Assembly (NCBI GenBank): GCA_016125385.1
Contig: WGLV01000030.1
Coordinates: forward strand, 1 to 38,785
Origin: a bacterium
GTDB lineage: Bacteria > Hinthialibacterota > Hinthialibacteria > Hinthialibacterales > Hinthialibacteraceae
Direction of reading: 5' to 3'
DNA: 38,785 nucleotides
The notes beneath the pieces were generated by a model. That model was given only the letters and a program-made list of their open reading frames with translations. It was not told the DNA's origin and did not search any database. How positions within the stretch are numbered: the first letter of the stretch is position 1; every line of letters begins with the position of its first letter. This document shows positions 1 to 38,785 of the stretch, piece after piece. The position numbers and the translations under genes were made by a program.

Positions 1-974
1 ACTCCATCGGTTACGACTTCACGAACGCCTGGCGCGTCGAGCGCCACGACCGGAGCGCCGCCCGCCATCGCTTCACTGACCACCATGCCTTGCGTCTCGC
101 TCAGGGAAGCGAAGGCGAATACGTCCATCGCGGCGTAGGCGTCGATCAGATCCCGCCCCGATAGTTTTCCGGTGCAATGAAGACGTTCGGAAATAGAGCG
201 TTCGTGAAACGCGTTTTCAATCGCGCCGCGCGACGGTCCATCGCCCACTACGGCGAAATGGGCCGATTGAGTGGATTGAATGAAACCGGCGACGGACCGC
301 GCGAGGAACTCCAGATTCTTTTCCGGGGCGAGCCGTCCGACGTGACCGATCAGGATATGGTTTTTCTCCAGCCCCAGGCGGTGTCTGAAGCGAGCGCCGT
401 CTCCCTCGGCGAATTCATGGAGGTCAACGCCGGTGGGAATCACGGTGATGGGGGCGATAACCCCGCGTTCCGTCAGGATGGATTCGATGCTCTGGCTGGG
501 GGCGATCACCCGGTCGCACAGATTGGCGTAACTCGTTCCCAGTTCAATGGCGAAACGCCGCATGGCGGGCGAATCGCCGGGTACGTAATGCGTGTATTGT
601 TCGTAGAGCGTATGGTGGGTGAAGATTAACGGCTTCCGGCGGTGCGACGCCGAGCGCAAGGCCGTGTCACCCATCAGAAAGGGATGATGGGAGTGGATTA
701 CATCCGGGTTGAATGAATCCAGCGCGTTGGTCAGCATCATCGGAATGGGCAGCCGCACGGAAAAATCGCTGCCGTTGAAGCGCTGGATGGCGGGGGTGCG
801 GATGACGTCGATTTCATCCTGCGGCGCGCCATCGAACTCCGGCGCGGTGACCAGCACGCGATGGCCGCGTTCACGAAGCCGTTCGGTGAACTGATGGACC
901 GACTTCGCGACGCCGCCGACGTGGGGCAGGTAGGTGTTGGTCATCATGACGATGCGTAAAGGCCGGTTATTCAT
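1..974 (-). CDS. GT4-family glycosyltransferase (partial, C-terminus outside window)
   Basis: The reverse strand is open from an ATG at 974 to the window edge, giving about 324 residues without a stop. The protein begins MNNRPLRIVMMTNTYLPHVG, the usual start of the N-terminal GT-B Rossmann domain, followed by a VIHSHHPFLMG segment and THHTLYEQYTHY. The C-terminal donor-binding domain starts at GHVGRLAPEKNLEFLA and includes SETQGMVVSEAMAGG, which carries the E-x7-E motif of retaining GT4 enzymes. It most resembles PimB-like mannosyl- or glucosyltransferases that use a nucleotide sugar at the cytoplasmic face of the membrane; donor and acceptor cannot be read from sequence. Its start overlaps the end of the upstream glycosidase gene by 8 bases, so the two are almost certainly translationally coupled. 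About the last 50 to 80 residues lie outside the window. Confidence 0.9.
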   Translation of the reverse strand, partial: MNNRPLRIVMMTNTYLPHVGGVAKSVHQFTERLRERGHRVLVTAPEFDGAPQDEIDVIRTPAIQRFNGSDFSVRLPIPMMLTNALDSFNPDVIHSHHPFLMGDTALRSASHRRKPLIFTHHTLYEQYTHYVPGDSPAMRRFAIELGTSYANLCDRVIAPSQSIESILTERGVIAPITVIPTGVDLHEFAEGDGARFRHRLGLEKNHILIGHVGRLAPEKNLEFLARSVAGFIQSTQSAHFAVVGDGPSRGAIENAFHERSISERLHCTGKLSGRDLIDAYAAMDVFAFASLSETQGMVVSEAMAGGAPVVALDAPGVREVVTDG

Positions 975-3249
975 GGAGCACCGCCTCTTCACGCCGGGAC
1001 AGCTCAACCGAATTGCAGCCCGGATGCTCAACCGTCACCGGTTCGCAGCCGGGGAAGCGCACTTCAATTCGCGGCGCCTGGTTGCGCCATTCCGCCCGCC
1101 AGAACACGCGCACGGCTCCTCCCTCGATCTCGACGGTTACTTCAATTCTTCCATAAGGCGTGGGCGTCGGGCCGAAGCGCATCACGCCGTCCTGTTCACG
1201 CCACGATGGTAATATCCCCGAGGCGAGAATGAGGCCATCGCCGCTTTCACGAACGAACAGGTTGCGCATCATCATCACCCATTCCGCCGCCGCCCAGACA
1301 TGGTGTCCGTCTCCCATGCAGCCGCCGCCGGTGCGGGGGTGAATCGCTTCAGGCCACTGACCGGTGGGGCTTGCGAGTTTTGCGATGCCGTCAATCAGTT
1401 CGGCGTAGCGTTCGTCGCCCGAGGCAAGCAGAATCTGGGCGATCTGAAGGGTCAGGTAGGCGTTGATTCCCGAATGGATCATGTCTTGGAAGAAACCGCC
1501 TCGTACAAAACAGTGTTCGAGCAGAAAATCGAGCGTATTGGCGAGGCGCGAATCATCGGCGGGAAGAACATCAAGCGGATAGGCCGCGCAGATCGAGCCG
1601 ACCGCGCCCGAATCCATTCGCCGGTAGGGCGAGGCGGGCAGCGCGGGCCGGTTTTTCCAGTTCGCGGCGCTTTTCAAGCTGTATTCGATGGATTCCATCA
1701 GGCTTTCCGCTTCGCGTTCGAAGCGTCGCGCCGCGCCGGTATCCATCACTTGCCGCATCATCGCGCTGGCTCCACGCAAGCCGGCGACGCTCCAGAAATC
1801 GTCCCAGTAATAAAAATCGTTATTGCCGAGGTGTTCGGCGCTGAAACCCGCCGGTAATAACCCGGCGTGACGTTCGAGGCTGCGCGGGCTGGTACGCTTG
1901 TGGGCGATCCAGCTGGCGCCTTTGCGAATCGCACGTATCCACGCCGGGTTGGGTTGGGCGCCGGTGACTTCGCAAAAGCGGTTCATGATCCACAGCGCCT
2001 CCCCGTTGGAGTCCCACTCGCCTTCCTGCGATGAAAAATAGCCTTGCAGGGTCTGGCGGGCGGGAAAACGTTCGAGCGCGCGTTCAGCGCGGTTGACCAA
2101 GCCGGCGCCCAGCAGGGCGTTAATAATGTACGCCGCGTCGCGGAACCAGAAACGCCGGTAGGTATACGGGCCGGGGAATACGTCTTCAGGCGCGTGAAGG
2201 ATCAGTGAATGCAGCGCGTTGCGATACAGCGTTTGCATCCACTCATCGGGGCATTTAAGCCGAGCGGCGTTTTCGGCCGCTTCGCGCCAGTTTTCTCTTA
2301 AACCGTTGGCGGGAAAGATGGGAGCGCGATCCGCCTGTTGGTTGAGGTCGATGGTTGCGTCGATCTGAACGTCTTCATCTTTGTTTAAGGCGTACAACGC
2401 GGCGGCGGTGGCGAGGCCGACCCGGCAATGCGTTTCTTTCGGCTGATGTTCATCGAAAAGATGATGATAAACGTCGCCGTTTTCGTAGTTCGACGCGGCG
2501 ACTCGATGGGGCGTATGGCTCAGTTCAACCCGCTGGGTCTGGTTCACGGTCCACCCGCGTCCATCGTCAAGCGGCGCCGCATCGTGAATAAAACTGACGC
2601 CCTCGGGATTGTAGGGACGCAACGCGACGGCGAGCCATCCGCCGTGATCGGATCGGGCGCCGATTCGTATACGGCACGCGGCGCTGTCCGACGACGGTTC
2701 AACCCACACCGTCCGGTTCAATCGGGTTGATTGTTTATGATGGATCGTCTCGACGGCCATCCGCTCTCCATCGGCGATCATTCGCTGAGCGGCTTCTTTT
2801 TCATGGGGCGGAATCAGGTCGGCGCCTGAACCGGGAATGACCCACGCATCGATCGACCACCCGTCGAACAGCGGCGTGGTAAGCCCCGCCGGATCGATAA
2901 TGGGATACGCCCCGCAACCTGGAATCCCCACCGCCGTCCAGTTGCGATGAGTGAGGTTGACGTGAGTGATGGAGAAAGCCCTCGGGATGAATGATACGTC
3001 GCCGGGGTCGAATTGACGGCTGACCCAGTAAGGCCACACCCAATCGAGATTCTGTTGAATAACGCGAGTGTTCATTAATCCGCGCGCGTGAAAGAGCGCG
3101 CCCGCGCGCAACAGTTCCTTGGGGTGTTGCACTTCGGAAGGTTGTGAAAATTTTTCCAGAAACGACATCAGCGCGATGGGATCGATGAATCCATTCGCGC
3201 GGGCGATGCGTGAAACCAGCCATCGCCAGGGTAGCCAACTGAAACGCAT
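967..3249 (-). CDS. Glycosidase with (alpha/alpha)6-type barrel, family unassigned
   Basis: A 760-residue protein. The first 330 or so residues look like a beta-sandwich N-terminal domain. The rest is helix-rich with paired aromatic and acidic motifs expected of an (alpha/alpha)6 glycosidase barrel: RRFWFRDAAYI near residue 370, EGEWDSNGEALWIM near 415, NNDFYYWDDFW near 500, and a late GDGHHVWAAAEW. A small beta domain closes the protein. Architecture recalls GH15-, GH63- or amylo-1,6-glucosidase-like enzymes, but I cannot place it in a family. No clear signal peptide is seen, so it is probably cytoplasmic. I chose the ATG at 3249 because AAGGAG lies just upstream; the frame extends 21 codons further without a comparable site. 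It is co-transcribed with the GT4 gene, suggesting a joint role in making or trimming a glycan or storage polysaccharide. Confidence 0.75.
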   Translation of the reverse strand: MRFSWLPWRWLVSRIARANGFIDPIALMSFLEKFSQPSEVQHPKELLRAGALFHARGLMNTRVIQQNLDWVWPYWVSRQFDPGDVSFIPRAFSITHVNLTHRNWTAVGIPGCGAYPIIDPAGLTTPLFDGWSIDAWVIPGSGADLIPPHEKEAAQRMIADGERMAVETIHHKQSTRLNRTVWVEPSSDSAACRIRIGARSDHGGWLAVALRPYNPEGVSFIHDAAPLDDGRGWTVNQTQRVELSHTPHRVAASNYENGDVYHHLFDEHQPKETHCRVGLATAAALYALNKDEDVQIDATIDLNQQADRAPIFPANGLRENWREAAENAARLKCPDEWMQTLYRNALHSLILHAPEDVFPGPYTYRRFWFRDAAYIINALLGAGLVNRAERALERFPARQTLQGYFSSQEGEWDSNGEALWIMNRFCEVTGAQPNPAWIRAIRKGASWIAHKRTSPRSLERHAGLLPAGFSAEHLGNNDFYYWDDFWSVAGLRGASAMMRQVMDTGAARRFEREAESLMESIEYSLKSAANWKNRPALPASPYRRMDSGAVGSICAAYPLDVLPADDSRLANTLDFLLEHCFVRGGFFQDMIHSGINAYLTLQIAQILLASGDERYAELIDGIAKLASPTGQWPEAIHPRTGGGCMGDGHHVWAAAEWVMMMRNLFVRESGDGLILASGILPSWREQDGVMRFGPTPTPYGRIEVTVEIEGGAVRVFWRAEWRNQAPRIEVRFPGCEPVTVEHPGCNSVELSRREEAVLHE

Positions 3250-3364
3250 ACAATCTCCTTTCTTGACAGTGAGATGGGGATCGACGCTTGTTAAACGATA
3301 TGCCGCTGACATGATGTATGGCGCAAGCAGGTGTACAATCAGACGGATTAGCGGGATTATGCGG

Positions 3365-3440
3365 GGTTAACTCAAACGAACTGTTTAACCAGCGAAAATT
3401 GGATTGCGGTTTTCAAATCAGTGATTTAATTATAACACAA
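3365..3440. promoter_or_regulatory. Divergent promoter region with short inverted repeat
   Basis: The 243-base gap between the two outward-facing glycosidase genes is AT-rich. It holds a 6-base inverted repeat, GGTTAA at 3365-3370 and TTAACC at 3385-3390. A possible -10 box for the GH30 gene, TATAAC, lies at 3431-3436, but no good -35 sits at the right distance. The repeat could be an operator for joint control; support is weak. Confidence 0.3.
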
Positions 3441-3492
3441 AAGCGCAATTTGGTGAAATTCAGAACAATCGGCGCAACACCTGGAGAGAGAT

Positions 3493-4872
3493 ATGTTCGT
3501 TCGAACCTGGATGATCGTATTCATCGCCGCAAGCGTTTTCTCCCTGCCCGTGCTGGCCGAAGTGGACGCATGGATCAGCAGCGAAGACGGGCGTTATCAA
3601 TTGACGCCCATTGAAGCGCCGGCCGAACAGGCTCAGCCATCCGCTCATCGCCGCGGTGAAGTGATTGAGATCAACCCCGCCGAAACGTTTCAGGCTATGC
3701 TGGGCGCCGGCGCGTCTTTTGAGCGCTCGTCCTGTTATAATCTCAACCGCCTGCCGGAAGATCAACGCAACAAAGTCATTCAGCGATTGGTTGATCCGGT
3801 CTTCGGGATCGGCATGAATCTGATGCGCATCTGCATCGGAACATCCGACTTCACCGACGGATCGTTTTATACGTATGACGATCTCCCGGATGATGACAAA
3901 GACTTCGGGTTGTCGAATTTTTCCATCGAACCCGATCGCGGCGTCATACTGCCTGTATTGCGGCAGGCCCTGGCGAGCAACCCCGATTTGCGATTCATCG
4001 CCGCCCCCTGGTCTCCACCGGCATGGATGAAAACCAATGGTTCATTGCGCGGAGGAAGGTTGCGCCGCGATTGTTATGAAGTTTTCGCCGACTATCTCGC
4101 GCGTTTCATCAAGGCGTATGAGGCGGAGGGAATCCCGATTTACGCGCTTTCTCCCCAAAATGAGCCTGACTATCCCAATCCCGATTACCCCACGTGCTAC
4201 TGGAGCGCGGAAGATCAGCGTGATTTCATCCGCGATTATCTGGGGCCGGTGTTTGATCGCGAATCGATTCAGACGCAGATCTGGTGTTGGGATCATAACT
4301 GGAACCGGCTCGATTTTCCTCGCCTGATCCTTCGCGATCCCATCGCGGCTCGATTCACCGCCGGAGTCGCTTTTCATTTGTATGAAGGCGAGGTAACGGC
4401 TCAGTCGCGGCTTCATGATGAGTTTCCTGATACACCCATCTATTTTACGGAAGGCTCGACTTATAAAACGGCTGGCGCGATCGAGATCATCGATATCTTT
4501 CGTAACTGGGCCTGCTCGTATAACGCGTGGGTCATTATGCTCGATGAACATCAGCAGCCGAATCGCGGACCGCACGACGCCGACCCGACCGCGATTGAAC
4601 TGCTTGACGATGGCGGCGTACGATACAACTTCGATTACTTTATGTACGGCCACTTTTCTAAATTCATCGCGCGCGGCGCGTTACGCGTCGCGAGTGGCGC
4701 CGGAGGGCGAAACGCCCCGAACGTTGCGTTTCTCAATCCCGATGGAACCATTGTGTTGATTGTCGTGAACGCCCGGAATCAGGAATATTCCTATTCGGTC
4801 AAATGCGGCGTCGTGGCGTTTGAGGATACTTTGCCCGCGAGGTCGATGATCACCTACCGCTGGCGATTGTAA
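3493..4872 (+). CDS. Secreted GH30-family glycoside hydrolase
   Basis: A 459-residue protein with a Sec signal peptide (residues 1-22, cleavage near LAEV). Residues 64-115 (ETFQAMLGAGASFERSS, then GIGMNLMRICIG) match the start of the GH30 clan-A TIM barrel of glucosylceramidase-type enzymes. APWSPPAWMKTNGSL at 171-185 is another GH30 hallmark. The predicted acid/base is E224 in SPQNEPDYP and the nucleophile is E320 in IYFTEGS, spaced as expected. The C-terminal 100 residues form the beta domain that packs against the barrel. GH30 enzymes retain anomeric configuration and cut beta-linked glucose, xylose, fucose or beta-1,6-glucan; which one applies here cannot be told. GGAG sits 6 bases before the ATG. 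The gene stands alone, divergent from the other glycosidase, and probably supplies extracytoplasmic sugars. Confidence 0.9.
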   Translation: MFVRTWMIVFIAASVFSLPVLAEVDAWISSEDGRYQLTPIEAPAEQAQPSAHRRGEVIEINPAETFQAMLGAGASFERSSCYNLNRLPEDQRNKVIQRLVDPVFGIGMNLMRICIGTSDFTDGSFYTYDDLPDDDKDFGLSNFSIEPDRGVILPVLRQALASNPDLRFIAAPWSPPAWMKTNGSLRGGRLRRDCYEVFADYLARFIKAYEAEGIPIYALSPQNEPDYPNPDYPTCYWSAEDQRDFIRDYLGPVFDRESIQTQIWCWDHNWNRLDFPRLILRDPIAARFTAGVAFHLYEGEVTAQSRLHDEFPDTPIYFTEGSTYKTAGAIEIIDIFRNWACSYNAWVIMLDEHQQPNRGPHDADPTAIELLDDGGVRYNFDYFMYGHFSKFIARGALRVASGAGGRNAPNVAFLNPDGTIVLIVVNARNQEYSYSVKCGVVAFEDTLPARSMITYRWRL

Positions 4873-5054
4873 CCGCCCGAGAAAAAGAGAAACCTGCATC
4901 CGGTTAATCCCGCTGGAAGCGTTTATCCGCTACAATCGGGTTGTAATAATTTCCACTCATCACAGACTAATTCACCAGAAAAAAAATCGTTCCCGGCATG
5001 GTCTGGCGTGAAAGCGATCGCGCGCGGCCGGGATGAATTGACAAAGGATATCTC

Positions 5055-7094
5055 ATGAACGCACCGTCACTGATTCCATCCCGCCTGAGCTGGCTGATTC
5101 TGGGGCTGGTCAGCGCCATCGCTCTCTACGTGGGGCTGTCGCTGTCAGGACGCTGGTACTCCGCGATGGATTTTGGAGCTGAAGCCGTGGCTGGAGATTA
5201 CGATCTGAGAGGCAAGATGGACGCGCCTTCGCTGGAAGGCGGGTTGCAGTGGTTTAACGTCGACGAACCGGTGACGATCGAATCGCTGAAGGGCAAGGTC
5301 GTCCTGATCGATTTCTGGACGTATTGCTGCATCAACTGCATGCACATCATTCCCGATCTGAAGAAACTGGAAAAAAAATACGCGAACGAACTGGTCGTCA
5401 TCGGGGTTCATTCCGCCAAGTTTGAAAACGAGCAGCAATCTGAAAATATCCGTCAGGCGATCCTGCGTTACGGGATCGAACATCCGGTGGTGAACGACGC
5501 CGATTTCGCCCTCTGGTCGCGGTACGGCGCGCAGGGCTGGCCCAATCTGGTGGTGATCGACCCCGAGGGCAAGATCGTGGGGCGCATGGCGGGCGAGGGG
5601 CATTATGAAGCGCTGGACGATATTATCGGCCAGTTGATCGAAAAGCACAAAGACGCCATCGTGCGCACGCCCTATCCACTTTCGCTTGAAAAAGACAAAA
5701 AACCGCCGACGGTGCTGGAATTTCCCGGCAAGATCATGGCGGATGAAGAATCGGGCCGCCTGTTTATCTCCGATTCAAACCACAACCGCATCCTGATTAC
5801 CGATATGGACGGCAAGGTGCTCGACATCGCGGGCGCGGGCGAACTCGGGCGGAAGGACGGAGCCTTTAACGAAGCGCGTTTCAATCATCCCCAGGGAATG
5901 ACGCTGGACGGCTCGATGCTCTATGTGGCCGATACTGAAAATCACCTGATCCGGCGGCTCGACCTCGGTCGGCGCACGGTCGAGACCGTCGCGGGGACCG
6001 GGCAGCAGGTTTATAACCGCTCCGGCGGCCCGGCGTTGACCACCGGCCTCAATTCGCCGTGGGATCTTACGCAGCTTGAAGCCGGCGGCCCGGTCTACAT
6101 CGCGATGGCGGGGCCGCACCAGCTCTGGGTGTACGATCCCGCGAAGCAGATGGTGTTTCCATACGCCGGATCGGGGCGTGAAAACATTCAGGACGGCCCG
6201 CTGATGGAGGCTCAGCTCGCTCAGCCCAGCGGCCTTACGCACGACCGAGTCAATCTGTATTTCGCCGACAGCGAAGTGAGCGCGCTGCGGATGGTGAATC
6301 GTGAAAACAACGCGCCGCGCGTCGAAACATTGATCGGCAAAGGCCTTTTCGACTTCGGCGACCGTGACGGCGATTTCGGCGTTGCGCGGCTTCAACACGT
6401 TCTGGGCGTCGCCTGGCATGACGGCGTGGTTTACGTCGCCGATACGTACAATCATAAGATCAAAGCGGCCAACCTCAGCGCTCGGACCATTGAAACCATC
6501 GCCGGTACGGGCAAGCCCGGCGTAGGGACTGAAGACGCGCCGCAGTTTTATGAGCCGGGCGGGCTGAGTTACGCCAACGGCAAGTTGTACGTCGCCGATA
6601 CCAACAATCACGCGATACGCGTCGTCGATCTCAAGACGCGCCGCGTTGAGACGCTATCGATCGATTTGTCGGATTGGAAATCGAAAAATTCGCCGCGCGA
6701 GTTCGAGGTTTTCGGCGATCCGCCCCAGGTTTCGTTCGACATGCCGGTTGGGATGGACGGACGGGTGAAAGTCGAATTCGCGTTCCCCGAGGGATATCAC
6801 TTCAATCCACTCGCCCGGCCGATGGCGCAGCTGCTGGCTGAAGACGGCGCCGGCGGAAAATGGGTCAGCGAGACATTCGCCCTGGAGCCGGAAGGCGACG
6901 TGCTGAGCGTCCCGATTCGAACCGGCGATCTGACCAAAGCCTCTCACGTGAAGATCGCGTTGACGTTTTACTATTGCCGTTCCGACAATCAGGGACAGTG
7001 CCGCATCGGCTCGCTGTTGGTCGAGGGGCCGCTTACGGACGTGAAAAGCGATACCGTCAGCGTGAAACACTCAGTTGACGGCGGCAAGGCGTAA
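5055..7094 (+). CDS. Membrane-anchored thioredoxin-like / NHL-repeat protein (NHLRC2-like)
   Basis: A 679-residue protein. An uncleaved N-terminal helix (residues 12-31) anchors it, with the rest most likely outside the cytoplasm. Residues 65-195 are a thioredoxin-like domain of the TlpA/AhpC type; the redox site reads TYCCINCMHIIP with CCINC at 91-95, and the cis-proline region is QGWPNLVVID. From about 215 to 550 there are NHL propeller repeats with recurring DSNHNRI, ADTENHLIRRL, ADTYNHKIKAA and ADTNNHAIRVV units. A C-terminal beta domain (about 570-670) contains a cysteine pair in YYCRSDNQGQC. This thioredoxin, NHL and C-terminal domain order, with CCINC, is that of animal NHLRC2 and its bacterial relatives, whose substrate is unknown. 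AAGGA precedes the ATG at normal spacing. Confidence 0.88.
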   Translation: MNAPSLIPSRLSWLILGLVSAIALYVGLSLSGRWYSAMDFGAEAVAGDYDLRGKMDAPSLEGGLQWFNVDEPVTIESLKGKVVLIDFWTYCCINCMHIIPDLKKLEKKYANELVVIGVHSAKFENEQQSENIRQAILRYGIEHPVVNDADFALWSRYGAQGWPNLVVIDPEGKIVGRMAGEGHYEALDDIIGQLIEKHKDAIVRTPYPLSLEKDKKPPTVLEFPGKIMADEESGRLFISDSNHNRILITDMDGKVLDIAGAGELGRKDGAFNEARFNHPQGMTLDGSMLYVADTENHLIRRLDLGRRTVETVAGTGQQVYNRSGGPALTTGLNSPWDLTQLEAGGPVYIAMAGPHQLWVYDPAKQMVFPYAGSGRENIQDGPLMEAQLAQPSGLTHDRVNLYFADSEVSALRMVNRENNAPRVETLIGKGLFDFGDRDGDFGVARLQHVLGVAWHDGVVYVADTYNHKIKAANLSARTIETIAGTGKPGVGTEDAPQFYEPGGLSYANGKLYVADTNNHAIRVVDLKTRRVETLSIDLSDWKSKNSPREFEVFGDPPQVSFDMPVGMDGRVKVEFAFPEGYHFNPLARPMAQLLAEDGAGGKWVSETFALEPEGDVLSVPIRTGDLTKASHVKIALTFYYCRSDNQGQCRIGSLLVEGPLTDVKSDTVSVKHSVDGGKA

Positions 7095-7136
7095 TCGCGA
7101 ACGCCGTATCATTCTGAACCAGCCATTCTGGCGCAC

Positions 7137-7166
7137 GCGCCGGGCTGAAACCGATTCGCCCGGCGC
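7137..7166 (+). terminator. GC-rich stem-loop after the NHLRC2-like gene
   Basis: Perfect 9-base arms GCGCCGGGC and GCCCGGCGC enclose a 12-base loop, 43 bases past the stop codon. No T run follows, so it is either a weak terminator or an mRNA-end stabilising hairpin. Confidence 0.4.
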
Positions 7167-7250
7167 TAATTCGGTGAAATATCTGATCTTATTTTCTCGT
7201 ATTGTCTGGCATGATGATTGCGCATTATGGAAGCGATCGGAGGTGACATC

Positions 7251-7946
7251 ATGCCTGCTATCTTGTTGTTATTCACGTTGATGTTCGCGATGCTGCTCGG
7301 CGGGCCGTTGCTGCTTGGCTGGATGGCGCTGATGTTTTTTCTGCTGTTGCCGCTGGTTTTGCTGTTTCATTCAGCCCAGATGCTGGTCGTGGCTCCCGTC
7401 TCAATGTGGCAGACTTTCACCAACCCGCGTGTTCGCGTGAACCACGCGCTTGAACACGCCACCGCCAATGTGCTCGAAGAAAAATACGGCATCAAATGGG
7501 TGGCGGGCATGGCGTTTAACGATGGTTTTATGCTGTTCGGGCGCCTGCCGGGGCCTTCCGTTCTGATGGAAGCCGCTCAGGAAGCATTGAGCCGGCTGCG
7601 AAAGGGGGAGACGCGCCTGGCGCTTCACCCCCGTTGTGGAACGTCGCTGCTGATCGGTCAGTTTTTATTCGCGGTTGCGTATATCGTCTTCTTTCTGTTC
7701 ATGCGGCATTTCACGCTGTTTGACCTGATCGCGGGGCTTATGATCGTCATGCTGCTGTCAAAACCGCTGGGGCTGCTCGCGCAGAAATACATTACCACCA
7801 GCACGAAGGTTGACGCCCTGTACCTGCACGGCGTTCGTCTCGACCCACGCGGCCGATTTCTTTTTCAGACGGGAGATCAGCCCGCGCCGTCGTATGGCGT
7901 GGCCGGATCGCGGCGTTTCTCGATGCCGTGGTTGATTCACGGCTGA
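7251..7946 (+). CDS. DUF6391-like integral membrane protein with HxxEH motif
   Basis: A 231-residue protein. The start at 7251 is fixed by GGAGGTGA ending five bases upstream, close to a full anti-SD match; the frame extends 11 codons further to a TTG without such a site. Residues 1-50 are one long hydrophobic stretch (likely two helices), and 132-180 hold two more. Between them is a soluble segment with NHALEHATANVLEE (HxxEH at 65-69), a glycine-rich GRLPGPS, and HPRCGTSLL at 126-134. I recognise this arrangement as the DUF6391 type, which has no assigned function. HxxEH is the inverted zinc-binding motif of M16 peptidases, but the fold here is clearly different, so protease activity is only a thought. 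It follows the NHLRC2-like gene on the same strand after a 156-base gap and may have its own promoter. Confidence 0.75.
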   Translation: MPAILLLFTLMFAMLLGGPLLLGWMALMFFLLLPLVLLFHSAQMLVVAPVSMWQTFTNPRVRVNHALEHATANVLEEKYGIKWVAGMAFNDGFMLFGRLPGPSVLMEAAQEALSRLRKGETRLALHPRCGTSLLIGQFLFAVAYIVFFLFMRHFTLFDLIAGLMIVMLLSKPLGLLAQKYITTSTKVDALYLHGVRLDPRGRFLFQTGDQPAPSYGVAGSRRFSMPWLIHG

Positions 7947-7973
7947 CGACTCGCGGGGCGGCGCCGAAGGGAG

Positions 7974-9287
7974 TTATTCCGTTCGCGCCAGCATGCGATC
8001 GATGGTCTCAATGCATTGCATCATGGCGCGCCCATTGTGGTAGGGCGATTTCCACAGGTTGGCCTTGCCGCCCTGGCGCTTTCCATCTTCGCTGATGGAG
8101 CTGCTCCAGTCGCCGTATTTCCAATCCACCTGGTGCTTGTCGATCCAGTCGAGCATGAGCTGGAAGCACTTCCAGTACCGCTCGTCGCCAGTCCGTTCAA
8201 ACATGCGCAGCGACGCCACGATTCCTTCCGCCTGCACCCACCAGACCTTGGTTCTGGATGAAGCGGGTTCATTGAATTTCCCCGTGTCGTAAAACCCGCC
8301 CTGATCCCAGTCGAAACCATATTGCATTGAATTTTTCATCAGCGTCTCGTACAGATCGAGCAGCGGGCCGTCGGTGACGCCCGCCGAGCGGCACGCCTCC
8401 ATCAGCAGCCATACGTTTTCAATGTCGTGCCCATACGAGACGATGTTGTATTCCGGTTTGTCGATGGGGAGCCAGTTGGGCAGGTATTTATCCGTGCATC
8501 CGCCGACGGTTTTCCGCACCACGGCGTTGCTTTGAATGGCGATCAGTTCGAGCAGGTCTTCCCGCGCGCCGGGATCGCGGCTGACCTCATACCAGGTGGA
8601 ATACGCTTCCAACAGATGAAGGTGAGTGTTCATCAGTTTGAAATCATTGGGGACGTTCATCAGGTTTTTAACGTCCGGCCCGGCGGGCGACCAGTCGCGA
8701 TTGAACGACTCGCGGAACCCGCCGAATTCATCATCATGCGCGTAGCGGTCGAGCAGGCTGGCGAGGCGCCAGGCGAGATCGATGGCCAGGGGATTGCGGG
8801 TTGCTTTGTAATACTCCGACAGGCCGTAGAGCATGAACGACTCGCCGTAGAGATGTTTCAGGCCGATCTCAACCTTCTCGCCATCCTCGGCCATCTGTTG
8901 ATAGAAGCCGCCGTATTGGTCGTCCCACATGCGATCGCGAAAATACGAAAAGCCGTGATCGGCGGCCGCGCGATGGCGATCATCGCCAAAACCGTGGTTG
9001 AGCATCGCGGAGAAATACCACAGGCAACGCGCCTGGGTGACGATGCCCTTCGATTCCGGCCCCTGCCATTCGCCTTTGGCGTCATGGTTGAGTTGATAAC
9101 CGCCGCGATCGACGTCAACCAGTTGGGGCAGCCAGAAGGCGTCGATGTTTTCAAGCAGGATTTTCTGAATGCGCGTCTTCGCCTGTCTGAGTTCATCGAG
9201 ATGCGCGTTCGCGGGTTGAGAGTTCGCCGGTAAAGAGGCTATGACGGCGAAGATGAAGACCGTAATGATTTTTGGAAGCATTCGCAT
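7974..9287 (-). CDS. Exported AGE-family sugar 2-epimerase
   Basis: A 437-residue protein with a signal peptide (about 1-26, ending SLPANSQPANA), so it acts in the periplasm or outside. The mature part is an (alpha/alpha)6 barrel of the N-acylglucosamine 2-epimerase family: FWLPQLVDVDRGGY, TQARCLWYFSAML, DQYGGFYQQM, LYGESFMLYGLSEYY, NTHLHLLEAYSTWYE, SYGHDIENVWLLMEA, WWVQAEGIVASL. Family members epimerise cellobiose, mannobiose or N-acyl-glucosamine at C2; the HDIENVWL motif and about 400-residue length resemble cellobiose/mannobiose 2-epimerases more than renin-binding-protein types. An exported form is less usual, since characterised members are mostly cytoplasmic. GGAG lies eight bases before the ATG. 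It diverges from the TIM-barrel gene at 9532 and probably shares its control. Confidence 0.85.
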   Translation of the reverse strand: MRMLPKIITVFIFAVIASLPANSQPANAHLDELRQAKTRIQKILLENIDAFWLPQLVDVDRGGYQLNHDAKGEWQGPESKGIVTQARCLWYFSAMLNHGFGDDRHRAAADHGFSYFRDRMWDDQYGGFYQQMAEDGEKVEIGLKHLYGESFMLYGLSEYYKATRNPLAIDLAWRLASLLDRYAHDDEFGGFRESFNRDWSPAGPDVKNLMNVPNDFKLMNTHLHLLEAYSTWYEVSRDPGAREDLLELIAIQSNAVVRKTVGGCTDKYLPNWLPIDKPEYNIVSYGHDIENVWLLMEACRSAGVTDGPLLDLYETLMKNSMQYGFDWDQGGFYDTGKFNEPASSRTKVWWVQAEGIVASLRMFERTGDERYWKCFQLMLDWIDKHQVDWKYGDWSSSISEDGKRQGGKANLWKSPYHNGRAMMQCIETIDRMLARTE

Positions 9288-9468
9288 AATTCCGTCTCCC
9301 CATGATTGATGATCGCGGCGCGTTGCAACGGCGGTACGATCCGGGTTACACTACCAAAGCCGCGCGAGATTCTTTGCCGCCCGGGCGCCGTTTAAACTCT
9401 GCGTGGCGGTAATCACACTGGTTCCGTGACTTCCGCCCACCGCGCCCGGGATGAATACAGACATCGTA

Positions 9469-9500
9469 TTGACAGCCGGTATCATTTGACCATACCCGGC
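9469..9500 (+). promoter_or_regulatory. Promoter with overlapping inverted repeat before the TIM-barrel gene
   Basis: TTGACA at 9469-9474 and CATACC at 9491-9496 are 16 bases apart. The spacer and -10 lie within an imperfect palindrome, GCCGGTAT then nine bases then ATACCCGGC (one-base bulge), at 9475-9500. That placement would suit a repressor. The -10 matches consensus poorly. Confidence 0.4.
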
Positions 9501-9531
9501 TTTCGCGCGCAATCGGAAGGGAGCGTAATCC

Positions 9532-10515
9532 ATGATGAATGACTCGAAGAACAACCAATTGATTGGCTCATCGATTTCGCGGCGCCGTTTCATCGCCAGC
9601 GCGGGCGCGGCGGCGGTGACCGCCTCGCTTTCAGGCCAGGCGGTTCGCGCGGCGGATTCAGATAAACCGAAAAAGCCGCAGGTTGTGATTTTCAGCAAGC
9701 ATCTGCAATGGCTTAACTGGAAAGACATGGCGGAAACCGCCGCCGAGATCGGCTTTGACGGGATCGATCTCACTGTGCGCACCGGCGGTCACGTTTTACC
9801 CGAGCGCGTGGTCGACGACCTGCCCGCCGCCGTCGAGGCGATTCACGGCGCGGGGCTTCCGGTATCGATGATCACCACGCTGATCGCCAATCGCGATACC
9901 GAAAACGCCAGCGCGGTGCTGGCCACCGCCGGTCAATTGGGCATCCCCTATTTCCGCTTCGGGACGTTCAAATACAAAGAAGACGTCGACTATCAGCAGC
10001 AGCGCGATGAATGGAAGGCGCAGCTTCAGGACCTGGCGGGCATGGCGGCGTTTTTTAAAGTGGTGGGCGGATATCACAACCACTCCGGCGAACGTTATAT
10101 CGGCGGCGCCATCTGGGACCTCAACGATATGCTGACCGGCGTCGCGCCGGAATGGCTTGGCTCGAATTACGACATCGGCCACGCTTTCGCCGAAGGCGCG
10201 CGCGGCGCGTGGGAAACCAACTTTTATCTCATCGCGCCCCGCATCAAGATGTCGGCGGTGAAAGACGCCGCGATGTATTACGACGCCGGTAAGGGTTGGC
10301 GCGGCGCGCACCCGCCGCTTGGCGAGGGATTCGTCGATTGGAAACGCGTGCTCACGCTGATGAAAAACGCCGGTTTTCAGGGACCTTTCTCTATTCATCA
10401 GGAATACGATCTGGAAGGCAAGAACAAAAGAGAGCAGCAGAAATCCTGCGTGAACGGATTGAAGAAAGACCTCAAGTTTTTCCGCGACCGGCTGAAGGAA
10501 GTGGGCTGGGCATGA
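9532..10515 (+). CDS. Tat-exported sugar phosphate isomerase/epimerase-like TIM barrel
   Basis: A 327-residue protein. It opens with a twin-arginine signal, SRRRFIASAGAAAV (residues 16-29), with cleavage near VRAAD, so it is exported folded. The rest is an AP-endonuclease-family-2 / xylose-isomerase-like TIM barrel: EIGFDGIDLTVRTGGHVLPE, NHSGERYIGG around 180, YDIGHAFAEG, KMSAVKDAAMY, and PPLGEGFVDWKRVL near the end. The histidines, acids and YDIGH are the kind that bind a divalent metal in these epimerases. Exported relatives are common in sugar-degrading lineages, often as oxidised-sugar epimerases or lyases; the substrate here is unknown. AAGGGAG precedes the ATG. ATG codons at 9532 and 9535 are both possible. 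It ends tail-to-tail with lhr, 34 bases apart. Confidence 0.85.
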   Translation: MMNDSKNNQLIGSSISRRRFIASAGAAAVTASLSGQAVRAADSDKPKKPQVVIFSKHLQWLNWKDMAETAAEIGFDGIDLTVRTGGHVLPERVVDDLPAAVEAIHGAGLPVSMITTLIANRDTENASAVLATAGQLGIPYFRFGTFKYKEDVDYQQQRDEWKAQLQDLAGMAAFFKVVGGYHNHSGERYIGGAIWDLNDMLTGVAPEWLGSNYDIGHAFAEGARGAWETNFYLIAPRIKMSAVKDAAMYYDAGKGWRGAHPPLGEGFVDWKRVLTLMKNAGFQGPFSIHQEYDLEGKNKREQQKSCVNGLKKDLKFFRDRLKEVGWA

Positions 10516-10549
10516 TTCGGTATAAATCGAAGATTGTTCGCGCGTCCGG

Positions 10550-13500
10550 TCAGTAATAGCGCTTGCGCAACGTCAGCTTCGCGCCATCCGATGAAACGTC
10601 GAACGCGGATTGCAGCACGGCGCGGCAGGGGCTTTCGGCGGCGCTGATGTTGTTGATGGTTTCAATGACAACCGAGCGCGCGGCGTCGAACGAACGATTG
10701 AGCCAGTCGTGAAACAGAGAGAAATAACGCGGCAGATTGGAGTCGCCGGGTTCCGCGTGAATGCACAGCTCTTTGCCGCCGCGTCTGGAGACGATGACCA
10801 GCGTGCGGCCATGATAGACGAGATGGTTTCCCGCCCGGCGTTCGGGCAATAAATCTTTGAACGCCTCCAGCCCGGCGCCGCAGAGCGAGGCCGGGTCGGA
10901 GGCGTTCATCCAGAACACCACGTCTTCACCCATTGGTTCGCGCATCGCGGCCAGCCCGGCGGGCGTGGTGAATTGCAATCCCGGAACGCCCTCGAAAAAA
11001 CATCCACCAATCAACTCGCCTGAGAGTTCCATCACGCGCATAGCCTTGAAGAGCTCGCCCCAGCGCATGGGCGCCGCTTCGCGCGCCAGCAGGTCGCGGA
11101 ACACGACGCCGTAGCGGTCGATCAGGGTGCGTACGCGGTCTTTGCGGCGTTCGAGATCGTCGAGAGCGTCGCTCGCCGGAGCAGGCCGCGGCGTGACGAA
11201 CCACGAGCCGGTGAAAGGACGCGAGGCGCGCCAGCGGCTGAATCCCGGGCGCCGGCCCAACGATCGCTCGGCGGCCAGCGGCTCGGCTTTAAAGCGGCTC
11301 GCAATGCCTTTTCGTATCGCCGAAAACGAATCGTTTGAGGCCTCGCCGCGCCACGCCGCGCGCCAGAGCGCTTCGGTGAGTTCGGCTGAATCGAGCCCGT
11401 TGTGATGCTGCAATTCAAAAAAATCGTACTTGCCATTCGGGGCGGGGAAGAGCCGAAGCGATTCATTCTGTTCTGATTCGCTGCTTTCGGACAGCAGTTC
11501 GATCTGATCGGCGAAACAAAAAGCGATTCGTCCCTCTCCACAGCCCAGCCACAGTAAACCCGATTCATACATCAGGCTATCGAGCCAGGCGCTCTGGTAG
11601 TTCGCGATTCTCGCCGGCAGGAGGTCGCGTTCCCACTGTGCGGCGGGCGCGGGATAGGCCAACAGCGGTTCCAGCGCGGAGGGAAGGCTCTCGCTCGACT
11701 CGCCGCGCGGCGCCAGATTCTGTTGGCGGGCGAGATACAGCGGCAGCGTTTCAACCGGCAGGGGTTGAAACCTCGGCGCCGCCTGACGGCGTTTGAGCCT
11801 CAGCAATCGTTCCAGATTTTCCGCGTCGCAAATCTCATCCTCATCCCGTGTGGAGAGCGCTCCCGCGATGACGCGTTCATCGTCGATCAGTGCGTTCAAC
11901 GCACCGTCGAGCTCAGCGGATCCAACAGGCAGCGCTTTCCGCAACCAAGCACGCGCGAGGGGGCCGTAATACGTGATCCAACGCCCCAGCCAGGCTTCGA
12001 GCGACGTTTCGTCCTCATCGCCCGGCGCGCATCGCTCGAACAGGTTCGTCCAATCGGCGTCAATGACCTGCTTCACGTCCGCCGCCAGATATAACTTCAC
12101 GTCATCCGGCGTGGAACCGAACGCGCGCAACGTTGCGGGCAGCGTTTCCAGCGCGGCGGCGAATCGAAGACCACGCCGCTTCCATTCCACCATCACCGCG
12201 CGCTTGCTAAGGGCATCGAGCCACGGGGCGGCCTCGTTTGAATCGCCGTCCATCGCGTCAAGCAGCGCAATCCATTCATCGGCGGGAATCAGCATGCGCT
12301 CTTTCAGCCAGTCGAATAGATCGGTTTCCGATGCAGGCGTATAACCTGGCGCGCGGCGTTGCAGGCGTTTTTCAAGGTCATCAATGAAGGCGGGTTCAAC
12401 GCGTGGACGCAAATCGGCGTCGAAGATGATTTCTTTCAACAGGTCGCCGCGCAAGTTTGACGCATCGCTCGCGTTGGAAGCGTCCGAGCGGTAGATGAAA
12501 TCGTTTGTTTGGAGCCATAGAACGCCGCGTGCGAAGGGCGAGGGCCATTCGGTGCGAGTCTCCGTCACAGCGACGTTTCCCGCCTGAATCTCATTCAACC
12601 GCTCCCGCAGACCGGGCAGGTCGAATTCATCGTTCAGACACTCACGCCAGGTTTCAAGCAGAATGGGGAAATCATCATGCCGCCGCACCGTCGCCAGCAG
12701 TTCCTGAGAACGCAGCCGGTGAAGCCAGAGCGGAGTCCGGTAATCCTTCGGTCCGCGCGGCAACAAGAGCGCCCGCGCCGCGTTCTGGCGAAAGCGTGAT
12801 CCGAAAAAGCCGCTTGATTCCAGTTTTTTGCGCAGCCAGCCTTCGATGGAATCGGCGTTCAATTCGAACAGCAAATCGCGCAGGGAGACCTCGCCGGGAA
12901 CCGCCGCGCCGAGCGCGTCGTCGTTACAGAACATTTCAAGCCGCGAGCCGTAACGCTCCTCCCACAGCGCGGCCATCGCCAGCGCCAGCGGGCGGTTGAT
13001 GCGGCCGCCCCACGGCGAGTGGATGACGATCCGCCGCCAGTCGCTCCGTGCGCCCGCCAACGTCGTGTTTTCGATGACGAGATGATGACGGTGGGGCAGA
13101 GAGGCGCGCGTTGCTTGTTTCTGCAGGACGAGCAGGTCGATCAGCGCTGCGGCGGCGGATTCATCCATACAACATTCATTCAGCAGCCATGTTTTGAATG
13201 AGTCTTGTCCCGCGTCGCGTTCAGCCCGTTCGAGAAACTCCGCGACGCGATCCGCGAATGGACCGGGCCGCGATGAGCCGTCCGCTCGCCAGAAAGGGGC
13301 GTCCATCGAAGGTTCATCGACCGGCGCCGCGATGACGTCGTTGTGTGTGATATCGAATATCTTCCATGACTGCGCGCCCAGTACAAACACGTTTCCGCGC
13401 GTGCGCTCCCACACGAATTCCTCATCGAGTTCTCCGAACTTGACGAGCGTATCGCGATGGCGCAGGGCATAGGCGCCCCGGTCGGGAATGGTTCCGCCCT

Positions 13501-14995
13501 GCATATATATCTTGCGCAACGCGCCGTCACGCGCGCGCGCCGTTCCGTGGATGCGGTCGACGGAGATCAGCGGTTTGAGGTAGCGAGGCCGGTCTTCGCC
13601 ATAGCGCCCCTCCAACATGTTGATGGTGAGGTCGAACTCGCGGCGGCTCAAGTTGAAATAGGGCGCGCTGCTCAGGAGAAACGCATACAGCCCATCCAGC
13701 GTCCATTCATCCACGCCGGTCATGGCTACGACGGTCTGCGCGAGCATGTCGAGCGGGCGCGTCACCGGTCGGATCGGCTCCACCTCGCGGCGCTGGACGC
13801 AATTCGCGGCCACGGCGGAAAGCACGAGGTCGAGCCCATGCGTGGTGAAAATCGAGCCGCGGCTGACCTGACCCACGCCGTGGCCCGCGCGGCCGATGCG
13901 CTGCAACGCGGCGGACCCGCCCGGCGGCGCCTGGACCATCAATACTTCATCCAGCGCGCCGATGTCGATGCCCAGCTCGAGAGAACTGGTTGCGATGATG
14001 GCGGGCAGTACGCCCTGTTTCATGCGATCTTCGACGACCGCGCGGGTCTCGCGTGAGAGCGAACCGTGATGCGCGTAAGCGATGGGTTTCGCCTCGCCCT
14101 CGTTAAGCAGCGCGCTCAGCCGTTCACACAGCCGGCGGCTGTTGGTGAAGACAAGCGTGGAGCGATTGTTAAGGATCCGTTCTTTCAGCGCGGCGGCGAA
14201 CGGCGCCCAGAATCGCGCTTCGTCGCTGGATTCAACCGCCTCGGGAGGACGCCGAACGTCGAGTTCGATGCGCTTGCGCCCCGTGCAATCGACGATCTCG
14301 ACCGGACGTGGGTGACAGGAGAAGCCGCCCTCGCTTTCTTCGATGCGGCGCCCGGCCGCCCATTCTGCAATGGTTTCGAGCGGCTTGACCGTGGCCGACA
14401 GCGCGATGCGTTGAAACTCGCCCGCCAGCAGGGTGAGGCGATCGACCGCCGTGATGAGATGAACGCCGCGCTTGCCCTCCGCCACCGAATGGATTTCGTC
14501 GAGGATGATGGTTTGAACGCCATGTAACATGGTGCGGGCGCGCGGCGAGGCGAGAATCAGGTTCAGGCTTTCGGGCGTGGTGATGAGGATTTCGGGAGGG
14601 CGACGCAGCATGCGGGCGCGATCACCGTAAGGCGTGTCGCCGCTGCGGACCGCCGCGTGGATATCGGGAAACTCCTCTCCGGCGGCGTGGAAATACTCGC
14701 GCAGTTCGTCAAGCGGAACGATCAGGTTGCGCTGAACGTCGTTATTAAGCGCTTTTAACGGCGAGACGTACAGCACCGAACATCGCCCCGTCTTCCATTT
14801 TTTTTGAATGAGGCGGTCAAGCGCGAAAAGAAACGCGGTGAGGGTTTTGCCGCTGCCGGTGGGGGATGAGATCAATACATGCCGGCCCGCGGCGATCACC
14901 GGCCAGGCGCGGCGTTGCGGTTCAGTCGGTTCGCCCAGCCGTTCGCGGAACCAGTGCGCAACCAGGGGATGAAAGACGCTCAGCGGATCCGTCAT
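10550..14995 (-). CDS. lhr: Large ATP-dependent helicase Lhr
   Basis: A 1481-residue superfamily 2 helicase, close to the length of E. coli Lhr (about 1540). The Q motif (TEPQRRAWPVI) is at 24-34, Walker A SSPTGSGKT at 43-51, motif Ia VSPLKALNND at 78-87, DEIH at 166-169 and SAT at 200-202. The second RecA domain carries STLVFTNSRRLCERL and QRIGRAGHGVGQ (motif VI). A winged-helix and the Lhr-specific core domain follow, then about 600 residues of Lhr C-terminal extension ending near 1481. Lhr is a 3'-5' DNA/RNA-DNA helicase linked to DNA repair; full-length forms with the extension are the bacterial type. It is the last gene of a minus-strand run after a methyltransferase and a glycosyltransferase (75-base gap), an unexpected pairing that may be chance. 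Confidence 0.93.
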   Translation of the reverse strand: MTDPLSVFHPLVAHWFRERLGEPTEPQRRAWPVIAAGRHVLISSPTGSGKTLTAFLFALDRLIQKKWKTGRCSVLYVSPLKALNNDVQRNLIVPLDELREYFHAAGEEFPDIHAAVRSGDTPYGDRARMLRRPPEILITTPESLNLILASPRARTMLHGVQTIILDEIHSVAEGKRGVHLITAVDRLTLLAGEFQRIALSATVKPLETIAEWAAGRRIEESEGGFSCHPRPVEIVDCTGRKRIELDVRRPPEAVESSDEARFWAPFAAALKERILNNRSTLVFTNSRRLCERLSALLNEGEAKPIAYAHHGSLSRETRAVVEDRMKQGVLPAIIATSSLELGIDIGALDEVLMVQAPPGGSAALQRIGRAGHGVGQVSRGSIFTTHGLDLVLSAVAANCVQRREVEPIRPVTRPLDMLAQTVVAMTGVDEWTLDGLYAFLLSSAPYFNLSRREFDLTINMLEGRYGEDRPRYLKPLISVDRIHGTARARDGALRKIYMQGGTIPDRGAYALRHRDTLVKFGELDEEFVWERTRGNVFVLGAQSWKIFDITHNDVIAAPVDEPSMDAPFWRADGSSRPGPFADRVAEFLERAERDAGQDSFKTWLLNECCMDESAAAALIDLLVLQKQATRASLPHRHHLVIENTTLAGARSDWRRIVIHSPWGGRINRPLALAMAALWEERYGSRLEMFCNDDALGAAVPGEVSLRDLLFELNADSIEGWLRKKLESSGFFGSRFRQNAARALLLPRGPKDYRTPLWLHRLRSQELLATVRRHDDFPILLETWRECLNDEFDLPGLRERLNEIQAGNVAVTETRTEWPSPFARGVLWLQTNDFIYRSDASNASDASNLRGDLLKEIIFDADLRPRVEPAFIDDLEKRLQRRAPGYTPASETDLFDWLKERMLIPADEWIALLDAMDGDSNEAAPWLDALSKRAVMVEWKRRGLRFAAALETLPATLRAFGSTPDDVKLYLAADVKQVIDADWTNLFERCAPGDEDETSLEAWLGRWITYYGPLARAWLRKALPVGSAELDGALNALIDDERVIAGALSTRDEDEICDAENLERLLRLKRRQAAPRFQPLPVETLPLYLARQQNLAPRGESSESLPSALEPLLAYPAPAAQWERDLLPARIANYQSAWLDSLMYESGLLWLGCGEGRIAFCFADQIELLSESSESEQNESLRLFPAPNGKYDFFELQHHNGLDSAELTEALWRAAWRGEASNDSFSAIRKGIASRFKAEPLAAERSLGRRPGFSRWRASRPFTGSWFVTPRPAPASDALDDLERRKDRVRTLIDRYGVVFRDLLAREAAPMRWGELFKAMRVMELSGELIGGCFFEGVPGLQFTTPAGLAAMREPMGEDVVFWMNASDPASLCGAGLEAFKDLLPERRAGNHLVYHGRTLVIVSRRGGKELCIHAEPGDSNLPRYFSLFHDWLNRSFDAARSVVIETINNISAAESPCRAVLQSAFDVSSDGAKLTLRKRYY

Positions 14996-15070
14996 GATCG
15001 ATCGCCTTATCGCGGCGTGGCTTCGCCGGCGCCGAATGGAGTTTCGGAGCGCTTTCGCGTGACGCCGCGC

Positions 15071-15844
15071 TTACTTCGGTTTCCGGCAGACGAAATGGAT
15101 GCGTTCGCATTTGGCCGACACAGGTTTTTCCGTCATGTTGAAAAACGTGCCGAGCATCTCAAACCCCGCGTCCTGCAGGCGATCTTTGAGCCAACTGTTG
15201 GGGTAAACCCGCTGGCGGTGCACTTCCACAAATTTTTCATAGCCCCGATCGCCGCGTTTGAAGATGCTTACCTTTGAAGCGCAAATCTTGTTGACGATGT
15301 CGTACTCATTTTCCCAGATGTACGAAGCGTCTTCGAAATTTTCCGCGAAGGTGTATCCCGCGAAATTATGCATCAGGTTGTATTCGGTGGTGACGTCGAA
15401 GATATACCCGCCGCCGGGGCGTAACAGCGCGAAGACGTCTTCAAAAGCGCGAGCGACCGAGGTCTCATCGAGCAGATAGTTCAGGCTGTCGTACAGACAG
15501 ATCGCCAGATCGTACCCCGGTTCAAGTCTCAGCGCGGCCAGGTCGTCCATCGACCCGTGCAGTAACTGGGCTTTGACGCGCGTTTCGGTGAGCCGCTTCC
15601 GGGCGATGGCCAGCATGCCGGGCGAAATGTCGACGCCGGTCACACGATACCCGCGCTCGGCCAGGTTGGCCGTCATGACGCCGGTTCCGCAGGCGATTTC
15701 GAGAACGGACGTGACGTTGATTTTGAATTTTTTCGCCAGGCGGATGATATGTTCAGCCCACGAGTCATAATCGACGTCGCGCATGACGTCGTCGTAAATG
15801 CCGGCGAAGGCGGAATAGATTTCGTTTTCGGATGTTTCGGTCAC
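15071..15844 (-). CDS. Class I SAM-dependent methyltransferase
   Basis: A 257-residue protein starting with GTG at 15844, overlapping the stop of the upstream glycosyltransferase as GTGA, so the two are coupled. SAM-binding motif I is VLEIACGTGVMTANLAERG (about residues 42-60), motif II VTGVDISPGML, and the post-I acidic motif GYDLAICLYDSLNYLLD. The pattern YSAFAGIYDDVMRDVDYDSW at the start and the C-terminal beta strands fit the small-molecule or sugar methyltransferases often found beside glycosyltransferases. Substrate unknown; given its partner, O-methylation of a glycan or glycolipid is the simplest idea. Confidence 0.85.
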   Translation of the reverse strand: MTETSENEIYSAFAGIYDDVMRDVDYDSWAEHIIRLAKKFKINVTSVLEIACGTGVMTANLAERGYRVTGVDISPGMLAIARKRLTETRVKAQLLHGSMDDLAALRLEPGYDLAICLYDSLNYLLDETSVARAFEDVFALLRPGGGYIFDVTTEYNLMHNFAGYTFAENFEDASYIWENEYDIVNKICASKVSIFKRGDRGYEKFVEVHRQRVYPNSWLKDRLQDAGFEMLGTFFNMTEKPVSAKCERIHFVCRKPK

Positions 15845-17667
15845 GAAGAATTGGTCTCCATCATCAGGCGCTGATACACGAGCAGAAGTTCATCAAGATG
15901 ATCGCCAATCGATTTTACGGCGGGAATCGTCTCGCGCAAAGCGGCGAGGCGCCGGGGTTCGGCGATCAGGCCTTCGATGACGCGCCGCAGGCTGGCGGCG
16001 TCGCGGTGTTGAAACGTGAGTCCTCCGCCGTTTCTGACCTGTTCAACCATTCCGCCCACATCGGCGGTGATGACGGGAACTCTCATCTGAAATGCTTCAT
16101 GCACGGTCATCGGTGAGTTTTCCCACCAGATCGATGGGACCACGATGCAATCCAGTTCGCTCAGAATGCCGTACACCTCCGAGGGATCGTACTTGCCGTG
16201 AAATTCGACGGCGGGACCGGCCAGCGATCGCAACCGCGCGGGGTAATCTTCATAGCCGTCATATCCGGGGAAGAACCCATACACCCGCAGCCGCGCCCGG
16301 GATGGATCGATTTGGCGAAACGCCTCCAGCAGCAGATCGACTCCCTTGGAAGGAATCCACGTACCGATATAGCCGAAACGAATCGGATCGTGATACGCCC
16401 GCTCGCGTGGAGCGGGGGCGGGGGGAAAGCCATTGTCGGAAAACAGGATTTTGTCTTGCGGCAATCCGAACTGAATGAAAAAGCGCCGCAGAAATTCCGA
16501 TGGCGAGATAAAGACGTCCACTTCGTCGAACACGCGCCGCACCCGGTTGGTCCGGTGAGCGATTCCCTCATGCGCTTGAGGGGACAAATGGACCAGCAGA
16601 TCGGCGGCGTTTTCAAGCAGAGCTTTGATGCGGCGGCGCGATGCGGCGGCTTCGAGATCGATTTCGCTGTTTGGGGATTCCATTTGCATGGGCAGGACGC
16701 GTGGATTCAACCACCCCGCCGAGCAAAACTGAGGATCGCCCGTCGAAGCGACGGTTCGCAGTGTAAGCGGGCGTTGTTTCGCATCCTCTTCCAGCGTGAA
16801 CTCGACCGGACGCCAACCGCGATCGGCGGGTTCGTGTTTCGGGTCGAGCGTGTCATCGAACAGGCGTTCATCACCGCGCCATACTTCGAAACGAACGCCG
16901 CCGCCGGGCTTGTCGTATACCTCCGGGTGAAGCGCGACGGCGGAGACAAAGCGCGCTTTGCGGCTGAATCTCGCCGGATAGACCGCCTGGGCGGGCGGGT
17001 GCATCAATAACACCGGTCCACCGCCCAGAGGGAACTCGGTTCGTGAAACGTAGTGTGGATCGGGCGCCGTGATGTTGGCGCGGCGTGGTTGAAGACAATC
17101 GATCAGCGGGCGCTCTTTACTCGCGGGCTGAATCACACGGAGAACGCGTTCGGCCAATCCGCGCCAGCGGCCCCGAACCAGTTGCGGCGCCAGGCAGGCG
17201 CGGCAGCGCATGGGCGAAGGCCCGCCGCAGCAGGAGAGATCGCGCCGCAGGAGCTGTCCGCGCTGACACAGCAGCCAGTAGTCGTGCAACGTCATCACGA
17301 CGCGGCAGCCCGCCGCGCGCGCTTCAGCCGGCAGAGTCAACGACAGGTTGGTGAGGTGATGAAAGTGGACGATATCCGCGCGTTGTTCACGCAGCCAACA
17401 GCCAAAACGCGCGCCCAGAACCGGATTGTGATAGATGTCATGAAAACGATTGACGAAACGGTAGGTCTGGTTGATGCGCGAGGCCGGTACGCCCTCGTAT
17501 TCATCGGACTGGATCGTGTATTCATCCAGCGCGGCGTCGGAAAAACGGTAAAACACCACCGCTTCGTGACCGCGCCGGATCAGTTCTTTCGCCATGTTCA
17601 GGACGCAGAGCTCCGACCCGGCGTAGCTGAAGGGAGGGAAGGTATGGTTGACGAATACGATTTTCAT
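15841..17667 (-). CDS. GT4-family glycosyltransferase with inserted beta-sandwich-like domain
   Basis: A 608-residue protein, about 200 residues longer than a usual GT4. Residues 1-190 form the N-terminal GT-B domain (MKIVFVNHTFPPFSYAGSEL, then DIVHFHHLTNLSLTLP and MTLHDYWLLC) and include CCGGPSPMRCRACL, a cysteine cluster seen in some GT4 enzymes. Residues about 205-325 do not belong to the fold: ARFVSAVALHPEVY, GGVRFEVWRGDERLFDDTLD, ADRGWRPVEFTL and SAGWLNPRVL are the rhythm of a carbohydrate-binding-like beta sandwich. The C-terminal GT-B domain resumes near 330 and carries GYIGTWIPSKGVDLLLEAF and WWENSPMTVHEAFQMRVP, the E-x7-E region. The ATG at 17667 is preferred over an in-frame TTG at 17682. 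It leads the operon with the methyltransferase and lhr. Confidence 0.85.
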   Translation of the reverse strand: MKIVFVNHTFPPFSYAGSELCVLNMAKELIRRGHEAVVFYRFSDAALDEYTIQSDEYEGVPASRINQTYRFVNRFHDIYHNPVLGARFGCWLREQRADIVHFHHLTNLSLTLPAEARAAGCRVVMTLHDYWLLCQRGQLLRRDLSCCGGPSPMRCRACLAPQLVRGRWRGLAERVLRVIQPASKERPLIDCLQPRRANITAPDPHYVSRTEFPLGGGPVLLMHPPAQAVYPARFSRKARFVSAVALHPEVYDKPGGGVRFEVWRGDERLFDDTLDPKHEPADRGWRPVEFTLEEDAKQRPLTLRTVASTGDPQFCSAGWLNPRVLPMQMESPNSEIDLEAAASRRRIKALLENAADLLVHLSPQAHEGIAHRTNRVRRVFDEVDVFISPSEFLRRFFIQFGLPQDKILFSDNGFPPAPAPRERAYHDPIRFGYIGTWIPSKGVDLLLEAFRQIDPSRARLRVYGFFPGYDGYEDYPARLRSLAGPAVEFHGKYDPSEVYGILSELDCIVVPSIWWENSPMTVHEAFQMRVPVITADVGGMVEQVRNGGGLTFQHRDAASLRRVIEGLIAEPRRLAALRETIPAVKSIGDHLDELLLVYQRLMMETNSS

Positions 17668-17728
17668 TTCCGGCCGCCGCAAGAAATTTGATCGGGAAAC
17701 GAACGAATGATACGTGACGCCCGGTTGT

Positions 17729-17734
17729 ACTATA
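17729..17734 (-). promoter_or_regulatory. Possible -10 box for the GT4 operon
   Basis: On the minus strand TATAGT lies about 60 bases before the GT4 start and just beyond the terminator of the regulator gene, where a promoter is needed. The -35 region (TTTTTC at 16 bases) is poor. Confidence 0.3.
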
Positions 17735-17751
17735 AAGCCCGCTTTCGCATG

Positions 17752-17781
17752 AAAAAGCCCGGCGCGTTCGAGCCGGGCTTT
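17752..17781 (-). terminator. Rho-independent terminator of the NtrC-like regulator gene
   Basis: Perfect 10-base arms AAAGCCCGGC and GCCGGGCTTT flank an 8-base loop; on the minus strand the stem runs into TTTTTC. It starts 27 bases after the regulator's stop codon and separates it from the GT4 operon. Confidence 0.82.
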
Positions 17782-17808
17782 GTGTGACCAATCGAGGTTG
17801 CGGCGATC

Positions 17809-19203
17809 TCAGGCGACTTCGACTTCGAACAGTTTCTGGCTCTCGTAAATCTGTAACTTGCGGTGAAGCGTCGCGCGGTTAATGTCGAGAATCGCGGCGG
17901 CTTTGACCTTGTTGTTTCCGGTGGCTTCCATCACTTTGAGAATATAACGCCGCTCGATCTCGCTCATGGTGGGCAGGTCATCTTCCGATGAACTGATGAA
18001 CAAGCTGCCCACCTCATCATGAAACTGTTTGGGCAGGTGAATCGGTTCGATGGCGTTTTTCCCCGCCATCTGCAAGGCGTATGTCAAGACGTTTTCCAGT
18101 TCGCGCAAATTTCCCGGCCAGGCGTGTTCCATCAGCGCTTTCATCGTTTCTTCGGTGATGCGGATGGGTTCTTCGCCCCGCTCACGGCTCAATCGCGCCA
18201 GCATTTCCCTCGCCAGAATGGGGATATCTTCAATCCGGCGGCGTAACGCGGGCAGGGCGACTGTGAAACGGTTTAGCAAAAAGAACAGTTCTTCTGAAAA
18301 CTCACCGGCGGCGGCGAGTTCGCCCAGTTGCTGGCTGGTTCCCGCGAAGACGCGCACGTCCGACTTTCGGGTCCCCTTACCCTCGGGCGATTTATAAGCG
18401 CCGTTTTCGATAAATCGGAGCAGCTTGCCCTGTACTTCGGGGGCGGCCGCTGAAATATCATCGAGATACAGCGTTCCACCTGACGCCTGCTCGGCCAGAC
18501 AGGGATTTTTATCTTTTTCGCCGCGTCCAAACAACTCGCCCGCCAGTTCTTCACCTTCAAACGCGCGGCAGTTGATGGATAGAAACGGCCCGTGACGGCG
18601 GACGCTGTGTTCGTGTATTAATTGCGCAAGATGTTCCTTGCCCGAGCCCGCCGGACCGGTGAACAGGATCGCGTCATCGCGCCGCGCCAGCATGCGCGCG
18701 AGGCGGATCACGTCGATCATTTCCGGGGATTTGACTACGATGGATCCAAAGCGCTCCATCATCGATTCGGTGGTTTCGTATCGCGCCAGGCGATTCTTCA
18801 GCAGGTTGGCGTCGAGTACGCGTTCGAGAAGAATCGCGATTTCTTCGGTGACGGCGGGGATGGTGAGAAAATAGCCCTGCAATGTTCTCGCCCACTCGGC
18901 GGCTTCTTCGGTTTTGCCTTCGGTGGCGATGACGAGAATTTCGCTGCCGAGGTTCTCAATGGAAGGGTTTTGTTTCTTCCGTTCTTCGTGGTAGTCTTCG
19001 CATTGTGAGAGTTCGATCACCAACAACTTGGCTGGGTCGCGAGACAGGCTGAATGACAGCTCTTTCAGGTTATTCGACTGGGTGATCCGGCAGCCGGTCG
19101 CTCCCAGATTTTCAAGGAAAGGGCGTTCTGACTTTCCTCGATAACACAAAACGGCGATATGAACGCCATTAAGATGTTCGTATGGATTCTGGTTTGCATT
19201 CAT
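17809..19203 (-). CDS. NtrC-architecture regulator lacking sigma-54 activation motifs
   Basis: A 464-residue protein. Residues 13-130 have the look of a receiver-like domain, but the position of the phosphorylated Asp seems to hold Glu (LLVIELSQ). Residues 150-390 are a bacterial enhancer-binding AAA+ domain: Walker A GPAGSGKE at 183-190, Walker B as LYLDD rather than LFLDE at 245-249, sensor II WPGNLRELEN at 362-371. The GAFTGA loop that contacts sigma-54 is missing: ELFGRGEKDKNP jumps straight to CLAEQASGG. The arginine-finger segment, normally FREDLYYRLN, reads FSEELFFLLN at 302-311, so both arginines are lost. The Fis-type helix-turn-helix at the end (NNKVKAAAILDINRATLHRK) is intact. It probably binds DNA as a repressor or sigma-70-type regulator, as TyrR does, and may hardly hydrolyse ATP. 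It has its own terminator. Confidence 0.85.
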   Translation of the reverse strand: MNANQNPYEHLNGVHIAVLCYRGKSERPFLENLGATGCRITQSNNLKELSFSLSRDPAKLLVIELSQCEDYHEERKKQNPSIENLGSEILVIATEGKTEEAAEWARTLQGYFLTIPAVTEEIAILLERVLDANLLKNRLARYETTESMMERFGSIVVKSPEMIDVIRLARMLARRDDAILFTGPAGSGKEHLAQLIHEHSVRRHGPFLSINCRAFEGEELAGELFGRGEKDKNPCLAEQASGGTLYLDDISAAAPEVQGKLLRFIENGAYKSPEGKGTRKSDVRVFAGTSQQLGELAAAGEFSEELFFLLNRFTVALPALRRRIEDIPILAREMLARLSRERGEEPIRITEETMKALMEHAWPGNLRELENVLTYALQMAGKNAIEPIHLPKQFHDEVGSLFISSSEDDLPTMSEIERRYILKVMEATGNNKVKAAAILDINRATLHRKLQIYESQKLFEVEVA

Positions 19204-19216
19204 TCGCTTTGTCCCC

Positions 19217-19252
19217 CGTTCGTAACGCTGTCGAAATGTACCGTTACAAACG
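19217..19252. promoter_or_regulatory. Large inverted repeat upstream of the regulator gene (possible operator)
   Basis: Arms CGTTCGTAACG and CGTTACAAACG (10 of 11 pair) are separated by 14 bases and lie 14 to 49 bases before the regulator's ATG. A dimer of the Fis-type protein binding here would fit autoregulation. A weak promoter (TTGAAT, 16 bases, TGTAAC) reading toward the regulator overlaps one arm. Confidence 0.5.
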
Positions 19253-19487
19253 ATTCATTGCCTGATTCAAGATTTGAACGACAATAACACTGAAATTGTA
19301 AATATTATCTATCGGGAGAGCCAATATCCTGGCAAAGATCGTACCATTCTCAATCCTGAATGGGAAGACAAAACTGTTGATCGCGCTAAAAATCGCAACC
19401 AGCCACTTTTTTTGAAACTATTTATTTTGTCCAAGCACGGTTTTGTAATCGTCTCGATCCCAATAACGCAATAAAACTTGCCAATCG

Positions 19488-19493
19488 TATAAT
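19488..19493 (+). promoter_or_regulatory. -10 box for the GT2-tlyA-nadK operon
   Basis: A perfect TATAAT 45 bases before the GT2 ATG. I find no good -35 at 16-18 bases, so an activator might be needed. Confidence 0.4.
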
Positions 19494-19538
19494 GAAAATG
19501 ATAGATCGAATCCGGCCTGAATTTTGAACCAATATAGC

Positions 19539-20495
19539 ATGAATGAACAGCAAAAGAACCCCAAAGTGAGCGTTGTAGTCCCAATATTGAACGGCGGAAA
19601 TGATCTGCTTCGTCTGTTGGATCGGCTGGCCAGTCAATCTCTGGCCAGCGACATGGAAATTATCCTCGTCGACTCAGGCTCACGTGACGATAGTTTACAT
19701 TATGCCCGCCAAAGGCAGTGTAACATAATTGAAATTCCCGCGCGTGCATTTAATCATGGAGCCACCCGCAATCTGGGCGCCTCCAAAGCGCACGGCGAAT
19801 TTCTGTTTTTCTTTACACAGGATGCGCTTCCCCAGCGAAACGATTATTGCGAAACCATGATCGACTCGCTGGAAGCGAACCAGGCTGACGCGGGATACGC
19901 GCGGCAGATTCCCCGTCCGGAGGCGGGGCCTCTCGTGCGGCGCGACGTGAGCGCCTGGCTCAGCGGGGTGGATGAGCGCCGAGTGGTTCGAGCCGGGCGG
20001 CTGGATGATTTTTGCGGCATGACGCCGTATGACCGCTACGCCCGGTGCGTATTCGATAACGTCGCCAGCGTGATCCGGCGCGCCGCGTGGAAGGCGATTC
20101 CGTTTCCACACGCGCCATACGGAGAAGATATCGAATGGGGACTGCGAGCGTTGAGTAACGGGATGACGCTCGTTTACGAACCGGATGCGGCGGTGATCCA
20201 TTCTCACGACCGGCCTCCTGACTATACATGGAAGCGTACGTTAATCGATCATTACCGGCTGAATGAACTGTTCGGGCTGCGCACCGTTCCAACCCGGCGG
20301 GCGGCGATTCGGGGGTGGATGTCGACGACGCGCCGCGACTGGGGCTATCTGCTATCTCACCCTCCCTACGATTCGACCTGGCGGCGCGATTTCATAAACG
20401 CGCCCCGCCACGCCTGGGCGGCGGCGTGGGGGCAGTTTCACGGCGCCCGAATGGCCGCGCGCGGAGAGATGATGCGCGGCCTGCGTGGAGTGTGA
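19539..20495 (+). CDS. GT2-family glycosyltransferase (rhamnosyltransferase-like)
   Basis: A 318-residue protein with the GT-A fold: KVSVVVPILNGGNDLLRLL at the start, ILVDSGSRDDS as the nucleotide-sugar-binding segment, ARAFNHGATRNLGA and FFFTQDALPQ, the last carrying the Asp of the metal site. GEDIEWGLRALSNG later corresponds to the ED catalytic-base region. These match bacterial rhamnosyl- or related transferases of GT2 that decorate O-antigen or other surface polymers. I chose the ATG at 19539; a TTG five codons earlier is possible, and neither has a strong ribosome site. It lies 6 bases before tlyA, forming an operon with two housekeeping genes. Confidence 0.85.
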   Translation: MNEQQKNPKVSVVVPILNGGNDLLRLLDRLASQSLASDMEIILVDSGSRDDSLHYARQRQCNIIEIPARAFNHGATRNLGASKAHGEFLFFFTQDALPQRNDYCETMIDSLEANQADAGYARQIPRPEAGPLVRRDVSAWLSGVDERRVVRAGRLDDFCGMTPYDRYARCVFDNVASVIRRAAWKAIPFPHAPYGEDIEWGLRALSNGMTLVYEPDAAVIHSHDRPPDYTWKRTLIDHYRLNELFGLRTVPTRRAAIRGWMSTTRRDWGYLLSHPPYDSTWRRDFINAPRHAWAAAWGQFHGARMAARGEMMRGLRGV

Positions 20496-20501
20496 CGCGG
20501 T

Positions 20502-21305
20502 ATGAGCGAAAAAGCCCGTCTTGACGTGGTGTTGGTTGAACGCTCGCTGGCCGCCAGCCGCGATGAAGCACAACGGTTGATTCGCGCCGGCGTGGTATTG
20601 ATCGACGAGATCGTGCATGACAAGCCCGGCGTTAAAGTCGACGTTGAATCGCCGATCCGCGTCGCGCGGCGCGAAACGCCGTTCGCCAGCCGGGGCGGGT
20701 TCAAGCTGCAACGCGCGCTGGACGTCTTTGAGATCGACCCGGCGGAGCTGACCGCCGCCGATTTCGGCGCTTCGAACGGCGGGTTCACCGATTGTCTGCT
20801 GCAGCGCGGAGCGGCCCGGGTATACGCCATCGACGTGGGGCGCGGCCAGCTGGCGTACGCGCTGCAAACCGATCCCCGTGTGGTGGTGATGGACCGCACC
20901 AACTGCCGCTACGTCACGCGGGACGCGTTGGGCGAAGCGGTCGATCTGGTAGTGGGCGACCTGTCGTTCATCAGCGTGAAAAAACTGTTCGACGCCACGC
21001 AATCGGTGTTGAAACCCGGGGGGACGGCGGTGATGCTGATCAAGCCACAGTTTGAAATCGGCAAAGGGCGGGTGGGAAAGAACGGCGTTGTGCGACGCCG
21101 TGAAGACCATCACGAAGTGCTGGTTGATTGCTATGATTTCTACGTGGGGCGGTCATGGTCGGTCATTGGCGTGACCCCTTCGCCGATTGAAGGCAAATCG
21201 GGGAATGTTGAGTTTCTGTTTCACCTCGCGCCGCGTCCGGACCGAAGCGTTCCGCCCGAGGCGCTTGAATCCGCGGTGAATGAAGCGCATGAAAGGACTC
21301 CATGA
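20502..21305 (+). CDS. tlyA: TlyA-family rRNA 2'-O-methyltransferase
   Basis: A 267-residue protein. Residues 4-62 are an S4 RNA-binding domain (RLDVVLVERSLAASRDEAQ, VVLIDEIV). The rest is an FtsJ-like Rossmann methyltransferase: SRGGFKLQRALDVF, SAM motif DFGASNGGFTDCLLQRG, VYAIDVGRGQLAYAL, catalytic-region VGDLSFISVKKL and LIKPQFEIGKGRVGKNG. TlyA proteins methylate cytidines of 16S and/or 23S rRNA; several were first labelled hemolysins. Its stop overlaps the nadK start as ATGA, and the tlyA-nadK order is conserved in many bacteria. Confidence 0.93.
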   Translation: MSEKARLDVVLVERSLAASRDEAQRLIRAGVVLIDEIVHDKPGVKVDVESPIRVARRETPFASRGGFKLQRALDVFEIDPAELTAADFGASNGGFTDCLLQRGAARVYAIDVGRGQLAYALQTDPRVVVMDRTNCRYVTRDALGEAVDLVVGDLSFISVKKLFDATQSVLKPGGTAVMLIKPQFEIGKGRVGKNGVVRRREDHHEVLVDCYDFYVGRSWSVIGVTPSPIEGKSGNVEFLFHLAPRPDRSVPPEALESAVNEAHERTP

Positions 21306-22180
21306 ATCAGCCCGCGAAGATTGAATGCGCCGTTATTGTATATAACCCCGCCAAAGAAGGCGCGCTTGGCGCGGCCCGGAAGGCGTCCGAGGCGTTGCGC
21401 GCGCATGGCGTCCGCAGCCGTACGGTCGAGTACAGCCAGACCAATCACATTCACGACGCCGATCTCGCCGATGTGACACGCGAGTGTGGCGCCGTCATTG
21501 TGTTGGGAGGCGATGGAACCATTCTCGGCGTCGCGCGGCAGATCGCGTCTCAACCCAAACCGCTGCTCGGAATCAACCTGGGCGGCTTTGGATTTCTGAC
21601 CTCAAGCGCGCAGCATGAACTGGAGATCGCGATCGAGGCGCTGGCCACTGGCGATTATCGCGTAGTCAACCGCTTTTTTCTTCAGGCGCGGGTCGAACGT
21701 GATGATGGCGAGCCGTTTCAGTCGTACGCGTTGAACGAATCGCTGATTACGCTGGCGCAGCCCGGCCGCCTGCTTGAACTTTCGGTGGGCGAAGACGACC
21801 GCTCGGCGTTGACCTATCGCGCCGACGGCCTGATCATCTCCACGCCCACTGGATCGACCGGGCATTCGCTTTCGGCGGGCGGCCCCATTCTCGAACCAAA
21901 CCTGCCGGCGCTGATCGTGACGCCGGTCTCGCCGCATTCTCTTTTTAACCGGCCGCTGGTGGTGAACGGTGAACGTGAGCTGATCGTGCGTTTTTTACGG
22001 GGAGGCGACCGGTTGCTGTTAATTCTGGACGGGCAGATTCGCACGGAACTGTGTAGCACCGACGTGGTGCGGGTGAGGCGTTCTGAAAAATCGATCGCGA
22101 CTATCACGTTGCCGGACCGGAGTTTCTCGCAGGTTCTCCGCCTTAAATTCAACCTTGGTGAACGGCCGGGAAAGACTTAA
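21302..22180 (+). CDS. nadK: NAD kinase
   Basis: A 292-residue cytoplasmic enzyme that phosphorylates NAD+ to NADP+, using ATP or polyphosphate. The GGDG motif sits at 69-72 in VLGGDGTILGVAR, followed by LLGINLGGFGFLTS. The second signature, YRADGLIISTPTGSTGHSLS with SAGGPIL, is complete, as are the C-terminal strands (LILDGQ). Length is normal for the family. The start at 21302 is fixed by the 4-base overlap with tlyA. Its stop overlaps the stop of the convergent ABC permease at TTAA, with no terminator between. Confidence 0.95.
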   Translation: MNQPAKIECAVIVYNPAKEGALGAARKASEALRAHGVRSRTVEYSQTNHIHDADLADVTRECGAVIVLGGDGTILGVARQIASQPKPLLGINLGGFGFLTSSAQHELEIAIEALATGDYRVVNRFFLQARVERDDGEPFQSYALNESLITLAQPGRLLELSVGEDDRSALTYRADGLIISTPTGSTGHSLSAGGPILEPNLPALIVTPVSPHSLFNRPLVVNGERELIVRFLRGGDRLLLILDGQIRTELCSTDVVRVRRSEKSIATITLPDRSFSQVLRLKFNLGERPGKT

Positions 22181-23283
22181 TCGAGCCGCTTACGGAACTT
22201 CATCACCGACAGGGTAAAGAGCAGCAGCCCCATGACGCCCAGCGGATAGACGAAGCGAATCAGATTCGAGAAGGTGGCGCTGCGTAATACGATCCCGCGT
22301 AAAATCTCCAGAAAATAGGTTAATGGCAGTACGTAACTGAGGCCGTAGAAAAACATCGGCATGGTATCGCGCGGATAAATGAAACCCGAGAAAAAGATGG
22401 AGGGCAACAGCGTAGCGATCGCCATCTGGGTGGCCTGCACCTGATTTTGCGCGGTGGCGCTGATCAGCAGGCCAATGCCCACCACCGCCAGCGCGAATAA
22501 CCCCGACAGCGTCATCAGCAACATTGGATCGCCGGCGATGTGGATGCCGAACAGAAACCGCATTACCAGCAGCAACACGCCCATCTCGACGAACGCCAGC
22601 ATCAGGTACGGAATCAGCTTGCCGAGCAGGAGGGCCGAACGGGACGCCGGGCTCACCATCAGTTGTTCAAGCGTACCCAGTTCGCGTTCGCGTACGATGG
22701 CGAAGGCGACCAGCATGGTCAGCGACAGCTGCAACGCCACGCCGATGATGGCGGGAACGAAGAAGTGAGACGACAACAGATCGGGATTGAACAGAACCCG
22801 CGGGCGCACGTCGAGCGGCGGGACGATGTTTTTCGCCGTTTCGATCTTTTTCAGCGCGGCGTTAAGGCCCAGGCCGTTCGCCGCCATCATCGCCTGCATG
22901 GCGATCGAGTTGTTGCTGCCGTCGAGATACACCCCAACGCTGGCGGTTTCGCCCGCTTTGATCCGGTCGGTGTAATCAGGCGGTACGTCGACGCCCACCA
23001 CCGCGCGGCCTTCGACCAGCGCCCGGCTCAACTCTTCCCGCGAATGGACGTACCCGATGATTTTGTACACGTCGGTGTTGATGAATTGATCGATCAGCTC
23101 GCGGCTGGCTTCGCGCAGGTCTTCGTTATACACGATGGTGCGCAGGTCGCGCACATCGGTGTTGATGGCGTAGCCGAAAGCGATCACCTGCACGATCGGC
23201 GGCAAAAACGCGAACAGAATCGTCAACGGGTCGCGCGCCATGTGGATGAGTTCTTTCGATAAAATCGCGAAATATCCTTTCAT
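22177..23283 (-). CDS. ABC-2 type transporter permease (YbhS/YhhJ-like)
   Basis: A 368-residue membrane protein. One helix (about 20-40) is followed by a long extracytoplasmic domain (about 45-170), then five more helices (roughly 175-195, 225-245, 255-275, 285-305, 345-365). The VRERELGTLEQLMVSPASR turn after the second helix and SGFIYPRDTMPMFF are hallmarks of the ABC-2 drug/export permeases YbhS, YbhR and YhhJ. Only one permease gene is present, so the transporter is likely a homodimer, whereas E. coli ybhGFSR encodes two. Last gene of the TetR-HlyD-ATPase-permease operon; starts within a 4-base overlap with the ATPase gene. Confidence 0.92.
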   Translation of the reverse strand: MKGYFAILSKELIHMARDPLTILFAFLPPIVQVIAFGYAINTDVRDLRTIVYNEDLREASRELIDQFINTDVYKIIGYVHSREELSRALVEGRAVVGVDVPPDYTDRIKAGETASVGVYLDGSNNSIAMQAMMAANGLGLNAALKKIETAKNIVPPLDVRPRVLFNPDLLSSHFFVPAIIGVALQLSLTMLVAFAIVRERELGTLEQLMVSPASRSALLLGKLIPYLMLAFVEMGVLLLVMRFLFGIHIAGDPMLLMTLSGLFALAVVGIGLLISATAQNQVQATQMAIATLLPSIFFSGFIYPRDTMPMFFYGLSYVLPLTYFLEILRGIVLRSATFSNLIRFVYPLGVMGLLLFTLSVMKFRKRLD

Positions 23284-24239
23284 CGCCTGTTCCGCTCCTC
23301 CTGAAGGGTCAGCTCAACGAAAACGTCTTCCAGCGAGGGCTGGATATCGCGCACCTCGACGTCGCTGAAATCGCTCGACCGTAAAAACTCACGCAGGGTT
23401 TCATTATTCGCGGTTTCATCGACGAGCAGGTGAACGCCGTCTCCGAAGATGGTGGCTGAGCGCACCTCGTCCCGTTTGCGCAACGCGTCGAGCGCCGACG
23501 TGACCGGATCGGCGCGAATTTCGATTCGGCGGCAGCCTTCCGGCGTGGCGGCTGGCAGCTGTTTGAGCGTTGACGTGTCGTCGCAGGCGATCAGACGCGA
23601 GAGATAAATGTAGGCCACTTTGGTACAGCGTTCGGCTTCATCCATGTAATGGGTGGTTACGAAAAAAGTGATGCCTTGCGCCGACAGATCGAACAGCAGG
23701 TCCCACAATTCACGCCGCGCCACCGGGTCGATGCCGGCGGTGGGCTCGTCGAGAAAGACGATCTCAGGTTCGTGCATCATCGAACAGGCCAGCGCCAGAC
23801 GCTGTTTCCATCCACCGGAGAGTTTGCCCGCCTGGCGGTCCCGGTAGGGATGCAGCCCGAGGTAATCGCCGAGTTCTTGCTCGCGGCGGTGAATCGTTTC
23901 ACGGCTGAGTCCGTACAACTGCCCAAAAAAACGCATGTTTTCATGAACGGTCAAATCGCGGTAGAGGCTGAACTGCTGCGACATGTAGCCGATGTGTTTT
24001 TTGACCTCTCCCGGATTCTCGCGGACGCTGATCCCCAGCAGTTCGGCGTCGCCCTCGGTGGGCGCCAGCAGCCCGCACAGCATGCGGATGACCGTCGATT
24101 TGCCCGAGCCATTGGGCCCGAGAAATCCAAAGATGTCGCCTCGCTCTACTTCAAAGCTGACGCGATCGACGGCGGTGAACGATCCGAAACGTTTGGTCAG
24201 CCCGTTGACCACGATCGTGTTTTTCGCGGCGGGCTTCAT
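23280..24239 (-). CDS. ABC transporter ATP-binding protein
   Basis: A 319-residue single-domain ATPase. Walker A GPNGSGKST lies near residue 40, the Q-loop is in YMSQQFSLYRDLTVHENM, the signature is LSGGWKQRLALA near 140, Walker B is EIVFLDEPTAGIDP, and the switch histidine is in FFVTTHYMDEAERC. A C-terminal stretch after about 230 is the small regulatory domain common in ABC-2 exporters. E. coli YbhF fuses two such domains; this one has only one. It powers the permease encoded next to it and overlaps both neighbours by 4 bases. Confidence 0.94.
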   Translation of the reverse strand: MKPAAKNTIVVNGLTKRFGSFTAVDRVSFEVERGDIFGFLGPNGSGKSTVIRMLCGLLAPTEGDAELLGISVRENPGEVKKHIGYMSQQFSLYRDLTVHENMRFFGQLYGLSRETIHRREQELGDYLGLHPYRDRQAGKLSGGWKQRLALACSMMHEPEIVFLDEPTAGIDPVARRELWDLLFDLSAQGITFFVTTHYMDEAERCTKVAYIYLSRLIACDDTSTLKQLPAATPEGCRRIEIRADPVTSALDALRKRDEVRSATIFGDGVHLLVDETANNETLREFLRSSDFSDVEVRDIQPSLEDVFVELTLQEERNRR

Positions 24240-25375
24240 GGGCGGGCTCCTTCGGAGGCGAGCCGCGCGTCGGCGACCATACCGGGCCGCAGACGATGAT
24301 CGGGATCCTGTATCTCGATCTTGACGCCGAATACGAGATCGTCGCGAGTGTCGGGCGTCTGCACGTTACGCGGGGTAAACTCGGCCTGCCGGTTGATCTG
24401 AATCACGTTTCCTGTGAAGGTTTCGCCAGGGTAGGCGTTTACCGCCAACTTGATTTCTTCTCCCACTTGAAACGAACCCAGACGGCTCTCGGGTGCGTAA
24501 ATGCGCACCCAGAGCGGCTGATATAGCAACACGGTAAGCGCGGTCTGATTCGGCGCCAGCAGGTCGCCGCGTTCCAACCGCGAAACCTCGACAACGCCCT
24601 CGCCGGGCGCGTTGATTTCTTTTTCGTCGAGATCGAAGCGCAGCCGATCCACCGTCGCCGAGGCGCGCGCGACCTCGGCCCGGGCCTGAGCGATCTGTTC
24701 GGGGCGCGGGCCTTCCACCGCCAGACTGAGCGCGGCCGACGCGGCATCGACCGCCGCCGCCGCCTGCTGGACGTCTTCTTCGCGGTATCCGTTCAACAGC
24801 AGCGTCAGTTGCGCCTGGCTGGCGCGCAGCCCGCTTTGCGCGGCGTCGAGTTGTTCTTCGGCCTGATCGAGCTGTTCGCGCGAGGCGGCCTGGGTGGCTT
24901 GCAGGTCACGGATGCGTTTTTCAGTGCGTTGCGCGAGTTTGAGTTTCGCCTCGGCGGCTTCGACGTTAGCGCGCGCGGCGTCGATCTCTTCTTTGCGGGG
25001 GCCGTTCTTCATTTCACGCCAGCGCGCTTGCGCTTGAAGGAGCTGAGCGCGCGCGGCGTCGATTTCCTGCGGCCGGCTGCCGTGTTCCAGTTCTTCCAGC
25101 CGGTGGATGGCGGTCTGGTGCGCCGCCCGGGCTTCATCGAGTGCGGCCTGAGCCGGACCCCGGTCGAGGCGGATCAACGGTTGACCCGCCGTGACCGCGT
25201 CGCCTTCTTCAACCAGCACCTCTTCAATGCGGCCGCCGATCTTCGACGCCAGCGACGCGTCGTCGGCTTCGATCGTTCCCGAGTAGGGGAACTCGCGATG
25301 GCCGTTGTGGTCGAGCCAGTACCAGCCCGCCGCGCCCAGCGCGGCGATCAGCAGCAAGGGGAAAATTCGCTTCAT
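24236..25375 (-). CDS. HlyD-family periplasmic adaptor (YbhG/YhiI-like)
   Basis: A 379-residue protein with one N-terminal helix (about 4-20). The lipoyl half-motif YSGTIEADDASLASKIGGRI and VLVEEGDAVTAGQPLIRLD are followed by a long alpha-helical hairpin (about 75-245) with many Ala, Gln and Glu heptads and two near-repeats (SRPQEIDAARAQLLQAQARW and GPRKEEIDAARANVEAAEAK). The second lipoyl half and beta barrel follow (INAPGEGVVEVSRLERGDLL, VKIEIQDPDHRLRPGMVADA). It would bridge the ABC exporter to an outer-membrane channel of the TolC kind, which is not encoded here. 4-base overlaps on both sides show it belongs to a single translational unit. Confidence 0.92.
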   Translation of the reverse strand: MKRIFPLLLIAALGAAGWYWLDHNGHREFPYSGTIEADDASLASKIGGRIEEVLVEEGDAVTAGQPLIRLDRGPAQAALDEARAAHQTAIHRLEELEHGSRPQEIDAARAQLLQAQARWREMKNGPRKEEIDAARANVEAAEAKLKLAQRTEKRIRDLQATQAASREQLDQAEEQLDAAQSGLRASQAQLTLLLNGYREEDVQQAAAAVDAASAALSLAVEGPRPEQIAQARAEVARASATVDRLRFDLDEKEINAPGEGVVEVSRLERGDLLAPNQTALTVLLYQPLWVRIYAPESRLGSFQVGEEIKLAVNAYPGETFTGNVIQINRQAEFTPRNVQTPDTRDDLVFGVKIEIQDPDHRLRPGMVADARLASEGARP

Positions 25376-25965
25376 GATTCATCCTCTCGGGGCAGTATTC
25401 CATGCAGCAACACATCGATGAACGTTTCATGCGCTTTATCAAGATCGATCGGCATGACCGAATCGCCCGGTAAAATCTTCTGCATCAGAACCGTCATGAA
25501 AAACATGCCCATAAAGGCCCGCGCCACGCATTCAGGGTCGAGATCGCGCATCTCGCCGCGTTCTTTTTCCTGCTCGAACCATTCCGTAAGGTGAGCCAAC
25601 ACCTGACCGGGGCCGCATTCGAGCATCGTTTTCGCCTGCGCTTTGTTTTTCGAAGCGTCGGAGAGCAGGATCGCGATCATGTTTTTGCGCTGGTCGAGAA
25701 TCGCGATGATTCGCTTGCCCAGTTCGTCCAGCCGGCGGGGCAGCGGTTCATCGGGCGCGCCGCGCGCCTCATCGATGTCGGGAATCGCTGAATAACGCTG
25801 GATGACCTCGGCGAACAGGTTTTTCTTGTTGCCGAAATGGCGGAACAGCGTGACTTCATTCACGCCGGCTTCTTTGGCGATGGCGCGGGTCGAGGAGCCT
25901 GACAAGCCGTTCCGGCTGAAGGTTTTGAGCGCGGCGTTGAGAATTTTGTCGCGGGCGTTTTTCAT
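25372..25965 (-). CDS. TetR/AcrR-family repressor of the export operon
   Basis: A 197-residue protein. The N-terminal helix-turn-helix is plain: RDKILNAALKTFSRNGLSG, then STRAIAKEAGVNEVTLFRHF and GNKKNLFAEVI. The remaining 145 helical residues form the ligand and dimer domain. I chose ATG 25965 because AAGG lies seven bases upstream; an upstream in-frame ATG at 26001 would place the palindrome inside the coding region. It is first in the operon and overlaps the HlyD gene by 4 bases, the same gene order as E. coli cecR(ybiH)-ybhGFSR. The palindrome at its own promoter supports autorepression of the whole operon, lifted by an exported or toxic compound. Confidence 0.92.
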   Translation of the reverse strand: MKNARDKILNAALKTFSRNGLSGSSTRAIAKEAGVNEVTLFRHFGNKKNLFAEVIQRYSAIPDIDEARGAPDEPLPRRLDELGKRIIAILDQRKNMIAILLSDASKNKAQAKTMLECGPGQVLAHLTEWFEQEKERGEMRDLDPECVARAFMGMFFMTVLMQKILPGDSVMPIDLDKAHETFIDVLLHGILPREDES

Positions 25966-25977
25966 GATGACCTTCTT

Positions 25978-26027
25978 ATGCAAGTAAGCACTTGCATTCA
26001 TTTTATCAGGAGCATAAAAAATGACAA
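25978..26027 (-). promoter_or_regulatory. Promoter and perfect palindromic operator of the TetR operon
   Basis: On the minus strand TTGTCA (26027-26022) and TAAAAT (26005-26000) are 16 bases apart. Immediately after, where transcription should begin, lies a perfect 20-base palindrome at 25978-25997: ATGCAAGT, AAGC, ACTTGCAT. Size, symmetry and position are as expected for a TetR-family operator. Confidence 0.7.
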
Positions 26028-26060
26028 TGGCGGGGAATTTTTTTTGTGGATGGGATGAAA

Positions 26061-26090
26061 AGAGAGACAGGGAGCCGTGATGACTCCCTG
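26061..26090 (-). terminator. Possible terminator of the PII-containing transcript
   Basis: Arms CAGGGAG and CTCCCTG (26068-26074, 26084-26090) with a 9-base loop; on the minus strand the stem is followed by TCTCTCTTTT. It lies about 80 bases past the PII stop. The stem is short. Confidence 0.45.
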
Positions 26091-26171
26091 ACCGGGGGAT
26101 GCGCGATAAAAAGCGTCGCGGCTGTTATTTTTTGGTTATCGGGCGGGAAAACGGCGCCTCGCGTTTTAGTT

Positions 26172-26537
<366 letters not shown>

Positions 26538-27188
26538 TCAGTTGCCTGGGGGAATGTATAAATAAGTTCGCTTGCCGGGCAAATCTTCTTTGTTGATGAT
26601 GACTTCGCTTCCGCCTGAACGCCGCACTTCAGATTTGCCTTCGAGAAACACGTCCGCCGGCTCAATGGGAAACAGGCACTTGTCGGTTTTAAAGTGCATA
26701 GGCACAACGATCTTGGGCGCGAGTTGTTCGACCACCTGATGAGCCTCTTCAGGGCCGATGGTAAACCGTCCACCCACTGGAATCAGCAGGATATCGACCG
26801 CACCGATCGACTTTACCTGCTCCTCGGTCAGGGTGTGACCGAGGTCGCCGAGGTGGCACACGCGGATGCCGTCGAGTTCGAATGAGAAGCAGCGATTGGG
26901 GCCGCGATCCTTGCCTTCGTTGTCGTCGTGAAAGGTCTGGGTTACGTCGAAATCAACGCCCTTGACCCGGCTCTCAGCCCGAACGGACAGAGGCTGCTCG
27001 GGCAGGTCTTTCACGTTGGCGTGATCTTCATGATCGTGGCTGAGTACGGCGATGTCGGCGCGATCGACGATCGGATCGTAGCGGATGGCGCCGCCATACG
27101 CGCCCGATTTGTACGGATCGATCATGATCGTCAACCCGGTCGATGACGTCAGCAGAAAGCAGGAATGACCGATGTATTTGATTTTCAT
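26538..27188 (-). CDS. UlaG-like metallo-beta-lactamase-fold hydrolase (UPF0173 type)
   Basis: A 216-residue protein. MKIKYIGHSCFLLTSSTG starts the fold, and the metal-binding motif HDHEDH is at 51-56. Later metal ligands are likely the GD of CHLGDLGHTL and the histidine in VVPMHFKTD. This is the UPF0173 / UlaG-like group, whose members are mostly uncharacterised cytoplasmic hydrolases; the substrate is unknown. Compared with other members there is an FHDDNEGKDRGPNRCF strand pair typical of the group. It is first in a two-gene unit with the PII protein. Confidence 0.88.
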   Translation of the reverse strand: MKIKYIGHSCFLLTSSTGLTIMIDPYKSGAYGGAIRYDPIVDRADIAVLSHDHEDHANVKDLPEQPLSVRAESRVKGVDFDVTQTFHDDNEGKDRGPNRCFSFELDGIRVCHLGDLGHTLTEEQVKSIGAVDILLIPVGGRFTIGPEEAHQVVEQLAPKIVVPMHFKTDKCLFPIEPADVFLEGKSEVRRSGGSEVIINKEDLPGKRTYLYIPPGN

Positions 27189-27232
27189 GCACTCAGGTCT
27201 TTATCTGGATTGGTATGACTGAACCGCGAGCG

Positions 27233-27272
27233 AAAAAACCGTCCCGCCCGTGTAAATGAACGGGCGGGACGG
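27233..27272 (-). terminator. Strong terminator downstream of mdh
   Basis: Arms CCGTCCCGCCCGT and ACGGGCGGGACGG (13 perfect pairs, 8-base loop at 27252-27259). On the minus strand the stem runs into TTTTTT. On the plus strand a T6 run also follows after a short gap, so it may act both ways. Confidence 0.88.
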
Positions 27273-27282
27273 GATCTGTTTT

Positions 27283-28230
<948 letters not shown>

Positions 28231-28283
28231 TTAACGCTTATTGAATAAAATCAGTTCGTACCTCTGGAAGATCCAGCCCCCCG

Positions 28284-28305
28284 GCGGCCATCATCCGATG
28301 GCCGC
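28284..28305. other. Perfect stem-loop between the small membrane protein gene and mdh
   Basis: Arms GCGGCCAT and ATGGCCGC (8 pairs) with a 6-base loop. No T run follows on either strand, so it is not a normal terminator. A second, imperfect stem lies at 28356-28387. They may affect mRNA processing in the mdh leader. Confidence 0.4.
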
Positions 28306-28421
28306 TGTCACTCGCCTCTGTATCTTACCCGATGAGCCGCCCGCTGAGAAGAACACGGGGCTTCGCCGTAATTGGCGCGAAACCCCGATGATGATTTTGA
28401 CGCAGAATGTGGGATATGAGA

Positions 28422-28607
28422 TTACCAGACGAACAACCCCAGCGCGCCGATGACGGTGACCACGTCGCCGAACATCAAAACGCCAAGCCAGGTATAGTTG
28501 AGATTGCCTTCGGGATTCTTTTTCTTTGTGATCGCCAGCCCTACGCCTCCCGCGACGGAAATGATCAGGCCAATGATGAGAACGACGGTGTAGATGGTTG
28601 ACTTCAT
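28422..28607 (-). CDS. Small two-helix membrane protein, function unknown
   Basis: A 61-residue protein: helix 1 about residues 5-25 (TVVLIIGLIISVAGGVGLAI), a short positive turn (TKKKNPEGNLNY), then helix 2 about 39-60 (LGVLMFGDVVTVIGALGLFV). GGGGAG lies nine bases before the ATG, a good ribosome site, which with the protein-like composition makes it a real gene. I recognise no family. It stands between icd and mdh on the same strand, behind the icd terminator, with a 206-base gap before mdh. Positive-inside reasoning puts both ends outside the cytoplasm. Confidence 0.65.
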   Translation of the reverse strand: MKSTIYTVVLIIGLIISVAGGVGLAITKKKNPEGNLNYTWLGVLMFGDVVTVIGALGLFVW

Positions 28608-28724
28608 GATGGATGTCTCCCCTTGAGCGTGAAAATCAGTGATGGTGATGATTACGAACCGGCGCCAGCCGCTATTTCAGGAGTTTCATCGCGGGATGTC
28701 AACGAGAACGAGTCAATCATCATG

Positions 28725-28757
28725 AAAAAAGGCTCCCCGCGCCGCGAGGAGCCTTTT
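28725..28757 (-). terminator. Strong terminator downstream of icd
   Basis: AAAAGGCTCC and GGAGCCTTTT arms enclose a GC-rich loop; on the minus strand the stem passes into TTTTTT. It lies about 20 bases past the icd stop and looks able to work in both directions. Confidence 0.88.
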
Positions 28758-28778
28758 GCTATTCACGAGTTGATCCGT

Positions 28779-30104
28779 TTACATATTTCCGATGATCGCG
28801 TCGGCGAATTCAGAGCATTTCAGCAGGGTCGCGCCCTCCATCAGGCGTTCAAAGTCGTAGGTGACGCGCTTTTGCCGGATAGTTTCTTCAATGCCTTTGA
28901 TCACCAGTTCGGCGGCTTCGCCCCAGCCCAGGTGTTCGAGCATCAACACGCCGGAGAGTACCAGCGAACCGGGGTTGACCTTGTCCTGACCTGCGTATTT
29001 GGGCGCGGTGCCGTGAGTCGCCTCGAATATGGCGTGACCGGTGATGTAGTTGATATTGGCGCCGGGGGCGATGCCGATGCCGCCCACTTCGGCGGCGAGG
29101 GCGTCGCTGATGTAATCGCCGTTGAGGTTCAGCGTGGCGATGACGTCATACTCGGCGGGCCGAGTAAGAATCTGCTGAAGAAAGGCGTCGGCGATGCAAT
29201 CCTTGATGATGATGCCCGCGCCCGGCTTGCCTTCGGGAATCTGAAGCCAGGGGCCGCCGTCGAGTTCAACCGCGCCGTACAATTCTTTCGCGACTTGATA
29301 ACCCCAGTCGCGAAACGCGCCCGATGTGTATTTCATGATGTTGCCCTTGTGGACGAGGGTCACGTTTTTGCGATTATGCTTTATGGCGTAGCTGATGGCG
29401 CTGTGAATCAGCCGCTCCGTGCCCAGGTAACTGACGGGTTTGATGCCGAGGCCGACGTTAACGCCCACTTCGCGCTTCGCCATGCCCACCTGTTCGAGAA
29501 CCTGCTGCCACGCGCCGGCTTTTTCCTGCGTGCCGAAACGGATTTTCTTGAATGAATCGGGAAACTCCTTCGCCAGAAAATCAAGCATTTTCTGCGCTTC
29601 GGGCGTTCCGCCGATAAACTCGATGCCCGCGTAAATGTCTTCGGTGTTTTCACGGAAAATCACCATATCGACCAGTTCGGGGTGTTTGACCGGGCTGGGC
29701 ACGCCCTGAAAATAGCGCACCGGGCGCAGGCAGACGTACAGGTCGAGTTCCTGACGCAGGGCCACGTTCAATGAACGCATGCCGCCGCCGACCGGCGTGG
29801 TCAGCGGGCCTTTGATACCCACTCGGAACTCGCGGAAGGCGTCGAGCGTTTCTTTGGGCAGCCACGAACCGCACGCGTTGTTGGCTTTTTCGCCCGCCAG
29901 CACTTCCATCCAGGCCAGTTTCTTTGAGCCGTTATAGGCTTTGTTCACGGCCGCGTCGAGAATTTTAATCATCGCCGGCGAGATATCCACGCCGATTCCA
30001 TCCCCTTCAACGTACGGGATCACCGGGTTATCCGGTACGTTGATTTTCCCGTCTTTCCACTCGATTTTCGCTCCATCGGAAGGCACAGTTACTTTACTGG
30101 TCAT
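28779..30104 (-). CDS. icd: Isocitrate dehydrogenase (NADP-dependent)
   Basis: A 441-residue TCA-cycle enzyme of the E. coli Icd type, converting isocitrate to 2-oxoglutarate. The substrate site [14 protein letters not shown] holds S111 (counterpart of E. coli Ser113), N113 and R117; R127 and R151 follow, and [12 protein letters not shown] carries the catalytic Tyr. [11 protein letters not shown] has the catalytic Lys, and [14 protein letters not shown] is the NADP-specific adenine pocket. Length exceeds E. coli by about 25 residues because of an insertion after residue 165-200 ([20 protein letters not shown] region). Ser111 could be regulated by phosphorylation, but no AceK is seen. GGGGTGA precedes the ATG. 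Its product, 2-oxoglutarate, is the ligand of the PII protein encoded 2.3 kb away. Confidence 0.97.
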
Positions 30105-30218
30105 GATTCACCCCATAATCATTTTGATGAACTAAGTCGCTGATGCGTGGGTCAATCATAAACCATCACACGCGAAGATGTAAGCGAGGCGGGGACGACG
30201 AAAAACGCAATTCACGCT

Positions 30219-30246
30219 TTGCTTGGGGAGCGCAATTTGCTACACT
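30219..30246 (+). promoter_or_regulatory. Promoter of the second metallo-beta-lactamase-fold gene
   Basis: TTGCTT and TACACT are 16 bases apart, with TGC directly before the -10 (extended -10). It lies about 30 bases before the ATG. Confidence 0.5.
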
Positions 30247-30278
30247 AAGCCCACTCTACCATTGGAGAGGAACAAACC

Positions 30279-31091
30279 ATGTCGGAATGGCGTGTTTATG
30301 GCTGCGGTTCGGCGTCTTCCAGTTATTTTCTTCAGAGCAGTTATGAGTTCACCGACGGCGCCACCCGTCTGCATGTCGACTTCGGCAATGGCGCGCTCTA
30401 CCAGCGCTGCCGCGCCGATGGCGATATCTTCGCGGCGCTCGACGGAATCGAACATCTCTTTATCACGCACAGTCACGCCGACCATACCGTCGACCTGACC
30501 CGGCTGGTGGTGGCGTGGAAATACACCCCCAACTACAGCCCCGGAAAACAGATTCATCTGTATGGAACCCAGCAGACGCTGGGGGCTGTGGAAGACATGG
30601 TCGAACACGCCGCCTTCCCCGGCATCTTCAGCGAAGTGTTCACCCTGCATGAATTGAAAACCGGCGAGACCGTCGAGATCGGCACGTTGAAGGTTCGCCC
30701 GTTCAACGTGGTTCACATGCAGGGGGCCACGGGGGTTCACGTCACCGGGCGTGACGGCGTACAGGCGGCTTTCACCGCCGATACAGCGCCCTTTGAGTCG
30801 CTCTCAAGCGAAGTGAACGAAACCGATCTGCTGGTCGCCGAAGCCAGCTTCGTCGATATGGATCACCCCATGCACCTCACCATCGCCCAGGCCTCCGATC
30901 TGGCCGAGCAGGTGAGCGCGAAAGCCATGCTGATGGTTCACGCCTATCCCGACGTGGAAGGTTCGCCTCGCGACGAGATTCATGAACGGGTGAGCAAGTG
31001 GTTCAGCGGGGAGTGTTTTTCGGCCTACGATGGAATCGTGCTTCGTAAAGACGCCGGTCAATCCGCCTGGAGCGAAAGCAAGATGTTTTAA
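30279..31091 (+). CDS. RNase Z-like metallo-beta-lactamase-fold protein
   Basis: A 270-residue protein. RVYGCGSASSSYFL opens the fold, and the metal-binding motif HSHADH is at 64-69, followed by TVDLTRLVVAWKY. FNVVHMQGATGVHV and TADTAPFES provide the later His and Asp ligands, and MLMVHAYPD the last His. The layout is that of the RNase Z / arylsulfatase-like branch, but the long flexible arm needed for tRNA 3' processing is not evident, so true RNase Z activity is uncertain. It stands alone, with promoter and terminator of its own. GGAGAGGAAC precedes the ATG. Confidence 0.85.
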   Translation: MSEWRVYGCGSASSSYFLQSSYEFTDGATRLHVDFGNGALYQRCRADGDIFAALDGIEHLFITHSHADHTVDLTRLVVAWKYTPNYSPGKQIHLYGTQQTLGAVEDMVEHAAFPGIFSEVFTLHELKTGETVEIGTLKVRPFNVVHMQGATGVHVTGRDGVQAAFTADTAPFESLSSEVNETDLLVAEASFVDMDHPMHLTIAQASDLAEQVSAKAMLMVHAYPDVEGSPRDEIHERVSKWFSGECFSAYDGIVLRKDAGQSAWSESKMF

Positions 31092-31131
31092 CTCTGATTT
31101 CAGAAATAAAGTTTGATTGAGTTGAAAAAAG

Positions 31132-31167
31132 AACCGCCCCGGAACGATGATCGCTCCGGGGCGGTTT
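31132..31167. terminator. Bidirectional terminator between the MBL gene and accD
   Basis: Arms AACCGCCCCGGA and TCCGGGGCGGTT (12 pairs), an 11-base loop. A TTT follows on the plus strand and TTTTTT on the minus strand, so it serves both converging genes, accD better. Confidence 0.85.
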
Positions 31168-31188
31168 GCGTTCGGATGGGAAAGAGCG

Positions 31189-32091
31189 TTACGCGGTGCG
31201 TCCGGCGATGCTGAGCCCGGTCTGATCGCGCTGTTCATTACGGGCGGCGATGCGCGCGTACCACATATGATGGATGAGCGGCTTGAGCGTCTCGCGAACC
31301 TGGGGCCGCTCAATGATCATGTCGATCATGCCATGATCGAGCAGAAACTCGGCGCGCTGAAATCCCTTGGGCAACTGCTGGCCGATGGTCTGTTCGATGA
31401 CGCGGGGACCGGCGAAGCCGATCAGGGCGCCCGGCTCGGCGATGATGACGTCGCCCAGCGCGGCGAAACTGGCCGCCACGCCGCCCATGGTCGGGTGGGC
31501 TATAACCGAGATGAAGGGAACGCCATGCTGCTTCATGCGCCCGATGGCGGCGCTGGTTTTAGCCATCTGCATCAACGAGAGCGTGCCTTCGTGCATGCGC
31601 GCCCCGCCGCCGCCGGTCGAGATCACCACCAGCGGGAGCTCGTCGTTGACGGCGCGTTCGGCGCAGCGAGTGATCTTTTCACCTACGACCGAACCCATGC
31701 TGCCGCCCATGAATGAAAAGTCGAGCGCGGCGAAAATCACCGGGTAACCATGAATCGTTCCGCGTCCGGCGACGCAGGCCTCATGCCGGCCGGTCTTCTG
31801 TTTCGCGCTTTGTAATTTTTTGTCGTAACCGTCGAAATCGAGAGGGTTTTTGGAGGCGAGATTGGAGTCGAACTCTTCAAACGATCCATCGTCGAGGGTG
31901 TGTTGAATGCGTTCTTCGATGGGGAAAACGGAATAGTGATCGCACTTGGGACAGCGATGCAGATTCCGCCGGATATCGTCGTTGGTGACGTATTCCGCGC
32001 AGGATGGACATTTCGCCCATACCCCTTCGGGCAGGTCGGTTTTTTGCGCGCCGATCGGGGTAAACTTCTTTTTCTTGCGAAACCAAGCCAA
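31189..32091 (-). CDS. accD: Acetyl-CoA carboxylase carboxyltransferase subunit beta
   Basis: A 300-residue protein beginning with TTG: MAWFRKKKKF is the standard AccD start and AAGGAG is 7 bases upstream, so the unusual start is well supported. The zinc ribbon has C28, C31, C47 and C50. The crotonase-like domain includes GRGTIHGYPVIFAALDFSF, FMGGSMGSVVGEKI, STGGGGARMHEGTLSLMQM and FAGPRVIEQTIGQQLP. AccD pairs with AccA (not in the window) to transfer the carboxyl group to acetyl-CoA, the first step of fatty acid synthesis. It lies downstream of trpBA, a widely conserved order, but has a likely promoter of its own. Confidence 0.97.
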   Translation of the reverse strand: MAWFRKKKKFTPIGAQKTDLPEGVWAKCPSCAEYVTNDDIRRNLHRCPKCDHYSVFPIEERIQHTLDDGSFEEFDSNLASKNPLDFDGYDKKLQSAKQKTGRHEACVAGRGTIHGYPVIFAALDFSFMGGSMGSVVGEKITRCAERAVNDELPLVVISTGGGGARMHEGTLSLMQMAKTSAAIGRMKQHGVPFISVIAHPTMGGVAASFAALGDVIIAEPGALIGFAGPRVIEQTIGQQLPKGFQRAEFLLDHGMIDMIIERPQVRETLKPLIHHMWYARIAARNEQRDQTGLSIAGRTA

Positions 32092-32098
32092 TGTCGTT

Positions 32099-32104
32099 CT
32101 CCTT
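32099..32104 (-). promoter_or_regulatory. Ribosome binding site deciding the TTG start of accD
   Basis: AAGGAG on the minus strand, 7 bases before TTG at 32091. No ATG near it would give the conserved MAWF start. Confidence 0.75.
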
Positions 32105-32159
32105 CTATCCCCTGTAAAACCAAGCGCTTACGCGCAATGACGCAAATTAACACAATCTT

Positions 32160-32187
32160 AGTATAGAAGTTTTCCAGTGAAAATAAA
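32160..32187 (-). promoter_or_regulatory. Likely accD promoter
   Basis: Minus-strand TATACT at 32165-32160, with a weaker TTTATT 16 bases upstream (32187-32182). It is in the AT-rich 137-base gap after trpA, about 70 bases before the accD start. Confidence 0.5.
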
Positions 32188-32228
32188 GCGTTTTTTATCA
32201 TCAATCGCCGGGCGAATTCCCGCCGGGT

Positions 32229-33059
32229 TCAACCGTTGGAATGCAACGCCTCGATATACGGTTTGACGAATCGGGCGGTAACGCGTTCATGCAGCTCGGC
32301 GGTTTCGCCGATCAGCCGCACGATGGCGCTGCCGATGACGACGCCGTCGGCGTGGGAAGCGATCTGGCTCGCCTGTTCGGGGCTGGAGATTCCAAAGCCG
32401 ACCGCTACCGGCTTGTCGGTGATGGAGTGGATGCGCTCGACGTTTTCGGCGAGGTCTTCGGCGATGCTTTTCTGCTCGCCGGTGACGCCGGTGCGAGAGA
32501 CGTAATAGATAAAGCCGCGCGCCTTGTCGGCGATCGACTGGATGCGCGCGTTCGTGCTGGTGGGCGCGATCAGGTAGATATACGCGAGGCCATGCTTTTC
32601 GAGCAGGGCGTTGAATTCATCGGCTTCTTCCAATGGCAGGTCGGGCACGATGACGCCGTCGACGCCCGCCCTGGCGGCGTCTTCCGCGAAACGCTCCATA
32701 CCGTAGCGGTAAAACAGGTTGTAGTACGTCATGAAGACGATGGGCGTGTCGATGGTGAGGCGAATCTCCTCAACCAGCTTCAGCGTTTTGCTGAGCGATG
32801 TTCCCTGCCGCAACGAGCGCTGGCCCGCCGCCTGAATGACGGGGCCATCGGCCATCGGGTCGGAGAAGGGAAGCCCCAGTTCGATGACGTCGACGTCGAC
32901 GCTGGAGAGCCCCTGGATGATTTTTCCAGTGGTTCCAAGGTCGGGATCGCCCGCCATGATGTATGTGACCAGGCATTTTCCGCCCCGTTCGCGGCGGCGG
33001 ATGAAGGCTTGTTCCAGCGCGGCGGCGCCGCGCGCGGCGAGTTGGCCGGGCTGGTTCAT
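32229..33059 (-). CDS. trpA: Tryptophan synthase alpha subunit
   Basis: A 276-residue TIM barrel that cleaves indole-3-glycerol phosphate to indole and glyceraldehyde 3-phosphate. The catalytic Glu is E60 ([18 protein letters not shown]) and the catalytic Asp is D71 (in MADGP). Phosphate-binding strands [11 protein letters not shown] and [12 protein letters not shown] are intact. The start overlaps the trpB stop by 4 bases, as normal for the channelling alpha-2-beta-2 complex. Confidence 0.97.
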
Positions 33060-34279
33060 TCGAACACCTCTTTCAGATACCGGGCGGCGGCTTCGACGTC
33101 TTTGTCGCCGCGGCCGGACAGGCAGACGAGAATAATCTGGTCCGGAGACATATCCGGAGCGATTTTACGGACGTGCGCGACGGCGTGGGCCGTTTCCAGC
33201 GCGGGGATGATGCCTTCCATACGCGACATATAGGTGAATGAGTCGAGCGCTTCGTCGTCGGTGATCGAGACGTATTCGGCGCGGCCCGTGTCTTTGAGAT
33301 AGCAGTGTTCAGGCCCCACGCCGGGGTAATCGAGCCCGGCGGAGATCGAGTGAACCGGGGCGATCTGGCCGTCGCGGTCCTGAATCAGGTAGGTGAGCGC
33401 GCCGTGCAGCACGCCGGGTTCGCCCTTGGTCAGCGAAGCGCAGTGTTCATTGGTTTCGACGCCCTTGCCGGCGGCTTCAACGCCGATCAGCCTGACGTTC
33501 TCATCTTGAATGAATCCGTTGAATAGCCCCATCGAATTGCTGCCGCCTCCGACGCAGGCGACGCAGACGCCGGGCAGGCGTCCTTCGCGGTCCATCATCT
33601 GAATGCGCGACTCACGGCCGATGACCGACTGAAACTCGCGCACCATCTTGGGGAAGGGATGAGGGCCTGAGACGGTGCCGATGATGTAATGCGTCGTGCG
33701 CACGTTTGTGACCCAGTCGCGGATCGCTTCGTTCATGGCGTCTTTCAACGTCCTGGTTCCGCTGGTGACGGGCACGACCTTCGCGCCCATCAGTTTCATG
33801 CGGTAGACGTTCAGTTTTTGCCGTTCGGTGTCTTCCTCGCCCATGTAGACGATACATTCCAGCCCCAGCAGCGCGCAGGCGGTCGCGGTGGCGACGCCGT
33901 GCTGGCCCGCGCCGGTTTCGGCGATGACGCGTTTTTTGCCCATGCGCCGCGCCAGCAGCGCCTGACCGATGGTGTTGTTGATCTTGTGGGCGCCGGTGTG
34001 GGCGAGGTCTTCACGTTTGAAATAAATTTTCGCGCCGCCCAGATCCTGCGTCATGCGTTCGGCGAAATAGAGCGAGGTGGGCCGGCCGACGTAATCTTTG
34101 AGATAGGCGTCGACCTCGGCGCGGAACGAGTCGTCCGCCAGCGCTTCATCCATCGCTTTTTCGAGTTCATCCACGGCGGGCATGAGGGTTTCAGGAATAA
34201 ATCGACCGCCGTATACGCCGAAACGCCCTTGTGAATCGGGCAACGCTGGCGCCAGAGCGGCTGGGGGAGTAACGGCCAT
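33056..34279 (-). CDS. trpB: Tryptophan synthase beta subunit
   Basis: A 407-residue PLP enzyme that joins indole and serine to give tryptophan. [17 protein letters not shown] is the usual TrpB1-type start; K99 in [13 protein letters not shown] binds [16 protein letters not shown] is the COMM-like E-G-Q-H loop; [12 protein letters not shown] holds the PLP phosphate. It is the standard TrpB1, not the TrpB2 type. I chose ATG 34279, with GAGGAG seven bases upstream; a GTG five codons earlier is in frame. No other trp gene lies nearby. Confidence 0.97.
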
Positions 34280-34698
34280 GTGACTGCTCCTCACAATAAA
34301 GTTCGGGGTTGAAGATGATTCCGGTTCGCGGCGCGGCGATGATTCGAGTCGATGAGCGCGAGACCGGTTCCGGCGTCGGTGAACGATGGGGGCTGATTCA
34401 GCTCCGAGCGCCGTCCATCAATGGATCGATCGGCGCCGTCCGCTCGCCGAGCGGGCGAAAACCGGCGTTCAGGCAAAGTGTAATCAGGGCGCGGGAATTT
34501 GAGAAGTGAAGAGCGAGAACGCCCGCTTATGAATCGCCTGGGAAAAAAAGATTGACGCGCACGTCATCTTATTACTATAGTTACCTTCGACAGAGTTGTA
34601 TTTTGGGGATTGATTTTGAGATTGTTTTTATTCAACGCAACTCACCGATCAACCTCCCCATGACGCCGTGTACGACATCAAAAGGAACGGGGAACCTA
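34280..34698. other. 419-base intergenic region between trpB and the DUF362 gene
   Basis: The trpB-side part is GC-rich and holds two possible minus-strand stem-loops: CCGCTC/GAGCGG around 34440-34454, and a bulged GCGCCG-TCCA/TGGA-CGGCGC structure at 34408-34436. A leader reading frame with Trp codons or a T-box was looked for and not seen. The other half, after about 34545, is AT-rich and carries the DUF362 promoter. Confidence 0.55.
34552..34581 (+). promoter_or_regulatory. Promoter of the DUF362-propeller operon
   Basis: TTGACG at 34552-34557 and TATAGT at 34576-34581 are 18 bases apart. Transcription from here would give a 5' leader of about 110 bases before the ATG at 34699. Confidence 0.6.
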
Positions 34699-35871
34699 AT
34701 GTTTCACCACAAACCATGTTCGCGCCGCTCATTTATCAAGGCGGCGGCCGCCGGCATGCTGATCGCCCGGAGCGACAGCGTGCTCGCCGCCACGCCGACT
34801 CAGGGCGCCGCCGCGCCCACTGCGCCGGTCGCCATACAACGATGCCGAACCTACCAGTTTGATGAGGTCAAAGCGCGGTTACGCGAGACCTTCGACTGGC
34901 TGGGCGGCGTCGCTGACCTGGTCAAAAACAAGACGGTCACCATCAAGGTCAACCTGACCGGACACCTCGCCCAAGGACATTATTCGCTCAGCAACATCGA
35001 GACGGTGTATACCCACCCGATGGTGACGCTGGCGGCGTGCAAACTGTTCGAGGAATACGGGGCCAAACGGCTGGTCATCGTCGAAAGCCTGCCCGCCAAC
35101 GTGGGCGTCGAAGGCTTCACGATGAATAACTACGACGTGTCGCTGTTTCAATCGATGTGCCCCATCGTTGAGTTTGAAAACACGCGAAACCTCGGAACCG
35201 GGTCAAAGTATTTCACCATGCCGGTTGAAAACGGCGGCTATCTGTTTTCGTCGTTCGATTTCAACCATCGCTACGCCGAGACCGACGTGATGGTTTCCAT
35301 CGCCAAGATGAAAAATCACGACATCGCCGGCATCACCCTCTCGATGAAAAACCTGTTTGGCATCACGCCCAACGCGCTGTATGGGTCAGACGCGCATCGC
35401 AATCACGAAAACGCCACGGACGTGCGCGTCGACGTGTTGCACAACGGCGTGCGGGGACCGCAATGCGACGGTTTGATCGAACCCATCGTATCGAATGACG
35501 ATGGATTCCGCGTTCCGCGCATCGTGACCGACATCTGCCGCGCACGGCCCATCGACTTGCAGATCATCGACGCCGTCGTCACCGAATCGGGCGGCGAAGG
35601 TTCATGGAACGGCGATCAACTCGGGCTGTGCGTTCCCGGCCTGTTGCTGGTGGGTACGAACTGCGTCTGCACCGATTCGGTCGGAGCGTCGGTTATGAAC
35701 TTCAACCCCGAGGCGGAAGACTGGACCAAGCCGTTCGTCAACGGCGCCAACACCTTTCACCTGGCCGCCGACAAGTACCTGGGGACCAACAAGATCAGCG
35801 AAATCGACGTCGTCGGGGTTCCCATCGTGGAAGCGCGCTACGCGTTTCTGCCAGGTCAGGACAGGGAGTGA
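34699..35871 (+). CDS. Tat-exported DUF362-domain protein
   Basis: A 390-residue protein with the twin-arginine signal CSRRSFIKAAAAGMLIA (residues 7-23), ending near VLAATP. The body matches DUF362: TVTIKVNLTGHL, THPMVTLAACKLFEEYGAKR, VMVSIAKMKNHDIAGITLSM, KNLFGITPNALYG, and a final VNGANTFHLAADKYLG. DUF362 function is unknown; Tat export often goes with a cofactor bound before export, and several Cys residues are present (for example in LGLCVPG and TNCVCTD), but no plain 4Fe-4S ferredoxin motif. The frame extends 49 codons further upstream, but the Tat signal and GGGGAA upstream of 34699 fix the start. The propeller gene follows after three bases. Confidence 0.86.
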   Translation: MFHHKPCSRRSFIKAAAAGMLIARSDSVLAATPTQGAAAPTAPVAIQRCRTYQFDEVKARLRETFDWLGGVADLVKNKTVTIKVNLTGHLAQGHYSLSNIETVYTHPMVTLAACKLFEEYGAKRLVIVESLPANVGVEGFTMNNYDVSLFQSMCPIVEFENTRNLGTGSKYFTMPVENGGYLFSSFDFNHRYAETDVMVSIAKMKNHDIAGITLSMKNLFGITPNALYGSDAHRNHENATDVRVDVLHNGVRGPQCDGLIEPIVSNDDGFRVPRIVTDICRARPIDLQIIDAVVTESGGEGSWNGDQLGLCVPGLLLVGTNCVCTDSVGASVMNFNPEAEDWTKPFVNGANTFHLAADKYLGTNKISEIDVVGVPIVEARYAFLPGQDRE

Positions 35872-35874
35872 GCC

Positions 35875-37125
35875 ATGAGCCGAACACACTTCAACCATCA
35901 CATCATTCGCATGGCCATGCTCATCGGATTCGCGGCGCTCTTCGCCGCGGGACCGTCATGGGCGGCGCCCAATGAGACCTTTCACGGAAACAATCAGCGC
36001 ACCGGCCTCAGCCCTTACGCTGGTCCAGACAAGCCTGAAATCAAGTGGACTTTTTACGCCGATTCGTCGTTTTACGCCTCGCCGCTGGTCGGCGCCGACG
36101 GTCAGATTTACATTGGATCGACCGATAACTTTCTCTACGCGCTGGAGCCGGACGGTTCGCTGAACTGGACGTTTGAAGCGCAGGACTCCATCTTCTCCAC
36201 GCCGGCGCTGGCGTATGAATCGGATATCATCGTCGCCGATCACTCTGGAACCGTCTATTCGGTTAACGCCGACGGGATGGAGAACTGGCGTTATGCGATC
36301 GGAAGCCCCTATGAATCCCGCATGATCGCGCCCGTTCTGGTGACCGAGGAAGGCGAATGCTTCATCGGGTCATGGAACGAAAATCTCTATTCCATCAAAC
36401 CCGACGGCGCGCTCCGCATGAGTCTCGATAACGGGGGCAAAATTTCGTCCGGCGTGGCGGAAGACAAGGATGGTTATATCTACGTCTGCACGAACTCGGG
36501 CGCTAAACTCACCATCAAAAAATACCAGTCCGGTTCGCGCCGCGAGCTTCAATCGTTCAATTCCGAACAACTTCAGGCCGGGCAGAACCGCATCATTTCG
36601 ACTCCCGCCATTGATTCGGATCGCAACGTGCTGTACGTAGGCGCGTCACGCCGTTCGGACGGGATGCTCTATGCATTGAACCTCTCGACGTTTCAGCGTT
36701 ATTTTCGGATCAGCCTGCCGAAAGCGGTATATGGTTCGCCCGCCATCGGTCCGGACGGTACGGTTTATACAGGATGCCTGGATGGGAAACTGTACGCCGT
36801 CGATCCCGATTCCAAAACCATCAAGTGGTCGTTTTCGATCCGTCCCGATGGATTGGATGACGACCCTGATTACAACGGGCCACCTTACGTGATGAGTTCG
36901 CCGGTCGTCGACAAAAACGGCGTGGTTTATTTCGGCGACACCAGCGGAAACTTCTACGCCGTGGGGCCTGACGGCGCCGAGCGCTGGCGTATGGAACTCG
37001 CGTTGTCGAACATCGTGGCCGCGCCGGTGATCACCGCCGACGGCCTGTTGCTGGTCGCGTCGTATGACAGTACGCTTTACGCGATTGGAGAGGCGACTCC
37101 CGTGAAAAACTGGGAGACGTACTGA
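35875..37125 (+). CDS. Secreted PQQ-type eight-bladed beta-propeller protein
   Basis: A 416-residue protein with a signal peptide (about 1-31, cleavage at SWAAP). The mature part is almost wholly repeats of the pattern YIGSTDNFLYALEPDG with W, and I count eight blades, with cores LYALEPDG, VYSVNADG, LYSIKPDG, KLTIKKYQ (degenerate), LYALNLST, LYAVDPDS, FYAVGPDG and LYAIGEAT. This is the PQQ-dehydrogenase/BamB-like repeat, but Ca- and PQQ-binding residues are not visible, so it is more likely a binding or scaffolding propeller than an enzyme. It is encoded three bases after the DUF362 gene, so they probably work together outside the cytoplasm. A hairpin terminator follows. Confidence 0.88.
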   Translation: MSRTHFNHHIIRMAMLIGFAALFAAGPSWAAPNETFHGNNQRTGLSPYAGPDKPEIKWTFYADSSFYASPLVGADGQIYIGSTDNFLYALEPDGSLNWTFEAQDSIFSTPALAYESDIIVADHSGTVYSVNADGMENWRYAIGSPYESRMIAPVLVTEEGECFIGSWNENLYSIKPDGALRMSLDNGGKISSGVAEDKDGYIYVCTNSGAKLTIKKYQSGSRRELQSFNSEQLQAGQNRIISTPAIDSDRNVLYVGASRRSDGMLYALNLSTFQRYFRISLPKAVYGSPAIGPDGTVYTGCLDGKLYAVDPDSKTIKWSFSIRPDGLDDDPDYNGPPYVMSSPVVDKNGVVYFGDTSGNFYAVGPDGAERWRMELALSNIVAAPVITADGLLLVASYDSTLYAIGEATPVKNWETY

Positions 37126-37153
37126 ACCCCGATCGCCGGACTCGGATGCAATC

Positions 37154-37192
37154 AAAATCCCGCTCATGGATGATTCCGCGAGCGGGATTTTT
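37154..37192 (+). terminator. Terminator of the DUF362-propeller operon
   Basis: Arms AAAATCCCGCTC and GAGCGGGATTTT (12 pairs) with a 14-base loop, continuing into T. On the minus strand the stem also ends in TTTT. Confidence 0.85.
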
Positions 37193-37256
37193 ATGATGCG
37201 CCGGACGATGGCGTTCAAGCGTTTCGTCTAGCCGCACTCGAATGATGGGTTGGATA

Positions 37257-37265
37257 TGGCATAAT
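37257..37265 (+). promoter_or_regulatory. Extended -10 promoter immediately before the PfkB gene
   Basis: TGGCATAAT has TG, one base, then CATAAT at 37260-37265. The start of transcription would be at or next to the ATG at 37272, so the transcript may be leaderless; no ribosome site is seen. Confidence 0.4.
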
Positions 37266-37271
37266 TCCCCT

Positions 37272-38219
37272 ATGAAAAAAATATTCACCGTTACGCTTAA
37301 TCCCGTCGTCGATCTGATTTATTCCACCGAAGGATTCGAAAAGGGGACCACGTTCCGTTGCGACGCGTATCAACGCGTCCCGGCGGGTAAAGGGCTCAAC
37401 GTTTCGTACATCCTCTCCGCGCTGGGCGTTGAATCCGAAGCCTGGATGCTTCTCGGCGAATCGGATGTGAGCCTGTACGAAAGCGTGTGTCAGGATCGCG
37501 GGGTCAGCCTCAAACCCTTCACCGGCGGATTCGACGTGCGGCGTCACTGCACCATTCTGGAACGAGGCGGGGGAGTGACGCACGTTCAGACGCGAGGGCT
37601 CGACATCAAGCCTGAATGGGCCGAAGACCTGATTCGCGCCCTGACGCACGCCGTGAGCGCTGACGATATCGTCGTCTTTTCCGGCAGCCTGCCTCCCGGA
37701 CTCGATGACGGCTTGTACGCCAGCGCGATCAGGCGTTGCCGCATGGAGGGGGCGTTGACTCTGCTCGACGCCAGCGGCGAGCCATTACGGCAGGGCGCGG
37801 CGGCTCACCCGTTCGCGGTGAAGATCAATGAATTCGAGGCGCGCGAATTGACGGGGAAATCGATCAGCGGACCGCAGGATGAATACACCGTTCTGCAGGC
37901 CGTGCATCGCCTGTCTTCGATACCACTGGCGGCGATATCGCTGGGAGGACGCGGCCTGATCGCGGGAGGAGAGCAGGGCGCCTGGCGCATCCAGGTCCAC
38001 ATGAATCCCGGCGAAGTCCGCGACACGGTGGGCTGCGGCGACGCGTTGATGGCGGGATTCGTAAAAAAACTCGCCGAGGGCAAGCCGGAAGAAGAATGTT
38101 TCCGGCATGGCGTGGCGGTGGCTTCCGCCGCGGCGCGCGTGGCCGGGCCGGGGGTGGTGAATCCCGCCGATGTGGAATCATTGATGGATCGGATCGAGTC
38201 CCACCGCATCGGCACGTGA
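37272..38219 (+). CDS. PfkB-family sugar-phosphate kinase (1-phosphofructokinase/tagatose-6-P kinase-like)
   Basis: A 315-residue ribokinase-fold enzyme. TVTLNPVVDLIYSTEGF at the start, RVPAGKGLNVSYILSALGV in the first signature, and DTVGCGDALMAGFVKKLAEG at the end with the catalytic Asp (GCGD) place it with FruK and LacC, which phosphorylate fructose 1-phosphate or tagatose 6-phosphate using ATP. FSGSLPPGL and KINEFEARELTG are the other family motifs. Substrate cannot be settled; there is no fru PTS gene nearby. The ATG at 37272 is chosen because the protein must start MKKIFTVTLNP; the frame runs 10 codons further upstream, to 37242. It stands alone between two terminators. Confidence 0.9.
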   Translation: MKKIFTVTLNPVVDLIYSTEGFEKGTTFRCDAYQRVPAGKGLNVSYILSALGVESEAWMLLGESDVSLYESVCQDRGVSLKPFTGGFDVRRHCTILERGGGVTHVQTRGLDIKPEWAEDLIRALTHAVSADDIVVFSGSLPPGLDDGLYASAIRRCRMEGALTLLDASGEPLRQGAAAHPFAVKINEFEARELTGKSISGPQDEYTVLQAVHRLSSIPLAAISLGGRGLIAGGEQGAWRIQVHMNPGEVRDTVGCGDALMAGFVKKLAEGKPEEECFRHGVAVASAAARVAGPGVVNPADVESLMDRIESHRIGT

Positions 38220-38244
38220 TGTAACGTAGGTTGGATTTTACAAA

Positions 38245-38283
38245 AACGCCCCATTCGCGGATCGAAAACGAATGGGGCGTTTC
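38245..38283. terminator. Bidirectional terminator between the PfkB gene and the chemoreceptor
   Basis: Arms AAACGCCCCATTCG and CGAATGGGGCGTTT (14 pairs) with an 11-base loop. TTT follows on the plus strand and TTTTTG on the minus strand, so both converging genes can use it. Coordinates may be off by one base. Confidence 0.82.
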
Positions 38284-38316
38284 ATTGTAAATCATCCGGC
38301 GACGCCGGAAATCGAA

Positions 38317-38785
38317 TTAAAAACGCTTGAATTCCGCGTCACTCTGGTGACCGTTGCTTTTTTTCTCTGCGTGACCGCCATTAACGGTTACTTCATCCAT
38401 CTCAATCTCCCGATCGAAATCCGTTTCACTCTCATGGCGCGTGTTATTTTGTTTCACAGCGGGAAGCATGCTTTTCACGGGCGTTCGGGATGAAGAATGA
38501 ACTCCACGTCCATTGGAACCGCTCCTGGAATCGCCGATATTGAACAGCGCTACGGCTTCCTGAAGGCGAAACGCCTGCTCAGCGAGCTCTTCACTGGACG
38601 ACGCGGATTCTTCACTGAACGCGGAGTTCTGTTGCGTGACCACGTCCAGTTCGTTGATCGCCTTGCGGATTTGCGTCGCGCCTTCGTTCTGCTCGGCGCA
38701 GGCGGCCGCGATATCCTGAACCAGTTGGGTCGCCTTGTTGATCGCGGTCACGACTTCGCGGATGGTGACGCCCGCGTTTTCGGCG
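38317..38785 (-). CDS. Methyl-accepting chemotaxis protein (partial, C-terminal end)
   Basis: The reverse strand is open to the window edge, giving about 155 residues. The visible part is the descending half of the signalling hairpin: AENAGVTIREVVTAINKA, LVQDIAAACAEQNEGATQI, KAINELDVVTQQNSAFSEES and a methylation-helix stretch ASSSEELAEQAFRLQEAV with repeated Ser/Glu pairs. After it comes a 70-residue hydrophilic, charged tail that is not helical hairpin, and the last five residues are EFKRF. That fits the x-aromatic-x-x-aromatic C-terminal form of the CheR-tethering pentapeptide. N-terminal ligand and membrane parts are outside the window. Confidence 0.88.
   Translation of the reverse strand, partial: AENAGVTIREVVTAINKATQLVQDIAAACAEQNEGATQIRKAINELDVVTQQNSAFSEESASSSEELAEQAFRLQEAVALFNIGDSRSGSNGRGVHSSSRTPVKSMLPAVKQNNTRHESETDFDREIEMDEVTVNGGHAEKKSNGHQSDAEFKRF

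Follow-up and report, generated by a model that had tools for sequence, protein, structure and literature searches.

The window, that is, the whole stretch of DNA analysed here (38,785 nucleotides), carries a gene for a 464-residue regulator that resembles the enhancer-binding proteins (EBPs) of sigma-54. The gene belongs to a six-gene block found in the same form in five genera, in which NAD kinase, TlyA and a family-2 glycosyltransferase (GT2) are divergent from the regulator, a family-4 glycosyltransferase (GT4) and a methyltransferase. The block and its non-coding features are as follows:

15071 to 15844, minus strand: SAM methyltransferase, downstream of the regulator in 5/5 genomes
15841 to 17667, minus strand: GT4, directly downstream of the regulator in 5/5 genomes
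17752 to 17782, minus strand: intrinsic terminator 3' of the regulator, with a similar hairpin and T run in 4/5 genomes
17809 to 19203, minus strand: regulator gene, encoding a degenerate receiver, an AAA+ domain and a Fis-type helix-turn-helix (HTH) (from the ORF, Pfam and orthologs)
19204 to 19538, no strand: divergent intergenic region, the likeliest operator location
19539 to 20495, plus strand: GT2, divergent from the regulator in 5/5 genomes
20502 to 21305, plus strand: TlyA-type rRNA methyltransferase (S4 and FtsJ), part of the conserved block
21302 to 22180, plus strand: NAD kinase, part of the conserved block

The reading frame of GT2 is also open from a TTG at 19524. In the GT4 protein, approximately 290 residues that have no Pfam match separate the glycosyltransferase matches at the two termini. 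Since a terminator lies between the regulator and GT4 in 4/5 genomes, the two are neighbours rather than parts of one transcript, and the regulator is probably transcribed on its own. The intergenic regions of the five genomes were searched for a shared operator. Palindromic motif searches picked up nothing beyond terminator stems and further GC-rich segments, and there was no exact dyad that three of the five had in common.

The domains and motifs of the regulator were located as follows:

18814 to 19167, minus strand: pseudo-receiver, residues 13-130 (AlphaFold2 secondary structure and alignment)
18013 to 18741, minus strand: AAA+ domain and lid, residues 155-397 (Pfam PF00158, PF25601)
18634 to 18657, minus strand: Walker A GPAGSGKE, residues 183-190, intact (ortholog alignment)
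18502 to 18525, minus strand: RGEKDKNP, residues 227-234, replacing the L1 loop that bears GAFTGA (alignment)
18457 to 18465, minus strand: Walker B LDD, which is LDE in four orthologs (ortholog alignment)
18271 to 18300, minus strand: FSEELFFLLN, with S303 and L309 at both arginine-finger positions (ortholog and paralog alignment)
18097 to 18120, minus strand: sensor II WPGNLREL with R367, intact (ortholog and paralog alignment)
17851 to 17967, minus strand: Fis-type HTH, residues 413-451 (Pfam, ortholog alignment)

Pfam assigned residues 155-315 to Sigma54_activat, 321-397 to AAA_lid_14 and 413-451 to HTH_8; the same search gave no match for the first 130 residues. In the AlphaFold2 model (mean pLDDT 89.4, 29 aligned sequences), beta-strands and alpha-helices alternate at the N-terminus as they do in a receiver. 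The pTM of the model is only 0.57, so the relative placement of the domains is uncertain. The nearest solved structures found by Foldseek were NtrX, NtrC1, VpsR and FleQ.

The regulator has the AAA+ fold, Walker A, sensor II and Fis-type HTH of a canonical EBP, and according to the alignment the glutamate-switch Asn211 and the HTH are intact. No counterpart was found for the GAFTGA motif of the L1 loop or for the arginine fingers in FREDLYYRLN. The segment ELFG-RGEKDKNP-CLAEQASGGTLYLDD occupies positions 18537-18457 of the ORF. Between ELFG and the Walker B strand, the regulator reads RGEKDKNPCLAE, where canonical proteins have HEKGAFTGAxxxxxGxFE. The L1 region is about six residues shorter in the alignment and forms a short coil, not an extended L1, in the AlphaFold2 model. 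Neither the sequence nor the predicted structure contained a GAFTGA-like loop elsewhere. A sequence-only reading of this DNA had described the missing GAFTGA, the changes of FREDLYYRLN to FSEELFFLLN and of LDE to LDD, and an intact Walker A, sensor II and HTH, and it had proposed structure prediction as a check on the loop and the fingers. These descriptions hold for the ORF at 17809-19203 (minus strand), as alignment and Pfam matches indicate, and the predicted fold is confident and agrees with them. In PspF, replacement of the Walker B Glu by Asp (E108D) lowers ATPase activity (PMC4132715), and the second arginine (R299 of NtrC1, corresponding to R168 of PspF) touches the gamma-phosphate in trans (PMC7175178). 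Considering the motif losses together with these established roles in PspF and NtrC1, remodelling of sigma-54 by the regulator is very unlikely.

The receiver is degenerate as well. Glu had been suspected at the phospho-Asp position, and indeed E64 (19012-19014) lies at the end of the predicted strand beta-3, which shows that this placement is correct. In addition, C20 and Y21 replace the acidic pair and I115 replaces the Lys, so that the combination of phospho-Asp, acidic pair and Lys that marks a phosphorylatable response regulator is not present. Because the receiver is thus not phosphorylatable by the usual chemistry, the signal probably comes from a ligand or from a partner protein. Two cysteines, C38 and C68, are invariant across the five orthologs in this otherwise fast-changing domain and could possibly form a redox or metal site.

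A profile search of 386 genomes recovered exactly five members, which scored 830-895 bits and come from five genera within a single taxonomic family; two of these proteins (L031, L032) are found in public MAGs labelled Candidatus Omnitrophota. Among these genomes no ortholog was found beyond the one family; the next matches all stayed under 300 bits, led by a canonical EBP with GAFTGA at 296 bits. The four orthologs from the other genera are full-length and share 50-56% identity with the regulator, and dN/dS was approximately 0.13-0.18 in the three pairs with estimable dS, the remaining pairs being saturated. The regulator is therefore not an artefact of sequencing or drift. Mean pairwise identity among the five was highest in the HTH (82%), followed by the AAA+ domain (62%) and the receiver (37%), which suggests that DNA recognition is its most constrained function.

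GAFTGA, the first arginine finger (replaced by Ser), the acidic pair and the receiver Lys are missing in 5/5 orthologs. The elements for ATP binding are conserved. At residue 64, three of the orthologs have Asp and two have Glu. At the second finger, the window copy has Leu and G001 has His; the other three orthologs have Arg. The Walker B sequence LDD is private to the window copy, and the other 4/5 have LDE. These differences indicate that the losses did not occur simultaneously and that those private to the window copy are late. Given the second Arg in three orthologs and LDE in four, hydrolysis may persist in those proteins. The earlier statement that every element needed for sigma-54 has been lost thus applies to the window copy and is too strong for the family. 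Relatives with the same losses were found as far as GAFTGA and the first Arg are concerned, which four orthologs lack; LDD has no match among them, and loss of the second Arg recurs only in G001.

In a sixth genome of the family, G002, GT2 and GT4 are divergent and approximately 280 bases apart, with no regulator between them (G002:C83:27489-30520, L137), and tblastn detected no remnant of the gene in this genome. G002 hence offers a natural deletion for comparison. As the two glycosyltransferase genes persist there, the regulator is not essential to them. In a tree of GT4, GT2 and TlyA rooted with the sister family, G002 grouped with G003-G005 (71% support), which makes a loss in G002 likelier than two independent gains, though not certain. 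No ortholog of the regulator was found in the sister family, where the glycosyltransferases are present but separate from each other wherever the contigs allow a view. The absence from G002 and the larger number of substitutions at motif positions in the window copy than in its orthologs would fit a gene that is degenerating towards loss. We regard this as extremely improbable, since the protein is full-length in five genera, dN is well below dS, HTH identity is 82% and the position of the gene is unchanged.

The genome that carries the regulator also encodes RpoN, as well as GGDEF proteins. The regulator was aligned to the 21 other Sigma54_activat proteins of this genome (22 in total), and it alone lacks the complete set of GAFTGA, the two finger arginines and the Glu of Walker B. 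A recognisable GAFTGA-type loop was seen in 17/22; L018, L019, L023 and the regulator lack one, and L014 has the variant GAYTDA. Both finger arginines are present in nearly all 22, L021 lacking the first. With approximately 20 such paralogs and RpoN at hand, the regulator might form hetero-oligomers with a canonical paralog and tune the sigma-54 activity of the latter, as hetero-hexamers are known for HrpR/HrpS (PMC7057263). This is very improbable: HrpR and HrpS both contain the conserved motifs, no canonical EBP lies next to the regulator in the conserved block, and the regulator has a highly conserved HTH of its own. The proposal that the fold was kept and the protein repurposed for work without sigma-54 is well supported by the pLDDT of 89, the conserved losses, the presence of RpoN and canonical paralogs, and purifying selection. 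The departure from sigma-54 is almost certain.

Some of the paralogs have unusual features themselves. L019 (G000:C9:47266-47766) is an EBP-type protein without GAFTGA (ELFGQAHEPGQNGKTRRPG) that nevertheless keeps FRQDLYYRLS, and is a candidate for a TyrR-like, sigma-54-independent protein. In L018 and L023, the L1 loops are altered or deleted.

A survey of several thousand EBPs lists VpsR, DhaR, TyrR and HupR among proteins that left sigma-54 through changes in GAFTGA, and it states that EBPs altered in this motif depend on sigma-70, naming TyrR, DhaR and HupR as examples (PMC3162934). VpsR of Vibrio cholerae (PDB 7v2b) has the same receiver-AAA+-HTH order as the regulator, no GAFTGA, a shortened L1 and an intact Walker A. 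Its finger arginines are replaced (FNEELYHYIN), its Walker B reads LND and its receiver lacks the acidic pair and the Lys. A Vibrio VpsR (L151, 631 bits to 7v2b) has FDGDLYHYIN at the fingers, LND and no GAFTGA, and its receiver is likewise devoid of the acidic pair and the Lys. The regulator thus shares the motif set of VpsR, namely no GAFTGA, no fingers, a degenerate Walker B and a pseudo-receiver, and both are linked to polysaccharide or glycan genes. They share 33% identity over AAA+-HTH. VpsR keeps Asp59, where the regulator has E64. VpsR also binds c-di-GMP. The careful free tree did not join the regulator family and VpsR, and a tree constrained to unite them was not rejected (AU p 0.88). 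Judging by these motifs, VpsR is the closest known analogue in kind, and TyrR is not. VpsR is an activator of polysaccharide genes, and it makes the correct complex with the polymerase only when c-di-GMP is present (PMC11139211). A VpsR D59E variant is overactive in vivo (PMC7098655), which curiously recalls the Glu that the regulator has in place of the phospho-Asp.

TyrR of E. coli, which had been offered as the parallel, also lacks GAFTGA and is a sigma-70 regulator, but it keeps FREDLYYRLN, and thus both fingers, as well as LDE. The parallel is therefore loose, and VpsR and, in part, DhaR match better. TyrR has an ACT/PAS N-terminus and an amino-acid ligand. With its fingers lost and a receiver at its N-terminus, the regulator does not belong to the TyrR class.

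DhaR of E. coli has likewise lost L1 and has replaced fingers (FSRQLYYALH) and LEK at Walker B. It gave the best NCBIfam score of the regulator (NF008485), 211.8 bits, which is far below the equivalog cut-off of 551. The grouping of the regulator with DhaR in the tree (support 99/84) is unreliable, because it joins two long branches. DhaR has an N-terminal sensor region other than a receiver and works with Dha kinase subunits. FleQ of Pseudomonas aeruginosa, which also has an atypical receiver, gave the best whole-model superposition (8p53, TM 0.68). It has a sigma-70-dependent role at exopolysaccharide promoters (PMC10723142), but unlike the regulator, which lacks the motifs concerned, it is an ATPase and acts at sigma-54 flagellar promoters as well.

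We propose, with a probability of about 0.6, that the protein is a sigma-54-independent, ATP-binding and DNA-binding derivative of an EBP that acts with a sigma-70-type RNA polymerase to control the adjacent glycan genes. It would be a lineage-specific regulator that descended from a sigma-54 EBP and gave up the use of sigma-54. ATP would probably be bound at the Walker A/sensor II site and set the oligomeric state, and with the Arg fingers missing and Asp in Walker B its hydrolysis is predicted to be inefficient. The conserved block suggests that the HTH binds DNA near the divergent GT2, regulator and GT4 promoters, and the regulator would control the flanking glycosyltransferase genes as VpsR does in Vibrio cholerae.

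The same protein could also be an ATP-locked repressor that oligomerises on DNA, blocks or loops the divergent glycosyltransferase promoters and is released by a ligand. The window copy has neither the fingers nor the Walker B Glu and keeps Walker A, FleQ-FleN represses sigma-70 pel promoters in its ATP-bound, c-di-GMP-free form (PMC10723142), and the loss of a repressor from G002, where the glycosyltransferases are intact, is easier to accept than the loss of an activator. However, the second arginine in three orthologs and LDE in four indicate that locking is not a family trait, and the nearest analogue, VpsR, is an activator (PMC11139211). We therefore consider repression possible, though on the unlikely side.

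The preferred reading of a sigma-54-independent regulator of the glycan genes adds a syntenically fixed case to the few EBP-type regulators that left sigma-54. This family is undescribed within the literature searched, and the kind itself is already known from VpsR. Its five members capture intermediate states: all have lost the first finger, two also the second, and one of these two the Glu of Walker B as well. A more specific version, which we regard as unlikely, would make it a VpsR-type switch that evolved independently in an uncultivated lineage. Sigma-54 contact, fingers, phosphoacceptor and Walker B would then have been lost stepwise across the five genera, and the switch would serve one glycan locus only and detect a ligand with either its pseudo-receiver or its AAA+ domain. 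Automatic annotation would probably name this gene a 'sigma-54-dependent response regulator', and both parts of that name are likely to be wrong.

Finally, a -24/-12-like sigma-54 site (TGGTACG-N4-TTGCC, 19331-19347, minus strand) is located approximately 145 bases upstream of the regulator. No matching site was found upstream of the orthologs, so that among the five genomes only this one has it. It scores above 100/100 mononucleotide shuffles, and the window copy of the regulator may itself be under sigma-54 control.
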